Below, one piece after another: positions 1 to 64,000 of a stretch of DNA of 64,000 nt (position 1 is the first letter of the stretch; every line of letters starts with the position of its first letter). Source of the DNA: Brevibacillus massiliensis (GTDB lineage Bacteria; Bacillota; Bacilli; Brevibacillales; Brevibacillaceae); NCBI RefSeq assembly GCF_000311785.1, contig NZ_HE978538.1, positions 171,981 to 235,980 on the forward strand, in the 5' to 3' direction. The notes beneath the pieces are model-generated. The model had not been told where the DNA came from, searched no databases, and worked only from the letters and a program-made list of their open reading frames with translations. A program made the translations under genes and the position numbers.

Positions 1-33
1 AATGTGCGTCCACGGGCTTTTCCCTTGTGCCGG

Positions 34-333
34 TCAGGCCGAATATTTTGCGAGGGCGATAATCCCCTCGTCGTCATCAAGCACCAGCTCGAGAGCGGCA
101 GAGTACGGATTGCGGTTTAACTGAGTCTGCAGCCAGAGGCGTATCGCCTCCAACAGGTTGGCCTCCACCAGCACCTGCTGACGGCCAGAAACGTAGACTT
201 CGGCTGAAAAGCCGTACTCGTCATCCCAGACCAATTCAACCGTCACTTCTTCGGGCTGAATCTGTCTTTTGTCGGCTACGTACAGACAAACTGCATTCAC
301 CAATTCTTGTTCCGATAGTTTTATTGTCTCCAT
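34..333 (-). CDS. small acidic protein, DUF2653/YxcD-like
   Basis: A 99-residue cytoplasmic protein with no signal peptide or membrane segment. It opens with METIKLSEQELVNAVCLYVA and continues as a compact acidic alpha/beta sequence ending in VLDDDEGIIALAKYSA. This resembles the DUF2653 family typified by B. subtilis YxcD, whose function is unknown; the match is from memory of the family and is moderate. The ATG at 331-333 lies inside the last 13 bases of the membrane-protein gene upstream (321-764), so translation is probably coupled and the two genes are probably co-transcribed. No catalytic motif is visible. Confidence 0.75.
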   Translation of the reverse strand: METIKLSEQELVNAVCLYVADKRQIQPEEVTVELVWDDEYGFSAEVYVSGRQQVLVEANLLEAIRLWLQTQLNRNPYSAALELVLDDDEGIIALAKYSA

Positions 334-764
334 GGGTTAGGTTCCTGCTTTTTCTTTTCGTTTTTGAAGAAAAGGTATATCCTGCGAATGAGCGACACGA
401 TCACGACGATTGCCAGGATGTTGATCAGGAAGCCGAGCATTGCACCGAGCATGCCCATATCGCCAAATAAGCTTCCGAACAGCAAGCCGGCCAATCCGCC
501 AAACAGCAGCCCTTTCATGAAGCCGCCGGTATTCGGCGTCGCCGGGGCAGCGTTTTTGGTCTGAGTGTTGGTGCTTTTATTCGTGGTGGCGTTTGTCGTA
601 TTCGAGGTTGTTCCCGATGTATTGGTCGTATTCGAGTTAAATGACTTGGTGCCGGATTTGTATACTTTTTTTGCCTCTACATGTCCATAACCAAAACCGC
701 CAGATGCGAAGACTAAGGTAAGCGCCGTAAACAGCATTAGGATTTTTTTCCACATGTTCGCCAT
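321..764 (-). CDS. secreted or membrane protein with Tim44-like glycine-rich membrane region
   Basis: A 147-residue protein. Residues 1-31 form a signal peptide or first membrane segment. Residues 35-80 are a low-complexity Ser/Thr/Asn linker. Residues 81-110 are a glycine-rich hydrophobic stretch (GGFMKGLLFGGLAGLLFGSL), followed by a membrane segment near 113-128 and a basic cytoplasmic tail. This layout is seen in Bacillota proteins often labelled Tim44-like, but the Tim44 substrate domain itself is absent, so a role in protein import should not be assumed. Its last 13 bases overlap the next gene, which suggests a two-gene operon. Function unknown. Confidence 0.72.
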   Translation of the reverse strand: MANMWKKILMLFTALTLVFASGGFGYGHVEAKKVYKSGTKSFNSNTTNTSGTTSNTTNATTNKSTNTQTKNAAPATPNTGGFMKGLLFGGLAGLLFGSLFGDMGMLGAMLGFLINILAIVVIVSLIRRIYLFFKNEKKKQEPNPWRQ

Positions 765-1300
765 ATTCCTCTCCTTTTCAGTGCCTCTAATTATATTCTA
801 ATATAAATGTTCGTTTATATCAATGCGACAACTTTGCTGTTTTACATTGCCTGATGATTACCGCATCCGATTATTGACATGTGTGTTTAATAAGGTTGGT
901 TTTATGACGTATAATTGTGGTAACAATAAGTACGTTGGAGGGAAATAGCCCAGGCATTGCCGCAGAGATCGCCGATGAGCAGGGGAAGTGTAAACCTCTT
1001 CGACCGCAAAACGTACTGCTACCGCGGAGAGTCCAGCGATTGTTTGGCCGAAATAACGTATGACCACCCTGTTTTAAAGGGGATGAGGACGGTTACCGTC
1101 TACGGGGAAGAGCTTCACCCGTTCGAGATTATCGCATGTTACCGCCTGATGGATCTGGTTTATTGACTGGCGGCCCTCTTCCCTCGGAAAAAAGCCGCAG
1201 AATGGCTGTAAAAAGTTGAACTCTTTGGTTTCAATCGGTATTATTTATTAAAGATAAACTGATGCTAGCGACGATGACTTTTTGTGAAAGGTTGATAAAA
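765..1300. other. intergenic region before glnS with one small candidate ORF
   Basis: Between the divergent small-protein operon and glnS. The first part (765-930) is AT-rich and probably holds the promoters. A purine-rich GGAGGG at 937-942 precedes a possible 69-residue ORF (957-1166, listed separately). I looked for a T-box leader before glnS and found neither the conserved T-box sequence nor a terminator/antiterminator pair. Confidence 0.5.
957..1166 (+). CDS. possible small hypothetical protein
   Basis: A 69-residue ORF with a TTG start at 957, or 63 residues from ATG at 975. A good GGAGGG lies at 937-942, 14 bases before the TTG, which is longer than ideal. The product is hydrophilic and balanced in composition (VNLFDRKTYCYRGESSDCLA, then HPFEIIACYRLMDLVY), with three Cys and no membrane segment. 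It looks more protein-like than the antisense ORF over the same bases, but I recognise no family. It sits between the divergent pair and glnS, on the same strand as glnS. Confidence 0.45.
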   Translation: MPQRSPMSRGSVNLFDRKTYCYRGESSDCLAEITYDHPVLKGMRTVTVYGEELHPFEIIACYRLMDLVY

Positions 1301-2962
1301 GTGGAGAACAAGCCGGCTGTCTCAAATTTTATAAGAAATATTATCATAGAAGATTTACAATCCGGCAAGGTAGATCAAGTGGTCACCCGGTTCCCTCCGG
1401 AGCCCAACGGTTACTTGCACATTGGACATGCCAAATCCATCTGCTTGAATTTTGAATTAGCCGACGAGTTCAAAGGGAAGACCCACTTGCGCTTTGACGA
1501 CACCAATCCGGTAAAAGAAGATGTCGAGTTTGTAGAGTCGATCAAAGAGGATGTAAAATGGCTGGGTTTTGAGTGGGAAGCCTTGTTTTTCGCATCGGAT
1601 TACTTTGAGGAAATGTACAATAAAGCCGTGCTGCTGATCAAAAAAGGCAAGGCGTACGTTTGCGACCTGTCCGCAGAAGAGATCAGAGCGACCCGCGGCA
1701 CGCTGACGGAGCCAGGAACAGAGAGCCCGTACCGCAACAGAAGCGTGGAAGAAAACCTGGATTTATTTGAACGGATGCGCAAGGGAGAGTTTGCAGACGG
1801 TGAGAAAGTGCTGCGGGCCAAGATCGACATGGCGTCGCCCAACATCAACTTGCGGGACCCGGTTCTGTACCGCATTTCCCACACCCCTCACCACAACACC
1901 GGAGACAAGTGGTGCATCTATCCGATGTACGCTTACGCCCATCCGCTGGAAGACGCCTTCGAAGGGGTCACCCATTCCATCTGTACGCTGGAATTTGAGG
2001 ATCAGCGCCCGCTGTACGATTGGGTCATCCGCGAATGTGAAACAGAACATCAGCCGAGGCAGTACGAGTTTGCCCGGTTAAACCTGACCAACACCGTGAT
2101 GAGCAAGCGAAAACTAAAGCTGCTCGTCGATGAAAAAGTCGTGGACGGCTGGGATGACCCGCGCATGCCGACCATTTCCGGCCTGCGCAGAAAGGGCTAC
2201 ACGCCCGAGTCGATCCGCAATTTTGTCAGGGAGACGGGCGTCGCCAAGAACTATGGTGTCGTTGATATGAAAATGCTGGAGCATTTTATTCGCGAGGATT
2301 TAAAATTAAAGGCTCCGAGAACGATGGCTGTGCTGAGACCGTTGAAGGTAGTCATCACCAACTACCCGGAAGGGCAGATCGAATGGCTCGACGCCGAGAT
2401 CAATCCGGAAAATCCGGACATGGGCATGCGGCAAATTCCGTTTTCCCGCGAGATCTACATTGAACAGGACGACTTTATGGAAAACCCGCCGAGCAAGTAC
2501 TTCCGGCTGTTTCCGGGCAACGAAGTAAGGCTGAAGCACGCGTATTTCATCAAGTGCCACGACGTCGTCAAAGACGAGAACGGAAACGTCGTCGAGCTGC
2601 ACTGCACCTACGACCCGGAAACCAAAAGCGGATCCGGCTTTACCGGCAGAAAGGTAAAAGGGACGATCCACTGGGTAGAGGCTTCGCGGGCGGTCCCTGC
2701 TGAATTCCGCTTGTACGAGCCGTTGATTCTCGACGAGGAAGAAGAAGAGGAAGGAAAGACCTTCCTAGACTATATCAACCCGCATTCTTTGGAAGTTGTC
2801 AAAGGATTTGTCGAGCCCAATATGAAGGACGCAAAACCGCAAGACAAGTTCCAATTCTTCCGCCACGGCTATTTTAATGTCGATCCGAAGGACACAAGAG
2901 ACGGACATTTGGTATTCAACCTGATCGTCTCCCTGAAAAGCTCGTTTGAAGTCAAAAAATAA
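1301..2962 (+). CDS. glnS: glutaminyl-tRNA synthetase
   Basis: Class I aminoacyl-tRNA synthetase that charges tRNA-Gln with glutamine using ATP. It aligns from end to end with E. coli GlnS, with the signature [18 protein letters not shown] (HIGH at residues 40-43), [10 protein letters not shown], and a KMSKR variant VMSKR at about 266-270. The C-terminal anticodon-binding beta-barrel region is complete. The GTG at 1301 was chosen because GAAAGG lies 9 bases upstream and the resulting 553 residues match the family length; an upstream ATG at 1262 would add 13 unconserved residues. Many Bacillota lack this enzyme and make Gln-tRNA through Glu-tRNA and GatCAB, so its presence is notable. Confidence 0.96.
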
Positions 2963-3076
2963 AGAAGGAAACAGGTGAAGGAAGCGGCGAGGCGGCCCGA
3001 AAGTGCAACGGCCTCGCCGCTTTGTGGTATGATTACGAAGATAAGGTAAGTTACATATGTGAATGGAGGAACCGGG

Positions 3077-3904
3077 ATGGCAAAACATGTTGCAGACTGT
3101 ACGACATTGCACAATGGTGTGAAGATGCCCTGGCTTGGACTTGGCGTGTGGAAAGTGACGGATGGGGAACAGGTGGAGCATGCCGTTTCAGCGGCGATTT
3201 CAGCCGGTTATCGCAGCATTGATACAGCGGCCGTCTACGGCAATGAAGAAGGGGTAGGCAGAGCGATCGCCGGGTGCGGCGTGCCGCGGGAAGAGCTGTT
3301 TATCACTACAAAGGTTTGGAATACGGATCAGGGATACGAGTCGACCCTGCAGGCGTTTGAAGTCAGCCGTAAAAAGCTGGGGCTGGAATACGTCGATCTG
3401 TACCTCATTCACTGGCCGGTCAAGGGCAAGTATAAGGACACCTGGCGCGCTTTGGAGAAATTGTACAAAGACGGTTTGGTCCGGGCGATTGGCGTCAGCA
3501 ACTTCCACGTTCACCACTTGGAGGATTTGCTTGCGGACAGCGAGATCAAGCCGATGGTCGATCAAGTGGAGTACCATCCGCTGCTCTCTCAGCAGGAGCT
3601 TCGTTCCTTCTGCCGCAGCCAGCAGATCCAGCTGGAGGCCTGGAGTCCGCTGATGCAGGGCAATCTGGACAATCCCACCCTTGCAGAACTGGGCAAAAAA
3701 TACGGAAAGTCGCCGGCACAGATCGTCCTGCGCTGGGACCTGCAAAATGAAGTCGTCACGATTCCGAAGTCGGTCAATGAAAAGCGGATTATCGAGAACA
3801 AAGATATTTTTGATTTCGAACTCTCCGCAGAAGACATGGAGAAAATCAATCAGCTCAATCAGAACAAACGCTTTGGGGCTGACCCGGACAACTTTAATTT
3901 CTAA
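3077..3904 (+). CDS. aldo/keto reductase
   Basis: NADPH-dependent aldehyde/ketone reductase of the AKR superfamily, closest in feel to B. subtilis YvgN/YtbE, which reduce methylglyoxal and similar aldehydes. A complete (beta/alpha)8 barrel of 275 residues. The catalytic tetrad is visible: Asp49 and Tyr54 ([11 protein letters not shown]), Lys79 (TTKVW) and His112 (LIHWPVKG). The cofactor loop [13 protein letters not shown] near residues 233-245 fits NADPH binding. The ATG at 3077 follows GGAGG by 7 bases; an in-frame GTG at 3059 lies upstream of that site. It has its own terminator at 3913-3958. The true substrate cannot be read from sequence. Confidence 0.93.
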
Positions 3905-3912
3905 CAGGGGAT

Positions 3913-3958
3913 AAAAGACCGTTCTGCCGCCTGAAAATGGCTGGTAGACGGTCTTTTT
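3913..3958 (+). terminator. rho-independent terminator after the aldo/keto reductase
   Basis: AAAGACCGT at the left pairs with ACGGTCTTT at the right. The right arm runs directly into a T-run. Confidence 0.85.
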
Positions 3959-4035
3959 CTGTTTCTTGGGAAACGCAAAAAGGAGATATAACGTATAAGT
4001 AAGGGAACGGATTAAACACAAGAAAGGATAGGGAG

Positions 4036-4959
4036 ATGCCAAATCAAGCCGTTGTAGAGTTAAGAAATGTTTCAAAAAGTATCGGGCGCAAGCAAATTAT
4101 CAAGAATCTCTCCTTTTCCGTCCGGCGGGGAGAGGTGTACGGGTTTTTGGGCCCCAACGGTTCCGGGAAGACGATGACGATCCGGATGATCGTGGGCTTG
4201 ATCTCTATCACCAAGGGAGAAATCTACATCGAAGGCCACAGCATCAAAAGAGAGCGGGGCAAGGCCCTGGCTCATGTCGGTGCGATTGTGGAGAATCCAG
4301 AGCTGTACCAATACATGAGCGGAATGAAGAACCTGATCCACTTCGCCCGGATGAGCGAAACGCCGGTCAGCGAGGAGAGGATCGAAGAGATCGTCAGGCT
4401 GGTCGAACTGGAGGATGCGATTCATCAAAAGGTCAAAACGTATTCCTTGGGGATGAGACAGCGCCTGGGGATCGCGCAGGCCCTGCTGCATCGGCCCTCT
4501 GTTTTGATCCTGGACGAGCCGACCAACGGCCTCGACCCCAAAGGGATTCGCCAACTGCGTGACTACCTGCGTAAATTAGCAAAAGAGGAGGACATCGCGA
4601 TAGTCGTATCCAGCCATCTGCTGCCCGAAGTGGAGTTGATGTGTGACCGGGTCGTGATCATTCAAGACGGGGAATTCGTGGCCGAGAGGGTGCTGAATCG
4701 CAGTGAGAAGGCGGCGGTAGATCGACTGCCGGTCGTGTTTGAAGTAGATGACGCCGGCAAGGCTGCAAAACTGCTGTCCATGTACGGGATGGTACGGTCG
4801 GACGAGAACAGCGTAACGGTTGAGGCCCAGAAGGAAGAAGTTCCGGAAATCATCAGTCTGTTCGTCGGCAATGGCGTGAAAATCTATCAGATCACGACGC
4901 TCACCCAATCGCTGGAAGACATGTTCCTGGATTTGACCGAAGGAGGAACCCGTTCATGA
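4036..4959 (+). CDS. ABC transporter ATP-binding protein, BcrA-type
   Basis: Nucleotide-binding subunit of a two-gene ABC-2 type exporter, 307 residues. Walker A GPNGSGKT is at 39-46, the signature YSLGMRQRLGIAQ at about 136-148, and Walker B LILDEPTNGLDP at about 156-167, with the switch His in SSHLL. The C-terminal 80 residues form the extension usual in exporters of antimicrobial peptides such as bacitracin. The ATGA overlap at 4956-4959 couples it to the permease. Substrate unknown; bacitracin or lantibiotic self-resistance and general peptide export are both possible, and no two-component system lies beside it. Confidence 0.93.
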   Translation: MPNQAVVELRNVSKSIGRKQIIKNLSFSVRRGEVYGFLGPNGSGKTMTIRMIVGLISITKGEIYIEGHSIKRERGKALAHVGAIVENPELYQYMSGMKNLIHFARMSETPVSEERIEEIVRLVELEDAIHQKVKTYSLGMRQRLGIAQALLHRPSVLILDEPTNGLDPKGIRQLRDYLRKLAKEEDIAIVVSSHLLPEVELMCDRVVIIQDGEFVAERVLNRSEKAAVDRLPVVFEVDDAGKAAKLLSMYGMVRSDENSVTVEAQKEEVPEIISLFVGNGVKIYQITTLTQSLEDMFLDLTEGGTRS

Positions 4960-5735
4960 GATTTCTCCGACTCATCCAAAATGAAATGATGAAAATTCAC
5001 AGCAAACGCAATAGTTGGTTTTACTACTTGTTTTTAGTGATGGGTGTCATCGCCTCTGCGATCCTGATGAAGTACATGATCCCGGCTGCCGGGGAAACGA
5101 TCAACTTCGTAGAGTTCAGCAATTATATGAAAATGGCTTTGGCTCCCTTCATTACCATCTTCGCGGTGGTGATGGGGGCGCAGACGATCACGGAGGAATT
5201 TAAAGACGGCACGATCAAACAGTTGTTGATTCGCCCTGCCAGCAGGACGGCGGTGCTGTTGTCCAAGTACGTGAGCATTATCCTGATCGTCCTGATCGCG
5301 TACGCTGTCTTGCTGTTCGTCAGCCTGTTGACGGGCGTGGTTCTCTTTGGGACAAGCTCGCCGGGAGATGTCAGCTTCGCGATTCTTTACAAAAAGATCT
5401 TGTACGATTTGCCGGGAATGCTGTTTATCATGACGCTCTCGTTTTTCCTGGCAGTCGTATTTCGCGGCATTGGCCTCGCGATCAGCGTTGCAATCATCGC
5501 CAATTTTATCGGAGGCTTGCTGATTACCATGCTGTCCAAATACGCTTGGGCCAAGTACATCATATTTGCCAACACGGATTTGACCGTGTACGACCCCGAC
5601 CCGCTGATCAATAGCGGCATGCAGCCTCCCTTTGCCGGGATGACTCTCGGGTTTTCGCTGGCGGTCATCCTGGCCTACATCGTTGTGCTGCTGATCGTCG
5701 CCGACCTGATCTTTGTCAAGCGGGATATTCGCTGA
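4956..5735 (+). CDS. ABC-2 family transporter permease
   Basis: Membrane partner of the preceding ATPase, 259 residues with about six membrane segments: near residues 22-40, 62-82, 102-130, 152-172, 174-195 and 232-252. The conserved TITEEFKDGTIKQLLIRP element after the second segment is typical of ABC-2 permeases, where it couples to the ATPase. Start overlaps the upstream stop by 4 bases. The pair forms a complete minimal exporter when the proteins dimerise. Confidence 0.9.
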   Translation: MRFLRLIQNEMMKIHSKRNSWFYYLFLVMGVIASAILMKYMIPAAGETINFVEFSNYMKMALAPFITIFAVVMGAQTITEEFKDGTIKQLLIRPASRTAVLLSKYVSIILIVLIAYAVLLFVSLLTGVVLFGTSSPGDVSFAILYKKILYDLPGMLFIMTLSFFLAVVFRGIGLAISVAIIANFIGGLLITMLSKYAWAKYIIFANTDLTVYDPDPLINSGMQPPFAGMTLGFSLAVILAYIVVLLIVADLIFVKRDIR

Positions 5736-5823
5736 CAGCTATTGTTAACAGTTTGTAACTACTTTTTCGGCCGGCCCTTTTACAATGGAAATGGTCAAGA
5801 GAGATAGATGGGAGGACAATGTT

Positions 5824-7425
5824 ATGAAGAAGATCGTAAATATCGCGCCTGCATTCGCCCTGAGCGGGGCAATGCTGGCGGCAGCGGGTTTGGGGAGCAT
5901 TCCGGTCAATGCGATGGCCACGAATGCGGTCATGCAAAACCTGGAAAAGAACAGTCTGTTCACGATGAACGGCATCTCGGCCAAGGACGGCATGTACGTG
6001 CTTGACTGGCTCCAGGACGATGTGACCGGTGACGGAGAGCCGGATACCGTAGTGCTGATCGGGCATAAGGACAAGCCGGAGGACATCTTCGTTCAGGATA
6101 TCAAACTGGTGCTCAGCGACGGGAAGACAAAGAAGTCCACGACAGTCTCTGTCGGCGAGGCGAACAGCGGCTATGAGCCGAATCTGACGGCCGTTACCCT
6201 TGGCGAGAGCGGCGAACGCGATCTGCTGGTCACCATGCCGACCGGCGGCAGCGGGGGGGTCAATACATACGGCCTGATCAGCTTTAAAGACGGCGTCGGC
6301 AAACCGGTCGTCGCCCAGGAGCAGCTAAACGCGGGCTTGAAGTTCGAAGTGAAGTTTATCGACCAGTTTCAAGCGAAGATCACGGAGCAAAAGACCAAAA
6401 CCGAGACGACAGTCGACATCAGTGAAGGCAGGGAAGGCTACATCGAAGCGGGCATTTACGACAAGGACGGCAAGCTGAAACAGGAGGTAGCGGGATTTTC
6501 CAATGGCTTCAGCCAGCTTGCCCCCGTCTGGCAGCCGGATGGAACGTTCCTGCTGGAAGGCGTCCAGGCGATTTCCGGCCAGTACAACGCCGACAAGATC
6601 GCCGTGGCTGCTTCCGCCTGGAAACTGGAAGAAGGCAAGCTCGTCCCGGTGAGCGTCGATATAAACAGCATCAACAGGGACAACATCCCGTCGCCCAACT
6701 ACCAGGCGGGGACACCGTTCAATGACAAGTCCGTCATCCTCGACACCCGGTACGCCGATGTGACCGGTGACGGCGTGCGTGACGACGTGCTGCTCGTCGG
6801 TGAGCGGGAAAAAGACAGCATCTACACAACCAATCTGCGCGTCGTGGTGGAAGACGGCAAGACCAAACAGCGTGTGGAACAATCGGTCGGAGAGGACAAC
6901 GGCGGTTACGGGCCGACACTGTTTATCGGCCGGTTCGATGACGGCAAGGCCAAGAACGTGCTTGTGTCAATGGCAACAGGCGGCAGCGGTGGAACTTCGA
7001 TATACAGCCTGCTTCGCTTTACGGACAACAAGCCGGCCCAACTGATCGCCCAGGACAAGTTGAACGCGGGACTCCAATACGATGTGCAGTTTCAAGACCA
7101 ATACAAGGTAGAAGTCGTCAACAAAGTGACGAAAAAACAAGCGACGATCGACCTCAGCAAGAATAAGGACGAGTACATCGAAATGGGTATCTACGACAAA
7201 TCGGGCAAACTGCTGAAGGCGACGGAAGGTATGGTGGACGGGTTTGGCCTGCGGCAGCCGGTCGACCTCGCCCCGAACAAAGACGGCGTCTACGAACTGC
7301 GCGGCATGCAGCGCATCTCCGGGGCCTATCACGCCGACGGCCTGGCGACGGCGGTATCCACCTGGTCGGTCAAAGGCGGGGAACTGAAGCTTGTGGATGA
7401 GTCGATCGTTCCGCTAAAACGATAA
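5824..7425 (+). CDS. secreted protein with two tandem copies of a VCBS/FG-GAP-like domain
   Basis: A 533-residue secreted protein. The start at 5824 has GGAGG 8 bases upstream. A signal peptide (MKKIVNIAPAFALSGAMLAA) ends near residue 28. The mature protein is one unit of about 230 residues repeated twice: each copy begins with a calcium-loop-like motif (DVTGDGEPD, then DVTGDGVRD), continues with a VGE..(S/G)GYGP segment, a TGGSGG turn, a LNAGL.(F/Y).V..(I/F).DQ(F/Y) stretch, and closes with G(V/M)Q.ISG.Y(N/H)AD. The DxxGDGxxD loops suggest calcium-stabilised beta-propeller blades at the surface. No enzyme motif is visible. It has its own terminator and no operon partner. Confidence 0.85.
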   Translation: MKKIVNIAPAFALSGAMLAAAGLGSIPVNAMATNAVMQNLEKNSLFTMNGISAKDGMYVLDWLQDDVTGDGEPDTVVLIGHKDKPEDIFVQDIKLVLSDGKTKKSTTVSVGEANSGYEPNLTAVTLGESGERDLLVTMPTGGSGGVNTYGLISFKDGVGKPVVAQEQLNAGLKFEVKFIDQFQAKITEQKTKTETTVDISEGREGYIEAGIYDKDGKLKQEVAGFSNGFSQLAPVWQPDGTFLLEGVQAISGQYNADKIAVAASAWKLEEGKLVPVSVDINSINRDNIPSPNYQAGTPFNDKSVILDTRYADVTGDGVRDDVLLVGEREKDSIYTTNLRVVVEDGKTKQRVEQSVGEDNGGYGPTLFIGRFDDGKAKNVLVSMATGGSGGTSIYSLLRFTDNKPAQLIAQDKLNAGLQYDVQFQDQYKVEVVNKVTKKQATIDLSKNKDEYIEMGIYDKSGKLLKATEGMVDGFGLRQPVDLAPNKDGVYELRGMQRISGAYHADGLATAVSTWSVKGGELKLVDESIVPLKR

Positions 7426-7435
7426 ACTTGCTTCA

Positions 7436-7477
7436 AACAAGGACCGGCACTCACAAAACGTGAGGCCGGTCCTTGTT
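7436..7477. terminator. bidirectional terminator between convergent genes
   Basis: A perfect 13-bp inverted repeat, AACAAGGACCGGC with GCCGGTCCTTGTT, separated by 16 bases. It ends the secreted-protein gene (plus) and the long gamma-glutamyltransferase operon (minus). The arms supply TTGTT on either side. Confidence 0.85.
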
Positions 7478-7485
7478 CATGTTCA

Positions 7486-9096
7486 TTACCAGGCGGCCAC
7501 GGCTCCATCAGTTCTGAAGTCGGTTCCGCCGCTTAAAACGCCGTTCTCGTCCCGCACGATCACCTGGCCGCGGCCAAATCCGCCGGAGCCCAGCGGACGC
7601 TTGATGTCGTGTCCCCTCCGGGCCAGATTGAGCGCGATGTGCTCAGGAAAATGCGGCTCCAGTTCTACCGTTTTGCCCTCGATCCACTGCCATCTCGGCG
7701 CATCCAAAGCAGCTTGCGGGTTTAGTCCGAAATCGATCAGGTTCATCGCCACCTGGACGTGACCCTGCGGCTGCATGAAACCGCCCATCACCCCGAACGG
7801 TCCGACAGGCTTGCCCTCTTTCGTCAGGAAGCCCGGGATGATCGTGTGGTACGTCTGCTTGCCCGGCTCCAGCCGGTTGTCGTGGGACGGATCGAGCGAG
7901 AAGTTGTGACCCCTGTTTTGCATCGCGATGCCCGTACCCGGGATGACAATGCCGGAGCCGAAGCCCATGTAGTTGCTCTGGATAAAGGAGACCATGTTTC
8001 CCTCGCTATCGGCTGTCGCCAGATAGACGGTGCCGCTTCTGGCCGGTTCGCCCGGCTCAGGCTGCAGCGCTTCCTCGCCGATCAGGGCCCGCCTTGAGGC
8101 AGCGTACGTGTCGGACAAGAGCCCCTCGACCGTTACAGACATTTTATCTGCCTGGGTGATGTACTTTAACCCGTCGATAAAAGCCAGTTTCATCGCTTCG
8201 ATCTGCTTGTGGTAGGTCTCGGTCAAATCCTTTGCCGCAAATTCATATCCCTTCAATATATTGAGGGCCATCAGGGCGACGAGGCCTTGGCCGTTGGGCG
8301 GGATTTCCCAGACGTCATAGCCTTTGTAGTTGACGCTGATCGGCTTGACCCACTTCGGCGAATACGCAGCCAGATCTTCCTTGGAGAGAAAGCCGCCGTG
8401 CTGCCTGGAAAAGGCGTCGATTTTTTCAGCCAGTTCGCCGCGATAGAACGATTCTGCTTTCGTCTCGGCAATGCTTCGCAGCGTTTTGGCGTGATCGGGC
8501 GAACTCCAGATCTCGCCGATGCGCGGAGCCCGCCCTTTTGGCGCGAAGGTCTTGAACCAGTGTTCGAATTCGGCTCCATCGAGCGCTTTGGTAAACTTGT
8601 TGTAGGCCAATTCCCAATATTTACCTAACGTTGGAGAAAGCGGGTAGCCGTTCTCCGCGTATTCAATCGCGGGCCGCAGCACTTCTGTCAGCGGAAGTCT
8701 GCCAAATCGCTCAGACAGTGCCGCCCAAGCGGACGGAGCACCGGGAACGGTTACCGGGATCCAGCCATAGGTAGGGATTTTGTCATGTCCTGCCTGTTTC
8801 ACCGCTTCGATCGAAATGCTCTTGGGGGCGGGGCCGCTGGCATTCAGCCCGTGCAGCTCTCCCTTCGTCCAGACGAGCGCAAAGGCATCCCCGCCGATTC
8901 CGTTGGAGGTAGGCTCGACGACAGTCAGACAGGCTGCTGTAGCGATAGCAGCGTCGATGGCATTGCCGCCGCGCTTGAGAATTTCCAACCCGGCCTGGGC
9001 GGCAAGCGGCTGTGAGGTAGCCACCATACCGTTCCTGGCGTAGGTTGCGGTGCGTTGCGAAGGATATGGGTATGTGAGTGGATCGAACTGTATCAT
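7486..9096 (-). CDS. ywrD: gamma-glutamyltransferase family protein, cytoplasmic (YwrD-like)
   Basis: N-terminal nucleophile hydrolase of the gamma-glutamyltranspeptidase family, 536 residues. It has no signal peptide, so it should act in the cytosol, as expected for B. subtilis YwrD. Family marks are GGNAIDAAIATAACLTVVEP (residues 43-62), GIGGDAF (67-72), and the autocleavage site ARSGTVYLAT with the likely catalytic Thr356. In this family the enzyme cleaves itself before that Thr and removes gamma-glutamyl groups from glutathione or gamma-Glu peptides. AGGGAGGC stands before the ATG. It is the last gene of the minus-strand operon, 21 bases after a chromate-type transporter half, and follows a peptide importer, so processing of imported gamma-glutamyl peptides is a reasonable inference. 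Confidence 0.9.
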   Translation of the reverse strand: MIQFDPLTYPYPSQRTATYARNGMVATSQPLAAQAGLEILKRGGNAIDAAIATAACLTVVEPTSNGIGGDAFALVWTKGELHGLNASGPAPKSISIEAVKQAGHDKIPTYGWIPVTVPGAPSAWAALSERFGRLPLTEVLRPAIEYAENGYPLSPTLGKYWELAYNKFTKALDGAEFEHWFKTFAPKGRAPRIGEIWSSPDHAKTLRSIAETKAESFYRGELAEKIDAFSRQHGGFLSKEDLAAYSPKWVKPISVNYKGYDVWEIPPNGQGLVALMALNILKGYEFAAKDLTETYHKQIEAMKLAFIDGLKYITQADKMSVTVEGLLSDTYAASRRALIGEEALQPEPGEPARSGTVYLATADSEGNMVSFIQSNYMGFGSGIVIPGTGIAMQNRGHNFSLDPSHDNRLEPGKQTYHTIIPGFLTKEGKPVGPFGVMGGFMQPQGHVQVAMNLIDFGLNPQAALDAPRWQWIEGKTVELEPHFPEHIALNLARRGHDIKRPLGSGGFGRGQVIVRDENGVLSGGTDFRTDGAVAAW

Positions 9097-9117
9097 ATGC
9101 TGCCTCCCTAAAAAAGA

Positions 9118-9648
9118 TTAATGTAAAAATACGACACCGTATACCATCGCCCCTGCGATCACGACAGCAGGATGGATTTTTCTGTTCTCCAAGAAGAAAA
9201 AGGCGGCTGCCGCGAGAATCAGCGTGTGCACCCAACCAATCTGCTCAATCGAGCCTTGGATAAACTCGTAGGCCAGGATCCCCAGCATGACGGCGACGAT
9301 CGAGCGAACGGACTGAGTCATCGCCTTGATTTGCGGGGCTTTTTGAAACACGTTCATAAAACCCAGCAGCAGGATCATCGCGATCGCTGTCGGAGCCACG
9401 GTAGCGATTAGCCCGACGACAGCTCCCGGCACACCCGCCACCTCGTAACCGATGTAACCGGCCAGCTTTGTTGAGATAGGGCTGGGCAGAGCGTTGGCGA
9501 CAGCCAGGATTTCGCCGAATTCCTGGTTGGTCAGCCAATGGTAGTGATTGACGACTTCATTTTGAACGAGCGGAATACCGGGCGGGCCGCCGCCGTACCC
9601 CAATATATTCGCAATAAAAAAGGCCCAAAAGATCTGCAAGTAAATCAT
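9118..9648 (-). CDS. ywrA: half-size chromate-type transporter, second subunit (Chr3C/YwrA-like)
   Basis: Short-chain CHR-family membrane protein of 176 residues with five to six membrane segments. Family motifs are FFIANILGYGGGPPGIPLVQ at the start and ANALPSPISTKLAGYIGYEV, the usual G.GGP and NALPGP elements. The start at 9648 overlaps the stop of the upstream half by 4 bases (ATGA); an upstream in-frame codon at 9699 lies inside that gene. In B. subtilis such pairs (YwrB-YwrA, Chr3N-Chr3C) work together in chromate efflux. Real substrates of many CHR proteins are not known. Confidence 0.9.
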   Translation of the reverse strand: MIYLQIFWAFFIANILGYGGGPPGIPLVQNEVVNHYHWLTNQEFGEILAVANALPSPISTKLAGYIGYEVAGVPGAVVGLIATVAPTAIAMILLLGFMNVFQKAPQIKAMTQSVRSIVAVMLGILAYEFIQGSIEQIGWVHTLILAAAAFFFLENRKIHPAVVIAGAMVYGVVFLH

Positions 9649-10229
9649 AGTTGGCGAGAACTCCTTTGTTCCTTGGCCTTTTGCTGTTTCGCATGCCAAG
9701 TGGAGTAGAGGAAGGCACCCAACAAGATGACGGCCACCAGCAGGCCGGGATGGATGTCAAGCAGAAGCAGCCCGACGATGGACAATGCAAGCAATCCAAG
9801 ATAGCCGCTCTTTTTCTGGGCCCCTTTCCAGCCTTTGATAAAGAATTCGTAAGTGAGCGTGATCATCATCACGGCGATGACCGGCTGGATGGCTTGGATC
9901 ATCCCGTTAACGGTGCTGGAATTCTTCAGGACGCTGACGAACTGCATCAAAACGACCATGCCGATGACGACTGGCAAGGAAACGGCTGTTATCGCGACCG
10001 TCGCGCCCAGCCAGGCCTTCATTTTGTACCCGACGTAAGCGGCCATTTTCGTCGCGATCGGTCCCGGCAGTGCATTTCCCAAAGCGTAGTAGTCTGCAAA
10101 CTCTTCTGCGGAAACCCAATTGTACTTTTTTACACATTCTGCATGGACGAGCGGAATCATCGTCGGGCCGCCGCCGTAACCGAAGATTCCGATGCGGAAG
10201 AAAGCGAGAAACAACTGCCAGTAAATCAT
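9645..10229 (-). CDS. ywrB: half-size chromate-type transporter, first subunit (Chr3N/YwrB-like)
   Basis: 194-residue partner of the preceding entry, with the same fold but opposite expected membrane topology. It has FGYGGGPTMIPLVH near residues 16-29 and GNALPGPIATKMAAYVGYKM near 51-70. AGAGGAT precedes the ATG. It begins 25 bases after the ATPase gene of the peptide importer, so it lies in the same transcript. The C-terminal tail is strongly basic (KQQKAKEQRSSRQL). Confidence 0.9.
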   Translation of the reverse strand: MIYWQLFLAFFRIGIFGYGGGPTMIPLVHAECVKKYNWVSAEEFADYYALGNALPGPIATKMAAYVGYKMKAWLGATVAITAVSLPVVIGMVVLMQFVSVLKNSSTVNGMIQAIQPVIAVMMITLTYEFFIKGWKGAQKKSGYLGLLALSIVGLLLLDIHPGLLVAVILLGAFLYSTWHAKQQKAKEQRSSRQL

Positions 10230-10254
10230 TTTGAAAATCCTCTCTGCCAGGTAA

Positions 10255-11226
10255 TCAGCGGCCCTTCAGCAAGTGGCAAGAAACCAACTGGCCGTCTCCA
10301 ATATCCTGCAAGTGCGGGACCGCTGTTTTGCACTCCTCGGTGGCATGGATGCATCGGGGGTGGAACGTACATCCGCTTGGCGGATTTGCGGGGCTGGGAA
10401 GATCGCCCTTTAGGATAATTCTCTCGCGCTTCACATTCGGATTGGCCTGCGGGACAGCGGAGAGAAGAGCTTGCGTATAGGGATGGCTCGGGTTCTTAAA
10501 GAGTGTCTGCTTGTCGGCTATTTCAACGACGCGGCCCAAATACATCACGGCAACGCGGTCGCAAATATGCTTGACGACCGAAAGATCATGCGAGATAAAC
10601 AGCAGGGTCAGGTTGAAGTCTTTCTTCAAGTCTTTTAAAAGATTCAAGATTTGCGATTGAATCGAGACGTCCAGTGCAGAGACCGGTTCGTCGGCAATGA
10701 TCAGTTTTGGCTTCAGGACGAGTGCCCGGGCGATCCCGATGCGCTGCCGCTGTCCGCCGGAGAAATCGTGAGGATGGCGGTTCAGGTGTTCTTTCTGCAA
10801 ACCGACTACCTCGATGATTTCTTCTACCGTTTTGAGCCGCTCCGCCTTCGTGCCGATTCCGTGGACCTCAAGCGACTCCAGCAGGATCTGCTTGATCGTC
10901 TGCCGCGGGTTCAGCGAAGCGAAGGGGTCCTGAAACACCATCTGAATATCTTTTCTGGTGCGGCGCATCTCTTCTTTGCTGAGCCTGGCCAGGTCCTTGC
11001 CGTTAAACCAGACTTCTCCGGCGGTCGGCTCCAACAGACGCAGAATGGTTCTGCCTGTCGTCGATTTGCCGCAGCCGGATTCCCCGACGATCCCGACGGT
11101 TTCACCGGGATAAACAGTCAGGTCGATCCCGTCGACCGCGCGGACATAGCCAGTCGTTTTCTTCAAGGCTCCTGAGCGAATCGGGAAGTACTTTTGCAGG
11201 CCTTTTACTTCCAATAGCGGTTCCAT
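10255..11226 (-). CDS. oligopeptide/dipeptide ABC transporter ATP-binding protein (DppF/OppF type)
   Basis: Second ATPase of a peptide importer, about 324 residues. It has Walker [11 protein letters not shown]-loop [15 protein letters not shown], signature [15 protein letters not shown] and Walker [12 protein letters not shown], and ends with the peptide-importer C-terminal domain containing the four-cysteine region [21 protein letters not shown] found in OppD/OppF types. The ATG at 11226 comes one base after the upstream TAA and has GGAGGTGG in front; an in-frame ATG at 11235 lies too close to that site. Confidence 0.93.
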
Positions 11227-11227
11227 T

Positions 11228-12196
11228 TTATTCATCCACCTCCACGTACAGCCAGCAGCGGCATTTGTGATCATCGAGTGAAAGCAGCTCCGGAGGATGT
11301 TCGTGGCAGACCGGCATCGCCTTGCTGCACCTTGGAGCGAAGCGGCAGCCTTTTGGCATCTGGTGGGTGAGGGGCACCGAACCCGGAATCGTCTCCAGGT
11401 ATTCCCGTTCGTCTTCCAGATCGGGAATGGAGTTCATCAAGCCGATCGTGTAGGGATGCTTCGGGTCTTCGAACAGGCTTTTGACATCTGCCTCTTCGAC
11501 GACCTGGCCCGCGTACATCACGATCACCCGGTCGCACATTTCAGCTACTACCCCAAGGTCGTGAGTGATCAGCATGATCGAGGTGCCAGTCTTTTCCTTC
11601 AATTCCTGCATCAATTCGAGGATTTGCGCCTGAATCGTCACGTCAAGCGCTGTCGTCGGTTCATCGGCGATGATCAGTTTGGGATCGCAGGCCATCGCCA
11701 TGGCGATCATCACCCGCTGCCTCATCCCTCCGGACAATTGGTGCGGATATTCGCCGTATATTTCATCAGCGCGAGGCATGCCAACTGCCTTCAGCATATC
11801 GATGGCCCGCTTTTTCGCCTCTTCCCTGGAGATTTTCCGGTGATGGAGAATGGCTTCTTCGATCTGTTTTCCCACGGTGTGGAGCGGGTTGAGCGAGGTC
11901 ATCGGCTCCTGGAAGATCATCGCGATCTCGTTGCCGCGAATCTTCTGCATCTGTTTTTCCGTCAGCTCCAACAGGTTTTTGCCTTCAAACAGCACTTTTC
12001 CTTCCGGTGATCCGTTTGACGGGAGCAGCCGCATGATGGAGAGGCTGGTCATGCTTTTACCGCAACCGGACTCACCGACAACCCCAAGTGTCTCGCCTTG
12101 CCGAATGACAAAATCAACACCATCTACCACAGCCACTTTGCCGTGATCCGTTTTGAACCGGGTTTTCAGTTGTTGTACCTCTAAGATGGCGGTCAT
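11228..12196 (-). CDS. oligopeptide/dipeptide ABC transporter ATP-binding protein (DppD/OppD type)
   Basis: First ATPase of the peptide importer, 322 residues from the ATG at 12196, which has AAAGGAG 8 bases upstream; a GTG at 12205 would overlap that site. It shows Walker [13 protein letters not shown]-loop [14 protein letters not shown], signature [16 protein letters not shown], Walker [12 protein letters not shown], and the C-terminal cysteine cluster [15 protein letters not shown] that marks the OppD/OppF subfamily. Together with the DppF-type protein it forms the heterodimeric motor. Confidence 0.93.
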
Positions 12197-12211
12197 CCTC
12201 CCCACTCCTTT

Positions 12212-13042
12212 CTATTTTCTGGTTCTCGGGTCGAGGAATTGCTGCAGCCCGTCCCCAAGCAGATTAAATCCGAGTACGACGATAAAGATGGCCAGACCGG
12301 GATAGTAGGTGGCGTAAGGGGCGACGGACATCAGTGACTGTGCCTGATTCAACATGCTGCCCCAGGAAGCGGTCGGCGGCTGGACGCCCAGCCCCAGGTA
12401 CGAGAGCGATGCCTCGGCGAGAATACCGGTCGCCATCGCCAGCGTGGCTTGAATGATGATCGGGCCCAAGGCATTCGGCAAAATGTGCCGGAAGATAATC
12501 CGCATGTCTTTTACCCCGACGGATTTGGCCGCGTTGACGTACTCCATATTGCGCAGCGAGAGCACCTGTCCTCTGGTAATGCGGACAAATGAAGGCGCGA
12601 AGCCGATCCCGATCGCGAGCATCGCGTTTCCGAATCCGCTGCCGAGCACGGCGGAGATCGCCAGGGCGAGGATCAGGAAGGGGAACGCCTGCATGGCATC
12701 GATGATTCGCATCACGACCCACTCGTCCCAAAATCCGCGGTAATACCCTGTAAACAGGCCGATCGGCACGCCGATGATCATGGCAATTCCGACGGAAATC
12801 AGTGCCGCCTTGATGGAAACTTGCGAACCGAAGACGACACGGGAGAAGATATCCCGGCCCAAATCATCTGTGCCGAAGATGTGCTCGGCATTCGGCGGCA
12901 TCAAAATTTGGTCGTAATTCTGTGCATTCGGGTCGTACGGTGCGATTTGATTGGCAAACAGTGCGACGAATATCAGCGCCAGAATAATCAGTGCCCCGAT
13001 CAGTCCCAGACCCGTCCGCAAGAACTTTTTCAAGGACTTCAT
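12212..13042 (-). CDS. peptide ABC transporter permease (DppC/OppC type)
   Basis: 276-residue inner-membrane subunit with an N-terminal membrane anchor, an OppC-type periplasmic-facing loop (APYDPNAQNYDQILMPPN, GTDDLGRDIFSRVVFG) and five further segments. The EAA motif for ATPase contact is NAAKSVGVKDMRIIFRHILP. The start overlaps the upstream stop (ATGA). Confidence 0.93.
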   Translation of the reverse strand: MKSLKKFLRTGLGLIGALIILALIFVALFANQIAPYDPNAQNYDQILMPPNAEHIFGTDDLGRDIFSRVVFGSQVSIKAALISVGIAMIIGVPIGLFTGYYRGFWDEWVVMRIIDAMQAFPFLILALAISAVLGSGFGNAMLAIGIGFAPSFVRITRGQVLSLRNMEYVNAAKSVGVKDMRIIFRHILPNALGPIIIQATLAMATGILAEASLSYLGLGVQPPTASWGSMLNQAQSLMSVAPYATYYPGLAIFIVVLGFNLLGDGLQQFLDPRTRK

Positions 13043-13998
13043 CAGGAATCAGCCCCCTTGCCTGCTTTCATGCGCGGGTCGATCAACACGTAGAGCAAAT
13101 CGACGAGCAAATTGACGAACACGACGAGAATGGCGGAGACCAGGATGGCTCCTTGAACGGTCACGTAATCGCGTTTGAATACCGATTCGACGATCAGGCG
13201 GCCGAAGCCGGGGATCGAGAAAATCGATTCGGTAATGACGAGACCGCCGAGCAGCCCGGCAACCATCAGACCGGACGTGGTGACGACAGGAATCAAAGCG
13301 TTGCGCAGCACGTGGCCAAGCATCGTTCTGACTTCGTTCAAGCCCTTGGCCTTGGCTGTCCGGACGAAATCCATATTTACCACTTCCAACAGGGAAGAAC
13401 GCAGCATCCTCATCAGTACGGCCGATTCGCGCAATCCGGTCGCGATGCAAGGGAGGATCATTGCCAGCAGATTTTGTTTGGGGTCTTGAAAAAACGGGAC
13501 ATAGCCTGAAGAAGGCAGCCAGTGGTTTTCAACAGTAAAGTAAATAATCGCCATCATTGCCAGCCAAAAGCTCGGGATGCTCATCCCGCCCAAGGCGATG
13601 AAGGAACTGGTGTAGTCAATCCAGGTATTGCGCCGCATGGCGGCCAAGATCCCGGTAGGCAGCGCGATAAGTAAGGCAAAAACAAACGTTCCGATCGTCA
13701 GCTCGACTGTTGCCGGCAGCCGCTGTGCGATTAGATCGACGACGGGCACTCTGTCGGTGATCGAGATGCCCAAATCGCCGTGAAGGACTTTTCCTACCCA
13801 ACTGACATACTGCCAGGCAATCGGTTTATCCAGGCCAAGCTCCTGTCTCAGGGCTTGGTACGCCTCCGGTGTCGCTTCTTGTCCTAAGATGACCCGGGCT
13901 GGGTCGCCCGGGATCATGTGAATGAAGGAGAATGTCATGATCGACACCAGGAAGAGAATCGGAATCGTCAGTAACAGACGCTTTAGTACAAACATCAT
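13042..13998 (-). CDS. peptide ABC transporter permease (DppB/OppB type)
   Basis: 318-residue partner permease with the N-terminal signature FIHMIPGDPARVILG and six membrane segments. The coupling helix region is RTAKAKGLNEVRTMLGHVLRNA. It lies 43 bases after the binding-protein gene and overlaps the next permease by one base of the ATGA. Confidence 0.93.
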   Translation of the reverse strand: MMFVLKRLLLTIPILFLVSIMTFSFIHMIPGDPARVILGQEATPEAYQALRQELGLDKPIAWQYVSWVGKVLHGDLGISITDRVPVVDLIAQRLPATVELTIGTFVFALLIALPTGILAAMRRNTWIDYTSSFIALGGMSIPSFWLAMMAIIYFTVENHWLPSSGYVPFFQDPKQNLLAMILPCIATGLRESAVLMRMLRSSLLEVVNMDFVRTAKAKGLNEVRTMLGHVLRNALIPVVTTSGLMVAGLLGGLVITESIFSIPGFGRLIVESVFKRDYVTVQGAILVSAILVVFVNLLVDLLYVLIDPRMKAGKGADS

Positions 13999-14041
13999 GG
14001 CTGATCTCCCCTAGGTCTTTTATGCTTGCTGCACGATTGCT

Positions 14042-15589
14042 TTATTGCTTGTCCAACTTCGCAGTGCGGATGATGCCGTCAGGTACGTAGGTAAAGCCGG
14101 AAATCTTTTTCGACAAGCCGATCTTGTCGTAGTTGTGATAGATGTAGCTGTATCCGGCGTTCTCGTGCAGGATTTCCATCGCTTGGTCGTAGAGCGCTTT
14201 GCGCTTTGCCGGATCAAGCTCGGCACGGGCTTTGTTCAAGGCGTCGTCCAATTCCGGAACGGAGATGCGCGAGTTGTTGTTGGGCATGCCTGTCACGACA
14301 AAGTCGTAGATGTTTTGATCCGGGTCGATCCGTCCCGACCAGCCCAGCTGCAGAGCCTGGAAGTTGCCGTTGTCGCCGTTTTCGATCATCGTGCCGTACT
14401 CCACTTTTTCCAGTTCCGCGTTAATGTTGTACTGCTTCAGCATGTTTTGAATCACTGCGCCAAACTGCTCGTTGACCGGGTTGGTAGAAATTTGCAGTTT
14501 AAACGAGAAGCCGTCCGGTTTGCCGCCCTTGGTCAGCAGATCCTTGATGACGGCCGGGTCCGGCTGTTCGTATTTGTCCGAATCGCCGTAAGCCAGGCTG
14601 CCGGGCGAGAACGGCGAGTTAGCCGGAGAAGCGTATCCGTTAAACAGGACTTTTACCACTGTCGCACGGTCGATAGCACGGTCTACCGCTTGGCGCAGGT
14701 ATTGGTTGTCGAACGGCGCTTTGGTCGTATTCAGGTAAATGCCCTGGTATCCCATGTTGGCCTGTGCGACAACTTGAAGATTGGGATCATTCTCAACCGT
14801 CGGGATTTCTTTTACAGGGATTTCGTCGACGATGTCCAGCATGCCGGAGCGCAGGTTTTGCACAGCGGCTGTGCTGTTGGTAAACACTTTGTAGTTCAGT
14901 TCGTCAATTTTTACTTCTCCATCCCAGTAGTTTTCGTTCTTTTTAAGCGTAACGTGGTCGCCTTTTACTTGCTCTACGAACACATACGGTCCCGTCCCGA
15001 CAGGGTGGTTGATGTAGTCATCGCCGTATTTTTCTACGGCTGCAGGGGAGACCATCATACCGGAACGGTCAGTAAGGATCGAGATGAAAGGAGAGAATGG
15101 CTCCTTCAATTCGATCACCACTGTCTTGGCATCCGGTGCAGTGACCGAGTTGATCAGCTTCAGCTCGCCTTTGCGCTTTGATTTGTCTCCCAGCCCGCGT
15201 TCCAGGTTGAATTTGACCGCCTCGGCATTGAAGTCGGTGCCGTCGTGGAACTTGATGCCCTCTTTCAGCGTCAGCGTATAGGTCTTTCCGTCTTCCGAGA
15301 CCTTGTAGGAGTCGACGAGCACCGGCACGATTTTGCCGTCCGGGTCAACGTCAAACAGCTTGTTGTAAATGCTGTTTTGAACCTGCCGGTCGTACAGGGA
15401 TGTGGACATGACCGGGTCCATGCTGGGCGGGTCTGCTTTTAACCCGATGTTGACGACTTTCTTCTGCGAGCTCGTGCCGCCCTCTTTTGCCGGCTCAGAT
15501 GCCGATTGGCCGCCGCCGCATCCGGCAAGCGCCACCATGCTCCCCAGGAGCACTACAGCTAAAGACTTGCGAACTTTTATGGATAACAT
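14042..15589 (-). CDS. peptide-binding lipoprotein of the ABC transporter (family 5)
   Basis: 515-residue solute-binding protein. The signal peptide ends in the lipobox LAGC (Cys near residue 24), so it is anchored on the outer face of the membrane. The SBP_bac_5 signature is seen as KVSEDGKTYTLTLKEGIKFHDG (residues about 97-118) and NHPVGTGPYVF. AGGAGGGA precedes the ATG. It is the first gene of the five-gene importer. The ligand is unknown: di/oligopeptides are expected, and because the same transcript holds a gamma-glutamyltransferase, glutathione or gamma-glutamyl peptides are attractive candidates. Confidence 0.93.
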   Translation of the reverse strand: MLSIKVRKSLAVVLLGSMVALAGCGGGQSASEPAKEGGTSSQKKVVNIGLKADPPSMDPVMSTSLYDRQVQNSIYNKLFDVDPDGKIVPVLVDSYKVSEDGKTYTLTLKEGIKFHDGTDFNAEAVKFNLERGLGDKSKRKGELKLINSVTAPDAKTVVIELKEPFSPFISILTDRSGMMVSPAAVEKYGDDYINHPVGTGPYVFVEQVKGDHVTLKKNENYWDGEVKIDELNYKVFTNSTAAVQNLRSGMLDIVDEIPVKEIPTVENDPNLQVVAQANMGYQGIYLNTTKAPFDNQYLRQAVDRAIDRATVVKVLFNGYASPANSPFSPGSLAYGDSDKYEQPDPAVIKDLLTKGGKPDGFSFKLQISTNPVNEQFGAVIQNMLKQYNINAELEKVEYGTMIENGDNGNFQALQLGWSGRIDPDQNIYDFVVTGMPNNNSRISVPELDDALNKARAELDPAKRKALYDQAMEILHENAGYSYIYHNYDKIGLSKKISGFTYVPDGIIRTAKLDKQ

Positions 15590-15672
15590 ATGTGCTTGTC
15601 CCTCCTGCTATTTATCATTTTAATCTTTAGACAATTTTTGAAATGACAATCGGCCCCCTGCCGTCCCCTCCT

Positions 15673-16164
15673 TTACAAGCTCCGGTAATCGCGAATGAAC
15701 TTCAGCTTCGACTTTAATACTTTCAGTTCCATGATCACATTGGTCTTGGAGATCCCTTCGATCTTGTTCAATCTCTTCATCATGAACTCGGCGAACTCGT
15801 CATAATCGCGAGAGAAGACTTGAATCATCAGGTGATATTCTCCGGAAATCAGCACAACCAGGCGAACCTCATCGAGAACCTGCAGTTCCGCCACAACCTC
15901 GTCCAACCTGTTCTCATCGACTGCGATCAGGATGACCGTCTCCACGCGGATGCCGGCCTTGATCGGATTGACGACTCCCACCAGGCTTAAAACTCCGTCA
16001 TCTTGCATCTGCTGGACCCGCATTCGGACGGTTTTCTCTGTTACTCCCAATTCTTTGGCGATTTGGGTAAAGGGAATGCGGGCGTTTTCCTGAAGAAAGG
16101 ACACGATTTTGTAGTCGAGGTCATCCAGTCCTGAATAGAGCGAACGTTGGTAATTTTCCTCCAT
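15673..16164 (-). CDS. ywrC: Lrp/AsnC family transcriptional regulator (ChrS/YwrC-like)
   Basis: 163-residue regulator. An N-terminal winged helix-turn-helix (LDDLDYKIVSFLQENARIPF, then IAKELGVTEKTVRMRVQQMQ) occupies residues about 13-65; the C-terminal RAM ligand-binding domain (VETVILIAVDENRLDEVVAE, then SGEYHLMIQVFSRDYDEF) follows. AGAGGTTG precedes the ATG. In B. subtilis the ywrC (chrS) product represses the adjacent chromate-transporter pair ywrB-ywrA. Here a five-gene peptide importer separates the regulator from that pair, so it may control the whole minus-strand operon; that is inference. Confidence 0.9.
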   Translation of the reverse strand: MEENYQRSLYSGLDDLDYKIVSFLQENARIPFTQIAKELGVTEKTVRMRVQQMQDDGVLSLVGVVNPIKAGIRVETVILIAVDENRLDEVVAELQVLDEVRLVVLISGEYHLMIQVFSRDYDEFAEFMMKRLNKIEGISKTNVIMELKVLKSKLKFIRDYRSL

Positions 16165-16421
16165 AAATCAACCTCTTTTCGTCATATTATTGTTGTTTCA
16201 TTCCTAATTACATCTGTTTTTTTGCTTGAAAAGGACGAATTAAAGTAATGTTAAATATAATAAAATATGAAATCGAAACATTCAACACTATTTCCTTTTT
16301 TTCTTGCTATAAAATTTTTCTAAAATCGGCGAAACATGCTCGGCCATTGTCAGCCAAGAGTGAGAGGTATAAGATAGGACATAGGTTTTATTCCATATTT
16401 GTCGTGATGCAGGAGGTTCAC

Positions 16422-17024
16422 ATGTGGACATCTGTCTTTCGCCGTAAGTGGACAACGGTTGACTTTGTTTTGATTGTCGTGACCGCGGCTCTGTATGCCG
16501 TCGCGCTTCTTATGTTGGCACAAATCAAGCTGATCCCTTCCGTTCCGATTCGTCCAGCCAACGCACTGCAGCCTGTGTTCGGCATCTTGTTTGGGATCCC
16601 CGGCTGCATCGGACTTGCCTTTGGCAACATGGTGAGTGACCTGTTCCAGGGCAGCGCCGCACCCCATATCCTGATTGCCGGGCTGATCTCCAACTTCTTG
16701 GGCGGTTTTATTCCGTTGATCGCCGTCAGTCACCCGGCGCTGAAAACGACCCGCAGCTACGTTCAGTACTACGTGTTTGTCGTTGTGATCGCTTCCGCCG
16801 TGGTGGCCTGCACGATTTTGCTCAACGTCGCCCTTGGCTTTACGCCGATGGAGATCGCCGCCCTGTTCGTGCCAACCGTATTCTTAAATCAGGCGATCGC
16901 CACAGCGGTACTCGGCCCGGTCCTGCTGAAATTGCTGTTCCCGTTTGTCAAGCGGGCAGGGCTCTATCGCGGCCGTCCATACGAAAGCATCGCCCTGCTG
17001 CCGACGAGGAGCCAACTCCAGTGA
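16422..17024 (+). CDS. ECF transporter substrate-binding (S) component
   Basis: 200-residue membrane protein with about six segments (residues 14-38, 50-75, 88-105, 112-135, 140-160 and so on). AGGAGGT lies 5 bases before the ATG at 16422; the reading frame is open further upstream but that part is AT-rich and not conserved-looking. The core is IKLIPSVPIRPANALQPVFG followed by LFGIPGCIGLAFGNMVSDLF, of the kind seen in QueT-like S components. The vitamin or other ligand cannot be told from sequence. It overlaps the first ATPase gene (GTGA), giving the S-A-A'-T order of a dedicated ECF transporter. Confidence 0.82.
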   Translation: MWTSVFRRKWTTVDFVLIVVTAALYAVALLMLAQIKLIPSVPIRPANALQPVFGILFGIPGCIGLAFGNMVSDLFQGSAAPHILIAGLISNFLGGFIPLIAVSHPALKTTRSYVQYYVFVVVIASAVVACTILLNVALGFTPMEIAALFVPTVFLNQAIATAVLGPVLLKLLFPFVKRAGLYRGRPYESIALLPTRSQLQ

Positions 17025-17863
17025 CGGGGAAAGCTTTGCTCACGCTGCACGAGCTAAGCTGGCGTTACGAAGAGGCACACGACCGGGCACTGGACAATAT
17101 TCATCTGAATCTGCACGAGGGAGAGGTCGTCGGTGTCGTCGGCCCCTCCGGTGCAGGCAAGACCACACTGCTGCTGGCGCTGGCCGGGCTGATCCCTGCA
17201 AATTATGCAGGGGATTTTTCTGGCAGTCGCCAGGCATCGGGTGAAGTAGGGGTCGTATTTCAAGATCCGGAGACGCAGTTCATCGGATTGACAGTCGAGG
17301 AGGAAATCGCCTTCGCCTTGGAAAATGCGGGGTATGGCGATGACGAGATCAAGCGGCGCATAGCGGAAGTTTTGCAGCTGGTGGGGTTGGAGGGCTTTTC
17401 CAAACGATCTCCTTTTGAGCTTTCCGGAGGGGAAAAGCAGCGCGTGGCGATTGCTTCGGCTTTGGCAGCCTCACCGCAGATTCTCCTATTGGATGAACCG
17501 ACGTCCGAACTGGATCCGAAGGGAGCAAGAGAAGTGTTTGCCCTGCTCTGGCAGTTGAAGCGGGAGAGGAACATGACGATTGTGGTCTCCTCGCACGCGA
17601 CTGAGGAGCTCGCCCGGTTTTGTGACCGGATGCTGCTGATCTCCTCCGGTACACTCGCGTGCGACCTGCCCACAGCGGAGTTTTTTTCGCGCCCTGATGA
17701 GCTTGCCGCCTGCGGTGTATACGTGCCGGATATGATTCAACTCTACTTTTGGCTGCAAAGGGAAGGGATGATCGAACAGGGAGCCGGGAAGGTTCCGCTC
17801 ACTGTCGAGGAAATGCTGCGGCTCTATCAGGAGATGCCGCGGAAGATGGAGGTAGGGCGATGA
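17021..17863 (+). CDS. ECF transporter ATPase A
   Basis: 280-residue EcfA-type ATPase with Walker A GPSGAGKTTLL (about 44-54), Q-loop VFQDPETQFIGLTVEEEIAF, signature LSGGEKQRVAIASAL and Walker B ILLLDEPTSELDP. The start is GTG, overlapping the S-component stop by 4 bases. Confidence 0.92.
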   Translation: MTGKALLTLHELSWRYEEAHDRALDNIHLNLHEGEVVGVVGPSGAGKTTLLLALAGLIPANYAGDFSGSRQASGEVGVVFQDPETQFIGLTVEEEIAFALENAGYGDDEIKRRIAEVLQLVGLEGFSKRSPFELSGGEKQRVAIASALAASPQILLLDEPTSELDPKGAREVFALLWQLKRERNMTIVVSSHATEELARFCDRMLLISSGTLACDLPTAEFFSRPDELAACGVYVPDMIQLYFWLQREGMIEQGAGKVPLTVEEMLRLYQEMPRKMEVGR

Positions 17864-18687
17864 CGGACCACATCGTGTTTGATCAGGTCCATTACGCATA
17901 TTCGCCCGGGCAGCCGGTATTGAAAAATATCAATCTGACGATTCGGCAAGGGGAATTTATCGCCTTGATCGGGGGAAATGGATCAGGCAAGACGACATTG
18001 GCCAAGCATTGCAACGGACTGTACAAGCCTGTGGCGGGAACCGTGCGGGTCGGCGGGCGGGACACCAAGACGTGTTCGGTCGCCGAATTGGTCAGTCAGG
18101 CAGCCTACTGCTACCAGAATCCTGACCATCAGATCTTTCAATCGACGGTCGGGGAAGAAGTAGCCTTTGGCCCGCGCAACATGGGTTTGCCGGCGGATGA
18201 GGTGGAGTCGAGGGTGAGTGAAGCGCTGCAGGCAGTCGGGCTGGATCAGCTTCGAGAGGAAGAACCTTACTTTGCGAGCAAGGGGACCCGCCAGAAAATT
18301 GCCGTGGCATCGATATTGGCCATGAAGCCGCAAGCGATCATCCTGGATGAGCCTACAACCGGCCTCGACCATCGCGGAGTCGAAGAGATGATGTCGCTGA
18401 TCCGGAAGCTGCACCGGGACGGCCATACGATCCTGGTGATTACCCACGACATGAGGCTGGTGGCGGAATACGCCGACCGGGTCCTTGTGCTCAGTCAGGG
18501 AGAGATCATCTGTGACGACTCTCCGCAGGCTGTTTTTGCCAGACCTGACCTGCTCGCAAAGGCGCAAGTGGAGCCGCCGGCCGTCTGCAGGTTTAGCTTG
18601 TTGGCCGGGCTGGGTGAGCCGCTGCCGCTTACGTTGTCCGCCCTAAAGGACAGATTGGCGAAAGAGCAGAAAGGAACGTACCGATGA
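17860..18687 (+). CDS. ECF transporter ATPase A' with altered signature motif
   Basis: 275-residue second EcfA-type ATPase, started at 17860 because the ATG overlaps the upstream TGA; an upstream in-frame codon at 17749 lies in the previous gene. Walker A GGNGSGKTTLA, Q-loop CYQNPDHQIFQSTVGEEVAF and Walker B AIILDEPTTGLD are intact. The signature normally reading LSGGQ is ASKGTRQKIA here, so one of the two ATP sites of the heterodimer may be weak. That is the reverse of nothing unusual for ABC heterodimers, but worth noting for an ECF motor. Confidence 0.92.
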   Translation: MTDHIVFDQVHYAYSPGQPVLKNINLTIRQGEFIALIGGNGSGKTTLAKHCNGLYKPVAGTVRVGGRDTKTCSVAELVSQAAYCYQNPDHQIFQSTVGEEVAFGPRNMGLPADEVESRVSEALQAVGLDQLREEEPYFASKGTRQKIAVASILAMKPQAIILDEPTTGLDHRGVEEMMSLIRKLHRDGHTILVITHDMRLVAEYADRVLVLSQGEIICDDSPQAVFARPDLLAKAQVEPPAVCRFSLLAGLGEPLPLTLSALKDRLAKEQKGTYR

Positions 18688-19514
18688 ATCACTCTGTACA
18701 GACGGGGCCGCTCTCACCTCGACATCATACCGGCGTTCATCCCAGCTTCGCCCTGCTTGCCTTCGTCATGCTGGGGATGCTGCCGTTTATTTTTCAAGAC
18801 CCTCGCGTGCTGGTTTTTATCTTGATCCTTAACTTGGGTGTAGTGAGCAAGCTAGGCTGGTCGAAAGGAATCCGCAGGGTTTATCTGCTCGTAGGAGGAG
18901 TAGGCGGCCTGTTCACGACAATTACCTGGCTGCCTTTTGTCAACCTTGGACACGCCTACTGGGAGAGTAAGATTTCGCTCATCGGGTATCCGGTGCAGAT
19001 TACCGATATTGGCGTCTTATGGGCTCTTGGGATGGGCTTGCGCATTGCCAACGTCACGCTGTTGTCGATGTTTTATCTGTTTCACACTTCGCCGCGACAG
19101 ATCGCGATGGGCTTAAAAGGGATCGGTGTTCCCTTTTCCGTCGGTTTTTTACTTTCGCTGATTTTTCGCTTTATCCCGTTGGTCAAGAATGACTTGATGA
19201 CGATACGGGAGGCGCAGTTGGTGAGAGGATTGGAATTCGGCAAAGGCTCACTCCTTCAAAAAATTCGCAAATACGGCTTTCTGCTGGTCCCGCTGATCTT
19301 TACGTCTTTAAAACGGGTTCAGTTAATTGCCAACGCTCTGGACGCGAAAGGCTTCAAGATGAGAAACCGCCAGCATCGGTTTTACAGCATGCCAAATTGG
19401 AAAACGCATGAAATCATCATGCTGCTGATCGGGCTGGGGGTAATCGCCGTTCTGTTCTATCTGGCGCGGATTCATCCCAGCCACTTCGGAATAGTTATTT
19501 CATCAAGAATTTAA
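18684..19514 (+). CDS. ECF transporter transmembrane (T) component
   Basis: 276-residue EcfT/CbiQ-family protein with about five membrane segments and the coupling-helix motifs MTIREAQLVRGLEF and LIANALDAKGFKMR (the two A-x-R/A-x-G ATPase-contact elements). It overlaps the upstream gene by 4 bases and ends the four-gene operon, followed by a clear terminator. Confidence 0.92.
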   Translation: MNHSVQTGPLSPRHHTGVHPSFALLAFVMLGMLPFIFQDPRVLVFILILNLGVVSKLGWSKGIRRVYLLVGGVGGLFTTITWLPFVNLGHAYWESKISLIGYPVQITDIGVLWALGMGLRIANVTLLSMFYLFHTSPRQIAMGLKGIGVPFSVGFLLSLIFRFIPLVKNDLMTIREAQLVRGLEFGKGSLLQKIRKYGFLLVPLIFTSLKRVQLIANALDAKGFKMRNRQHRFYSMPNWKTHEIIMLLIGLGVIAVLFYLARIHPSHFGIVISSRI

Positions 19515-19531
19515 GTGGTATTTTTCGTACC

Positions 19532-19560
19532 CCCTCTTCTTCTTGGAAGAGGGTTTTTTT
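19532..19560 (+). terminator. terminator of the ECF operon
   Basis: CCCTCTTC pairs with GAAGAGGG around a 6-base loop and is followed by seven T. Confidence 0.9.
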
Positions 19561-19606
19561 CATTAAATAAAGGAGTTTACTAGTAGTGGTAATATTTTCA
19601 AATATA

Positions 19607-19635
19607 TTGTCTATAAAGTTAATTCCAGATAAAAT
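19607..19635 (+). promoter_or_regulatory. likely sigma-A promoter of gltT
   Basis: TTGTCT (19607-19612), a 17-base spacer, and TAAAAT (19630-19635), 80 bases before the gltT start in an AT-rich gap. Confidence 0.6.
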
Positions 19636-19714
19636 AGGCATTAATCGACAATATTCGATAGTATCTTCATTTATTGCGTAACCGGTTTCATCTTCATGTT
19701 GTGAGGTGCATTCT

Positions 19715-21004
19715 ATGAAAAAATACGGCCTGGCATTGCAAATTTTGATAGGCTTAATCCTCGGTATCGTCGTGGGTGCGATTTTTTACGGCAGCCCTGA
19801 AGTAAAAACGTACCTGCAGCCCATCGGGGATATTTTTCTTCGCTTGATTAAGATGATTGTCGTTCCCATCGTTATCTCCACGCTGATCGTCGGCGTCGCC
19901 GGCGTCGGTGATGTAAAGAAGCTCGGAAAGATTGGCGGGAAGGCGATTCTGTACTTTGAGATTGTCACGACGGTCGCGATCATCCTCGGGCTCTTGGTCG
20001 CCAACCTGTTCCAACCGGGAACAGGCGTCGACATGAGCCAGCTGACGAAGACCGATATTCACCAGTACGTCGAGGCGGCTGAGGGAACTGGCGGCCACAG
20101 CTTTATCGACACCTTCGTTAATATCGTCCCGAAAAACATCTTTGATGCGATCGTCAGAGGGGACATGCTGGCGATTATCTTCTTTTCCGTCTTGTTCGGT
20201 CTTGGCGTAGCCGCGATCGGAGAGCGGGGCAAGCCGGTCATTTCGTTCTTCCAGGGCGTCGCCAGCGCGATGTTCTGGGTGACCAACCAAATCATGAAGT
20301 TTGCGCCTTTCGGGGTATTTGCCTTGATCGGCGTGACGGTGTCTACCTTCGGGTTGAAATCGCTGCTCCCACTCGCCAAGCTGGTTGTTTTGGTATACGC
20401 AACGATGATTTTCTTCGTCCTGGTCGTCCTGGGTGCGATCGCGAAGAAGGCCGGGGTGAGCATCTTCTCGCTCATCCGCATCCTGAAAGACGAACTGCTG
20501 CTGGCGTACTCTACCTCCAGTTCGGAAACGGTACTGCCGAGAATCATGGAGAAGATGGAGCAGTTCGGATGTCCCCGGGCGATCACTTCTTTCGTCATCC
20601 CGACCGGCTACTCGTTCAACCTTGACGGATCTACCTTGTATCAGGCGGTGGCCGCGCTGTTCATTGCCCAAATGTACGGCATCCACTTGCCGATCGGCAC
20701 ACAAATTACACTAATGCTGGTGCTGATGATCACTTCCAAGGGAATCGCCGGTGTCCCTGGTGTTTCCTTCGTCGTCCTGCTCGCCACTTTAGGTTCGGTC
20801 AACATACCGTTGGAAGGCCTGGCGTTTATCGCCGGCATTGACCGCATCCTCGACATGGCCCGCACTGTGGTCAACGTCATTGGCAACTCGCTGGCTGCCG
20901 TTGTCATCTCCAAGTGGGAAGGCCAATACGATACGGAAAAAGGCAAGCAATACGCCACTTCCGTCAAGATGAATAAACAGTTGGAAACCGTTGAAAACTG
21001 CTGA
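19715..21004 (+). CDS. gltT: proton/sodium-glutamate symporter
   Basis: SLC1 (DAACS) family uptake carrier for glutamate/aspartate, 429 residues, strikingly like GltT of Geobacillus stearothermophilus along its length. Visible marks are the serine-rich hairpin AYSTSSSETVLPRIM, the TM7 element YSFNLDGSTLYQ (the NMDGT position) and the TM8 binding element GIDRILDMARTVVNVIGNSL with the carboxylate-binding Arg. GAGGTG lies 6 bases before the ATG at 19715; a GTG at 19706 is part of that site. Its own promoter and terminator make it a single unit. Glutamate released by the neighbouring gamma-glutamyltransferase is an obvious substrate. Confidence 0.94.
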   Translation: MKKYGLALQILIGLILGIVVGAIFYGSPEVKTYLQPIGDIFLRLIKMIVVPIVISTLIVGVAGVGDVKKLGKIGGKAILYFEIVTTVAIILGLLVANLFQPGTGVDMSQLTKTDIHQYVEAAEGTGGHSFIDTFVNIVPKNIFDAIVRGDMLAIIFFSVLFGLGVAAIGERGKPVISFFQGVASAMFWVTNQIMKFAPFGVFALIGVTVSTFGLKSLLPLAKLVVLVYATMIFFVLVVLGAIAKKAGVSIFSLIRILKDELLLAYSTSSSETVLPRIMEKMEQFGCPRAITSFVIPTGYSFNLDGSTLYQAVAALFIAQMYGIHLPIGTQITLMLVLMITSKGIAGVPGVSFVVLLATLGSVNIPLEGLAFIAGIDRILDMARTVVNVIGNSLAAVVISKWEGQYDTEKGKQYATSVKMNKQLETVENC

Positions 21005-21026
21005 TCCGCTCAGCAGTTTTTTCTTT
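20994..21026 (+). terminator. terminator of gltT
   Basis: AAAACTGCTGA pairs perfectly with TCAGCAGTTTT around a 5-base loop and runs into TTCTTTT. The left arm contains the stop codon. Confidence 0.88.
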
Positions 21027-21129
21027 TCCATACCGATTGCGACCATGCATATTTCGTTTGTATCGTTGGCCTATTCGGAATATACTTGTATCAGCATTGA
21101 AAGCAATACAATAAAAGGTATTTGAAAGG

Positions 21130-22413
21130 ATGATGGAATGGATGGTACAAGCGAAAAAGGGCGGGGTATGGAACTCTTACAAATACCCGATCAAACTGCT
21201 CATCTGTGTGGCGTTAGGTGCCGTGATCGGCTTGATTGCGGGGCCCAAGGCGGAGGTGCTCAAACCGTTAGGGGATCTGTTCATTAACGCCATGTTCACG
21301 ATCGTCGTACCGCTGGTGTTCATCAATATCAGCAGTGCGGTGGCCGGGGTAGCCGATCTGAAGCGGCTCGGAAAGATATTGGGCGTCATGCTGGCAGTGT
21401 TCATCGTAACCGGAATCATTTCGTCGATTTTGATGCTGGCCGGCGTCAGCTTGTTTCCTCCGGCCCAAGGAGTTAACCTGGAGCTTGTTCCGCCGGAAGA
21501 CTTCAGCCCGCTCAAAACAGCCGATCAGATCGTCAAGGCGTTCACCGTCCCTGATTTTGGCGACATTCTTTCAAGAAAAAACATGCTGGCACTCATTGTA
21601 TTTTCCATTTTATTCGGGCTGGCGGTCAGCCTGACGGGGGAAAAGGGACGCAAGATATCGGAAGGTCTGACGGTCCTGTCTGATGTCATGCTAAAGCTGG
21701 TGCAGATCCTGATGTACTATGCGCCGATAGGTTTAGGAGCTTATTTTGCGACGTTGGTCGGAGTCTTCGGTCCTGAGCTGTTGGGCTCATATGCCAGAGC
21801 GATGGCTGTGTACTATCCGATTTCCATTCTCTATTTTATTGTGGCATTTACGTTGTATTCGCTGTTTGCCGGCGGAAAAACGGGCATGAAGCTCTTTTGG
21901 AAGGAAGTCATCTCTCCGGCGGTCACTTCCTTGGCAACCTCAAGCAGCGTCGCGACCATCCCGGTCAATTTGAAAGCGGCAGAGCAGATCGGGGTGCCGA
22001 AAGATATTCGCGAGATCGTGATTCCGATCGGGGCGACGGCCCATATGGATGGTTCGTGTCTGAGCGCCATTTTAAAAATATCGTTTATCTTCGGCATCTT
22101 TAACATGCCTTTTCACGGGATCGACACGTACTTTACCGCCATTTTGATCGCAGTCTTAAGCGGAGTGGTCATGTCTGGGGTACCTGGCGGCGGATTTATT
22201 GGAGAGGCTCTGATTGTCACGATGTACGGCTTCCCGCCTGAGGCGCTGCCGATACTCGCGATGATCGGGACGCTGGTGGATCCTCCTGCGACCATGGTGA
22301 ACGCGACGGGTGATACGGTTGCAAGCATGATGGTGGCGCGGATTCTGGAAGGGAAGGAATGGATGAAGCGCAAGCTGAAGGGCGGCAAACCGCAGAAGAC
22401 ATTTACAGTTTGA
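21130..22413 (+). CDS. dicarboxylate/amino acid:cation symporter, divergent SLC1 member
   Basis: 427-residue SLC1-family carrier, clearly a paralogue of the GltT next door but divergent. The serine-rich hairpin reads LATSSSVATIPVNL instead of SSSET, TM7 carries ATAHMDGSCLSAIL, and TM8 reads TLVDPPATMVNATGDTVAS, so the Arg that binds the side-chain carboxylate in glutamate carriers is missing. This pattern fits carriers for neutral substrates (serine/threonine, as SstT) better than glutamate. The start is uncertain: ATGs at 21130, 21133 and 21142 all follow AAAGGA at 21125-21130, and 21142 has the best spacing. It is 54 bases shorter of any promoter-like feature I trust. Confidence 0.88.
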   Translation: MMEWMVQAKKGGVWNSYKYPIKLLICVALGAVIGLIAGPKAEVLKPLGDLFINAMFTIVVPLVFINISSAVAGVADLKRLGKILGVMLAVFIVTGIISSILMLAGVSLFPPAQGVNLELVPPEDFSPLKTADQIVKAFTVPDFGDILSRKNMLALIVFSILFGLAVSLTGEKGRKISEGLTVLSDVMLKLVQILMYYAPIGLGAYFATLVGVFGPELLGSYARAMAVYYPISILYFIVAFTLYSLFAGGKTGMKLFWKEVISPAVTSLATSSSVATIPVNLKAAEQIGVPKDIREIVIPIGATAHMDGSCLSAILKISFIFGIFNMPFHGIDTYFTAILIAVLSGVVMSGVPGGGFIGEALIVTMYGFPPEALPILAMIGTLVDPPATMVNATGDTVASMMVARILEGKEWMKRKLKGGKPQKTFTV

Positions 22414-22427
22414 ATTATCAGAAAATA

Positions 22428-22457
22428 TTTACTAATGAACCGACAGAGGTATATAAT
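22428..22457 (+). promoter_or_regulatory. likely sigma-A promoter of the secreted gamma-glutamyltransferase
   Basis: TATAAT at 22452-22457 is a perfect -10. TTTACT at 22428-22433 stands 18 bases upstream as a weak -35. Confidence 0.5.
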
Positions 22458-22498
22458 ATGTTTTGGATATTCAAAATTTGTAAAAGAAGGGGGATTGT

Positions 22499-24526
22499 AT
22501 GAAAAAACTTGCGTCTATGCTCGTTGCTGGTTTCACGGTATTTTCCCTTGTCGCACCTGCTGCTGCACAAGTGCCCGGGGTTTCCGACAAGATGGAAGCG
22601 GCTACACAGGGGATCGTTGCGGTATCACACCCTGCTGCGGCAGAAGTCGGCAAACAGATCCTAGAGAAAGGCGGCAACGCGGTCGATGCGGCAGCCGGAA
22701 TCCAGTTCGCCTTAAACGTCGTAGAGCCGATGATGTCCGGTATCGGGGGCGGCGGATTTATGATGATCTACCTCAAGGACCAAAATAAAATCACCGTGAT
22801 CGACAGCCGCGAAGTGGCGCCGGGGAGTGCCTTCCCGGAGCAGTTCTTAGACGAAAATGGCAAGCCGGTTCCCTTCTACGAGCGGCATACAAACGGCAAG
22901 GCGGTCGGTGTCCCCGGCACTTTGATGGGCGTGGATACGGCCTTGAAAAAATACGGGACGATGAAGCTGTCCGAGGTGATTGATCCGGCCATCGACCTGG
23001 CGGAAAAGGGCGTAAAGGTCAACTGGATTACAGCTCAATACATCCGGGATTCAACGAAAAAGCTGACGCAGTACGAGACGGCCGGATGGGTTTTTGTGCC
23101 GGAAGGAGCTCCTTTGAAGGAAGGAGATCTGCTGGTCCAGCCGAACTTGGCCAAAACGTTTAAACTGATCAAAGACAAAGGCATCGACGCCCTCTACAAC
23201 GGTGAGATCGGCCAGGCGTTGGTAGCTGAGGTGAACAAACGCGGCGGCTCGATGACCATGGAAGATCTGAAGAATTACACGGTGAAGGAGCGGGAGCCGG
23301 TCAGGGGGATGTTCCGCGGCTATGAGGTCGTATCGATGTCTCCTCCCAGTTCGGGTGGATTGACGGTCCTGCAGATCTTGAAGTTGATGGAGGGCTTTGA
23401 CAACGAGAAGGACGGCGTCAATTCCGCTGAGTACCTGCACCATTTGATCGAGGCGATGCATTTGGCTTACGCCGACCGGGCCAAGTACATGGCCGATGAG
23501 GACTTTTACCCCGTGCCCAAGGAAGGGCTGATCAACGACCAATATATCAAAGAAAGACGGGCGTTGATCAATCCGGATGCAGTCAACCAAAACGTTGCGG
23601 CCGGAGATCCTTGGAAGTACGAGACCAAAGCAAAGCCGGCTGAAGTAAAACCTAGCGGTCAGGAAGCTCCGCTTGGCCAAACCACCCACTTTGCCGTCAT
23701 GGACAAATGGGGCAATCTCGTTTCGTATACGACGACGATTGAAGACGTGTTCGGATCAGGTATCATGGTCCCAGGCTACGGGTTTATGCTGAATAACGAA
23801 TTGACCGACTTTGACGCAGAACCGGGCGGGGTCAACCAAGTAGAGCCTGGGAAGCGTCCGCGGAGCAGCATGTCTCCGACGCTGGTCCTAAAAGACGGCA
23901 AGCCCTTTATGGCAGTAGGCTCGCCGGGAGGCTCCACGATCATCGCTTCCGTCGCCGAGACGATTCTCAATGTCATCGATCATAAGCTGCCGATCCAGGA
24001 AGCGATCACGACACCGAGAATCTTTACCAGCAGTTATCCGAATGTACAGTGGGAAGCCGGAATCGATCAGGACGTGATCCTGAAGCTGATGTCCAAAGGA
24101 CACGTATTTGACCAACAGCCCGGCGATATTGGCAACGTGCAGTCCGTCCTGTACGATTTTGAGACGGGCAAGATGTACGGCGGTGCTGACACCACCCGGG
24201 AAGGAACCGTGCTTGGCGTCGACGGCGTCCGCTTCACCGCGCCGAAGCCGCAGCCCGTCGAGGACGTGCAGCAGGGACCGTTTACTTTAAAGGTAAATGG
24301 AAATGCTTATCCGTACACGGTTGACCAAATGGTATTAAAGGACGGAACGGCGTATATTCAAGCGGACAAACTGCTGCTTGGGCTCAAAGGAGACACCTCT
24401 GGATTCCAGCAAGAGGGAATTACAATAAATGGAAAATATTTCCTTCCGGTCAAAAAAGTAGCCGAAGCACTCGGGTACAAAGTGACCTGGAATGCAGCCG
24501 AATCGGCAATCGAATTAACGAAGTAA
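22499..24526 (+). CDS. ggt: secreted gamma-glutamyltransferase with C-terminal stalk domain
   Basis: 675-residue exported gamma-glutamyltranspeptidase. Signal peptide residues 1-23 (MKKLASMLVAGFTVFSLVAP...AAQ). The enzyme part covers about 30-575: GGNAVDAAAGIQFALNVVEP, Arg104 in DSREVAPG (binds the substrate carboxylate in known enzymes), catalytic Thr395 at the autoprocessing site LGQTTHF, RPRSSMSP and GSPGGSTI. Residues about 590-675 add a copper-amine-oxidase-N/stalk-like domain (LKVNGNAYPYTV, then YFLPVKKVAEALGYKVTWNA), absent from ordinary GGTs, which run to about 580 residues. GGGGG precedes the ATG. It should hydrolyse glutathione, glutamine or poly-gamma-glutamate outside the cell; the adjacent GltT could recover the glutamate. 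Confidence 0.95.
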   Translation: MKKLASMLVAGFTVFSLVAPAAAQVPGVSDKMEAATQGIVAVSHPAAAEVGKQILEKGGNAVDAAAGIQFALNVVEPMMSGIGGGGFMMIYLKDQNKITVIDSREVAPGSAFPEQFLDENGKPVPFYERHTNGKAVGVPGTLMGVDTALKKYGTMKLSEVIDPAIDLAEKGVKVNWITAQYIRDSTKKLTQYETAGWVFVPEGAPLKEGDLLVQPNLAKTFKLIKDKGIDALYNGEIGQALVAEVNKRGGSMTMEDLKNYTVKEREPVRGMFRGYEVVSMSPPSSGGLTVLQILKLMEGFDNEKDGVNSAEYLHHLIEAMHLAYADRAKYMADEDFYPVPKEGLINDQYIKERRALINPDAVNQNVAAGDPWKYETKAKPAEVKPSGQEAPLGQTTHFAVMDKWGNLVSYTTTIEDVFGSGIMVPGYGFMLNNELTDFDAEPGGVNQVEPGKRPRSSMSPTLVLKDGKPFMAVGSPGGSTIIASVAETILNVIDHKLPIQEAITTPRIFTSSYPNVQWEAGIDQDVILKLMSKGHVFDQQPGDIGNVQSVLYDFETGKMYGGADTTREGTVLGVDGVRFTAPKPQPVEDVQQGPFTLKVNGNAYPYTVDQMVLKDGTAYIQADKLLLGLKGDTSGFQQEGITINGKYFLPVKKVAEALGYKVTWNAAESAIELTK

Positions 24527-24537
24527 ATCGCTTGGCA

Positions 24538-24563
24538 AAGGCCCCGAAACCGCTCGGGGCCTT
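24538..24563. terminator. hairpin between convergent genes
   Basis: AAGGCCCCGA pairs with TCGGGGCCTT around a 6-base loop, 12 bases after the ggt stop. The T-run is short. Confidence 0.65.
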
Positions 24564-24662
24564 CCATTGCCCGAGCAGCACCGTTGCAGTGTTGCAGGGC
24601 TATTTTTTACTTTTTCTCAATACCGCAAGCTCTGACCCGCTCGCTTTCAGCGAGGCTATGTG

Positions 24663-25772
24663 CTATTCGTCCTCCCCTCCCTTCAGCTTGTTGACGTGCA
24701 GCACCCATTCACTGCTGTAGTTCTTTTCTTCCAGTCCAACGGCAAGACAGCCCTCGTCTGCGGTTGACTGAATCAAATATCCTTCCCGATGCTCTTCACC
24801 GCCGGAAAACACTTTTTCCCAGGCGCTGTTCCCGTCTTGATCGAGACAAGCGACGTACTCGTCCGACTTACTGGCGTTCATGTTGATATCGTTGTAAAGT
24901 ACGTAGCCGCTGACGAGCAGATGGCCGTCTTTCGTCAGTTGAATGTCCCTGATTCCGCTTGTTCTGGTGTCGCCTGGCAACGTCTTCTCCCATACCTTCT
25001 CTCCCGCCTGATCTACCTTGAGCAGATAGCCCAGCCCGATGCCCTCCCGGAAGTGACTGATTGTGCGTTCATTTCCGGCGACCACCAGTCGCCCGTCCGG
25101 CGTTTCCACAAGCGACTGGCCAGTAGTGTTGCCGCCGGTCTCATGCCTGATTTCCCATATGGTCTGCCCTGCCGGGTCAACTTTCGCCAAGTAGATATCT
25201 CCGTTATAGCGATACTCATCGTCCAGCTTTATGTCCCTCCCGAGCAGTACGATGTTACCGTCGGCGGTCTGCCGCACGGCCTGGGCGTATTCGTAGCCTG
25301 ATCCGGTGATCGTCTTGTCCCATTTTACTTGTCCATCCTGATCCACTCTGACGAGGCGGATATTGCGGTCGTAACCGCTTGCCGGGATAAGCCCGGACAG
25401 CAGGTACCCACCGTCGCCGGTCTTGGCAAAACCGGTCAATTGGCGCAGCTTTTCACTGGGCACAGCCACCTCCGGCCTCAACTTCCCCGCTTTATCCACC
25501 CTTACGATTTCATACTGGTTCCCGTTCTTCCGGGAGAAGAGAATGCTTCCGTCGGAGGCGTGCTGAAAATTGTTATAGTTATCCTGCCACAGGTACTTGT
25601 ACGTTCTTTCCCACTGCACCTGCCCAACTTCCGCCGCCGCCTCTCTTCCCCAGAAGAGAGGCGCCGCGCAGGCCAGGCCCAACAACGCCAGCCTTGTCTT
25701 CTGCAGCATTTTGCTTTGTTTCCGGATTGCAGAAACCATTTCTTCCACCACTCCCATCCTATATATTTTCAT
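24663..25772 (-). CDS. secreted beta-propeller-like hypothetical protein
   Basis: 369 residues from ATG at 25772, or 358 from ATG at 25739, which follows GGTGGAAG and gives a more usual signal peptide (KTRLALLGLACAAPLFWGRE, cut near AAAEVG). The mature part repeats a unit of 45-55 residues, each with a VRVD..G(K/Q) strand, a trailing W(E/D)K strand and a G(D/N)GG.L(L/V).G turn, as in PQQ- or Kelch-like propellers of unknown function. No catalytic residues are evident. It converges on ggt and has no operon partner. Confidence 0.75.
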   Translation of the reverse strand: MKIYRMGVVEEMVSAIRKQSKMLQKTRLALLGLACAAPLFWGREAAAEVGQVQWERTYKYLWQDNYNNFQHASDGSILFSRKNGNQYEIVRVDKAGKLRPEVAVPSEKLRQLTGFAKTGDGGYLLSGLIPASGYDRNIRLVRVDQDGQVKWDKTITGSGYEYAQAVRQTADGNIVLLGRDIKLDDEYRYNGDIYLAKVDPAGQTIWEIRHETGGNTTGQSLVETPDGRLVVAGNERTISHFREGIGLGYLLKVDQAGEKVWEKTLPGDTRTSGIRDIQLTKDGHLLVSGYVLYNDINMNASKSDEYVACLDQDGNSAWEKVFSGGEEHREGYLIQSTADEGCLAVGLEEKNYSSEWVLHVNKLKGGEDE

Positions 25773-26116
25773 CTTAATTTTTAAATAATTGGAATTTAGA
25801 GTAAATGATGATTTGGTAATATTTTTCTCCTACTTTTTGCAGTCAATCTCGATGCGATCAACCGCATAGGGCCGACAGCGCAGAACCTGCAGAAAACGCC
25901 GCCACTCCCTGCCGCCGCCGTCCAACTCCAACCGTGAAAACAGGCAAACCCCTGACAATTTGGGTGGGCAATAAGTCAGGGGGCTGCATTATGTTTCAAG
26001 AACTGGCCTCAATATTTCATTCATAGGGGGCCGTCCATTGTCAAAGCCAAGAACGCCTTTTTGCAAGACTGCGAATGACCGAAGGGAGAAGCCCGATTTT
26101 ATCCCCTTTTGCCAAT
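25773..26116. other. intergenic region upstream of the sigma-54 promoter
   Basis: No convincing ORF. It holds one strong inverted repeat at 25949-25982 (listed separately) and, at the 25773 end, AT-rich sequence that probably carries the promoter of the minus-strand propeller gene. The rest shows no feature I can name. Confidence 0.5.
25949..25982. promoter_or_regulatory. inverted repeat, candidate upstream activating site for the sigma-54 activator
   Basis: CCCCTGAC at 25949-25956 and GTCAGGGG at 25975-25982 are perfect 8-bp arms separated by 18 bases. The repeat ends 134 bases before the sigma-54 promoter, a distance typical of enhancer sites. No T-run follows, so it is not a simple terminator. 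Confidence 0.5.
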
Positions 26117-26132
26117 TGGCACGGTATTTGCA
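26117..26132 (+). promoter_or_regulatory. sigma-54 (-24/-12) promoter
   Basis: TGGCACGGTATTTGCA matches the sigma-54 consensus TGGCAC-N5-TTGCA at every defined base. It lies 36 bases before the methionine gamma-lyase-like gene, and a sigma-54 activator gene follows that gene. Confidence 0.88.
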
Positions 26133-26168
26133 TAAGAGGGTGGGAAACGAAAAGCAGGAGGATTACTG

Positions 26169-27377
26169 ATGATGAAATGGAACGTAGACACGACAATTAT
26201 ACATGCCGGCAAAGGTCCTGACAGGGAGACCGGCATCATCGCATCGCCGCTGATTCCCGCTGTGGCCTATGCGTTTCCCGACGTTGACACGGCGGCGGCG
26301 GTCGTCGCAGGCGAGCGGGCGGGAACGTATTACGGACGATACGGCAATCCGACGACACAGGCGCTGGAGGAGAAGATTGCCCAGCTGGAAAACGGCGAAG
26401 CGGCGTTGGGCGTGAGCAGCGGGATGGCAGCCATTTCCGGATCTCTGCTGGCTTTTCTGAAGCACGGCGATCACGTACTCTGCACGCAGGATGTCTACGG
26501 CGGCAGTCATAAATTTCTCACCTCGCTGGCGCCGCGGTTTGGGATCGAGGTCGATTTTGTCGACTGCACCGACCTGAAGGCCGTCGAGAATGCGATTCAA
26601 AAGAACACGAAAGTACTGTACATCGAGACACCGTCCAACCCTTGCCTGACGGTTTTGGATATCCGCCGGCTGTCTGAACTGGCGCACAGCTACAAGATGA
26701 AAGTGATCATCGACAATACGTTTATGACCCCTGTCCTGCAGAGACCGCTGGACTTGGGGGCGGACGTCGTCATTCACAGCGCGACCAAGTACCTCAATGG
26801 ACACGGAGATGTTATCGCCGGTTTTATCGTCGGGCGAAAAGAGGATATCCACTTCATGCGGAAAAATATCATGGGAGACTTGGGGCAGCCGCTGAACGCC
26901 TGGGACTCGTTCCTGATCCTGCGCGGCTTAAAGACGCTGGGGCTGCGAATCCGCCAGCACTGCCGCAGCGCCGAGGAGGTAGCCCGCTTTCTCAGCAGCC
27001 ATCCCGCGATTGACAAGGTGTACTATCCGGGGCTGCCGGAACATCCTCAGCACTCGCTGGCAAAAGCACAGATGAACGGTATGGGCGGGATCGTCTCCTT
27101 TGAAGTGAAGGGCGGATATGAAACAGCCAAAAAATTCATTAATTCTTTGCAGCTGGCTATGATATCTTTTAGTTTAGGAGATCCGGAAACGCTGGTTCAG
27201 CATCCGGCATCCATGACGCATTTTTCAATTCCGCCGCAGGAGCGGGAACGCTTTAAAATTACGGATGGTCTCATTCGTTTTTCGACCGGCTTGGAAGACA
27301 CCCGGGATATCATCAACGATTTGGACCAGGCCTTGGCACAGGTGAGCAGGACTGGTGCAAATCTCGCCACGGTGTAA
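26169..27377 (+). CDS. Cys/Met-metabolism PLP enzyme, probably methionine gamma-lyase
   Basis: 402-residue PLP-dependent lyase of the cystathionine-gamma family. The PLP lysine is Lys207 in HSATKYLNGHGD; phosphate-binding Tyr55 and Arg57 sit in TYYGRYGNP; Tyr110 stacks on the cofactor; Asp182 is in VIIDNT. The whole C-terminal half (LGDPETLVQHPASMTH and others) reads closest to methionine gamma-lyase, which releases methanethiol, ammonia and 2-oxobutyrate. Gly112 stands where Pseudomonas methionine gamma-lyase has Cys116, so cystathionine gamma-lyase/synthase activity cannot be excluded. AGGAGG lies 7 bases before the ATG. Expression should depend on sigma-54 and the activator encoded next, which points to a catabolic, inducible role. 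Confidence 0.88.
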   Translation: MMKWNVDTTIIHAGKGPDRETGIIASPLIPAVAYAFPDVDTAAAVVAGERAGTYYGRYGNPTTQALEEKIAQLENGEAALGVSSGMAAISGSLLAFLKHGDHVLCTQDVYGGSHKFLTSLAPRFGIEVDFVDCTDLKAVENAIQKNTKVLYIETPSNPCLTVLDIRRLSELAHSYKMKVIIDNTFMTPVLQRPLDLGADVVIHSATKYLNGHGDVIAGFIVGRKEDIHFMRKNIMGDLGQPLNAWDSFLILRGLKTLGLRIRQHCRSAEEVARFLSSHPAIDKVYYPGLPEHPQHSLAKAQMNGMGGIVSFEVKGGYETAKKFINSLQLAMISFSLGDPETLVQHPASMTHFSIPPQERERFKITDGLIRFSTGLEDTRDIINDLDQALAQVSRTGANLATV

Positions 27378-27426
27378 TCCGGTCCCACTTCCCGCGGCCT
27401 GACTACTGATAAAACGGGAGGACAAT

Positions 27427-28857
27427 ATGGCCGTCTTTGCACACATGCAGGAATTTGTCCAAGCGTACGCTGAAAACATCGCCGATGTACTCGGTCTGGA
27501 CGTGACGATGCTCGACGAAAACGGCGTCCGTATTAGCGGGACCGGCTACTACCGGGACTTGGTCGGTGAGCCGGCGCCTGACGGGTCCTTTTTCCGGATG
27601 ATATTAAAAACGGGGCAGCCCGGAATGATCTACGATATGAAGAAAAACGAAGCAGAGTGCATGAGCTGCAAGTTTCTCCACCAGTGCAAAGAACTGGCGA
27701 CGATCGGATTTCCGGTATTCAAGCGGAATAAACCGGTCGGTGTGATCGGGATCATCGGCTTTTCCGCGGAACAAAAGGATAAGATGATCCGAAACTCGGA
27801 TAAGCTGATCAGATTCCTTCACCACATGAGCACCCTGCTGGAGAATAAAATCATCAGTCTGGACAGCGCTTGTCAGATCCAGGAGGAGACGGTTCCCCAG
27901 CGGGCCGTTTCGTTTGACAGCATCGTTGGCAAGGACAGCGGACTTCGCGAAGTCATCGTCAAGGCGAAAAAAGTTGTCAACAGCATCTCGACCGTATTGA
28001 TCAGGGGAGAGAGCGGGACCGGCAAAGAGCTGTTGGCCAGAGCGATCCACTACGAAAGCAGCAGGAGAGGATACCCGTTTATCGCGGTCAACTGTGCGGC
28101 GATTCCGGAAAACCTGTTGGAAAGCGAACTGTTTGGCTATGAGGGAGGAGCCTTTACCGGGGCCAAGCGGGAAGGCAATGTCGGGAAATTCGAACTGGCC
28201 CATCGGGGGACGATTTTCCTCGACGAAATAGGCGATTTGCCGCTGTCGCTGCAGCCAAAGCTGCTCAGGGTACTGCAGGAGCGGTCTGTCGATCGGATCG
28301 GCGGAAAACAATCCATACCGATTGACGTCAGGGTAATCGCCGCCACCAACAAAAATTTGGAGAAGATGGTGGAAAACGGCTCTTTTCGCGAAGATTTGTA
28401 TTACCGGATCAACGTGATCCCGTTATATACAAAGCCGCTCAGGGAGTGCCGCGGCGACATCCATCTCTACCTGCACTTCTTTTTGGAAAAGTACTGCAAG
28501 CTGTTAGGCCGTCCGCCGCTGCGGATCGAACCCCAGTTGGAACAGTGGCTCGTCGGGTACGATTGGCCCGGCAACATCAGACAATTGGAGAACGCTGTTG
28601 AGTACATGGTCAACATGGCGGAGTCTGAGGTGATTGGACCCGAGGAGCTGCCCGACTATTTGCTTCCTCCGGAAAACAGGCAGCCGACCTCTGGTAGTGG
28701 CGGTTTGGAACAGATGGTCTCCCTGTACGAAAAAAGCGTGCTGCAGCGCTATTTATTATCCGAGAAGTATCAGAATGACAAGGCTTTGATCGCTGATGAA
28801 TTGCGGATCAGTTTGTCTACGCTTTACCGCAAGCTGGAGAAGTATAAAATCGGCTAG
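27427..28857 (+). CDS. sigma-54-dependent transcriptional activator
   Basis: 476-residue enhancer-binding protein. Residues 1-150 form a sensory domain with a CxxC-x5-C cluster (Cys78, Cys81, Cys87 in ECMSCKFLHQCKE), which could bind a metal or respond to thiols. The AAA+ domain has Walker A GESGTGKE at 194-201, the sigma-54-contact loop GAFTGA at 241-246, and Walker B GTIFLDEIGDLP near 258-269. A Fis-type helix-turn-helix closes the protein (LIADELRISLSTLYRKLEKY). It lies 49 bases after the lyase gene, downstream of the sigma-54 promoter, so it probably activates that promoter and its own transcription. The inducer is unknown. Confidence 0.94.
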   Translation: MAVFAHMQEFVQAYAENIADVLGLDVTMLDENGVRISGTGYYRDLVGEPAPDGSFFRMILKTGQPGMIYDMKKNEAECMSCKFLHQCKELATIGFPVFKRNKPVGVIGIIGFSAEQKDKMIRNSDKLIRFLHHMSTLLENKIISLDSACQIQEETVPQRAVSFDSIVGKDSGLREVIVKAKKVVNSISTVLIRGESGTGKELLARAIHYESSRRGYPFIAVNCAAIPENLLESELFGYEGGAFTGAKREGNVGKFELAHRGTIFLDEIGDLPLSLQPKLLRVLQERSVDRIGGKQSIPIDVRVIAATNKNLEKMVENGSFREDLYYRINVIPLYTKPLRECRGDIHLYLHFFLEKYCKLLGRPPLRIEPQLEQWLVGYDWPGNIRQLENAVEYMVNMAESEVIGPEELPDYLLPPENRQPTSGSGGLEQMVSLYEKSVLQRYLLSEKYQNDKALIADELRISLSTLYRKLEKYKIG

Positions 28858-28861
28858 CAGA

Positions 28862-28893
28862 AGTCCCTTCTTCAAGGAAGGGGCTCATTTTTT
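28862..28893 (+). terminator. terminator after the sigma-54 activator gene
   Basis: AGTCCCTTC pairs with GGAAGGGGCT (one G-T pair) around TTCAA and is followed by a run of six T. Confidence 0.85.
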
Positions 28894-28957
28894 GAGTAGA
28901 TTACCGGGAAAAGCAGATAATACGAACAGCAAATGTCACAACCGGGGGGTAACAACA

Positions 28958-30844
28958 GTGAAAGTCGGTGCAACCAAATCATCTGCTGGCTTTGTCCCCT
29001 ACATCCCGGCTGCGCGATCACTGCCCGAATTGACGGTCTTTGCCGTCATCCTCGGAATCATTCTGGCGATCGTTTTCGGTGCGGCAAACGCCTATTTGGG
29101 ATTGAAGATCGGCATGACAGTAAGCGCCTCGATTCCGGCTGCCGTTATCTCCATGGCCATTTTGCGCGGCATTTTTCGGCGCGAATCGATTTTGGAAAAC
29201 AATATCGTACAGACGATGACGACGGCTGGGGAAGCAGTGGCAGCGGGTGCCATCTTTACTCTGCCGGCGCTTTTTTTGTGGAACTTGACCCCTGGCCAGG
29301 CTGTCGTCAGCTTCATTGTTCTGACGGGAGGCTTTTTGGGCGTCTTGATGATGGTTCCGCTGCGGCGCCTGCTGATTGTAAACGAGCATCATACATTGCC
29401 GTATCCTGAAGGTACCGCATGCGCAGAGGTGCTTATTTCTGGGGAGACCGGCGGAAAAACCGCCTGGCTCGTCATTTCCGGCTTCGCGGTGGGCGGCTTG
29501 TTCAAGGCGCTCGGCGACGGGTTCCTGTTGTTTAAGACGGAGATCGAAACGGGGATTTACCGGTTTAAAAATGCGCTGATCGGAATGGATACGTTTCCTG
29601 CCCTGCTGGGAGTCGGATTTATTATCGGCCCGCGGATCTCCGGTCAAATGCTGGCCGGGGGGGTTCTGGCATGGACGGTATTCACACCGATAATCGGTTT
29701 CTTTGGAGCGGGAACTGCGCATCCGATTTTTCCCGGGACCGAACCGATTGGCAAGCTGGACGCCTGGGGGATCTGGGACAGCTACATTCGCTATATCGGC
29801 GCCGGCTCCATTGCAACCGGAGGGTTGATTACGCTGGTCAGAACGCTGCCGATGCTGTTTGCTTCCCTGCGCGATACCTTGAAGGGGCTGCAGCGCGGCA
29901 ATCGGGTGCAGACGATCGAACGAACTGCACATGATATTCCGAATATCTGGCTGTTCGTCGGCGTTGTGCTGTTGATTCTGGTCATTGCTTTTTCTCCGCT
30001 TACCGATGTGGGCATCATCGGCGGGATTGCCATTGCCGTGTTTGGGTTCCTTTTTGTGATGGTCGCTTCGCGAATCGTCGGGATTGTCGGAAGCTCCTCC
30101 TCCCCGGTTTCCGGAATGACCATCGCGACGCTCTTGATCGTAACCATCGTCTTCAAACTGGCTGGCGTGACCGGCATGGTCGGGATGGCAGCTTCTCTCA
30201 CCGTAGGGGCGATCGTCTGTACGGCACTTGCCGTAGCCGCCGATATTTCCCAAGATTTGAAGACGGGCTATCTGGTCGGAGCTACTCCCTGGAAGCAGCA
30301 GCTGGCGATGATGATCGGCGTGATCGCGTCAGGGCTGGTGATCGGCTTTGTGTTGGTCGTCCTGCACCAAACCTATGTGATGGGGTCGCCAGAACTTCCG
30401 GCTCCCAAAGCTGTCCTGATGAAATTGATTATTGAAGGCTTGATGGCGGGCAATCTGCCTTGGGATTTGATTTTCATCGGCGCCGCTTCGGCAATTGTCA
30501 TCGAGTTTTTAGGATTAAACTCGTTGACGGTTGCCGTCGGGATTTATCTGCCCATCCACACCAGCATGCCGATTATGGTGGGAGGGATCATTAGATGGCT
30601 AGTCGAACGCTTTGCGAAAAGCGACGGGGCCAAAAAAGTGCGCATCGAGACAGGCACGCTGTTTGCCTCGGGCCTGATCGCGGGCGAGTCCCTGATCGGC
30701 GTGGTGATCGCCGTCCTCATCTGGCTAAAAGTACAGCTGCCCAACCAGGTGGCCATACCGAACGGGCTGGTTTCTCTCTTGCTGTTCGCAGCGGTGGCTC
30801 TTCTCCTCTGGTTTGTATCCGTTCGGGCAAAGCAGGAGAGGTGA
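28958..30844 (+). CDS. OPT family oligopeptide transporter
   Basis: 628-residue secondary transporter of the OPT family with about 14-16 membrane segments, for proton-coupled uptake of peptides or peptide-like chelates. It shows the family's start (LPELTVFAVILGIILAIVFG, AANAYLGLKIGMTVSASIPA) and GTACAEVL. The GTG at 28958 has GGGGGGT 7 bases upstream; the frame is open back to 28796 but that part overlaps the activator gene and the terminator. The next gene begins 8 bases after its stop, so the two are co-transcribed. Confidence 0.93.
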   Translation: MKVGATKSSAGFVPYIPAARSLPELTVFAVILGIILAIVFGAANAYLGLKIGMTVSASIPAAVISMAILRGIFRRESILENNIVQTMTTAGEAVAAGAIFTLPALFLWNLTPGQAVVSFIVLTGGFLGVLMMVPLRRLLIVNEHHTLPYPEGTACAEVLISGETGGKTAWLVISGFAVGGLFKALGDGFLLFKTEIETGIYRFKNALIGMDTFPALLGVGFIIGPRISGQMLAGGVLAWTVFTPIIGFFGAGTAHPIFPGTEPIGKLDAWGIWDSYIRYIGAGSIATGGLITLVRTLPMLFASLRDTLKGLQRGNRVQTIERTAHDIPNIWLFVGVVLLILVIAFSPLTDVGIIGGIAIAVFGFLFVMVASRIVGIVGSSSSPVSGMTIATLLIVTIVFKLAGVTGMVGMAASLTVGAIVCTALAVAADISQDLKTGYLVGATPWKQQLAMMIGVIASGLVIGFVLVVLHQTYVMGSPELPAPKAVLMKLIIEGLMAGNLPWDLIFIGAASAIVIEFLGLNSLTVAVGIYLPIHTSMPIMVGGIIRWLVERFAKSDGAKKVRIETGTLFASGLIAGESLIGVVIAVLIWLKVQLPNQVAIPNGLVSLLLFAAVALLLWFVSVRAKQER

Positions 30845-30852
30845 GGAGAATC

Positions 30853-31215
30853 GTGCCAATCGGCAAAAAGCGGCCTGTACCGAATATGTTGGAGATGTCT
30901 CCGCTTCTTCGCCGAGGATTGCAGCTGGAAACAGACGGGGACAGGCATACGTTGATTGTCCCCCGAACAAGCTGGCTGGAGCGGTTGTCGGTCAGGTTCC
31001 TGAATCAACCGGCCTGCTTCCGCATCCAGCTGGACGACCTTGGCAGTTGGGTGATACGCCACTGCAACGGCAGTCATACAGTCAGAGAAATTGCCGAACT
31101 GGTGTCGAAAAAGTTCGCTGACAAGGCCGAGCCAGTCGTTCCGCGGCTGATTATTTTCCTTAAAATGGTAGAAAATAACGGATGGATTGGGTGGGTGAAT
31201 GCTAAGGATTGGTAA
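30853..31215 (+). CDS. PqqD-like (RRE-type) protein paired with the OPT transporter
   Basis: 120-residue cytoplasmic protein. Its last 65 residues match the PqqD winged-helix fold (LDDLGSWVIRHCNGSHTVRE, then IAELVSKKFADKAEPVVPRL), the fold used to bind precursor peptides in RiPP pathways. The GTG at 30853 follows GAGGAG closely. No radical-SAM enzyme or precursor peptide is visible nearby, so a RiPP role is not supported; in this position it may instead bind peptides taken up by the OPT protein, or be a transporter partner. That is inference. Confidence 0.8.
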   Translation: MPIGKKRPVPNMLEMSPLLRRGLQLETDGDRHTLIVPRTSWLERLSVRFLNQPACFRIQLDDLGSWVIRHCNGSHTVREIAELVSKKFADKAEPVVPRLIIFLKMVENNGWIGWVNAKDW

Positions 31216-31517
31216 AAATTTTCTGAAACATAGGCGCAACCTCCTGTTTTTTAATCCGTTCTTCTTTCCCAAAATCGCATCTGACCCATCTGATTAGACT
31301 TAGGAAAAAAGCTGTATTTGGAAAAAAGTTGCATGACTTGACTAACAAAAATATGGGGATTTAAGTTCAAACTCAAAAAGTTATTAAAAAAGTGTTAACA
31401 ACTTGCCCTGAAGCTGATTAGGTAGCTGCGACTATAGAAGGTGGCAGTTTTTACGTTATATAATGACCCACATGAGACAACCGAACCCGATAAAATGTTG
31501 GTCCAAAGGAGAAAAAC
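31216..31517. other. AT-rich intergenic region before the polysaccharide locus
   Basis: No ORF. It contains TATAAT at 31459-31464 as a possible -10 for the following gene, but no good -35 at the right distance. AAAGGAG at 31505-31511 is the ribosome binding site. I looked for a c-di-GMP or other riboswitch and could not support one. Confidence 0.45.
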
Positions 31518-33755
31518 ATGATGAGGCGCAATTCAAAAAATCGGTTGGGATTGGTCGTCTTGTCGATTCTTGCCGGCGCTTGTATTGGGTACTTCAGTTG
31601 GTATTGGCCGAATGTAACTGTTGAAAGCATGGAGACAGCAGAAGGCGCTTATGTGAAATTCCGCACAAACGGCGAGCAGCTGGAAGTTTACCATGACAAA
31701 CAGTGGCAGCCTTTCTTTGTCAAAGGGGTCAATTTGGGCGCGTCGCTGCCCGGCCGCTATCCGGGGGAACTGCCCGTCACCAAGGAGGATTACCTGCGCT
31801 GGTTCGCCATGATTCAGGATATGGGGGCCAATGTCATCCGGGTGTATACGATTCACCAGCCTGTCTTCTATGAAGCGCTTGTCGAATATAACCGTCAGAG
31901 AAAAGACGATCCGCTTTACTTTATACAAGGAGTATGGACGCCGGAAGAGGCGCTGATTGAAAAGCAGGATGCCTTCTTGCCGGAGATACGCGAGGAGTTT
32001 CGCCGCGAGATCGCCGATGCTGTGGGGGCGGTATACGGAAATGTCACCATTCCGGAAAAGTCGGGGAAAGCGAGCGGACGTTACCGTGCGAATGCCGGAC
32101 AGTATCTGCTGGCCTGGCATATCGGTACCGAATGGGATCCGGTGATGGTGAAAAAAACAAACCAAAAACATCAGGGAGAGCCCCGGTTTGAGGGGGAGCA
32201 CTTTCAGGCGACGGAGAAGTCGTCCCCGTTTGAAAGCTGGTTGGCGGAAATGATCAACTATACGGCCGAGCTGGAAGCAAGGCAAGGCTGGCGCCACCCG
32301 ATGACGTTTACCAACTGGGTGACAACCGATCCGCTTACCCATCCGGGCGAGCCGATGATCCATGAAGACATGGTCAGCGTCGATCCGACCCACATCAAAG
32401 CGGTTGACTGGCAAGCGGGCTATTTTGCCTCTTATCATGTCTATCCCTACTATCCCGACTTATTCCGCCACGATCAGGAACTGCAGCAGGTGAAAAACGA
32501 AGCGGGAAAAGCGGATTCATATAAAGCGTACCTGCAGAAGCTGAAAGCGTACCACAAAGGGATGCCGATCATGGTGACGGAATTTGGCGTTCCATCATCG
32601 CTCGGAGTGGCCCATATCGGCAATTTGGGGCGAGATCAAGGCGGACACAACGAAAAGGAACAAGGGGAAGTCGACGCCGAATTGCTCCGTGAAATCTACC
32701 AGGAGGGGTACGCAGGTGCGATCTTGTTCGCATGGCAGGACGAGTGGTTTAAAAAGACATGGAATACGATGAAATTTGAGCTCCCAGAGGACCGCCGGTC
32801 GTTTTGGCTGAATGTTTTGACAAACGAGTCCATGTTTGGGGTGCTGGGGATGTATCCGGGGAAAGAAGGGGTTCTGCGGATCGACGGCCGCGCAGATGAT
32901 TGGGAACAGCTTTCGCCGGAGGAGAAAACGAGGCTGAATGTGAATGCGCCAGGCTTTGAAGAGATCTGGATGACGCATGACGAAGGGTATGTGTACGTGC
33001 TGATGAAATTGACGAAGCCGTTTGACCCTTCCAAAGAGATTCTTTACCTCGGGGCAGACACCATCCCAGGGGGGAACCGGCATGGACCGGAACTTCCCGG
33101 CAAGCAGTTGGACGAGGGGATGGAGGCGTTGGTCGTCCTCGGCAATCAGGCGGAAAGCGAAGTGAAAATCGCCTCCAACTACGATTTTCACACCCGGTTG
33201 TACGGGCAGCGGTACGGGATGATCCCAGTGGATGAACAGGCGATGCAGGACGATTCCGGGCTGTTCGTTCCGTGGAAGCTGGCGGTAAGCCTGCAGATGG
33301 AGCCGCCTGATACGAAGGAATATCACCCCTTCGAAGATGTGACAGTAGGCAAGCTAAGACGGGGGACGACTGACCCCGCAGACCCGGACTACGATTCGCT
33401 GGCGATGTGGCAAGCGAGCGGGCAGGTTGTCGAATTGCGGATTCCGTGGATGCTGCTCGGCTTTACCGATCCCAGTTCGCTTCAAGTCATGAGCTACCGG
33501 GACGAAGGCAAAGGATTTGCCAGTGAACAATCCGAGGGAATTCGCCTCATCCCCTGGATCAAGGAGCGGATTGCCAATCAGGTGATCGGGCTTGCGAGCG
33601 ACGGCCCGGTCTATCCCGTGACGAAATTGCCCATCTATCGCTGGCCTGCGTGGGAAAAAGTCGACTACCACGAGCGAACAAAACAGAGTTACGAGATCAT
33701 GCGGAAGGCATATTTGCAGATAGGTGATCAAGCGAAAAACAATACCGGAAAATAG
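31518..33755 (+). CDS. membrane-anchored glycosidase-like protein with C-terminal CBM9/DOMON-like domain
   Basis: 745 residues with an N-terminal membrane anchor (about 11-29). Residues 55-450 look like a clan GH-A TIM barrel: FFVKGVNLGASLPG, NVIRVYTIHQPVFYEAL, the probable acid Glu205 in WHIGTEWDP and the probable nucleophile Glu355 in MVTEFGVPSS, 150 residues apart as in the clan. Residues about 455-745 resemble a CBM9/DOMON sugar-binding sandwich (RIDGRADDWEQLSPEEK, then WMTHDEGYVYVLMKL). It heads a locus with a processive glycosyltransferase, so it may trim, release or transfer the polymer outside the membrane. Exact GH family unknown. Confidence 0.82.
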   Translation: MMRRNSKNRLGLVVLSILAGACIGYFSWYWPNVTVESMETAEGAYVKFRTNGEQLEVYHDKQWQPFFVKGVNLGASLPGRYPGELPVTKEDYLRWFAMIQDMGANVIRVYTIHQPVFYEALVEYNRQRKDDPLYFIQGVWTPEEALIEKQDAFLPEIREEFRREIADAVGAVYGNVTIPEKSGKASGRYRANAGQYLLAWHIGTEWDPVMVKKTNQKHQGEPRFEGEHFQATEKSSPFESWLAEMINYTAELEARQGWRHPMTFTNWVTTDPLTHPGEPMIHEDMVSVDPTHIKAVDWQAGYFASYHVYPYYPDLFRHDQELQQVKNEAGKADSYKAYLQKLKAYHKGMPIMVTEFGVPSSLGVAHIGNLGRDQGGHNEKEQGEVDAELLREIYQEGYAGAILFAWQDEWFKKTWNTMKFELPEDRRSFWLNVLTNESMFGVLGMYPGKEGVLRIDGRADDWEQLSPEEKTRLNVNAPGFEEIWMTHDEGYVYVLMKLTKPFDPSKEILYLGADTIPGGNRHGPELPGKQLDEGMEALVVLGNQAESEVKIASNYDFHTRLYGQRYGMIPVDEQAMQDDSGLFVPWKLAVSLQMEPPDTKEYHPFEDVTVGKLRRGTTDPADPDYDSLAMWQASGQVVELRIPWMLLGFTDPSSLQVMSYRDEGKGFASEQSEGIRLIPWIKERIANQVIGLASDGPVYPVTKLPIYRWPAWEKVDYHERTKQSYEIMRKAYLQIGDQAKNNTGK

Positions 33756-33772
33756 GCAGAGGAGGAACCTGG

Positions 33773-34942
33773 ATGGTTGACCATATGGCAATTGCAATGG
33801 GGTTCATTTACGTCTCGATTGTTTTAATCGCCGTGCTGCTTGCCGTGATTCTGACAGTAAAAGCAAGGGGAATTTCGCGGGAAAAGCAGGAGGCGAAGAT
33901 CCGCAGCAAATACGCCGATTACTTTTCCTACATCCAGGCTCACCTGGGAGGCGAGGAGAGGCTGAAGCTGCCTCCCCAAACGCCAAGTGCCCGGGAATTA
34001 ACAGTCATTCAGCGGCAGCTGATGGACTGGATGGAGCGAGTCAGGGGAAACGACTCCAAAAAATTGGCCCAGCTTTGCGAGGAACTGGGTCTGGCCGATC
34101 TGGAACAGCGCCGTCTTCACAGCAGGTGTTCCACTGTGCAAATGGATGCCGCCTACAAATTAGGGGTCATGCGCGCACAGCAGGCCGTGCCGGACTTGCT
34201 GGAATTACTGAGGAAGCAGCGCCGGCAGCCGGACCTGTTCATCGTCGCCCGGGCTATCGCCAGATGTGCCCGCGATGAGGATGATTTGCGGCAGATGACA
34301 GTGCACCTGGTCCAGCAGTCAAAACACACGCACCAGCTGATCGTCGAGATCCTGCGGGAATCACCGATCGACTGCAGTCCGCTGCTCATCGAATTCCTCG
34401 GCGAATCAGATGCTGAACTGGTAAAAGTGGGCCTGACCGGTCTGTCCGTGGGGATCGACTCCCGACTCGATGGCCAGTTGTCCAGCCTGCTGACGACAGG
34501 CGAAAAGGAGCTGAGGATCAAGGCTGTCAAGCTCTTCACCAGGACGAGCAACTGGCTGACAGTGGCAAATGTGAAGGCGCTGCTGCGGCATGCCGACTGG
34601 GAGGTTCGCGCAGCCGCAGCAAAGGCGATCGGGTTTTGGGGCACTACCGAATACATCGGCTTGCTGAAGGATTCTCTGCGGGACCCGAACTGGTGGGTCA
34701 GTTACAACAGCGCCAGCAGCCTCGCGATGTTGGGAGAAGATGGGTTTTACGCTCTGTGTGAGGCGGCGGCCGACACGTCTAATCTGGAGGCTTCCCACAT
34801 GGCGCAGTCGGCGATTGAAGAGTCGCTGATCAGGCCGATGCACGATCTGAATAACGTAGAGAAGCTGATCAGCCACAATCGAAAGCTGCACATCTATGAA
34901 ATGTTCTTTGGAAAAGACATGCAGAGTAATCAGGCGATCTGA
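33773..34942 (+). CDS. membrane-anchored HEAT-repeat protein
   Basis: 389 residues. One membrane segment at about 8-30, then a cytoplasmic alpha-helical solenoid of at least five HEAT-like repeats, for example MDAAYKLGVMRAQQAVPDLL, RIKAVKLFTRTSNWLTVANV, VRAAAAKAIGFWGTTEYIGL and NSASSLAMLGEDGFYALCEA. GAGGAGG lies 6 bases before the ATG, 17 bases after the upstream stop. HEAT solenoids are protein-binding scaffolds, so this protein may hold the glycosyltransferase encoded next or link it to the receiver protein. No enzyme motif. Confidence 0.85.
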   Translation: MVDHMAIAMGFIYVSIVLIAVLLAVILTVKARGISREKQEAKIRSKYADYFSYIQAHLGGEERLKLPPQTPSARELTVIQRQLMDWMERVRGNDSKKLAQLCEELGLADLEQRRLHSRCSTVQMDAAYKLGVMRAQQAVPDLLELLRKQRRQPDLFIVARAIARCARDEDDLRQMTVHLVQQSKHTHQLIVEILRESPIDCSPLLIEFLGESDAELVKVGLTGLSVGIDSRLDGQLSSLLTTGEKELRIKAVKLFTRTSNWLTVANVKALLRHADWEVRAAAAKAIGFWGTTEYIGLLKDSLRDPNWWVSYNSASSLAMLGEDGFYALCEAAADTSNLEASHMAQSAIEESLIRPMHDLNNVEKLISHNRKLHIYEMFFGKDMQSNQAI

Positions 34943-34967
34943 GAATTTCGCCGGAAAGGGGGGACCC

Positions 34968-36392
34968 ATGAGGGACCTTTTACTCGGGTATGGATGGTTC
35001 GCCATGTACTACGTTTTGATCGTGAATACGATCTACTTTACGATCATTTGCTGTTCATATGCCAACATTTTCAAGACGGTAAAACGGGCAGCTTACTCGC
35101 GCTACCAGTCTTTGGCCGGCTCGCAATTCGTCCCTCCGGTTTCGATACTGGTTCCCGCGTTTAACGAAGAGCTGACGATCATCGAAAATGTACGTTCCCT
35201 GTTGGCCCTGAACTATCCGACCTATGAAGTGATCGTCATCAATGATGGATCCCGCGACAAAACCCTGCAGGTGATGATCGACGAGTTTGGATTGAAGCGG
35301 CAGTCCAAGGTGGCCATCAAGGAAGTCGTCCACTCTACCCCGATTAAGGGGGTATACCATAATCCTGCCTACCCGAATCTCTACGTGATTGACAAAAATA
35401 ACGGGGGCAAAGCCGACTCGCTCAATGCAGGCATCAATTTGTCGCACTATCCGATGATCTCTTCCATCGATGCCGACTCTCTGCTGGAGAAGGATGCGCT
35501 GATCCGGATTGCCCAGGTGTACATGGAAAACCCGGAAGAGACCGTAGCGATCGGCGGCAACATTCGCATTGCCAACGGATGCACCATTGAAGACGGCATC
35601 GTCAAGAAAGTCCGGTTGCCTGACAAGATTCTCCCGATGTTTCAGACACTGGAGTACATGAAAGCCTTTCTGGGCGGCCGCATCGGCTGGAGCTCGATCA
35701 ACGGGCTGATCATCGTCTCAGGCGCATTCGGCGTGTTTCGCAAGGATTACGTGGTCAAGGTCGGCGGATACCGCGAAGGCTACCCCGGGGAAGACATGAA
35801 CATCATCATCAAACTGCACCGGTACATGCTGGACCAGAAGCTGCCTTACCGGATCGCCTTTTGCCCCGATGCCGTCTGCTGGACCCAGGCGCCAGACACG
35901 TTGCGGATTTTGGGCAGCCAACGGAAGCGCTGGGGGCGGGGAAACCTGAAGAACATGCTGGAGAACCGCGACATGATCTTCAACCCCAGGTACAAGGTGA
36001 TGGGACTCTTGACCATGCCCTACAACGTGATCTTCGAAACGCTGAATCCGTATTTTAAAATCTCCGGTTTGCTTGCGCTGATCGGATACAGCCTGATGGA
36101 TATGACGAATGCCAACATCGTGCTTGTCTTTATGGCAATCAACCTGTTGTTCGGCTATCTTCTGAGTGTCGCGTCGATTCTGCTGGAAGAGATAGCCTTC
36201 CGCCGCTATCCGAGGATGAGGGACGTCGGAAAGATGCTCTGGTACTCCTTTCTGATGTTCTTTGGCTACCGTCAGATTGGAGCGCTGTGGCGGCTGCTCG
36301 GTCACGTAGAATTCCTGCGCAACAACAATACCTGGGGAGTGATGACCAGACAGAGCTGGAAGGTGGAAACAACCAAATCGCAAACGACGTAA
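34968..36392 (+). CDS. processive family-2 glycosyltransferase (membrane polysaccharide synthase)
   Basis: 474 residues. A membrane segment at 13-33 is followed by a GT-A catalytic domain with VPAFNEE (62-68), INDGS (Asp93), DAD (168-170), GED (274-276) and QRKRW (318-322), the D,D,D,QxxRW set of processive beta-glycan synthases such as hyaluronan, chitin and poly-GlcNAc synthases. Three to four membrane segments follow (about 345-440) and probably form the export channel. AAAGGGGGG precedes the ATG at 34968. The product cannot be read from sequence; the nucleotide-sugar dehydrogenase two genes on suggests a uronic acid in the polymer. Confidence 0.92.
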   Translation: MRDLLLGYGWFAMYYVLIVNTIYFTIICCSYANIFKTVKRAAYSRYQSLAGSQFVPPVSILVPAFNEELTIIENVRSLLALNYPTYEVIVINDGSRDKTLQVMIDEFGLKRQSKVAIKEVVHSTPIKGVYHNPAYPNLYVIDKNNGGKADSLNAGINLSHYPMISSIDADSLLEKDALIRIAQVYMENPEETVAIGGNIRIANGCTIEDGIVKKVRLPDKILPMFQTLEYMKAFLGGRIGWSSINGLIIVSGAFGVFRKDYVVKVGGYREGYPGEDMNIIIKLHRYMLDQKLPYRIAFCPDAVCWTQAPDTLRILGSQRKRWGRGNLKNMLENRDMIFNPRYKVMGLLTMPYNVIFETLNPYFKISGLLALIGYSLMDMTNANIVLVFMAINLLFGYLLSVASILLEEIAFRRYPRMRDVGKMLWYSFLMFFGYRQIGALWRLLGHVEFLRNNNTWGVMTRQSWKVETTKSQTT

Positions 36393-36406
36393 AGGAGTGG
36401 TTATTC

Positions 36407-37237
36407 GTGCTTGTGCGTACCAACACTCAACAAACGGTTATACACGAAGATTTTACGCGGAAAGTAAGCCACTTTTTACAGCATTACGAAGCGAATGGCT
36501 CCAGATATGGAATGATTTTTTCCCTGTGTCCGCTGCTTGGCAAGGACGGACTGCAGGAGGTGACGGCGTACTTTCGAAAAGAGGTTTCCTCGTACGCAGC
36601 CAATACCGAGTTCTTTTACGACGATGCCGTAGGGCTGTTGGCGGTATTGATTCACGATTGCCAGCTAAGCGATACCCACTATCTGTCGCTGGCACTGAAA
36701 GACTTTTTGCAAAGCCGCGGTCTGCTTAAGAGCGACGTGCTGATTTCCAGCCTTCCGGAATGCGCCCCTTCTCCGCAAAACATACTGGCGGAGATCAGCG
36801 GCTTACTGGCCAGCGGGCCTGGAGGAGCGGGAGAAATCCGGATCATTACGGACCGCTCCGAAAACAGACTGGCACAGCCGCTGCTGGTGGTGGACAACGA
36901 CGAAACGGTATGCCAGTTCCTGAAGGCCAGGCTGAGCTTGAAGGGCTACGAGATTCATACTGCCCGAGACGGGGAAGAGGGCTTGCGCCTGTTCGAACAG
37001 CTGTCTCCCCGTTTAGTCGTAACCGAACTGACCTTGCCCGTGCTTAACGGGTATCAGTTGATCGACCAGATTCAGAAGAAGGAAAGCTTTCCTGATTCCT
37101 GCAAAATCGTCGTGTTGACGCAGAAGCGCTTGGAAGATGACATCAGTCGATGTTTTGAGCGCGGCGTCTCCGATTATGTGACGAAGCCATTTTCACCAGT
37201 CGAGTTGGAGTTGAGGATACGAAGGCTGCTTGCATAA
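36407..37237 (+). CDS. receiver-domain protein with Glu at the phosphoacceptor site
   Basis: 276 residues from a GTG that has AAAGGAG 9 bases upstream and starts 15 bases after the glycosyltransferase. Residues 158-276 form a CheY-like receiver: acidic pair Asp163 and Asp165 (VVDNDET), switch Thr238 (VLTQK) and Lys260 (VTKPF) are kept, but the phosphoacceptor position is Glu207 (TELTLPVLNG). Residues 10-115 are an unrecognised alpha/beta domain whose YDDAVGLLAVLI stretch faintly recalls a worn-out GGDEF domain; that likeness is weak. No DNA-binding domain and no kinase are present. It may act as a fixed 'on' switch or a docking protein for the synthase. Confidence 0.85.
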   Translation: MLVRTNTQQTVIHEDFTRKVSHFLQHYEANGSRYGMIFSLCPLLGKDGLQEVTAYFRKEVSSYAANTEFFYDDAVGLLAVLIHDCQLSDTHYLSLALKDFLQSRGLLKSDVLISSLPECAPSPQNILAEISGLLASGPGGAGEIRIITDRSENRLAQPLLVVDNDETVCQFLKARLSLKGYEIHTARDGEEGLRLFEQLSPRLVVTELTLPVLNGYQLIDQIQKKESFPDSCKIVVLTQKRLEDDISRCFERGVSDYVTKPFSPVELELRIRRLLA

Positions 37238-37269
37238 GACTACAAACCGCCACAAAGGAGTGAGTAAGG

Positions 37270-38628
37270 ATGGATAGATATTCGGCACTGCAAAATTTGA
37301 TTGAGACCAAAACGGCAAAACTTGGGGTAATCGGGCTGGGCTACGTTGGATTGCCGCTCGCAATGGAGATGGTGAAAAGCGGGTTTACCGTTTTTGGCAT
37401 CGATTTGGACCTCGCAAAGATAAAACAGCTGCAAGAAGGCACTTCGTACGTAAAGGACGTCTCCGACAGCGTGGTAAAAGAGAGCCTCGAGACCGGGCGA
37501 TTTTTTCCCACGACGGATTATCGGGTGTTGAAAGAACTGGATGCGCTGAGCATTTGCGTGCCTACGCCGCTGAGCAAAAACCAGGATCCGGATACCTCCT
37601 ACATCATTCAGGTGGTAGACCAAATCAAGCACTACATGGAAAATGGCATGCTGATTACGCTTGAGAGCACGACGTATCCGGGGACGACGGAAGAGCTGAT
37701 CCAGTGGGAATTGGAGAAGCTGGGGTATCGGGTCGGAGTCGACTTCTTCCTGTGCTTTTCCCCTGAGCGGGTCGATCCGGGAAATTCCAATTTTAAGACC
37801 CATAACACCCCGAAGGTAATCGGCGGTACGACGAAAAAGTGCATCGAACTGGGGACGGCCTTATACGGGTCGTTTGTCGAGTCGATTGTGACCGTCTCTT
37901 CCACAAAAGTGGCGGAGATGTCAAAGCTGCTCGAGAATACGTTTCGCAGTGTCAACATTGCCTTCATCAATGAAATGGCGATGATGTGCGAGAAGATGGG
38001 CATCGATATCTGGGAAGTAATCGAAGCCTCCTCGACCAAGCCGTTTGGATTTATGCCGTTTTACCCGGGCCCTGGCATTGGCGGCCACTGCATTCCGCTC
38101 GATCCGATGTACCTGTCCTGGAAGGCGAAGGGATTTAGGTTTTACAGCAAATTTATCGATCTGGCCCAGGCCATTAATAGCAATATGCCGGATTACGTGA
38201 TCAGCAAGACGGCGACCATCATGAACATGTACGCCAAATCACTGCGCAATTCTCGCGTTCTGCTGCTCGGGATGGCCTATAAACCGGACATTGACGACCT
38301 GCGGGAATCGCCCGGATTGCAATTGTACGAGCTTTTCCGTGAAAACGGAGCGATCGTTCACTACTACGACCCTTATGCCAAGAGTTTTCGCGATAAGCGG
38401 GGCAATGAGGTTCACTCGATCACGTATGATCTGAACAGCATGCGCCAGTATGACTGCATGGTGCTGGTCACCAATCACCGGGTCTTTGACTATCAGAAGA
38501 TCGCGGACTTGGGCGTGGCGATTGTGGATACGAGAAATGCCTTCGCCGGAATTGATCTGCCGAATATCTACCGGATTGGATCTACGGCGAAGCTGCCGCA
38601 AATGGCCGAGACTTCTATGGCTATGTAA
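37270..38628 (+). CDS. nucleotide-sugar 6-dehydrogenase (UDP-glucose/UDP-GlcNAc/ManNAc dehydrogenase family)
   Basis: 452 residues. NAD-binding Rossmann motif LGVIGLGYVGLPLA at 18-31, ESTTYPGTTEE near 132-142, FSPERVDPGNS at 163-173, catalytic Cys274 in PGIGGHCIPLDPMY, and the C-terminal UDP-binding domain with MAYKPDIDDLRESP. These are the marks of enzymes that oxidise a UDP-sugar twice at C6 to a UDP-uronate. The SPERVDPGN wording fits the UDP-GlcNAc/UDP-ManNAc branch (WbpA, WecC) as well as UDP-glucose dehydrogenases, so the sugar is open. It ends the plus-strand polysaccharide operon. Confidence 0.93.
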   Translation: MDRYSALQNLIETKTAKLGVIGLGYVGLPLAMEMVKSGFTVFGIDLDLAKIKQLQEGTSYVKDVSDSVVKESLETGRFFPTTDYRVLKELDALSICVPTPLSKNQDPDTSYIIQVVDQIKHYMENGMLITLESTTYPGTTEELIQWELEKLGYRVGVDFFLCFSPERVDPGNSNFKTHNTPKVIGGTTKKCIELGTALYGSFVESIVTVSSTKVAEMSKLLENTFRSVNIAFINEMAMMCEKMGIDIWEVIEASSTKPFGFMPFYPGPGIGGHCIPLDPMYLSWKAKGFRFYSKFIDLAQAINSNMPDYVISKTATIMNMYAKSLRNSRVLLLGMAYKPDIDDLRESPGLQLYELFRENGAIVHYYDPYAKSFRDKRGNEVHSITYDLNSMRQYDCMVLVTNHRVFDYQKIADLGVAIVDTRNAFAGIDLPNIYRIGSTAKLPQMAETSMAM

Positions 38629-38660
38629 AGAAGCTTCTCTTCCAATAGAAGCTCTGCTTA

Positions 38661-38702
38661 CCGTATCGGAGGGCATGGCTCATCGCGTGCTTCCCGATAC
38701 GG
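38661..38702. terminator. long hairpin between convergent genes
   Basis: CCGTATCGG pairs with CCGATACGG. Inside, three more bases pair after an A-C mismatch and two G-T pairs, so 14 of 15 positions pair around a 12-base loop. No T-run follows on either strand. It lies 33 bases after the dehydrogenase stop and 28 before the end of the convergent lipoprotein gene. Confidence 0.5.
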
Positions 38703-38729
38703 CAAACGGAGTGTTCGGCTTTGCCTGCT

Positions 38730-39647
38730 TTAGCGGCTATTTTCGACGCTGTTTCTCCAGCTTTGGTAATCGTGAATGGAGATGCCCGCATAGGAGGGGC
38801 GGCCGGACAAGCGGTCATCGACGATGGCGATTTGCCGCTCCATCTCCTCGTATCCATCCTTGTAAAAGGTGACGAAATCACCTTCCGTGCTTTCCCGGAT
38901 GTTGACGCCGATCACGATTCTCCTGCCCAGCTCATCTGCTTCCGCCAGCTTGTTCGAGACGATCTGCAGAATGCCATTGGGCCCCTCGGCATGATTGCGG
39001 TAAGCCATCAGCGTCACGTGGTCAAAGGTGCGGGCCATCCATCGGCTGACTGACTCTGCGCCGGTGTCGTCAGGCACCTGCAGCGTGTCGAGCCAGAACG
39101 GCAGGTCGGCGCCCGTCGCAAGCTCTGGATCGGCTTTGGCCTGCTGCACGAGAACCTGAACATTGTCCAGCCACTGGCGAATGACTGCGGATTTGTCCTG
39201 TTTCCACTCGGGGAGCAGGTAGGGCTCAATGTCGACGTGAACGCCGCGAAAACGCTCATCTTCCGCGACACTTTGATTGTAGTCTTTGACCCATGTGACC
39301 AGTGCTGCCAAGCGATCCTGTTTTTTGCCGAGTGCCCAGTCAGGCGCTCCGTCCAGAGCATGCACTTCTATGCCGGCCGCATGCGCCGATTTGAGAAAAG
39401 CTCGGTATTGTTCCGGGGTGACCACCCGCCTGTTGACCTGCAGATAGATCAAATTGATTCCGTTTTCTTTTGCAAACGAGATGATTTGATCCTTTTCCGA
39501 TGCGATAATCGGCGTATTCCACAACCACGTAGCCCTGATTTTTTCTCCAGCCGCCATTTTCCCCACCTCCTGATCGGCAGACACTTGCGAATACCCTGTG
39601 GAGCATCCCATCAAGAGAATGAGCAGCATTAACAAAAGATACCTCAT
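38730..39647 (-). CDS. glycosidase-like TIM-barrel lipoprotein
   Basis: 305 residues from the ATG at 39647, which has GGAGG 8 bases upstream. The signal peptide MRYLLLMLLILLMGCS ends in a lipobox (Cys near 15), so it is a membrane-anchored surface protein. The mature part has the pattern of a TIM barrel: RATWLWN, GINLIYLQVN, AGIEVHALDGAPDWAL, the acidic strand end GVHVDIEPYLL (Asp-x-Glu, likely catalytic), HVTLMAYRNH and IGVNIRES. This resembles uncharacterised glycoside-hydrolase-like lipoproteins. It converges on the polysaccharide operon and may act on the same polymer; that is inference. Confidence 0.8.
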   Translation of the reverse strand: MRYLLLMLLILLMGCSTGYSQVSADQEVGKMAAGEKIRATWLWNTPIIASEKDQIISFAKENGINLIYLQVNRRVVTPEQYRAFLKSAHAAGIEVHALDGAPDWALGKKQDRLAALVTWVKDYNQSVAEDERFRGVHVDIEPYLLPEWKQDKSAVIRQWLDNVQVLVQQAKADPELATGADLPFWLDTLQVPDDTGAESVSRWMARTFDHVTLMAYRNHAEGPNGILQIVSNKLAEADELGRRIVIGVNIRESTEGDFVTFYKDGYEEMERQIAIVDDRLSGRPSYAGISIHDYQSWRNSVENSR

Positions 39648-39840
39648 AAATGATTCCTCCATAGCCCTCGAATAAAGTACCTATATTAAGTACCTTTCAC
39701 CCAATCCAATCAAACTGAGCTAAAAGGCCTGTTTTTTCAATTCGTTCCCGATGCACAGCCGGGCTGTAACCTTGGCCTTCGTTGGGGTATGATAGGAATG
39801 ATTTAGTATCCCCTTGTTCGGGGAGATAGGAGTTACCTCT

Positions 39841-40998
39841 ATGCAAAATGTGGAACTGATTGCGACCGCTACTTTCGGCCTTGAGTCTGTGGTTGCAGAA
39901 GAAGTGAAAAGATTGGGCTATGAACAGGTGCGTGTGGACAACGGGAAGGTGACGTTCAGCGCCGATTTGGGGGCGATTCCGCGTGCCAACCTATGGCTTC
40001 GCACAGCCGACCGCGTCCGGCTCAAGGTAGGGGAGTTTCAAGCGAAGACGTTTGACGAACTGTTTGAACAAACCAAGGGGCTGCCGTGGGCTGACTGGAT
40101 ACCGGAAAACGGAACGTTCCCTGTAGAGGGCAAGTCGGTCAAGTCGACACTGTACAGTGTGCCGGATTGCCAGGCAATCGTGAAGAAGGCAGTGGTGGAG
40201 AGTTTAAAGAAGAGGTACAAGCGGGAGTGGTTTTCGGAAGATGGCCCGCTCTATAAAATTGAGGTGGCTCTGCTCAAAGACATCGCCACCTTGACGATTG
40301 ATACCAGCGGTGCCGGACTGCATAAACGAGGGTACCGGGAATGGATCGGAACCGCTCCGTTAAAAGAGACGATGGCCGCCGCCTTGATTCAATTAGCCCG
40401 CTGGAAACCCGATCGCGTGCTGATCGACCCGTTCTGCGGGTCGGGAACGATTCCGATCGAAGCGGCACTGATCGGCCAGAACATCGCCCCCGGCATGAAC
40501 CGGGAATTCGCGTCGGAGAGTTGGCCTGTCATCCCTAAAACACTTTGGCGGGAGGCCAGAGCCGAGACCCACGATTTGGCCGAGTACGATCGGCCCATGG
40601 AGATCATCGGCACGGACTTCGATGACGAGGTGTTGAAAGTGGCTCGCCGCAACGCCCGGGAAGCAGGGGTGGACGAGTCGATCCACTTTCAGCGGATGGA
40701 GATGCGCGATTTGCGGACCAAGAAAAAATACGGCTGCATCATTTCCAACCCTCCTTATGGCGAGCGTCTCAGCGAACGGGCAGAGGTGGAACGGCTCTAC
40801 CGGGAAATGGGCAAGGTGTTTGGACAGCTCGATACCTGGTCGTTTTACATTATTACTTCGGACGAGCAGTTTGAGCAGCACTTTGGGCGAAGAGCCAGTA
40901 AAAAACGGAAGCTGTACAACGGGAATATCAAGGTAGACTACTATCAGTTTTTCGGCCCCAGGCCGCCGAGGCCGAAGCCAGACGAGTTTCCCGGTTAA
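39841..40998 (+). CDS. ypsC: THUMP-domain class I RNA methyltransferase (YpsC/RlmL-like)
   Basis: 385 residues, the length of B. subtilis YpsC. N-terminal ferredoxin-like and THUMP RNA-binding region (about 1-160), then a SAM-dependent Rossmann domain with LIDPFCGSGTIPIEAALIG and the N6/N2-methyltransferase motif SNPPYGERLSER. By homology to RlmL it should methylate a guanine of 23S rRNA. TAGGAG lies upstream of the ATG at 39841. Its last bases overlap the convergent MFS gene. Confidence 0.93.
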   Translation: MQNVELIATATFGLESVVAEEVKRLGYEQVRVDNGKVTFSADLGAIPRANLWLRTADRVRLKVGEFQAKTFDELFEQTKGLPWADWIPENGTFPVEGKSVKSTLYSVPDCQAIVKKAVVESLKKRYKREWFSEDGPLYKIEVALLKDIATLTIDTSGAGLHKRGYREWIGTAPLKETMAAALIQLARWKPDRVLIDPFCGSGTIPIEAALIGQNIAPGMNREFASESWPVIPKTLWREARAETHDLAEYDRPMEIIGTDFDDEVLKVARRNAREAGVDESIHFQRMEMRDLRTKKKYGCIISNPPYGERLSERAEVERLYREMGKVFGQLDTWSFYIITSDEQFEQHFGRRASKKRKLYNGNIKVDYYQFFGPRPPRPKPDEFPG

Positions 40999-42281
40999 AT
41001 GATATCCTCCTGCCGCTGGGCGGAATCCTGCTGCTGCGCCGCTCCTGTGTCCTTTAACATGGCGGCAGGCAGCAGGATAAACATCCGGTGGTAAAGCAGC
41101 GCAGCCACCAGCGCGAACATCAGGATGATGCCAAAGACCCCGATCGGGGCAAACCACTCAGACAGGGCAATAGTCAGGGGGGCGATAAACCGGCCGATTG
41201 AAAACTGCAGGGTGGACGCCCCCATGTATTGTCCGCGCCGATCTTCCGGCGCGTATTTGCTGACGAAGCTTTGTGTGACCGGCGTGCGAATCAGTTCGCC
41301 AATTGTAAAAAGAACCATGCAGGCGAACAACAGCCAGACGTTCACGGTCAAAGACATGGCGAACAAGCCAAGCCCGGATAATACCGAGGAGACAATCAAC
41401 GAACGCCGGTCGCTCCAGGCGGCACACAGGCGGGTGACCGCCAGTGTAAACAGGACGACCATCAATCCGTTAAGGCTCATCATCCAGCCGAACGCCTGGG
41501 TTCCGCCCACGGAAATCGACCCGTCTCCCCATGAGATGAGATTTTGCAGGGGAACGTATTCCTTCAGGTAGACGCCCATGTACAGATCCATTTGTAAAAA
41601 GGTGACGGCTACCAGAATTCCGGCGAGGATGTACAAGGCAAACACTTTGTCGCGGAAAATCACGGTGTAGCTCCGCCATTGTTCCTTTAAGCCATGAGCC
41701 TTATGTTTGGAGCGGCCTTTGTTTGGCAGAGTCTCCTTGATGACCAAATACAGCGTAAGGGTGAAGGCAAAGCTGACAAGAAAGCAGACCAGCAGCAGCT
41801 GCGGACGGTGTTGGAAGAAAAAGAACGAGCCCAAGACCGGCCCCAGCACAACACCGATGTTCATTGCGGTGTAAAAAGTGGCGTAGACTTCGCGCCGATC
41901 CTCTTCCCTGGTCAAATCGGCAACCATCGCCGAACTGGCAGGCCAGTAAATGGAGCTTGCGATGTTCAGGCCGATAAATGCGGCGTAGTCAACCCAGGGG
42001 GACCAGGAGAGAGCGAACAGGGCAAACATCAGGCATTCCGTAGCGGCGCCGATCAGCATGGCCGGTCTGCGTCCGACCCGATCGGATAACTGTCCCCCGT
42101 AAAGACTGGCAAGGATTCCGAGCAGCGGCGGGAACATCAACAAAATACCGGTCAGGTCCTTGCCGAACGCATCAGAAAAATAGAGCGCCATAAAGGGGAA
42201 AAACATCCAGTAAAACGTATGGAATATCGTTTCCCCGATCAATCTCACCTTTAAATTTAAATCCCACGTGGACCAGAACAC
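40995..42281 (-). CDS. MFS transporter, MdtH-like
   Basis: 428 residues and 12 predicted membrane segments. The loop 2-3 motif A is YGGQLSDRVGRRPAM and motif C-like sequence MNIGVVLGPVLGSF appears in segment 5, as in drug/proton antiporters of the MdtH type. The C-terminal tail is hydrophilic and Gln-rich. It is transcribed alone, convergent with ypsC. Substrate unknown. Confidence 0.9.
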   Translation of the reverse strand: MFWSTWDLNLKVRLIGETIFHTFYWMFFPFMALYFSDAFGKDLTGILLMFPPLLGILASLYGGQLSDRVGRRPAMLIGAATECLMFALFALSWSPWVDYAAFIGLNIASSIYWPASSAMVADLTREEDRREVYATFYTAMNIGVVLGPVLGSFFFFQHRPQLLLVCFLVSFAFTLTLYLVIKETLPNKGRSKHKAHGLKEQWRSYTVIFRDKVFALYILAGILVAVTFLQMDLYMGVYLKEYVPLQNLISWGDGSISVGGTQAFGWMMSLNGLMVVLFTLAVTRLCAAWSDRRSLIVSSVLSGLGLFAMSLTVNVWLLFACMVLFTIGELIRTPVTQSFVSKYAPEDRRGQYMGASTLQFSIGRFIAPLTIALSEWFAPIGVFGIILMFALVAALLYHRMFILLPAAMLKDTGAAQQQDSAQRQEDII

Positions 42282-42674
42282 GTCTTTCTCCTCCCAACTG
42301 TTTGTTTCGGTGTTGCAGGATTTTCGCTAACCGCCCAATCAATTGGGATCGTGACCACAATGAATTCCCATTTTTGGAGACAGAGGATAAAAAGGGAAGG
42401 CGAAAGCCCATCCGGTGTAGTACATACACGGAAAGAAGCGTTCGCCTCCACACAATGACACGTATGGAAACGGAAGCGGACAAGTGCATCCTGCGATTCA
42501 ATCGACATGACAGGTTTTCCGGGGGACGGGACCCCCGGAAAGGCCCCGTCAAATCATTGATTTTGCAGGAATTGCCATCAGTACAACACTCCCGTTATTG
42601 TTCAATAAAAAACATTTACATGATTAGCATATGTCATAATCTGTGAAAAACGCAAGAAAAATTTTTATCGGGTT
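42282..42674. other. intergenic region between the MFS gene and the MocR regulator
   Basis: About 390 bases with no supported gene. It contains a 9-bp perfect hairpin at 42516-42541 and very AT-rich sequence at 42590-42670. The promoter of the MFS gene should lie near the 42282 end on the minus strand. Confidence 0.5.
42516..42541 (-). terminator. hairpin downstream of the MocR gene
   Basis: TTCCGGGGG (42517-42525) pairs perfectly with CCCCCGGAA (42532-42540). The A-T pair outside extends it by one. There is no T-run, and it lies 134 bases past the stop codon of the regulator, so its role as terminator is uncertain. Confidence 0.4.
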
Positions 42675-44126
42675 TTAACGAAATACAGGATTTGCTTCAA
42701 CCAACGCGGCACGCAGCCGACGTACTCCTTCCGTAATGTCCCGGCGGTTGGCCTGGGCATAGGTGAGGCGGACATATCCCCGTTCTGCCCCGTAGATGCC
42801 GCCCGGTGAGAAGATGACTCCGTGTTTTATTCCCAGCTCAAGCAAATCCGCCTCGTTGATGCTTTGGCGCAGGCGGCACCAGACGTAGAAGCTCCCCTTG
42901 GGGCGGGTCCAATCCGCCAGTTCCATAAGGTTTTTCTCAAGCGCCTCCAGCATGCAATCCCGCCGTTCTGTCAAAGCGACAGTCAGTTCGTCGAGACGCT
43001 GCTGACATATTTGCGATGAGAGATACGCCTGAGCCAATTTTTGCGAGATGATCCCCGTTCCCGAATCCATCACGTGCTTGGCGTCCGCCAGGCGCTCGAC
43101 GACCGATTTCGGGCCAGCCAGCCAGCCGATGCGCAGCCCCGGGGCCAGGGTTTTCGAAAGACTGCCGATGTAGAGCACAGAGCCTCCCATATCCATCGCT
43201 TTCAAAGGGCGGGGAGGTTTTCCAGAGCCGATAAGCGTCAGCGATCCGTATGCGTCGTCTTCTACGATCGGCAGCCGCAATTCTTCGCAGATGGCAAGCA
43301 GACGCTTCCTTCTGGCCCCGCCAAGTACGGTGCCGGTGGGATTCTGATAGGTTGGATTGGTGAAAATCATGCGGATCTTGTGCTTTCGATGCAGCGAAAT
43401 GACTTCTTCAGGCAGCAAGCCTTGATCGTCAAGCGGCAGCCGAAACAGGCGGAGTCCCGCGGATGTGAATAACGGCAGGGAATAGGCGAAGGAAGGCCCC
43501 TCCATGGCGATGGCGTCACCAGGGCTGAGCAGGCATTGCGTGATCAGGTGCAAGGCTTGCTGCGATCCTGTCGTGATGAGGATTTCGTCCGGATCGACGT
43601 ACAAGTTGTGCTCTTTGGCCCAATGGACGGCCAGGGTCTCCCTCAGTTCCCCGTCTCCCCTCGGGTTTGCATAACTGAGGGAAGGAGGCAAGGAAATTTG
43701 CCGAAGCAGCCGTTCGATATCTTCCGAAGGCATTAATTCGGGGGACAAGCCGCCCTCTGCCAAATTGATCACTCCGGGGTAGCTGCTTGCCTCGCGGATC
43801 AGCTTTGCCAGCGGACGCGAAGGCAGGAAGGCTCCTCCGCTTGTATACTGATGCCAATTGGGGATCCGGCGGTACGAGACACCCCACATGTTTTCGCTTA
43901 CCCAGGTTCCCTTCCCCTGATGCGATTGGACCAGTCCGAGCGAATGAAGTTCATCGTAGGCCTGCGTGATCGTGCTGCGGTTCACATTGAACTGGCGGGC
44001 CAGCTTTCGCTGCGGGGGAAGCGGGGTGCCTGGCGGAAGATCACCTCGGATGATGCTCGTTTCAAAGTGGCGGGCGATTTGCCGAAAGATCGGCTCATCG
44101 CTTGCCATATCAGGTTGCCAAGGCAT
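42675..44126 (-). CDS. MocR-family transcriptional regulator (GntR HTH fused to aminotransferase fold)
   Basis: 483 residues. Residues about 10-78 are a GntR winged helix-turn-helix (FRQIARHFETSIIRGDLPPG, then LARQFNVNRSTITQAYDELH). Residues about 105-480 are a fold-type I aminotransferase domain with the PLP lysine in SLSKTLAPGLRIGWL and DDAYGSL. MocR proteins use PLP or an amine ligand to switch DNA binding and often control a divergent transporter gene. Here an EamA exporter diverges, and direct repeats lie in the gap (44196-44229). Confidence 0.93.
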   Translation of the reverse strand: MPWQPDMASDEPIFRQIARHFETSIIRGDLPPGTPLPPQRKLARQFNVNRSTITQAYDELHSLGLVQSHQGKGTWVSENMWGVSYRRIPNWHQYTSGGAFLPSRPLAKLIREASSYPGVINLAEGGLSPELMPSEDIERLLRQISLPPSLSYANPRGDGELRETLAVHWAKEHNLYVDPDEILITTGSQQALHLITQCLLSPGDAIAMEGPSFAYSLPLFTSAGLRLFRLPLDDQGLLPEEVISLHRKHKIRMIFTNPTYQNPTGTVLGGARRKRLLAICEELRLPIVEDDAYGSLTLIGSGKPPRPLKAMDMGGSVLYIGSLSKTLAPGLRIGWLAGPKSVVERLADAKHVMDSGTGIISQKLAQAYLSSQICQQRLDELTVALTERRDCMLEALEKNLMELADWTRPKGSFYVWCRLRQSINEADLLELGIKHGVIFSPGGIYGAERGYVRLTYAQANRRDITEGVRRLRAALVEANPVFR

Positions 44127-44151
44127 ATTGTCCCTCTTTTCCGACTGTTCT

Positions 44152-44165
44152 TGATACTTGTATCA
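44152..44165. promoter_or_regulatory. perfect 14-bp palindrome in the MocR/EamA intergenic gap
   Basis: TGATACTTGTATCA reads the same on both strands except for its centre pair TT. It lies 26 bases upstream of the MocR start, where it could overlap the MocR promoter and serve as an operator. Confidence 0.45.
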
Positions 44166-44195
44166 TAAACCGACGGCTGACAGGAGAAAAGAAAA

Positions 44196-44229
44196 AATTG
44201 GCTGGTCAAAATGACAGCCAATTGGCTGG
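44196..44229. promoter_or_regulatory. direct repeats, candidate MocR operator
   Basis: AATTGGCTGG occurs twice, at 44196-44205 and 44220-44229, 24 bases start to start, so both copies lie on one side of the helix only if the DNA bends. MocR regulators are known to bind spaced direct repeats. The pair sits upstream of the EamA gene start at 44301. Confidence 0.55.
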
Positions 44230-44300
44230 AGCAGGATTCCAGGCTGACAGGTAGGATGGTGATACACGATGTAGAACAAGGGCAAAGGAGTATCGGTGAG

Positions 44301-45251
44301 ATGAAACCAAATGCGGATGTTTCAGCGTCAAGCAGCGTACAAAAGGGCAAAGAAGGGCTTGGCATGTTCTACGGCCTGCTGGGTGTCGCCGGGTTTAGCC
44401 TGTCTCTGCCCGCTACCCGTGTCGCGGTGGAATTTTTCAATCCCACGGTGACCGGATTGGGACGCGCACTGGTTGCTGCGGTATTGGCCGGCATGGTGCT
44501 GTGGATTCGCCGGGAGCGCATCCCCAACTGGAACCAGATCAAAAGTCTGGCTGTCGTAGCATTTGGAGTGGTGATCGGTTTTCCCTTTTTCTCTTCTTGG
44601 GCAATGGAGCGGGTGCCGTCTTCACACGGAGCGGTGGTCATCGCGATGCTGCCGATTGCCACGGCGGTTGTAGCTGCCTTGCGGGCCGGGGAACGCCCGT
44701 CTATCGGCTTTTGGCTGGCGAGTGCGGCTGCCAGCGCGACAGTTGTGATCTACGCGTTTAGCGCAGGGTTTGGCCGATTGCAGGTGGCCGACCTGGCGTT
44801 AATTGGGGCAGTCATATCTGCTGCTGTCGGGTACGCAGAGGGCGGAAGGCTTGCCCGAGAGCTAGGCGGGTGGCAGGTCATCAGCTGGTCGCTGGTCATT
44901 TCGGCGCCGTTCTTGATCTGGCCGGTAGCAAGCTCCCTGTCTCCGGAGATTCTCCGTGCCACTCCGGCAGCCTGGCTAAGTTTTGCCTATGTCAGCCTGA
45001 TCAGTCAGTATCTCGGCTTTTTTGCCTGGTACGGCGGCTTGGCCCTGGGCGGTGTCGCAAAAGTAAGCCAGGTACAGTATTTGCAGCCGTTTTTGACGAT
45101 AGTGGCGTCTGCTTTCCTGCTCGGCGAGATCGTCACCAGCCAGACGATATGGACAGCAGCCATTGTCGTCATCCTGGTGGCATTGGGCCGAAAAGCCGCG
45201 GTCAAGCAGGTGGGCAGATCGGATGCTTCAAAAGCAGATTCACGAGGTTAA
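44301..45251 (+). CDS. EamA/DMT-family exporter
   Basis: 316 residues with ten membrane segments in two EamA halves, the drug/metabolite transporter fold used for amino-acid or metabolite efflux. AAAGGAG lies 10 bases before the ATG at 44301; the frame is open back to 44211 but that part carries the operator repeats. It diverges from the MocR gene, the common arrangement in which the regulator controls the exporter. Substrate unknown. Confidence 0.88.
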   Translation: MKPNADVSASSSVQKGKEGLGMFYGLLGVAGFSLSLPATRVAVEFFNPTVTGLGRALVAAVLAGMVLWIRRERIPNWNQIKSLAVVAFGVVIGFPFFSSWAMERVPSSHGAVVIAMLPIATAVVAALRAGERPSIGFWLASAAASATVVIYAFSAGFGRLQVADLALIGAVISAAVGYAEGGRLARELGGWQVISWSLVISAPFLIWPVASSLSPEILRATPAAWLSFAYVSLISQYLGFFAWYGGLALGGVAKVSQVQYLQPFLTIVASAFLLGEIVTSQTIWTAAIVVILVALGRKAAVKQVGRSDASKADSRG

Positions 45252-45265
45252 AATGGAAACAGTAG

Positions 45266-45300
45266 AGCCCCCTGTACCGGAAACAGGGGGCTGTTTTTGT
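45266..45300. terminator. terminator between EamA gene and selD
   Basis: AGCCCCCTGT pairs with ACAGGGGGCT around a short loop, followed by GTTTTTGTTTTT. It lies between converging genes and may serve both. Confidence 0.88.
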
Positions 45301-45316
45301 TTTTAGCCGTATTCGT

Positions 45317-46372
45317 TTACCGTTGCTCTACCACGATCGTTCCGGGATGGTCTGCCGTGACGTCGGCGATGATCCGGGCCCACTCGACTCCGTGCTGATG
45401 CAGGGAAGCGAGCAGCTGCTCGGCCTCATCTGCCGGGAGGCTGATCAACAGGCCGCCGGACGTGACCGCATCACAGAGGATCAGGCGGTCGATTTCGGCC
45501 ATCTCTTCCGGGAAGCGGACGCGGCCTGCTACCCAGCGGAAATTGGACTTGCTGCCGCCGGGGATGATGCCTTGCTCGGCCAAATCGCGCGTGCCGGGCA
45601 ATATCGGCACATTGGCAGCGTGAAGGCGTATGCCGACGCTGCTCCCTTCCGCCATTTCCAGCGCGTGTCCCAATAAGCCGAAGCCGGTGACGTCCGTACA
45701 TGCGTTGACCGGGAAGGCGAGCATGCACTGGGCCGCCTGCTTATTTAGGGTGGCCATGATCGTCATCACCGTCTGGGTCGCTTCCGGAGTCAGGGCATCC
45801 CGCTTGATTGCGGTCGTCTGGATCCCGACGCCGATCGGCTTGGTTAGGATCAGCACGTCTCCCGGCTTTGCTCCGGCGTTGGTCAGAATCCGGGAAGGGT
45901 GGATTGTCCCGGTGACGGAGAGGCCGAATTTTGGTTCCTGATCGTCGATCGAGTGGCCGCCGACCAATGCCGCTCCTGCTTCGGCCACCTTGTCGGCTGC
46001 ACCGCGCAGGATTTCCGTCAGAATCGCCGGGTCCAGCTTGCTGATCGGAAATCCGACGATGTTGAGTGCGGTTATCGGTGTTCCTCCCATCGCAAATACG
46101 TCGCTGAGAGCGTTGGCGGCGGCAATTTGTCCGAACCAGTACGGGTCATCGACAATGGGGGTAAAAAAGTCCAATGTCTGCACAATGGCAAGCTCATCGG
46201 TTAGTTGGTACACGCCGGCGTCATCCGAAGTTTCCACCCCGACCAGCAGCCGGGGGTCGTCCTGTCCCGGGCGAGGCAGGTTTCTCAGTACAGAGGAGAG
46301 CGCGTCGGGGCTTATTTTGCAGCCGCAGCCTCCTTTGGCCGTCAGGGAAGTAAGTTTTACAGAAGTACTCAC
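45317..46372 (-). CDS. selD: selenide, water dikinase (selenophosphate synthase)
   Basis: 351 residues. Makes selenophosphate, the selenium donor, from selenide and ATP. The N-terminal active loop reads KGGCGCK with Cys16 at the catalytic position, encoded by TGC, so this is the Cys form and not a selenoprotein. The following DDAGVYQL, VGGHSIDD and VTSGGLLIS motifs are those of the AIRS/SelD fold. It diverges from the tRNA 2-selenouridine synthase gene across a gap of 101 bases, which tells what the selenophosphate is for. Confidence 0.96.
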   Translation of the reverse strand: MSTSVKLTSLTAKGGCGCKISPDALSSVLRNLPRPGQDDPRLLVGVETSDDAGVYQLTDELAIVQTLDFFTPIVDDPYWFGQIAAANALSDVFAMGGTPITALNIVGFPISKLDPAILTEILRGAADKVAEAGAALVGGHSIDDQEPKFGLSVTGTIHPSRILTNAGAKPGDVLILTKPIGVGIQTTAIKRDALTPEATQTVMTIMATLNKQAAQCMLAFPVNACTDVTGFGLLGHALEMAEGSSVGIRLHAANVPILPGTRDLAEQGIIPGGSKSNFRWVAGRVRFPEEMAEIDRLILCDAVTSGGLLISLPADEAEQLLASLHQHGVEWARIIADVTADHPGTIVVEQR

Positions 46373-46473
46373 GTTTTGACCTCCTTTGATTCATGTATAA
46401 TGAAAGATAAGGGTATCCATCCAAAGATACTTGGTTTCTTCTCTAGCATACCAGAAAAAAGGGGATTTGTTCA

Positions 46474-47550
46474 TTGCAAGAAATCACTGTGGAAGAGATG
46501 CTGTTAAAAGGCTACGGCAATTTGATTGACGTACGTTCCCCGGGTGAGTTTGCCCGCGACACGATTCCCGGGGCTGTGAATATACCGTTATTTAGCGATG
46601 CGGAAAGGGCGCAGGTCGGCATTACCTACAAACAGGAGGGACAGGCCGCCGCCCAGTGGCTTGGGATGCAGATTGTGTCGCCCAAAATGGAACTGCTGAT
46701 GCAGACGATTCGCGAGCGGGGGATCGAGGCCGGCGAGCCGCCGACAATCTTTTGTTGGCGGGGCGGGATGCGCAGCCGGGCGATGGCCACTTTTGCCACC
46801 TATGCCGGAATCCCCGTCAGGCGGTTGATCGGTGGATACCGGGCTTATCGCCAGCACGTGGTAAAGACGATTGAACCTTTCGAATTAAAGGTGCCGCTGA
46901 TTCTGTTGCACGGTCTTACCGGCGTAGGCAAAACGGAGCTGCTGCGCCGTCTGGAAGCAAAGGGCTTGCCGGTACTGGATCTGGAACGGTTGGCGGGCCA
47001 CCGCGGTTCTGTGTTTGGGCATATCGGCAAAGGGCGTCCGGCCAATCAGAAAATGTTTGATGCCCGCCTGTTTGAGACGCTGCGAAAATACAAGGATGCC
47101 CCGTTTTTCTTGATGGAGGCAGAGAGCAAACGCATCGGCAACGCAGTCATACCCGCATTTCTGTACGAGTTGAAGTCGGATTCGATTCACCTCAACATCA
47201 CCGCGCCGCTTGAGGTGAGAGTGCAGCGTTTGTACGACGAGTACATCGTGCCATTTTCCTGGCGCCCTGATTTTCGGAAGAATACGATGGAGGCCTTTCA
47301 GAAGATCTCCCGGAGAATTCCTACGGAACAGGCCCACCTTTTGCGGCACGCGCTTGAGACAGAGGATTACAAGACGGCGATAGCCGCTCTGTTGGTCCAT
47401 TATTACGACCCGCGCTACACTCATAAGCAGGGAAGCGGCTATAACGGCGATTTTTACGAGGTGGACGCCACCCGGCTGGACGACGCGGAAGCTGACATCA
47501 TCAATTTTGTTGCACAGCGATTCCAAAGCGGCCCGCATGTGATACAATAA
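46474..47550 (+). CDS. mnmH: tRNA 2-selenouridine synthase
   Basis: 358 residues (also called SelU/YbbB). Replaces sulfur by selenium in 2-thiouridine at the wobble base of tRNA-Glu, -Lys and -Gln. The rhodanese domain (1-125) carries the active Cys in IFCWRGGMRSR; a P-loop domain follows with LHGLTGVGKTELLRRL. The start is TTG at 46474 with AAGGGG 8 bases upstream. It diverges from selD. Confidence 0.95.
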   Translation: MQEITVEEMLLKGYGNLIDVRSPGEFARDTIPGAVNIPLFSDAERAQVGITYKQEGQAAAQWLGMQIVSPKMELLMQTIRERGIEAGEPPTIFCWRGGMRSRAMATFATYAGIPVRRLIGGYRAYRQHVVKTIEPFELKVPLILLHGLTGVGKTELLRRLEAKGLPVLDLERLAGHRGSVFGHIGKGRPANQKMFDARLFETLRKYKDAPFFLMEAESKRIGNAVIPAFLYELKSDSIHLNITAPLEVRVQRLYDEYIVPFSWRPDFRKNTMEAFQKISRRIPTEQAHLLRHALETEDYKTAIAALLVHYYDPRYTHKQGSGYNGDFYEVDATRLDDAEADIINFVAQRFQSGPHVIQ

Positions 47551-47583
47551 CGCGGAATTCATCAGAAAAGGGGCGGTTGTTTT

Positions 47584-48696
47584 ATGTTGGATCCACGGAT
47601 CGCAAAACTGGCGGAAAATCTGCTGGATGACTCTGTCCGGCTCGGGGCAGGGGAAAATGTGATGATCGAGGTGCGGGGGGAAGGAGCAGCACTGGCCAAG
47701 GAACTGGTCAAACAGGCGTATGCTCGGGGGGCTTACCCGCATGTCCGCCTCCTGGACATGGCGATTCAGCGGGAGTTGATGATGCACACGTCAGAAGAGC
47801 GGGCGGGGTTCATCAAACGCTGGGAAGAGCCGATGTGGCAGGAGATGCAGGCATTTATCGTGATCGCCGGGGCGCCCAATGACAGCGAGATGTCCGATGT
47901 GCCGGTGGAGAAAAGGCTTATCCAGCAAAAGGTGATGAAGCCGATCAACGATCACATTACTGCCAACCTCAAATGGGTGCTGCTGAATTACCCGACTCCA
48001 TCCATGGCGCAAAAGGCCAACATGTCTACAGACGGTTTTGCCGACTTTTACTACAATGTCTGTACGGTCGACTACAAAAAAATGAAGGCTGCGTTCCTGC
48101 CGCTGCAGGAATTGATGAATGCGACCGATCAGGTCCGGCTGGTCGGGCCGGGAACCGATTTGACTTTCTCCATCAAAGGAATTCCCAATGTGATCTGTGC
48201 CGGGGAAAACAATATTCCGGACGGCGAAATCTTTACCGCGCCCGTGCGTGATTCGGTGCAGGGCACGATTACCTTCAACACCGAGAGCCAGTACCACGGG
48301 ACGAAATTTTCCCAGGTGAGGCTTACCTTCGAGCAAGGGAAAATCGTGGAGGCGAGCGCCAATCATACCGAACGGCTCAATCAAATCCTGGACAGCGATG
48401 AAGGGGCCCGCTATATCGGGGAATTTGCCATCGGGGTCAACCCGTACATCCTGCACCCGATGAACGATATCTTATTCGACGAAAAGATCGCCGGCAGTTT
48501 CCACTTTACGCCCGGGCAGGCTTACGAAGATGCCGATAACGGGAATCGCAGCACGGTACACTGGGATATGGTAAATATCCAGCGTCCTGAGTACGGCGGC
48601 GGGGAAATCTGGTTTGACGGCGTGTTGATCCGCAAAGACGGCCTGTTTGTCCATGAAGCCTTACTCGGTCTCAACCCGGATAACCTTAAATCGTAG
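47584..48696 (+). CDS. M29 family aminopeptidase
   Basis: 370 residues of the thermophilic aminopeptidase family (AmpS/PepS/AmpT). Metal ligands can be matched to PDGEIFTAPV, GEFAIGVN, HFTPGQAYEDA and VHWDMV. It removes N-terminal residues from peptides in the cytoplasm. It begins 33 bases after mnmH, so the two may share a transcript. The family includes members of 400-410 residues; this one is a little short but has all the late motifs. Confidence 0.93.
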   Translation: MLDPRIAKLAENLLDDSVRLGAGENVMIEVRGEGAALAKELVKQAYARGAYPHVRLLDMAIQRELMMHTSEERAGFIKRWEEPMWQEMQAFIVIAGAPNDSEMSDVPVEKRLIQQKVMKPINDHITANLKWVLLNYPTPSMAQKANMSTDGFADFYYNVCTVDYKKMKAAFLPLQELMNATDQVRLVGPGTDLTFSIKGIPNVICAGENNIPDGEIFTAPVRDSVQGTITFNTESQYHGTKFSQVRLTFEQGKIVEASANHTERLNQILDSDEGARYIGEFAIGVNPYILHPMNDILFDEKIAGSFHFTPGQAYEDADNGNRSTVHWDMVNIQRPEYGGGEIWFDGVLIRKDGLFVHEALLGLNPDNLKS

Positions 48697-48711
48697 AAGC
48701 AAGCTCTGATC

Positions 48712-48741
48712 AGCACGGGCGTATGTGCCCGGGCTGTTTTG
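48712..48741 (+). terminator. terminator after the M29 aminopeptidase
   Basis: AGCACGGGC pairs with GCCCGGGCT with one mismatch around GTATGT. GTTTTGC follows. Confidence 0.75.
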
Positions 48742-48804
48742 CTTCCGGTCAGTGATTCGCTACAATCGACACCAGAGAAGCCTTTGACGTCAGGGGGAAG
48801 ACCA

Positions 48805-49737
48805 TTGTCATCATCATCATGGCTCATGTATACCGTAACTTCGGCAGATGCGGGCATGACGGTAGAACAGATTGCCCGGCAAAAACTATCCGTCTCCGGC
48901 CGCATGCTGCAGCGGCTGACCCGGAGCAAGGGGATTCAGCTAAACCGCAAACCCGTTTATTTGCAGCGACAGGTAAAGGAGGGGGACATTGTCTCCGTCA
49001 AGGCAGCCGACCAGCCCCGTTCCCCGGCTCCGTTACCGCCTGGACACTCGGGGGAGCTCGAAGTGCCTGAGATCCTCTACGAAGACGAGTGGTTCCTTGT
49101 CGCGAGCAAGCCGGCGGGCATGCTGGTTCACCCGGTAAAGAGCGGTCAGGCAGACACGCTGGTGCACCGGCTCGCGGCGTATCTGCAAAGCGGCGGACAA
49201 ACGTCGGTGCCGCATTCCGTGCACCGTCTGGACAAGGAGACATCCGGAGCCGTGCTCTTGGCCAAAAGCAGTTATGCCCATCAACTGGCCGACCGGCTCA
49301 TCCGGGAGGGGAGGCTTCGACGGACGTACCTTGCCGTAGCAGAGGGATGCGTTGAAACGGACCGGGGAACGATTCAGGCGCCGATTGGCCGCGATCCGCG
49401 CCATCCGTTGAAGCGGAGGGTCAGTCCGCGGGGCGACGCAGCGATCACACATTACCAGGTACTGGCCCTGCAAGCAGACGCCACGTTGCTGCGAATTCAA
49501 CTGGAGACGGGGAAGACACACCAGATCCGTGTTCACTTTGCCCATCTCGGCCATCCGCTCGTCGGAGACAGTCTGTACGGCGGACAAAAACAAGGCGGAT
49601 TCCGCCGGCAGGCCCTCCATGCCCATCAGCTGTCGTTTATCCATCCGCTCAGCGGGAAGCAGGTGGAGTGCACAGCATCGCTGCCGGACGATTTGGCGCA
49701 GTTGATTCGGAAACGCTGGGGAGAGATTGTACTGTAA
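48805..49737 (+). CDS. RluD-type pseudouridine synthase
   Basis: 310 residues from a TTG at 48805 preceded by AGGGGGAAG; no good site precedes the ATG at 48826. An S4 RNA-binding domain (about 15-75) is followed by the synthase domain with the catalytic Asp in HRLDKETSGAVL and the ETGKTHQIRVHFAHLGHPLV motif. It converts uridines of 23S rRNA or another RNA to pseudouridine. B. subtilis has several paralogues, so the target site is open. Confidence 0.93.
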   Translation: MSSSSWLMYTVTSADAGMTVEQIARQKLSVSGRMLQRLTRSKGIQLNRKPVYLQRQVKEGDIVSVKAADQPRSPAPLPPGHSGELEVPEILYEDEWFLVASKPAGMLVHPVKSGQADTLVHRLAAYLQSGGQTSVPHSVHRLDKETSGAVLLAKSSYAHQLADRLIREGRLRRTYLAVAEGCVETDRGTIQAPIGRDPRHPLKRRVSPRGDAAITHYQVLALQADATLLRIQLETGKTHQIRVHFAHLGHPLVGDSLYGGQKQGGFRRQALHAHQLSFIHPLSGKQVECTASLPDDLAQLIRKRWGEIVL

Positions 49738-49752
49738 AGGAACAGGAACATA

Positions 49753-49781
49753 TTTACAAGGAAATCTGTACCGCATATAAT
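49753..49781 (+). promoter_or_regulatory. sigma-A promoter of the efflux operon
   Basis: TTTACA (49753-49758), a 17-base spacer, and a perfect TATAAT (49776-49781), 72 bases before the ArsR-family start. Confidence 0.75.
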
Positions 49782-49796
49782 GTAATAGGTCGATAG

Positions 49797-49812
49797 GTTT
49801 AAACGTATAAAC
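49797..49812. promoter_or_regulatory. inverted repeat, candidate ArsR-family operator
   Basis: GTTTA-N6-TAAAC, 15 bases downstream of the -10 of the efflux promoter, where a bound repressor would block transcription. The first arm is part of the 8-base palindrome GTTTAAAC. Confidence 0.5.
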
Positions 49813-49853
49813 ATGAATGTCCGATTTTATTTTGCCGGAGAGGAGACTAATTG

Positions 49854-50174
49854 ATGGGGAAAGACCCGTGGGCAGACTGCCCGGGCTTGCAGTTGTTCCA
49901 AAAATGCACTCCGCTGTTTCAGGCATTGGGGGACCCGGCCCGGCAACAAATCATCCTGCTGCTCGGTTACTGCCAACAATTAAATGTCAAACAGATTACA
50001 GAACAATTATCACTTTCCCGCCCAGCCATTTCCCACCATTTGAAATTGCTTCGGGATGCCGGGCTCGTCGAGATTCAACAAAAAGGAAAAGAAAACTATT
50101 ATTCTTTGCAAGTCGGACCTGCACTCGCACAAATCAAACAGTTGATAGCCGCCATCGAAGAAGAATTGGAGTGA
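49854..50174 (+). CDS. ArsR-family transcriptional regulator
   Basis: 106 residues forming one winged helix-turn-helix (FQALGDPARQQIILLLGYCQ, then KQITEQLSLSRPAISHHLKL). The ATG at 49854 follows GGAGAGGAG; a TTG lies directly before it. The helix-3 metal motif ELCVCDL of classic ArsR/SmtB sensors is absent, though Cys residues occur near positions 9, 18 and 40. It is the first gene of the efflux operon, 27 bases before the adaptor gene, and is probably its repressor. Confidence 0.9.
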   Translation: MGKDPWADCPGLQLFQKCTPLFQALGDPARQQIILLLGYCQQLNVKQITEQLSLSRPAISHHLKLLRDAGLVEIQQKGKENYYSLQVGPALAQIKQLIAAIEEELE

Positions 50175-50201
50175 AAGGTTCAAGAAGATGGGGTGTATGC
50201 C

Positions 50202-51440
50202 ATGTTGTACAAAAAGAGATGGATCGCTGCCGCTGTCATCGGGTCCATGCTGGTGACCGCGTGCAGCAGCCAGGGGTCAGACAGTGCTGACTCACTGCGG
50301 GATGTGAAAAAAGTACAGGTTACACAGGTGAAGCGAGAGCCGTCAGTCCGCACTTTTGAACTGTCGGGGACGCTTGAGCCCAGCGAGGAAGCGACTGTCT
50401 CATTTGAGGTGCCGGGCCGTTTGGTCGAGCTTGGCCGCAGCGAAGGAGACAAGGTAAAGGCGGGGGAAGTTTTGGCCCGGGTCGATACCAGTGACTTGTC
50501 GCTGCAGTTGGCTCGCGCCAATGCCGGGGTGGAGCAAGCCGGGGCCAGTCTGGCGGAAGTGACAAACGGGGCACGCGAACAAGAGATTGCACAGGCAAAA
50601 GCCGCTCTCGACAAAGCGACCGTCGCTTATAACCAGGCAAAAAGCGATTATGAGCGTTTTGAAGTCCTCTACCAGCAGGACGCCATCTCCCAAAATGACT
50701 ACGAGAACATGAAAAATCGCCTCGTGCTTGCCGAGAAAGATTTGCAGACGGCAGAGCAGGCGTATTCTCTGGTGACGCAGGGAGCCCGCCAAGAGGTTCG
50801 CGAGCAGACCCGTTCCGCCTACGATCTGGCGGTCATTGCCAAGGAGCAGGCTGCGCTTTCCCTTGACAAGACCAGGTTGAAGGCGCCGATTGAGGGAACC
50901 GTCATTGCCAAATACTCCTCGGTCGGCGAGCTGATCAATGCTGGTACGCCTATTTACAAGATTGGCAATATTGATGCTTTGAAGGTCGTGCTCCCCGTCC
51001 CGGACAAGGAGATCGCGGCCTGGAGGACAGGAGACAGCGTAACGCTTGAGCTCTACGGGGAGAAGCGCGAGGGCACTGTAAGCAAGATTTACCCGGCGAC
51101 CAATCAAAGCACGGGGACGATCGGGGTAGAAGTAAGCGTGCCGAATCCGCAGCACGACTGGTATGCGGGGCAGGTTGTCGTCGCCCATCGCAAGCTCGCA
51201 GGCAGCCCAAGCATCTTTGTCCCGGTAGAGGCAGTGATCAGCCGGGGAGAAGAGAAGCCGTTCGTCTTCCTCGCGGTTGACGGAAAAGCGGTCAAAACGC
51301 ATGTGACCATTGGAGAATTGCACGATAATAAACTGGAGATTTCCTCCGGTTTGCAGGAAGGTGATTCGTTAATCGTCAAAGGGGTGGATCGCCTGTTTGA
51401 CGGTGACCCGGTCGAGTCGGCAGGGGGTAGTCAGCCGTGA
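50202..51440 (+). CDS. RND efflux adaptor (membrane fusion protein), lipoprotein
   Basis: 412 residues. Signal peptide with lipobox LVTACS (Cys near 21) anchors it outside the membrane. It then shows the hairpin/lipoyl/beta-barrel pattern of HlyD-type adaptors: KVKAGEVLARVDTSDLSLQL, a long coiled coil (about 95-200) and LKAPIEGTVIAKY. In Gram-positives such adaptors work with an RND pump without an outer-membrane channel. It overlaps the pump gene by 4 bases (GTGA). Confidence 0.92.
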   Translation: MLYKKRWIAAAVIGSMLVTACSSQGSDSADSLRDVKKVQVTQVKREPSVRTFELSGTLEPSEEATVSFEVPGRLVELGRSEGDKVKAGEVLARVDTSDLSLQLARANAGVEQAGASLAEVTNGAREQEIAQAKAALDKATVAYNQAKSDYERFEVLYQQDAISQNDYENMKNRLVLAEKDLQTAEQAYSLVTQGARQEVREQTRSAYDLAVIAKEQAALSLDKTRLKAPIEGTVIAKYSSVGELINAGTPIYKIGNIDALKVVLPVPDKEIAAWRTGDSVTLELYGEKREGTVSKIYPATNQSTGTIGVEVSVPNPQHDWYAGQVVVAHRKLAGSPSIFVPVEAVISRGEEKPFVFLAVDGKAVKTHVTIGELHDNKLEISSGLQEGDSLIVKGVDRLFDGDPVESAGGSQP

Positions 51441-54400
51441 TCGATTACGTCGTAAGGAAGCGCAAAATCACCCTGTTGTTCTTTGTCATGCTGATCATGA
51501 TCGGATTGTTCAGCTTTTTGCAACTGCCCAAGCGCGAACAGCCGGAAGTCATCATCAACATGGCGATGGTGATAACCGCCCTGCCGGGTGCCTCACCGGA
51601 AAAAGTGGAGCAGACGGTGACGAAAAAAATCGAGGAAAAAATCAATGAGCTGCAGGGGTTAAAATCGGTCACATCAACCTCCAGCCTGGGTCTGTCGACC
51701 ATTGTTGTGGAAGCAAAAGACGGTGTTGATCCCAAGCAAAAATGGGATGAACTGCGCAAGAAAGTGAAAGACGCGGAAGCTGATCTGCCCGACGATGCCA
51801 AACAGCCGATCATCAATGACGACCTGAATCGAACCTTTGTCGAAACCATTGCTCTTTCCGCCGATACCTTCGAACAGGTCTACAGCTTGCGCGATCTGGT
51901 AAAAAATTGGCGGGAACAGCTTCGGACCATCCCCGGGGTTGCCGACGTAGGGATAACCGGCCTGCCTGAGCAGGAAGTGCGAATCGACATTGACACCCAA
52001 AGACTCCAGCAGTACGGGATCTCCTGGGGGCAAGTCATGTCGGCGATCAAGGCGGAAAACGAAAAGACGCCGCTGGGCGACCTGGTTGTCCAAGATCGCA
52101 CGTACCAGCTAAAATTATCCGATACATACGATGCGGCTGCGTTGAACAATATTATCATCTCCCGTACTCATGAGGGCTTTCCGGTATACCTCAAAGACGT
52201 GGGGAGAGCAGCGCTGACAACGAAAAAAGCGGATCTTTACGCGTATTTCAACGGCAGACCTTCCATTTCGCTCAGCATCAACGCGGAAACAGGCAGCGAT
52301 GTTCCTTCGCTGCAGCGGCGTGTGGACGAAATGATGCAGACGCTGGAAAAATCGCTGCCTGTCTGGGCCAAGAAAGACTCGATCTACTCGCAGAACGAGC
52401 GTGTGGATGAACTGTTTGGCGACCTTTCCCGCGAGATGCTGATCGCCATCATCTCGGTTCTCGTCGTCTGCACACTGGGGCTGAATCTGACCACTTCGTT
52501 TGTCGTGGCGCTGGCAATTCCGATCTCGATCGCGATCGGGTTCATTCTGCTGCCGATTCTGGGGATTTCGCTGAATATGATCTCGATCGCTTCCCTCATC
52601 ATCGTACTCGGAATCCTGGTCGATGACGCCGTCGTGGTGAATGACAACATCGAGCGCCGCCTGTCCGTGCTGGGTGAACGGCCGTTTGACGCGGCGGTGA
52701 ACGGCACCAAAGAAGTGGCCATTTCGATCGTGACGGCCACGCTGGCGACGATCGCTGCATTCGGGCCGCTGATGTTTTTGAAGGGAGATGTCGGCCAGTT
52801 TATCAAGCCGGTGCCGGTCATTATCTCTTCGGCGATGCTGGCCTCGATGGCGATGTCGCTGACGATTATTCCCATCTACCGAAAGTGGAATGAGGAACGC
52901 CGGAAGAAGAGCGCAGACATCTACCGCAAACCCGCCGGCTTGCTGGGCAACCAGATCAATAAACTAACCAAGTGGTATGCCGGCAAGCTGATGCCGAGTG
53001 CACTGAAACGGCCGCTTCGGACAGGGTTGATCGGTGTATTGATCGGCACCTGCGGCTACGGTTTGATTCCGTTTACTCCGGTCCAGCTGTTTCCGCCCGA
53101 TGACCGCGACCAATTTTTAATCAATGTCAACTTGCCGGTCGGAGGCAGCGTCGAGGCGACAGCTGATGTTGTCAAAGGCATTTCCGACTGGATGCTTCAG
53201 CAGCCGGGAATCAAGACGATTGCGGGATACAGCGGCGGAAGCGCACCGAAGATGTTCAGCGGGGATACAGCGGCAGGTGAAGGCATCGAGGTCGGCCAGT
53301 TGGTCGCCCAGTTCGACAAAAAACAGGTGAAACTGGAAGAAAAGCTGGAGGAGTGGCAGCAGCAGCTCGCCGCGCAGTATCCGCAGGCAAATGTTGTCTT
53401 GAAGCAGCTTGAGGCCGGTCCGCCGGTGGGCGATCCGATCGTGATCCGTATTTATGGGGAAGACATGGCCGTTTTGCGGTCGCTTGCCGAAGAACTCAAG
53501 CAAAAATTGGCAAAAGTGCCCGGTACCCACGAAGTAAAGGACAACCTTGGCATCGAGCGCTACACGTTGGAGTTTCAAGTGAATCGCGAACTGATGGATC
53601 AGAAACTGGTCAATTCAGCCGATCTTTCGCGAACGCTGCGGCTGGTCAGCGAGGGAATCCCCATCGGCCAGTTTGACAATGGCCGTGATCTGTACGATAT
53701 GACTCTTTACGCTGACAAACAGGGCAGTGACATGTCAACGCTGTTCCAGCGGCTGACTGTGCCAAATGCACTGGGGCAGCAGATCCCTGTGTCGGAAATC
53801 GCTCAAATCAAGCCGGACTTCAGCATCCAATCGATCCGGCACCGCAATTTGATGCGGGCGGTGACTGTCTACAGCGACGTGAAGGGACGGACTGCGACGG
53901 AAGTCATGAACGATGTGAAGCCGCTGTTGAAGGAATTTTCGTTGCCGGAGGGATATCGCCTGGAGACGGGCGGAGAAACCTCTGAACAGGCCGATATTTT
54001 TATCGACATGGGGAAATTGTCTGTCATTGTGGTGTTCTTAATCATCATTTTGATCGCGATGGAGTTCTACTCGCTGAGTTTGCCGATTCTCGTGATGAGC
54101 ACCGTCTACCTCTCGACTGCGGGCAGCATGATTGGGCTGTTCCTCACGCAGATACCGCTTGGATTTATGACGATGATGGGAGTGATTTCACTGTCCGGGA
54201 TTGTCGTGCGCAACGGAATCGTGCTGATCGAGTTTATCGAGGACGCCCGGCATGCCGGTGCTGAGCTGAAGCAGGCGGTGATCCAGGCGGGTGAAGCGCG
54301 GCTTCGGCCCATCCTGTTGACCACGTTTACCGCGGTTGCCGGTCTCATGCCGCTGGTGATTTCCGGCGACGTGCTCTTCCAACCGCTCGCGGTGACGATC

Positions 54401-54523
54401 ATCTTTGGGCTGCTCTTTTCCACGATGCTGACACTGATCGTCGTGCCTGCTTTTTACATGGTGCTGGCCGTTCGCAAGGAAAAGAGAAAGGCAAAAAGGA
54501 CGGAGGAGGCAGCGGCAGTCTAG
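51437..54523 (+). CDS. RND-family efflux pump (AcrB/SwrC-like)
   Basis: 1028 residues with the 12-segment RND layout: segment 1 near 11-30, a large outer domain, segments 2-6 near 330-480 with the proton-relay motif GILVDDAVVVNDNIERR, a second outer domain and segments 7-12 near 860-1010. B. subtilis SwrC, the best-known Gram-positive relative, exports surfactin and other amphiphiles, so lipopeptides, fatty acids or drugs are possible cargo. Start GTG overlapping the adaptor stop. Confidence 0.93.
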   Translation: MIDYVVRKRKITLLFFVMLIMIGLFSFLQLPKREQPEVIINMAMVITALPGASPEKVEQTVTKKIEEKINELQGLKSVTSTSSLGLSTIVVEAKDGVDPKQKWDELRKKVKDAEADLPDDAKQPIINDDLNRTFVETIALSADTFEQVYSLRDLVKNWREQLRTIPGVADVGITGLPEQEVRIDIDTQRLQQYGISWGQVMSAIKAENEKTPLGDLVVQDRTYQLKLSDTYDAAALNNIIISRTHEGFPVYLKDVGRAALTTKKADLYAYFNGRPSISLSINAETGSDVPSLQRRVDEMMQTLEKSLPVWAKKDSIYSQNERVDELFGDLSREMLIAIISVLVVCTLGLNLTTSFVVALAIPISIAIGFILLPILGISLNMISIASLIIVLGILVDDAVVVNDNIERRLSVLGERPFDAAVNGTKEVAISIVTATLATIAAFGPLMFLKGDVGQFIKPVPVIISSAMLASMAMSLTIIPIYRKWNEERRKKSADIYRKPAGLLGNQINKLTKWYAGKLMPSALKRPLRTGLIGVLIGTCGYGLIPFTPVQLFPPDDRDQFLINVNLPVGGSVEATADVVKGISDWMLQQPGIKTIAGYSGGSAPKMFSGDTAAGEGIEVGQLVAQFDKKQVKLEEKLEEWQQQLAAQYPQANVVLKQLEAGPPVGDPIVIRIYGEDMAVLRSLAEELKQKLAKVPGTHEVKDNLGIERYTLEFQVNRELMDQKLVNSADLSRTLRLVSEGIPIGQFDNGRDLYDMTLYADKQGSDMSTLFQRLTVPNALGQQIPVSEIAQIKPDFSIQSIRHRNLMRAVTVYSDVKGRTATEVMNDVKPLLKEFSLPEGYRLETGGETSEQADIFIDMGKLSVIVVFLIIILIAMEFYSLSLPILVMSTVYLSTAGSMIGLFLTQIPLGFMTMMGVISLSGIVVRNGIVLIEFIEDARHAGAELKQAVIQAGEARLRPILLTTFTAVAGLMPLVISGDVLFQPLAVTIIFGLLFSTMLTLIVVPAFYMVLAVRKEKRKAKRTEEAAAV

Positions 54524-54541
54524 CTGCCTGCCTCTTTTTTT
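54506..54541 (+). terminator. terminator of the efflux operon
   Basis: GAGGCAG with CTGCCTC, with an inner GGCAG/CTGCC stem, followed by a run of seven T. The hairpin contains the stop codon of the pump gene. Confidence 0.8.
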
Positions 54542-54613
54542 CGCAGAAAAGCGGTTGTTTTGTGCTATACTGTAGCCAGAAAATACCGCTGGTCGCAAAA
54601 GGGGGCATGCCCG

Positions 54614-55909
54614 ATGCAGGAACCACAGCTTTTAAGTGAAGAAAAAGTCTTTAAAGACCCCGTTCACCGTTATGTACACGTGCGGGAAAAGCTGATCTGG
54701 GATTTGATCAATGCGCGGGAGTTTCAGCGCTTGCGCCGGATCAGGCAGCTCGGCACCAGCTATCTGACCTTTCACGGTGGCGAACACAGCCGCTTTAATC
54801 ATTCGCTCGGCGTTTACGAGATCATGCGGCGGATCCTGGAGACCTTTGAGGGCAGGGTGCAGCTGTCACGGGAAGAAAAACTGCTCTGTCTCTGCGCGGC
54901 GCTGCTGCATGATGTCGGGCACGGGCCGTTCTCCCATACATTCGAGAAGGTGTTTCGCTTTGACCACGAAGAGTGGACGCGGAAAATATTGACCGGGGAT
55001 ACCGAGATCAATCGGATTTTGCGGTCGGTGGGCGAGCACTTTCCGCAGAAAGTGGCGGAAGTCGTTGGGAAGACCTATGAAAATAAATTAATCGTCAGTT
55101 TGATATCCAGTCAGATCGACGCCGACCGGATGGATTACCTGCTGCGTGACGCGTACTACACCGGCGTCAATTACGGCAACTTCGACATTGAGCGGATCTT
55201 GCGCGTCATGCGCCCCCACGAAGACGGCGTAGTATTTAAGTTTAGCGGCATGCACGCGGTGGAAGATTACATTATGTCGCGCTATCAAATGTACTGGCAG
55301 GTATACTTTCATCCCGTAACCCGCAGCGCCGAAGTGATCCTGTGCAAAATTTTCCAAAGGGCAAGGCAGTTGTATGACTCTGGATACATTTTTGAGCAGG
55401 AGCCTAGGCATTATCTCCCATTTTTTCGCGGGGAAATTACGCTGGCTGACTATCTGATGCTTGATGAAAACGTGGCTTTCTACTATATGGGGCAGTGGCG
55501 GATGGAGAAAGATCCGATCCTGTCCGATCTGTGCGCCCGATTTATGGACAGGAATCTGTTTCAATACGTCGAATATAATCCGAGGGACTTTATCAATCTG
55601 GAAGAGATCAAAAAACTATTCCTTGAAGCGGGAATCGACCCGGCGTATTATGTAGAGGTTGACTCGACCTCGGACCTTCCTTATGACTTTTATCGCCCTG
55701 GCGAAGAGCAGGAACGTATACCGATCATGCTTCGGATGTCTTCCGGCGAACTGATCGAGCTCTCGCGAAAATCGGAAATCGTCCAGGCCATTAGCGGAAA
55801 GCGCCGTTTTGACCACAAACTCTATTTCCCTTATGATAAGCTGATGTCTTTGCCGGAAGATGCCGCCGGCTTGATTCGAGAACGTCTAGGAGTGATGGAG
55901 GATGCTTAA
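54614..55909 (+). CDS. ywfO: HD-domain phosphohydrolase (YwfO-like)
   Basis: 431 residues. HD superfamily motifs: HSRFNHSLGV (first His), LLHDVGHGPFSH (the His-Asp pair and following H) and IDADRMDYLLRDA. Relatives of this family (dGTPase/SAMHD1-like) cleave deoxynucleoside triphosphates, and B. subtilis YwfO is assigned to this group. AAAGGGGG precedes the ATG at 54614. It overlaps the next gene by 8 bases, the same pair order as ywfO-ywgA in B. subtilis. Confidence 0.92.
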   Translation: MQEPQLLSEEKVFKDPVHRYVHVREKLIWDLINAREFQRLRRIRQLGTSYLTFHGGEHSRFNHSLGVYEIMRRILETFEGRVQLSREEKLLCLCAALLHDVGHGPFSHTFEKVFRFDHEEWTRKILTGDTEINRILRSVGEHFPQKVAEVVGKTYENKLIVSLISSQIDADRMDYLLRDAYYTGVNYGNFDIERILRVMRPHEDGVVFKFSGMHAVEDYIMSRYQMYWQVYFHPVTRSAEVILCKIFQRARQLYDSGYIFEQEPRHYLPFFRGEITLADYLMLDENVAFYYMGQWRMEKDPILSDLCARFMDRNLFQYVEYNPRDFINLEEIKKLFLEAGIDPAYYVEVDSTSDLPYDFYRPGEEQERIPIMLRMSSGELIELSRKSEIVQAISGKRRFDHKLYFPYDKLMSLPEDAAGLIRERLGVMEDA

Positions 55910-56408
55910 GGCACATGCCAAAATTATGCGGCTCGTCGAGGTGGCGGGTGAAGTGACCGGACGAAAGAAGCTGCATAAGATGGTGTACATAGCGAAGAAA
56001 CTGCAGGTGGATTTCGACGAACGCTTTGAATTTCACATGTACGGGCCGTACTCTGAGGAATTGACACTCCGTGTAGATGAACTCTGCAGCCTCGGCATGT
56101 TGGACGAGACAAAAGAAAGCAAAGGGGCAATCGAACTTTACCGCTACAAGTTAAACGAAGACGGGCGCGAATTTTTGCAGTACCACAACGTGGACATCGG
56201 TTACGGCGATCGGCTCATCTCCCGGATGAACCAGGAAAACTCGCGCTTTTTGGAGCTGGTTTCGACAGTCCTCTACTTTGAGCACCTTCCCTACGAACAG
56301 ATGAAAAGCAAAGTCTTCACCTTAAAAAGCATGCAGAAGTATACGGAAGAGGAAATCCAAAAGGCGCTCGCGTTTATGGACGAGCTGCGTGACATGATTA
56401 AGCAGTAG
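55902..56408 (+). CDS. ywgA: YwgA family protein
   Basis: 168 residues, cytoplasmic, all-helical in feel. It matches the YwgA family: KKLHKMVYIAKKLQVDFDER, then MYGPYSEELTLRVDEL, the N-terminal wording shared with antitoxin-like SocA/Panacea-type proteins. Function unknown. The 8-base overlap with the HD phosphohydrolase and the conserved pairing suggest the two proteins work together. Confidence 0.9.
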   Translation: MLKAHAKIMRLVEVAGEVTGRKKLHKMVYIAKKLQVDFDERFEFHMYGPYSEELTLRVDELCSLGMLDETKESKGAIELYRYKLNEDGREFLQYHNVDIGYGDRLISRMNQENSRFLELVSTVLYFEHLPYEQMKSKVFTLKSMQKYTEEEIQKALAFMDELRDMIKQ

Positions 56409-56421
56409 TGGACAGGCATAC

Positions 56422-56456
56422 AAGATTGATCCCTCCTAAGCGGGTCAATCTTTTTT
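56422..56456 (+). terminator. terminator after ywgA
   Basis: AAGATTGATCC pairs with GGGTCAATCTT (one G-T pair) around a short loop and is followed by a run of six T. Confidence 0.9.
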
Positions 56457-56624
56457 CATTTTGGAGATGACAGGAACGGATGAAAACCCTTCCGAATGCA
56501 GTATCAATTTTTATTGTCCCAACGTTATAGCGGATAATGGAGCAGGAGCCTGCATTGGCAGCAGGTGACTGAATTTTCAGCGGAATACGTGTCGTTTGGA
56601 TTTCCAAAGGGAAAAGGAAAGGAA

Positions 56625-57197
56625 ATGGCTATGAAAAAGGTGAGACTGAAATCACTTGGATTTGCACTGGTGCTGGCGGCGGTTGGACTCTGTTCGTTTC
56701 TAGGCGGGATGCTGGCGACCCAAAGTGCAGGAACGATGCCGGCGGCTGCGGTACATACCTCGAGTATGGATTGGGCAAGGTCAGTCGGATATCTCAAAGA
56801 CAGCACCGACCCAAAAGCAGAGATCCCGCAAGCGGAGTTCATGAAGATGGTGATGGAAGTGTACGGGGAGAAGCAGGGCGGCCTTCGCGTCCCAACCGGG
56901 GCGGAGAATCATTGGGCCTCTGAGTATTACGCGCTTGCCCAGGCAAAGGGCGTCATCGACTGCTCTTGTGAGATCAAACCTGATTTTCCGCTCACGCTGA
57001 AAGAAGCGGCCAAATTCGTGATGCTGGGGATCAATCGGAAGGGAAATCAGCAGGTGGTCTCCTGGGAGCAAATCGAATCCTGGGCGAAGCCCGCGGGGGA
57101 TGCCGAGCAGAATATTACCTATGAGCAGGCAGCCTCTTTGATCAGGAAAATGGATGACGTGTATATAGAGAAGGAATGGAAAGTGGAGGGGATTTAG
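56625..57197 (+). CDS. secreted protein with one SLH-like motif
   Basis: 190 residues from ATG at 56625; the ATG at 56631 is equally possible, since AAAAGGA and AAAGGA each have good spacing to one of them. A signal anchor covers about 10-33. Residues about 85-150 contain NHWASEYYALAQAKGVI, the core of an S-layer homology motif, followed by a second, weaker repeat. SLH motifs bind cell-wall polymers, but three are normally needed. It is one base before the next gene and heads the secreted-protein operon. Confidence 0.8.
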   Translation: MAMKKVRLKSLGFALVLAAVGLCSFLGGMLATQSAGTMPAAAVHTSSMDWARSVGYLKDSTDPKAEIPQAEFMKMVMEVYGEKQGGLRVPTGAENHWASEYYALAQAKGVIDCSCEIKPDFPLTLKEAAKFVMLGINRKGNQQVVSWEQIESWAKPAGDAEQNITYEQAASLIRKMDDVYIEKEWKVEGI

Positions 57198-57198
57198 C

Positions 57199-58023
57199 GT
57201 GAAGCGGTTGATGAACTTGTTGGTGGTAGCGTCACTTGCTATTGGGCTGGGAGCCGTTGGCCAGGCAGTGGAGGCCGAAGAGGCGGTGGACAGTTCAACG
57301 AGCGAGATCAAAGTAGTGGTGGAGGGCAAGGAGGTCGAGTTTCCCGATGCCAAGCCTTATCTCGATGTTAAAACGGGCAGGACGATGGTGCCGGTGAGGT
57401 TTGTGAGTGAGGCACTGGGTGGCAAAGTAACGTGGGATGGTTCGAAAAACACAGTAAAGATCGATCGTGCAGGAGAAAAAATTTCGCTGAAAATTGGAGA
57501 GAAGAGGGCAGAAGTTGCAAATTATACGAAGCGCTTGGATGCACCAGCTATTCTCCGCGATAGTCGGACTTATGTTCCTCTACGATTTGTTAGTGAGTCG
57601 CTGAATCAAAAGGTGGAGTGGGATGAACAAACCAGAGTGATAACAATTACGGCGTTGCCGCCAAGGGAACCACAAGATTTTTGGCTAATGCCTTACAACG
57701 AAGTTGCTTATAAAATCATGAACGATTTTTACAATAGTGTAAGAGTGGAAGGGAATACAGCTATTGGGACTGTTCCGACTGTTCCGAAGGGGTATCAAAT
57801 AGTTTTTAATTATCGTGACACCAGTGATGGGCAATGGGGTAATCAACAATATGATGTAATTGACATTAATAAAAAATACAAGGCTGGCCAAACGTTTAAG
57901 ATTCCCTATTACGGTAAAGGAGGATATTTTATTTTAGGTGTTTTCAAGGGTGATCCGGGACTTGGCGATATCCGAATTGAAGTTCCGTCTTTAGATGCAC
58001 GATGGGGAATGGTTAGACCGTGA
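57199..58023 (+). CDS. secreted protein with copper-amine-oxidase-N (stalk) domain
   Basis: 274 residues, GTG start with GGAGGGG upstream. Signal peptide ends near residue 26. Residues about 35-152 hold a stalk domain with two copies of the (T/Y)(M/V)P(V/L)RFVSE(A/S)L motif (positions about 72 and 133). The last 120 residues (QDFWLMPYNEVAYKIMNDFY onward) are unlike it and unrecognised. Base composition becomes clearly AT-rich from about 57,500 to the end of the gene, unlike the neighbours. Confidence 0.82.
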   Translation: MKRLMNLLVVASLAIGLGAVGQAVEAEEAVDSSTSEIKVVVEGKEVEFPDAKPYLDVKTGRTMVPVRFVSEALGGKVTWDGSKNTVKIDRAGEKISLKIGEKRAEVANYTKRLDAPAILRDSRTYVPLRFVSESLNQKVEWDEQTRVITITALPPREPQDFWLMPYNEVAYKIMNDFYNSVRVEGNTAIGTVPTVPKGYQIVFNYRDTSDGQWGNQQYDVIDINKKYKAGQTFKIPYYGKGGYFILGVFKGDPGLGDIRIEVPSLDARWGMVRP

Positions 58024-61000
58024 ATAAGAAAAAACTCATACCTTGGGTTTTAAGCTTCATCATGACGGCTTATGCTATTCTACCTAATGTTCCTATTGCT
58101 TTTGGAGCAAATGGTTCACCGGATTATGGTCCTCCATGGAATAAAGTGTCAACCTATCTCTTTGCTGGAGATTTATCACCTACTGGATTAGGAACTAATG
58201 ATAATAGACGTGCTCTTGCCCTTTGGCACCAATCAGATTTCAGTGGCCCTCGAAATAATTCTGCCTTAACGAGAATAGAAGGCACAAGTATGGAGCTGCA
58301 GCCAAATCCAGATGAGGGAGAGTGGGATTTAACGAGAAAAGCAGGATATTACGTTGTACCTTGGAATACAGCAGATGTAACAAAGGTAGTCGAATCAGCT
58401 AATGGAAATCCCGATTGGGTGTTAAAAAATAAGTCGAAAATTCCTCGTGAACATATTTGGCAAGTAGACGGTTCGGAATGGGTAGCCTTTGGCGACCTCG
58501 TCCGACTCAGTGGAGGCGGCAGCCCGAACCAAACAAAACCAGGAGATAGAAAACCAGGTGGTGGGGTATCAGAGCCATTGTATCACACAACCTGGCAAAC
58601 GACTGCATGGCCTGTCTACAACTCCATTACACTCAACAGTACCCAGGTGGCGAAAGATTCGAAGGTTACGAATCAGCTATTTATCGCGGCAGCCGGCAAA
58701 CCGTTGAACGTCGTCGTCAATTCCACTACCTATGGGATAAACGGAACAGTGAACACGCTCAAAACCTATGTGGATGGCAAGCTTGAACCAAGTTTAGGCG
58801 GATCATCTACACAGATCGCCTATGGAGCCGCGCCGTACTCCTGGAAGTTTACGATTAGCGATCCTGCCTTACTAAAGTCTGGCGATATACATACGATAAC
58901 CTTTGAGGCGCGAGACGATTATGGCCGATCCACTCCTATTGAGATCAAGTATAAAGTGGATACGACACAGGAATGTACGGATTGGGTGAACGCAACCTTA
59001 CAGCTACCAGGTCAATCCAATAAGTCCATTCCCAGTGGTGGAGAGTACAAGCTGCCAGCAGGAGTGAACACCGTCACGCTGTCTTTTCCTCACTCTGGAA
59101 CACTGAAGATGGATGGGGTCGATTATGGCAGTGGAAACACCTTTTCGAACATACTCATCAAAGGCCCCACAACGCTGTTTTATAAGTCTGCTGATGAGAA
59201 AGAGTGCTGGACAAAGGATATTTATCCCGAAGCGCCACCCATAGCCGAGTGCGATCCGGCCCAATCCAAGCTATCGCTCCACGTCTGGATGTTTGGCAGC
59301 AGGACGGACCGTGATGTCAACCTGCCAAGCGGAAGCCCGGGTTATGCCCTCCCCACAGATGTCCACCTGCTTACGGTTGAAGCCCCAGGCGCGCAAAAAG
59401 GTTCCTTCTACCTCAATGGCGTCCTGGTTGCGGAGAATGTCGGCTCCCATGATTTTTCCGTAAGCCGCAATGATGCGATCACCATAAAGTACGTCAGCAA
59501 AGACGGCAGGGAGTGCTGGATCAAGACCTTTGTATGGGATGGACAAGTGAGCTGCCCGATCGTTTACCAGAACTCCAAAAACGGCAGGCAAATCTCTGAC
59601 GGATCGACCATTGAGGTAGAACTGGGCGGCAGCCTCAGTCTGTTTGCCCGTTTCAAGGATACGGACGGCACGATGGCAGACGCTTATTTGTATTGGGAAG
59701 TGTACCGCCCAGGGGACACAGTGCCCGTTGTGATGGATATGGTGTGGGAAGATAAAATTCGCACTGTTCCGACAAATAACTTGAAGCTTCCGGCAATCGG
59801 ATACGATGATCGCTCCATTGTCTTTGACCGGCCGGGCGGCATTTACCGGATCAAATTGCGTTACGACGGCCAATACGAGAAAGAATGGCAGGACTGCAAA
59901 TGGGAAATAACGGTTCGGGTTGTCGGAACCACAGAGAACATCTGTAAAAATTCCGAGATCGAAGCTTGGCTTGATAGCCAAACGGAGCTGCCCATGTCCA
60001 AAAATGCAGATGGAAACTATGCCCTAACCATCATGCCGGGAAGTCATGTTTCGTTTGAAGCATTCTACGACAAAAAAACGATCCCGTGGCCGGAATGGAC
60101 GTTGAGAAACAGCTCTGGTCAGGTGTTAAAATCGACAACCAATATTACCAATTTCCTGTATACGTTTACTGATAAAGACACGTACACATTAACAGCCAAA
60201 TATCAAATCAAGTCGTCCGTTGGGGTCATCGATTGCAGCAAGACCGTGACCATCAATGTCAAAACCATTGACTGTGAAGAAATATCCTTCAACGCAGCAG
60301 TGGACGGCAGGGATACCCGCATTCAGGGATCCAGCCCTTACACAATCCGTCTGGAAAGGGGGCTTACGAATCAACTTGTCTTGGAAGCCGTCTATCCTCA
60401 ATCGAATGTCACAGTTACAGGGGATTGGGTGCTTAAGAAAAACGGGACGACGCTTCGAACCGTCGTAGGCAAAAATCCGTTCTCCCATACCTTTGATGAT
60501 AAGACCGATGCCGTATACACCTTGGAGGCAACCGTTTACGTGAACGGCGAACCCTGCCGAAAGACATTCCAGATTGAACTGAAAGGGCTGAAGTGCGCAG
60601 ACATTAGTTTGAACATGAAAAACTCTGCCAGTGGTTTTGTCCTTGCCGACCTCCCCAATGGCGGCAAAGAAAAGATCGTTGGTGTCCAGGTAAATGTTAC
60701 CTTTTGGCTGTCTAAAACGGGGAACCGTGATGAGTACATTAACGCCGTTTGGAGCGGTCCTTATTCAAATGCCTCCCCTGATCCAAAGAAAGAGTACACC
60801 ATGACCGGTTTGCCAATTGGCAGTTACACCGTCACAGCCAAGGTAGACGATTCGCGATATCCGTCACTCAATGATTGTACGTTCACCTTTACAGTTGAGA
60901 TTACCGATCAGAAAGATTGTTCCGGCATATACCTTCATCTGGTGGATTCCGCAAGTGGAGGTTGGACTCACAATGTTGACGGAAAGACGATCTATCTCAA

Positions 61001-62438
61001 AGGCAGCAGCGTGACATTTGGGTTGCTCTTGCTGGATGAACCCAATCGCCATGAAGGAACCACACTGGAGGCTGACTGGTCGGGGCCGCGACCAAGCGAT
61101 TCGGGCGAATTTGGATATCTCTTAATGAATGCCCCGCCGGGAACATACACGATCAAAGCGGTTGTAACAGATAAAAATTTTCCCAATGCCAAGGGCTGCA
61201 TCTATACGGTAACGGTTGTGATCTCAGACGACGCTTCTCCGCCTGATCCGCCGCCCGGGGGAGACGTAGACGGCGGCCAGGTGAGAATCAACATCTACGA
61301 CTCGGAAAACCGCCTATTGGTCAGCCCCTCTGACGGGGTATGGGAGCGTGAGCCGGCCAGAATAGAAGTAGTCATTGACCAGGGGAGGATCGACGCGGCT
61401 TTTTCCGCCATTGACGACCAGATTAACACGGCAATTCAACACAAGGTCAGCGAGCTGTACAGCAGGTATTCAGGTGCCGAGTATGAGGACGTACAAGTTA
61501 CGGCTGACCCGCCGAAATGGACCGGCAAAACGAGCGCCGGGACAAAATGGCCAAGCCTTGAGTTGACAGTAACCGGTCCTGGCCAAGATCAACGGTTTTC
61601 GCTGAATCCCAAGCAGGCCTCCCAATCCAATCTGTATGCCGGGACGGTTGTACCGACGCAGACGACTTGGCGGCAGGCGCTTCAGACGATGAAGTATTCC
61701 GCAGCGGTAGATTCTTTCACCATACAGGTTCCCTATCAGGTAGATTTCGAGGCGAGTTTCCAGCAATGCGTGACGAACAGCGGAGAGGATGACGGCGACC
61801 CGCCAGAGGAAAAATGGTGTACACCTGGCAGGGACTCTGACAGGATTGCAGGCTTGTTTGCCATCGTCGTGAAGGGAGATGAAACCCGTTTTGAGGTGTT
61901 CGAGCCTAACGCCAAGGGGATCATCCTGCATACTGACGAATGGAGTGAATTCCATCAGCGGGACCGGTATAAAGACAGTCAGCCTCATGATTTTTACGCG
62001 GGGGAACGCATCCTCGCCCATCTGCAGCTTGAGTCCAGGCACAAGCATCCGGTGAGCGGCAAATACCCGCGAATCGAGTCGGCGGCTGCCTGGATCTCCG
62101 AAACGGGCAGGCAGTCGACCACACTGCAGTCGAAGCTATCCCTGGTAGCAAAGTCATCCACCTTGTGGACAGGTCCCGGGCAAATGATCGAGAAATTGGG
62201 ACTACGGGAGGCAGGAGTAGATACTCCGCTCATGGGAGACAAACAGAAGGGATTTCAAAAAGATAGACAGTACGCCGTTTACTTCTCTGTACAGTTCGGT
62301 TTTCAGGTGAACAAAGGATTTGCTTATCCTGATAAGACACGTGGAACGGGACACGACCCGGAAGATTATCGCGCGGTCTTTCGTATTATCGCCAATGCGT
62401 GGGAACGCCAAGGCATCCGCAATCACACCACCCACTAA
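58020..62438 (+). CDS. very large secreted protein with seven Cys-paired Ig-like modules
   Basis: 1472 residues, GTG start overlapping the upstream stop. Signal peptide ends near residue 30 (AFGANG). After an N-terminal part of about 290 residues come seven modules of 90-130 residues. Each opens with a Cys (319, 411, 512, 642, 752, 859, 967) in a C.(D/E)(I/W).L pattern and has a second Cys on its last strand (396, 499, 626, 739, 846, 953, 1060) before a hydrophobic .(F/V).V.(I/V). strand. A Pro/Gly linker (DDASPPDPPPGGDVDGG, about 1068) leads to a C-terminal part of 390 residues without a known domain. It is probably a surface fibre or adhesin-like protein. No LPXTG is present. The first 180 codons lie in the AT-rich patch. 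Confidence 0.85.
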   Translation: MNKKKLIPWVLSFIMTAYAILPNVPIAFGANGSPDYGPPWNKVSTYLFAGDLSPTGLGTNDNRRALALWHQSDFSGPRNNSALTRIEGTSMELQPNPDEGEWDLTRKAGYYVVPWNTADVTKVVESANGNPDWVLKNKSKIPREHIWQVDGSEWVAFGDLVRLSGGGSPNQTKPGDRKPGGGVSEPLYHTTWQTTAWPVYNSITLNSTQVAKDSKVTNQLFIAAAGKPLNVVVNSTTYGINGTVNTLKTYVDGKLEPSLGGSSTQIAYGAAPYSWKFTISDPALLKSGDIHTITFEARDDYGRSTPIEIKYKVDTTQECTDWVNATLQLPGQSNKSIPSGGEYKLPAGVNTVTLSFPHSGTLKMDGVDYGSGNTFSNILIKGPTTLFYKSADEKECWTKDIYPEAPPIAECDPAQSKLSLHVWMFGSRTDRDVNLPSGSPGYALPTDVHLLTVEAPGAQKGSFYLNGVLVAENVGSHDFSVSRNDAITIKYVSKDGRECWIKTFVWDGQVSCPIVYQNSKNGRQISDGSTIEVELGGSLSLFARFKDTDGTMADAYLYWEVYRPGDTVPVVMDMVWEDKIRTVPTNNLKLPAIGYDDRSIVFDRPGGIYRIKLRYDGQYEKEWQDCKWEITVRVVGTTENICKNSEIEAWLDSQTELPMSKNADGNYALTIMPGSHVSFEAFYDKKTIPWPEWTLRNSSGQVLKSTTNITNFLYTFTDKDTYTLTAKYQIKSSVGVIDCSKTVTINVKTIDCEEISFNAAVDGRDTRIQGSSPYTIRLERGLTNQLVLEAVYPQSNVTVTGDWVLKKNGTTLRTVVGKNPFSHTFDDKTDAVYTLEATVYVNGEPCRKTFQIELKGLKCADISLNMKNSASGFVLADLPNGGKEKIVGVQVNVTFWLSKTGNRDEYINAVWSGPYSNASPDPKKEYTMTGLPIGSYTVTAKVDDSRYPSLNDCTFTFTVEITDQKDCSGIYLHLVDSASGGWTHNVDGKTIYLKGSSVTFGLLLLDEPNRHEGTTLEADWSGPRPSDSGEFGYLLMNAPPGTYTIKAVVTDKNFPNAKGCIYTVTVVISDDASPPDPPPGGDVDGGQVRINIYDSENRLLVSPSDGVWEREPARIEVVIDQGRIDAAFSAIDDQINTAIQHKVSELYSRYSGAEYEDVQVTADPPKWTGKTSAGTKWPSLELTVTGPGQDQRFSLNPKQASQSNLYAGTVVPTQTTWRQALQTMKYSAAVDSFTIQVPYQVDFEASFQQCVTNSGEDDGDPPEEKWCTPGRDSDRIAGLFAIVVKGDETRFEVFEPNAKGIILHTDEWSEFHQRDRYKDSQPHDFYAGERILAHLQLESRHKHPVSGKYPRIESAAAWISETGRQSTTLQSKLSLVAKSSTLWTGPGQMIEKLGLREAGVDTPLMGDKQKGFQKDRQYAVYFSVQFGFQVNKGFAYPDKTRGTGHDPEDYRAVFRIIANAWERQGIRNHTTH

Positions 62439-62505
62439 AATTCTTTGCGCCCCCTGTCTGTCTTTTCCTACCTTAGTGGTGAGGAAAGCAAAGGGGGGGT
62501 TTTAT

Positions 62506-64000
62506 TTGAACAACCGGATTAGACAGGTGCTGCTGCTACTACTGGTCCTTGCGTTTACGTTGATGCCGGTGCTGCAGGCATCCGCGTTGATTGCGGCTGA
62601 GAATCCCGGAAAACGCAGCGTGCAGCCAGAAGCGCGCGTCCCGCTGGATCAAAAAGAGAAGGAGTTTTACCAAGATGTGTACGGCACGGAGGACGAAGAC
62701 GCCATCACCGAGCTCATCGGCCAGGAAGGGAAGCGTTCCGGCAGTGCGACTGGCAGGTATGAGCGGTTTGAGATTGAGCCAAACGATACGCCGGGACAAG
62801 CAGATTGGACTTTCTCCGGAAGCGATGCCTACGGGCGCATACAGAGTGCAGATGATGTCGACTACTGGAAGATCAGGGCACCCGGCAACGGAACGCTGCA
62901 GGTGAAGCTGGATCAGATTCCCGCTGGACAAGACTACAACCTCTATTTGTACGATTCCGAACAGAAAGAACTGGGAAAATCGGAGAGGAGGGGGGCGGCA
63001 GACGAGCGAATCGAAGGGATCAGGGTCAAGCAGGAACAGTGGTACTACTTCGCAGTACGGGGAGCAGGCGGCAGTTTCAGCAAAAAAGACTACTACCATT
63101 TAATGGCTGAGTTTGTCCCGGAGGGGAGCCGGATTATACCTGACAAGTACGAGCCGAACAACAGGTCGGCAGACGCTGTGGAAATCCAGCCAAACAGCAC
63201 TTTGCGGGCCAACATACACGACAAGGACGACATCGACTACTTTAAACTGCAGGTGCCCCTGGCCTCGACAATCGAGCTTTTGTTGACTGGCATGCCGGCA
63301 GGCGTGGACCTCGACTTGTACTTGCTGGACAAGGACGGCAGACAGATTGCACAGTCGGAGTACGCGAAGAATTTGAACGAATCGATCACGTTCAACGGCG
63401 ATCCCGGGACGTATTATGTCAAAATAAAGATGGACAAGCGCTCGGAATTGGTGGATCACGAGTACCAACTGTCCGTAAAGGTACATACCATTCCGGTCAT
63501 CTTGGTTCCCGGCATCGGCGGTTCGCGCTTGCTGGCGAATGAACGGGGGAAAATCTCGGAAGCCTGGCTCAACTTTGCAGCCATGCTCGATCCCAAGGAC
63601 AACGAACACCGCAGATTGCTCGCGTTGACCCCTCAGTCTCCGGGAAGTGTCAAGATGGTTCCCCAAAACAGCGGGATTCAAATCCTCCCGGAAGCAGAGG
63701 ACGATGGGCTGCGGGGTATTTCCTATCTGTCGTACAATTCCCTTGCGAAAAAAGAGGCAGAGCAGTACCACAGCATGGCTGAACACCTGCAGAAGATGGG
63801 CTATAAAAAAGGAGAATCACTCTTCGGGTTCCCTTATGACTGGCGGATGAGCAGCGCCGACAATGCCGGCAGCCTGCTGCGAAAGATTGATGAAGCGATC
63901 GCCAAGTCAAATGCCAAGCAGGTACAGCTGGTGGTCCACAGTATGGGCGGTCTCTTAACCAAGGAGGCCCTGCTGCAAAATACGCAATACCAACACAAAA
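62506..64000 (+). CDS. secreted LCAT-like lipase/acyltransferase with two PPC domains (3' end outside window)
   Basis: The frame is open from a TTG at 62506, with AAAGGGGGGG 7 bases upstream, to the window end: 498 codons seen, C-terminus missing. Signal peptide residues about 1-30. Two pre-peptidase C-terminal (PPC) domains follow, about 86-208 and 212-325, each opening with an EPN(D/N) motif and ending in G.(Y/W)Y(V/F).(I/V). The catalytic part starts near 330 with PVILVPGIGGSRLL, the oxyanion-region wording of lecithin:cholesterol acyltransferases, and has the nucleophile Ser in VVHSMGGL near 484. It should act on a lipid or ester outside the cell. The acid and His lie beyond the window. 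Confidence 0.88.
   Translation, partial: MNNRIRQVLLLLLVLAFTLMPVLQASALIAAENPGKRSVQPEARVPLDQKEKEFYQDVYGTEDEDAITELIGQEGKRSGSATGRYERFEIEPNDTPGQADWTFSGSDAYGRIQSADDVDYWKIRAPGNGTLQVKLDQIPAGQDYNLYLYDSEQKELGKSERRGAADERIEGIRVKQEQWYYFAVRGAGGSFSKKDYYHLMAEFVPEGSRIIPDKYEPNNRSADAVEIQPNSTLRANIHDKDDIDYFKLQVPLASTIELLLTGMPAGVDLDLYLLDKDGRQIAQSEYAKNLNESITFNGDPGTYYVKIKMDKRSELVDHEYQLSVKVHTIPVILVPGIGGSRLLANERGKISEAWLNFAAMLDPKDNEHRRLLALTPQSPGSVKMVPQNSGIQILPEAEDDGLRGISYLSYNSLAKKEAEQYHSMAEHLQKMGYKKGESLFGFPYDWRMSSADNAGSLLRKIDEAIAKSNAKQVQLVVHSMGGLLTKEALLQNTQYQHK

Follow-up and report, generated by a model that had tools for sequence, protein, structure and literature searches.

A conserved operon for predicted surface proteins of the Brevibacillus family, with exchangeable candidate anchor and cysteine-bearing modules and an LCAT-like lipase

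Each component of the locus described here recalls a protein of a known kind. Antigen I/II proteins and PrgB are adhesins, PrgB being the conjugation adhesin of the conjugative plasmid pCF10, and their C-domains have a weak fold likeness to the C-terminal module of a giant protein encoded in the locus. LCAT and group XV phospholipase A2 (LPLA2; structures 4x90 and 4xwg) share with its lipase the family PF02450 and a Ser-Asp-His pattern. SLH trimers such as SpaA-SLH (7sv3, 6cwm) and Sap-SLH (3pyw) have the fold modelled for its first product, and SLH modules occur in the second product of most relatives; the arginine of the TRAE motif is called critical to wall binding in an excerpt of PMC6081394. 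The cell-surface-binding module of the cellulosomal proteins OlpC and ScaG belongs to the same Pfam family as the module of the second product, PF07833. In extracts of three sources, wall-polymer binding by this module is credited to Pinheiro et al. (PMC4582956), OlpC is said to have SLH modules (PMC4045903), and PF07833 proteins are placed with cell-wall hydrolases and not with anchors (PMC4137172). The MdbA-type oxidoreductases, which in the excerpted literature act in pilus and adhesin folding in Actinobacteria, offer a likeness in the provision of disulfides for Gram-positive surface proteins.

The locus lies at the end of a 64,000-nucleotide stretch of Brevibacillus massiliensis DNA (hereafter the window; 171981-235980 of contig C4), and its last gene was completed by reading on into the contig (L009:7487-9895). 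Its four genes occupy places referred to below as slots 1 to 4 (Table 1).

Layout and conservation of the operon

The four genes are co-directional, with intergenic spacings of 1, -4 and 67 bases, and all four products look exported, signal peptides being recognised by eye at the N-termini of slots 2-4 and a membrane helix in the model of slot 1. The original prediction of tightly spaced genes for secreted proteins is borne out by these gaps, and the order and the spacing recur across the family. Its assignments of a stalk domain to slot 2 (PF07833, Cu_amine_oxidN1; E 4.9e-36) and of a PPC/LCAT-like lipase to slot 4 (PF02450, E 3.5e-55, 188.3 bits against a cut-off of 21; PF04151, E 2.7e-14) agree with the Pfam searches, while the SLH-like call for slot 1 holds for the modelled fold (Z 15) and not for Pfam, which gave no match.

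Table 1. Positions, in the window, of the four genes and of the features discussed in the text
Feature	Position	Strand	Description
Slot 1	56625-57197	+	190 aa, counted from the ATG at 56625; modelled as an SLH fold on a membrane anchor, bearing a CxC
Cys-Ser-Cys (C113, C115) of slot 1	56961-56969	+	both Cys invariant in 8/8 alignment rows
Slot 2	57199-58023	+	274 aa; secreted wall-anchor candidate, stalk module and tail
Cu_amine_oxidN1 (stalk) module of slot 2	57316-57648	+	PF07833, residues 40-150; 123.4 bits (cut-off 24.2)
Tail of slot 2	57661-58020	+	shares homology with the tail found in slot 2 proteins of the SLH type
Slot 3	58020-62438	+	1472 aa; giant Ig-like surface protein, 16 Cys in eight pairs
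Conserved C-terminal module of slot 3 (residues 1061-1472)	61200-62435	+	AlphaFold pLDDT 88.6
Slot 4	62506-64914	+	802 aa; PPC-PPC-LCAT lipase (predicted); the window ends inside the gene at 64000
Predicted catalytic Ser479 of the lipase	63940-63942	+	triad columns conserved in 32/32 lipase rows

The cluster is syntenic in the Brevibacillus family, lying between what we take to be an HD-domain/ywgA-like pair on one side and ywhD/pbp/speE-like genes on the other. In a survey of 35 family genomes, relatives of slot 3 were identified in 33 (none was found in G003 and G014) and full-length relatives of the lipase in 29, beside the Ig gene in 28 of these, the locus in G001 being cut by contig ends. 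The chromosomal operons in which slots 1-3 are readable make up a set of 36, which leaves out G003 and G014 (where an Ig gene was not identified) and the truncated loci of G009 and G385, and adds G376, G394 and the named records L102 and L106. The lipase is next door in 32 of the 36 and absent in G002, G011 and G012; in G001, where slot 3 is an N-terminal fragment, the operon ends at the contig edge. Slot 3 and the lipase are separated by 6 to 81 bases in the family wherever the two reading frames do not overlap. The four-gene set is a syntenic core operon, beyond chance. Relatives were searched for the genes occurring apart from one another, which would speak against the set as originally proposed, and such an arrangement proved to be the exception. 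In G011, whose operon has no lipase, a 1366-aa ORF away from the operon (L085 3739-7839) contains an LCAT-like stretch (36-40% identity); it could be a relocated or a separate enzyme.

No promoter or terminator at the operon ends stood clearly above shuffled sequences. An upstream scan gave no promoters and one terminator, counts near those of shuffles, and in a further scan of the operon ends four promoter-like sites (expected 2.5; three lie on the other strand) and five terminators (expected 3.9) were counted. A hairpin before the lipase gene was rejected as a regulator (z -1.0; 26 of 200 shuffles fold equally well). Two small membrane ORFs lie 3' of the lipase (L009:9927-10208 and 10229-10513; window positions are obtained by adding 55019) and were rejected as parts of the operon, having no family counterpart at that place and no Pfam match; their sole relative is a 28-residue match (E 0.006) in G008.

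Exchange of modules in slots 1 and 2

The N-terminal module of slot 2 is SLH in 30 of the 36 operons and stalk in the other six, and the two types share a tail. Comparison of the stalk-type and SLH-type tails with hhalign gave 97.4%, E 1.4e-11 and a score of 65.7 over 55 columns, the best of 50 column shuffles scoring 19.8, and two bridging proteins (L078, L102) have a stalk N-module joined to an SLH-type tail. On a tree of slot 3, which is unrooted, built on one domain and has some long branches, the SLH and stalk labels change five times, at least three of the changes being forced by well supported branches, and the labels are no more clustered than shuffled ones. Because it exchanges with SLH on a common tail, the stalk module is a candidate wall anchor. 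Slot 2 is thus likely to anchor the set to wall polymer through either an SLH trimer or a stalk module, an analogy that draws on the swap and on one published precedent.

Pfam assigned no family to slot 1, PF00395 included, and likewise none to another member of its alignment. The AlphaFold model computed from eight sequences (pLDDT 79.5), after L124 with its interrupted frame was dropped from the alignment, has a helix at residues 4-33 followed by three helix-loop-helix repeats. VIA-align placed it on SpaA-SLH (7sv3) with Z 15.0 and an rmsd of 2.6 A over 141 aligned residues; thirteen SLH entries gave Z values of 12.8-15.0, the next values being 6.4, for an S-layer cytochrome, and 3.3. According to the model, slot 1 is a membrane helix with an SLH trimer fold. 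The TRAE arginine is found in none of the 24 motif cells of the eight sequences. Slot 1 of the window has the SLH fold and a CxC, not a thioredoxin fold with CxxC, and the protein may resemble a thioredoxin only in function.

The place of slot 1 is taken by a CxC protein in 11 of the 36 operons and by a CxxC thioredoxin in 25, no operon having both or neither; all three of the thioredoxins put to Pfam, two chromosomal and one mobile, matched PF00085. Since the two kinds of protein alternate beside slot 3, which is the sole Cys-rich long protein of the set, the simplest reading of the sequences is that slot 1 is probably the disulfide catalyst of slot 3. The split between CxC and thioredoxin follows, in essence, a single branch in the tree of slot 3, so that the 36 operons represent few independent events. 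The mobile copy on G008:C20 carries a thioredoxin but groups with the thioredoxin clade. The best case beyond the single-branch split is the mobile-type copy on G034:C3, which has a thioredoxin together with a slot 1 relative devoid of CxC.

The giant protein, the lipase and the mobile-type copies

No Pfam family was matched above the cut-off in slot 3. In the window its cysteines fall into seven pairs spaced 77-114 residues apart and a last pair spaced by 17. Among the CxC-type rows 16 columns carry Cys, 14 of them in 10/10 rows and the other two in 8/10 and 7/10, and in the thioredoxin-type rows ten columns are Cys in 26/26; the giants thus have 5 to 8 conserved Cys pairs. The Ig proteins contain 9.2 Cys per 1000 aa as compared with 1.7 in the lipase, 1.8 in SLH-type slot 2 and 0.7 in stalk-type slot 2, and the six other SLH ORFs of the same genome, three of which are cut by locus ends, have 0 or 1 Cys each. 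Judged by this pairing, slot 3 is very probably disulfide-bonded. It would be a chain of Ig domains with a C-terminal module, and its role as an adhesin or rod reaching other surfaces is modestly favoured.

The C-terminal module was detected in 35 of the 398 genomes of the class, 34 of them from the same family, and the 26 loci with the module in named records are all from Brevibacillus save one titled Anoxybacillus sediminis. The one match in another family, in G053, is weak and covers profile positions 223-274 near the end of a 1736-aa giant. This giant, with PKD and Ig domains, stands beside a 416-aa SLH protein (L133 9247-15723), and the pair is possibly a distant form of the set. Antigen I/II C-domains and PrgB fill the ten best VIA rows for the model of the module, at Z 7.3-8.1, while unrelated rows reach 7.0, so that the modelled likeness lies within the range of chance arrangements and can serve as a hint only; Foldseek TM-scores for the fold of this domain are low. 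Ig/FN3-like matches in a viral fold library were rejected, their query TM-scores being all under 0.3. The last ~15 residues of slot 3 (NAWERQGIRNHTT; window 62380-62435 covers the C-terminus) are nearly unchanged in the chromosomal copies and differ in the mobile-type copies.

The columns of S479, D653 and H678, which we take to be the lipase triad residues, are kept in all 32 lipase rows, the triad being assigned by motif; Asp653 and His678 are encoded past the end of the window, and the residues surrounding the Asp are GDDTVP in one row and GDGTVT in another. The nearest solved relatives by sequence are LPLA2 (E 2.9e-8) and LCAT, and a PhaZ7-like depolymerase was rejected (NCBIfam E 0.14 only). 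Slot 4 is predicted to be a secreted acyl-ester hydrolase or acyltransferase of the LCAT/LPLA2 family. It may be displayed near the rod, its putative substrate being phospholipid or another acyl lipid in a surface that is contacted, a suggestion that is tentative. Outside the family, lipase matches at E <= 1e-30 come from four genomes of one other family; the relatives in G154 and G164 (36% identity, the PPC part matched too) had no slot 1-3, Ig or SLH neighbour on inspection, which indicates that the lipase can work alone.

Slots 1-3 also occur in lipase-less, mobile-type copies at five loci (G000:C23, G001:C4/C6, G008:C20, G034:C3 and G394:C15). CpaF, TadB/TadC or pilin-like genes stand beside all five, and conjugation genes (TraG P-loop, TrbL, T4SS-DNA_transf) at three. 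The copy on G000:C23 (L071 8146-15543) is a second slot 1-3 set in the genome of the window, on a contig with ParM-like, RadC-like, TrbL and TraG-type genes. It is 77-80% identical to the core set in slots 1 and 3 and 57% in slot 2, the value for slot 3 being 77% over the matched part. Part of its Ig gene reads N; this slot 3 groups with the core slot 3 of its own genome (support 93/99). Five further Tad loci (L158-L161, L163) encode a stalk protein and a protein of about 480-500 aa with the slot 3 N-domain; there the stalk, N-domain and ~750-aa Ig-type proteins precede TadE/CpaB/CpaE/CpaF/TadB-like genes in a fixed order, with RcpC/CpaB (PF16976) and T2SSE (PF00437) matched in L158. As slots 1-3 occur without the lipase and beside Tad genes, the core operon has the look of a surface module, related to Tad, to which a lipase was added.

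Proposed function and comparison with known systems

The original prediction saw in these genes a surface-anchored complex that binds and hydrolyses a lipid substrate or modifies the surface. The idea of a surface complex is partly supported, with lipid binding by the Ig giant a putative property, by a conserved, surface-anchored set ending in a lipase with an intact triad, and it is weakened by the absence of the lipase from 3 of the 35 resolved operons and from 5/5 mobile-type copies, which makes slots 1-3 a unit of their own. The Cys pairs, the alternation of CxC and thioredoxin in slot 1, the SLH/stalk exchange and the association with Tad genes go beyond that prediction. Conservation, folds, motifs and swaps are shown by the present analysis; disulfide catalysis, wall anchoring by this set, adhesion, the lipid target and a physical complex of the products are what we infer. 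The interpretation cautiously preferred here is that one operon encodes a wall-tethered surface rod, the factors that mature and anchor it, and a lipase. Slot 1, an SLH fold with a CxC in place of the wall-binding arginines, would sit in the membrane and form or correct the disulfides of slot 3, a role that appears fairly probable. Slot 2 would hold the set on wall polymer, slot 3 would extend as a long disulfide-locked Ig chain towards other surfaces, and slot 4, shown near the rod, would attack an acyl lipid of the surface contacted.

The genes could instead form an ordinary operon for secreted proteins, in which an S-layer-associated structural protein and its anchor are co-transcribed with an unrelated nutritional lipase. 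The solitary lipase relatives in G154 and G164 and the three resolved operons devoid of a lipase are compatible with such an arrangement, and the contact between lipase and Ig protein is itself inferred; against it, every full-length lipase relative that could be placed within the family stands beside the Ig gene, with 6 to 81 bases between the two wherever their frames do not overlap, and we regard it as unlikely. Equally, slots 1-3 might supply a Tad pilus with its wall-side anchor and its adhesin, the core copy serving a pilus encoded elsewhere. The Tad-type neighbours of all five lipase-less copies and the association of stalk and slot 3 N-domain proteins at the five further Tad loci favour this view, as do the CpaF-type matches in the same genome, two on contig C13 in addition to the one on C23. 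However, no CpaF, TadB/TadC or pilin match was found beside the core operon in L009 or L010, and the N-domain was not detected in giants of the thioredoxin type, which leaves a pilus accessory an improbable account of the core operon.

A different objection concerns slot 1, whose CxC, lying within an SLH fold, could have a structural role or bind metal. The protein may have no redox role, its cysteines binding metal or cross-linking it to slot 3; the thioredoxin found in other operons would then have a different purpose. That it has two conserved Cys only, in a fold that is SLH and not thioredoxin, is in keeping with this, but the strict alternation with a CxxC thioredoxin beside the sole Cys-rich long protein argues against it, and we do not expect it to hold. 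A disulfide-forming slot 1 remains the preferred reading. Its bolder extension, that slot 1 is a new extracytoplasmic disulfide catalyst belonging to a movable surface machine of monoderm bacteria, used for contact by Tad-type conjugative elements and armed with a phospholipase on the chromosome, is speculative and somewhat doubtful; if true, an SLH trimer has lost its wall binding, acquired a CxC and taken on the task that a thioredoxin performs in sister species, and the machine would further comprise the SLH or stalk wall anchor and the disulfide-locked Ig giant.

Natural swaps at one conserved place make testable two modules whose use in many Gram-positive genomes is unclear, the stalk (PF07833) module as a candidate wall anchor equal to SLH and the Cys-bearing SLH fold as a candidate thiol-disulfide factor equal to thioredoxin. 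The operon would also exemplify disulfide chemistry dedicated to one surface protein in Firmicutes, and it offers Tad pili of cells that have no outer membrane a candidate module on the wall side.

A description of the four-gene set was not found in the PubMed Central literature, outside which most subscription papers lie, and a search there for Brevibacillus with cholesterol acyltransferase returned only work that is unrelated by title and abstract. The parts are of known kinds, and their combination and swaps appear new within the literature searched. In contrast to SLH trimers, slot 1 is without the TRAE arginine, is membrane-anchored by its model and bears a CxC. The PF07833 module, present in OlpC and ScaG, here takes the place of SLH on a common tail, and the operon encodes a candidate adhesin and a lipase but no cohesin. 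Slot 3 differs from antigen I/II and PrgB in having neither a sequence match to them nor an LPxTG end, the fold match not rising above the range of chance. Whereas the excerpted accounts of disulfide supply concern MdbA-type oxidoreductases, the candidate here is encoded within the operon and is either a thioredoxin or a CxC protein of SLH fold. Unlike LCAT and LPLA2, the predicted enzyme of slot 4 is a secreted bacterial protein with two PPC domains, encoded within a surface operon.
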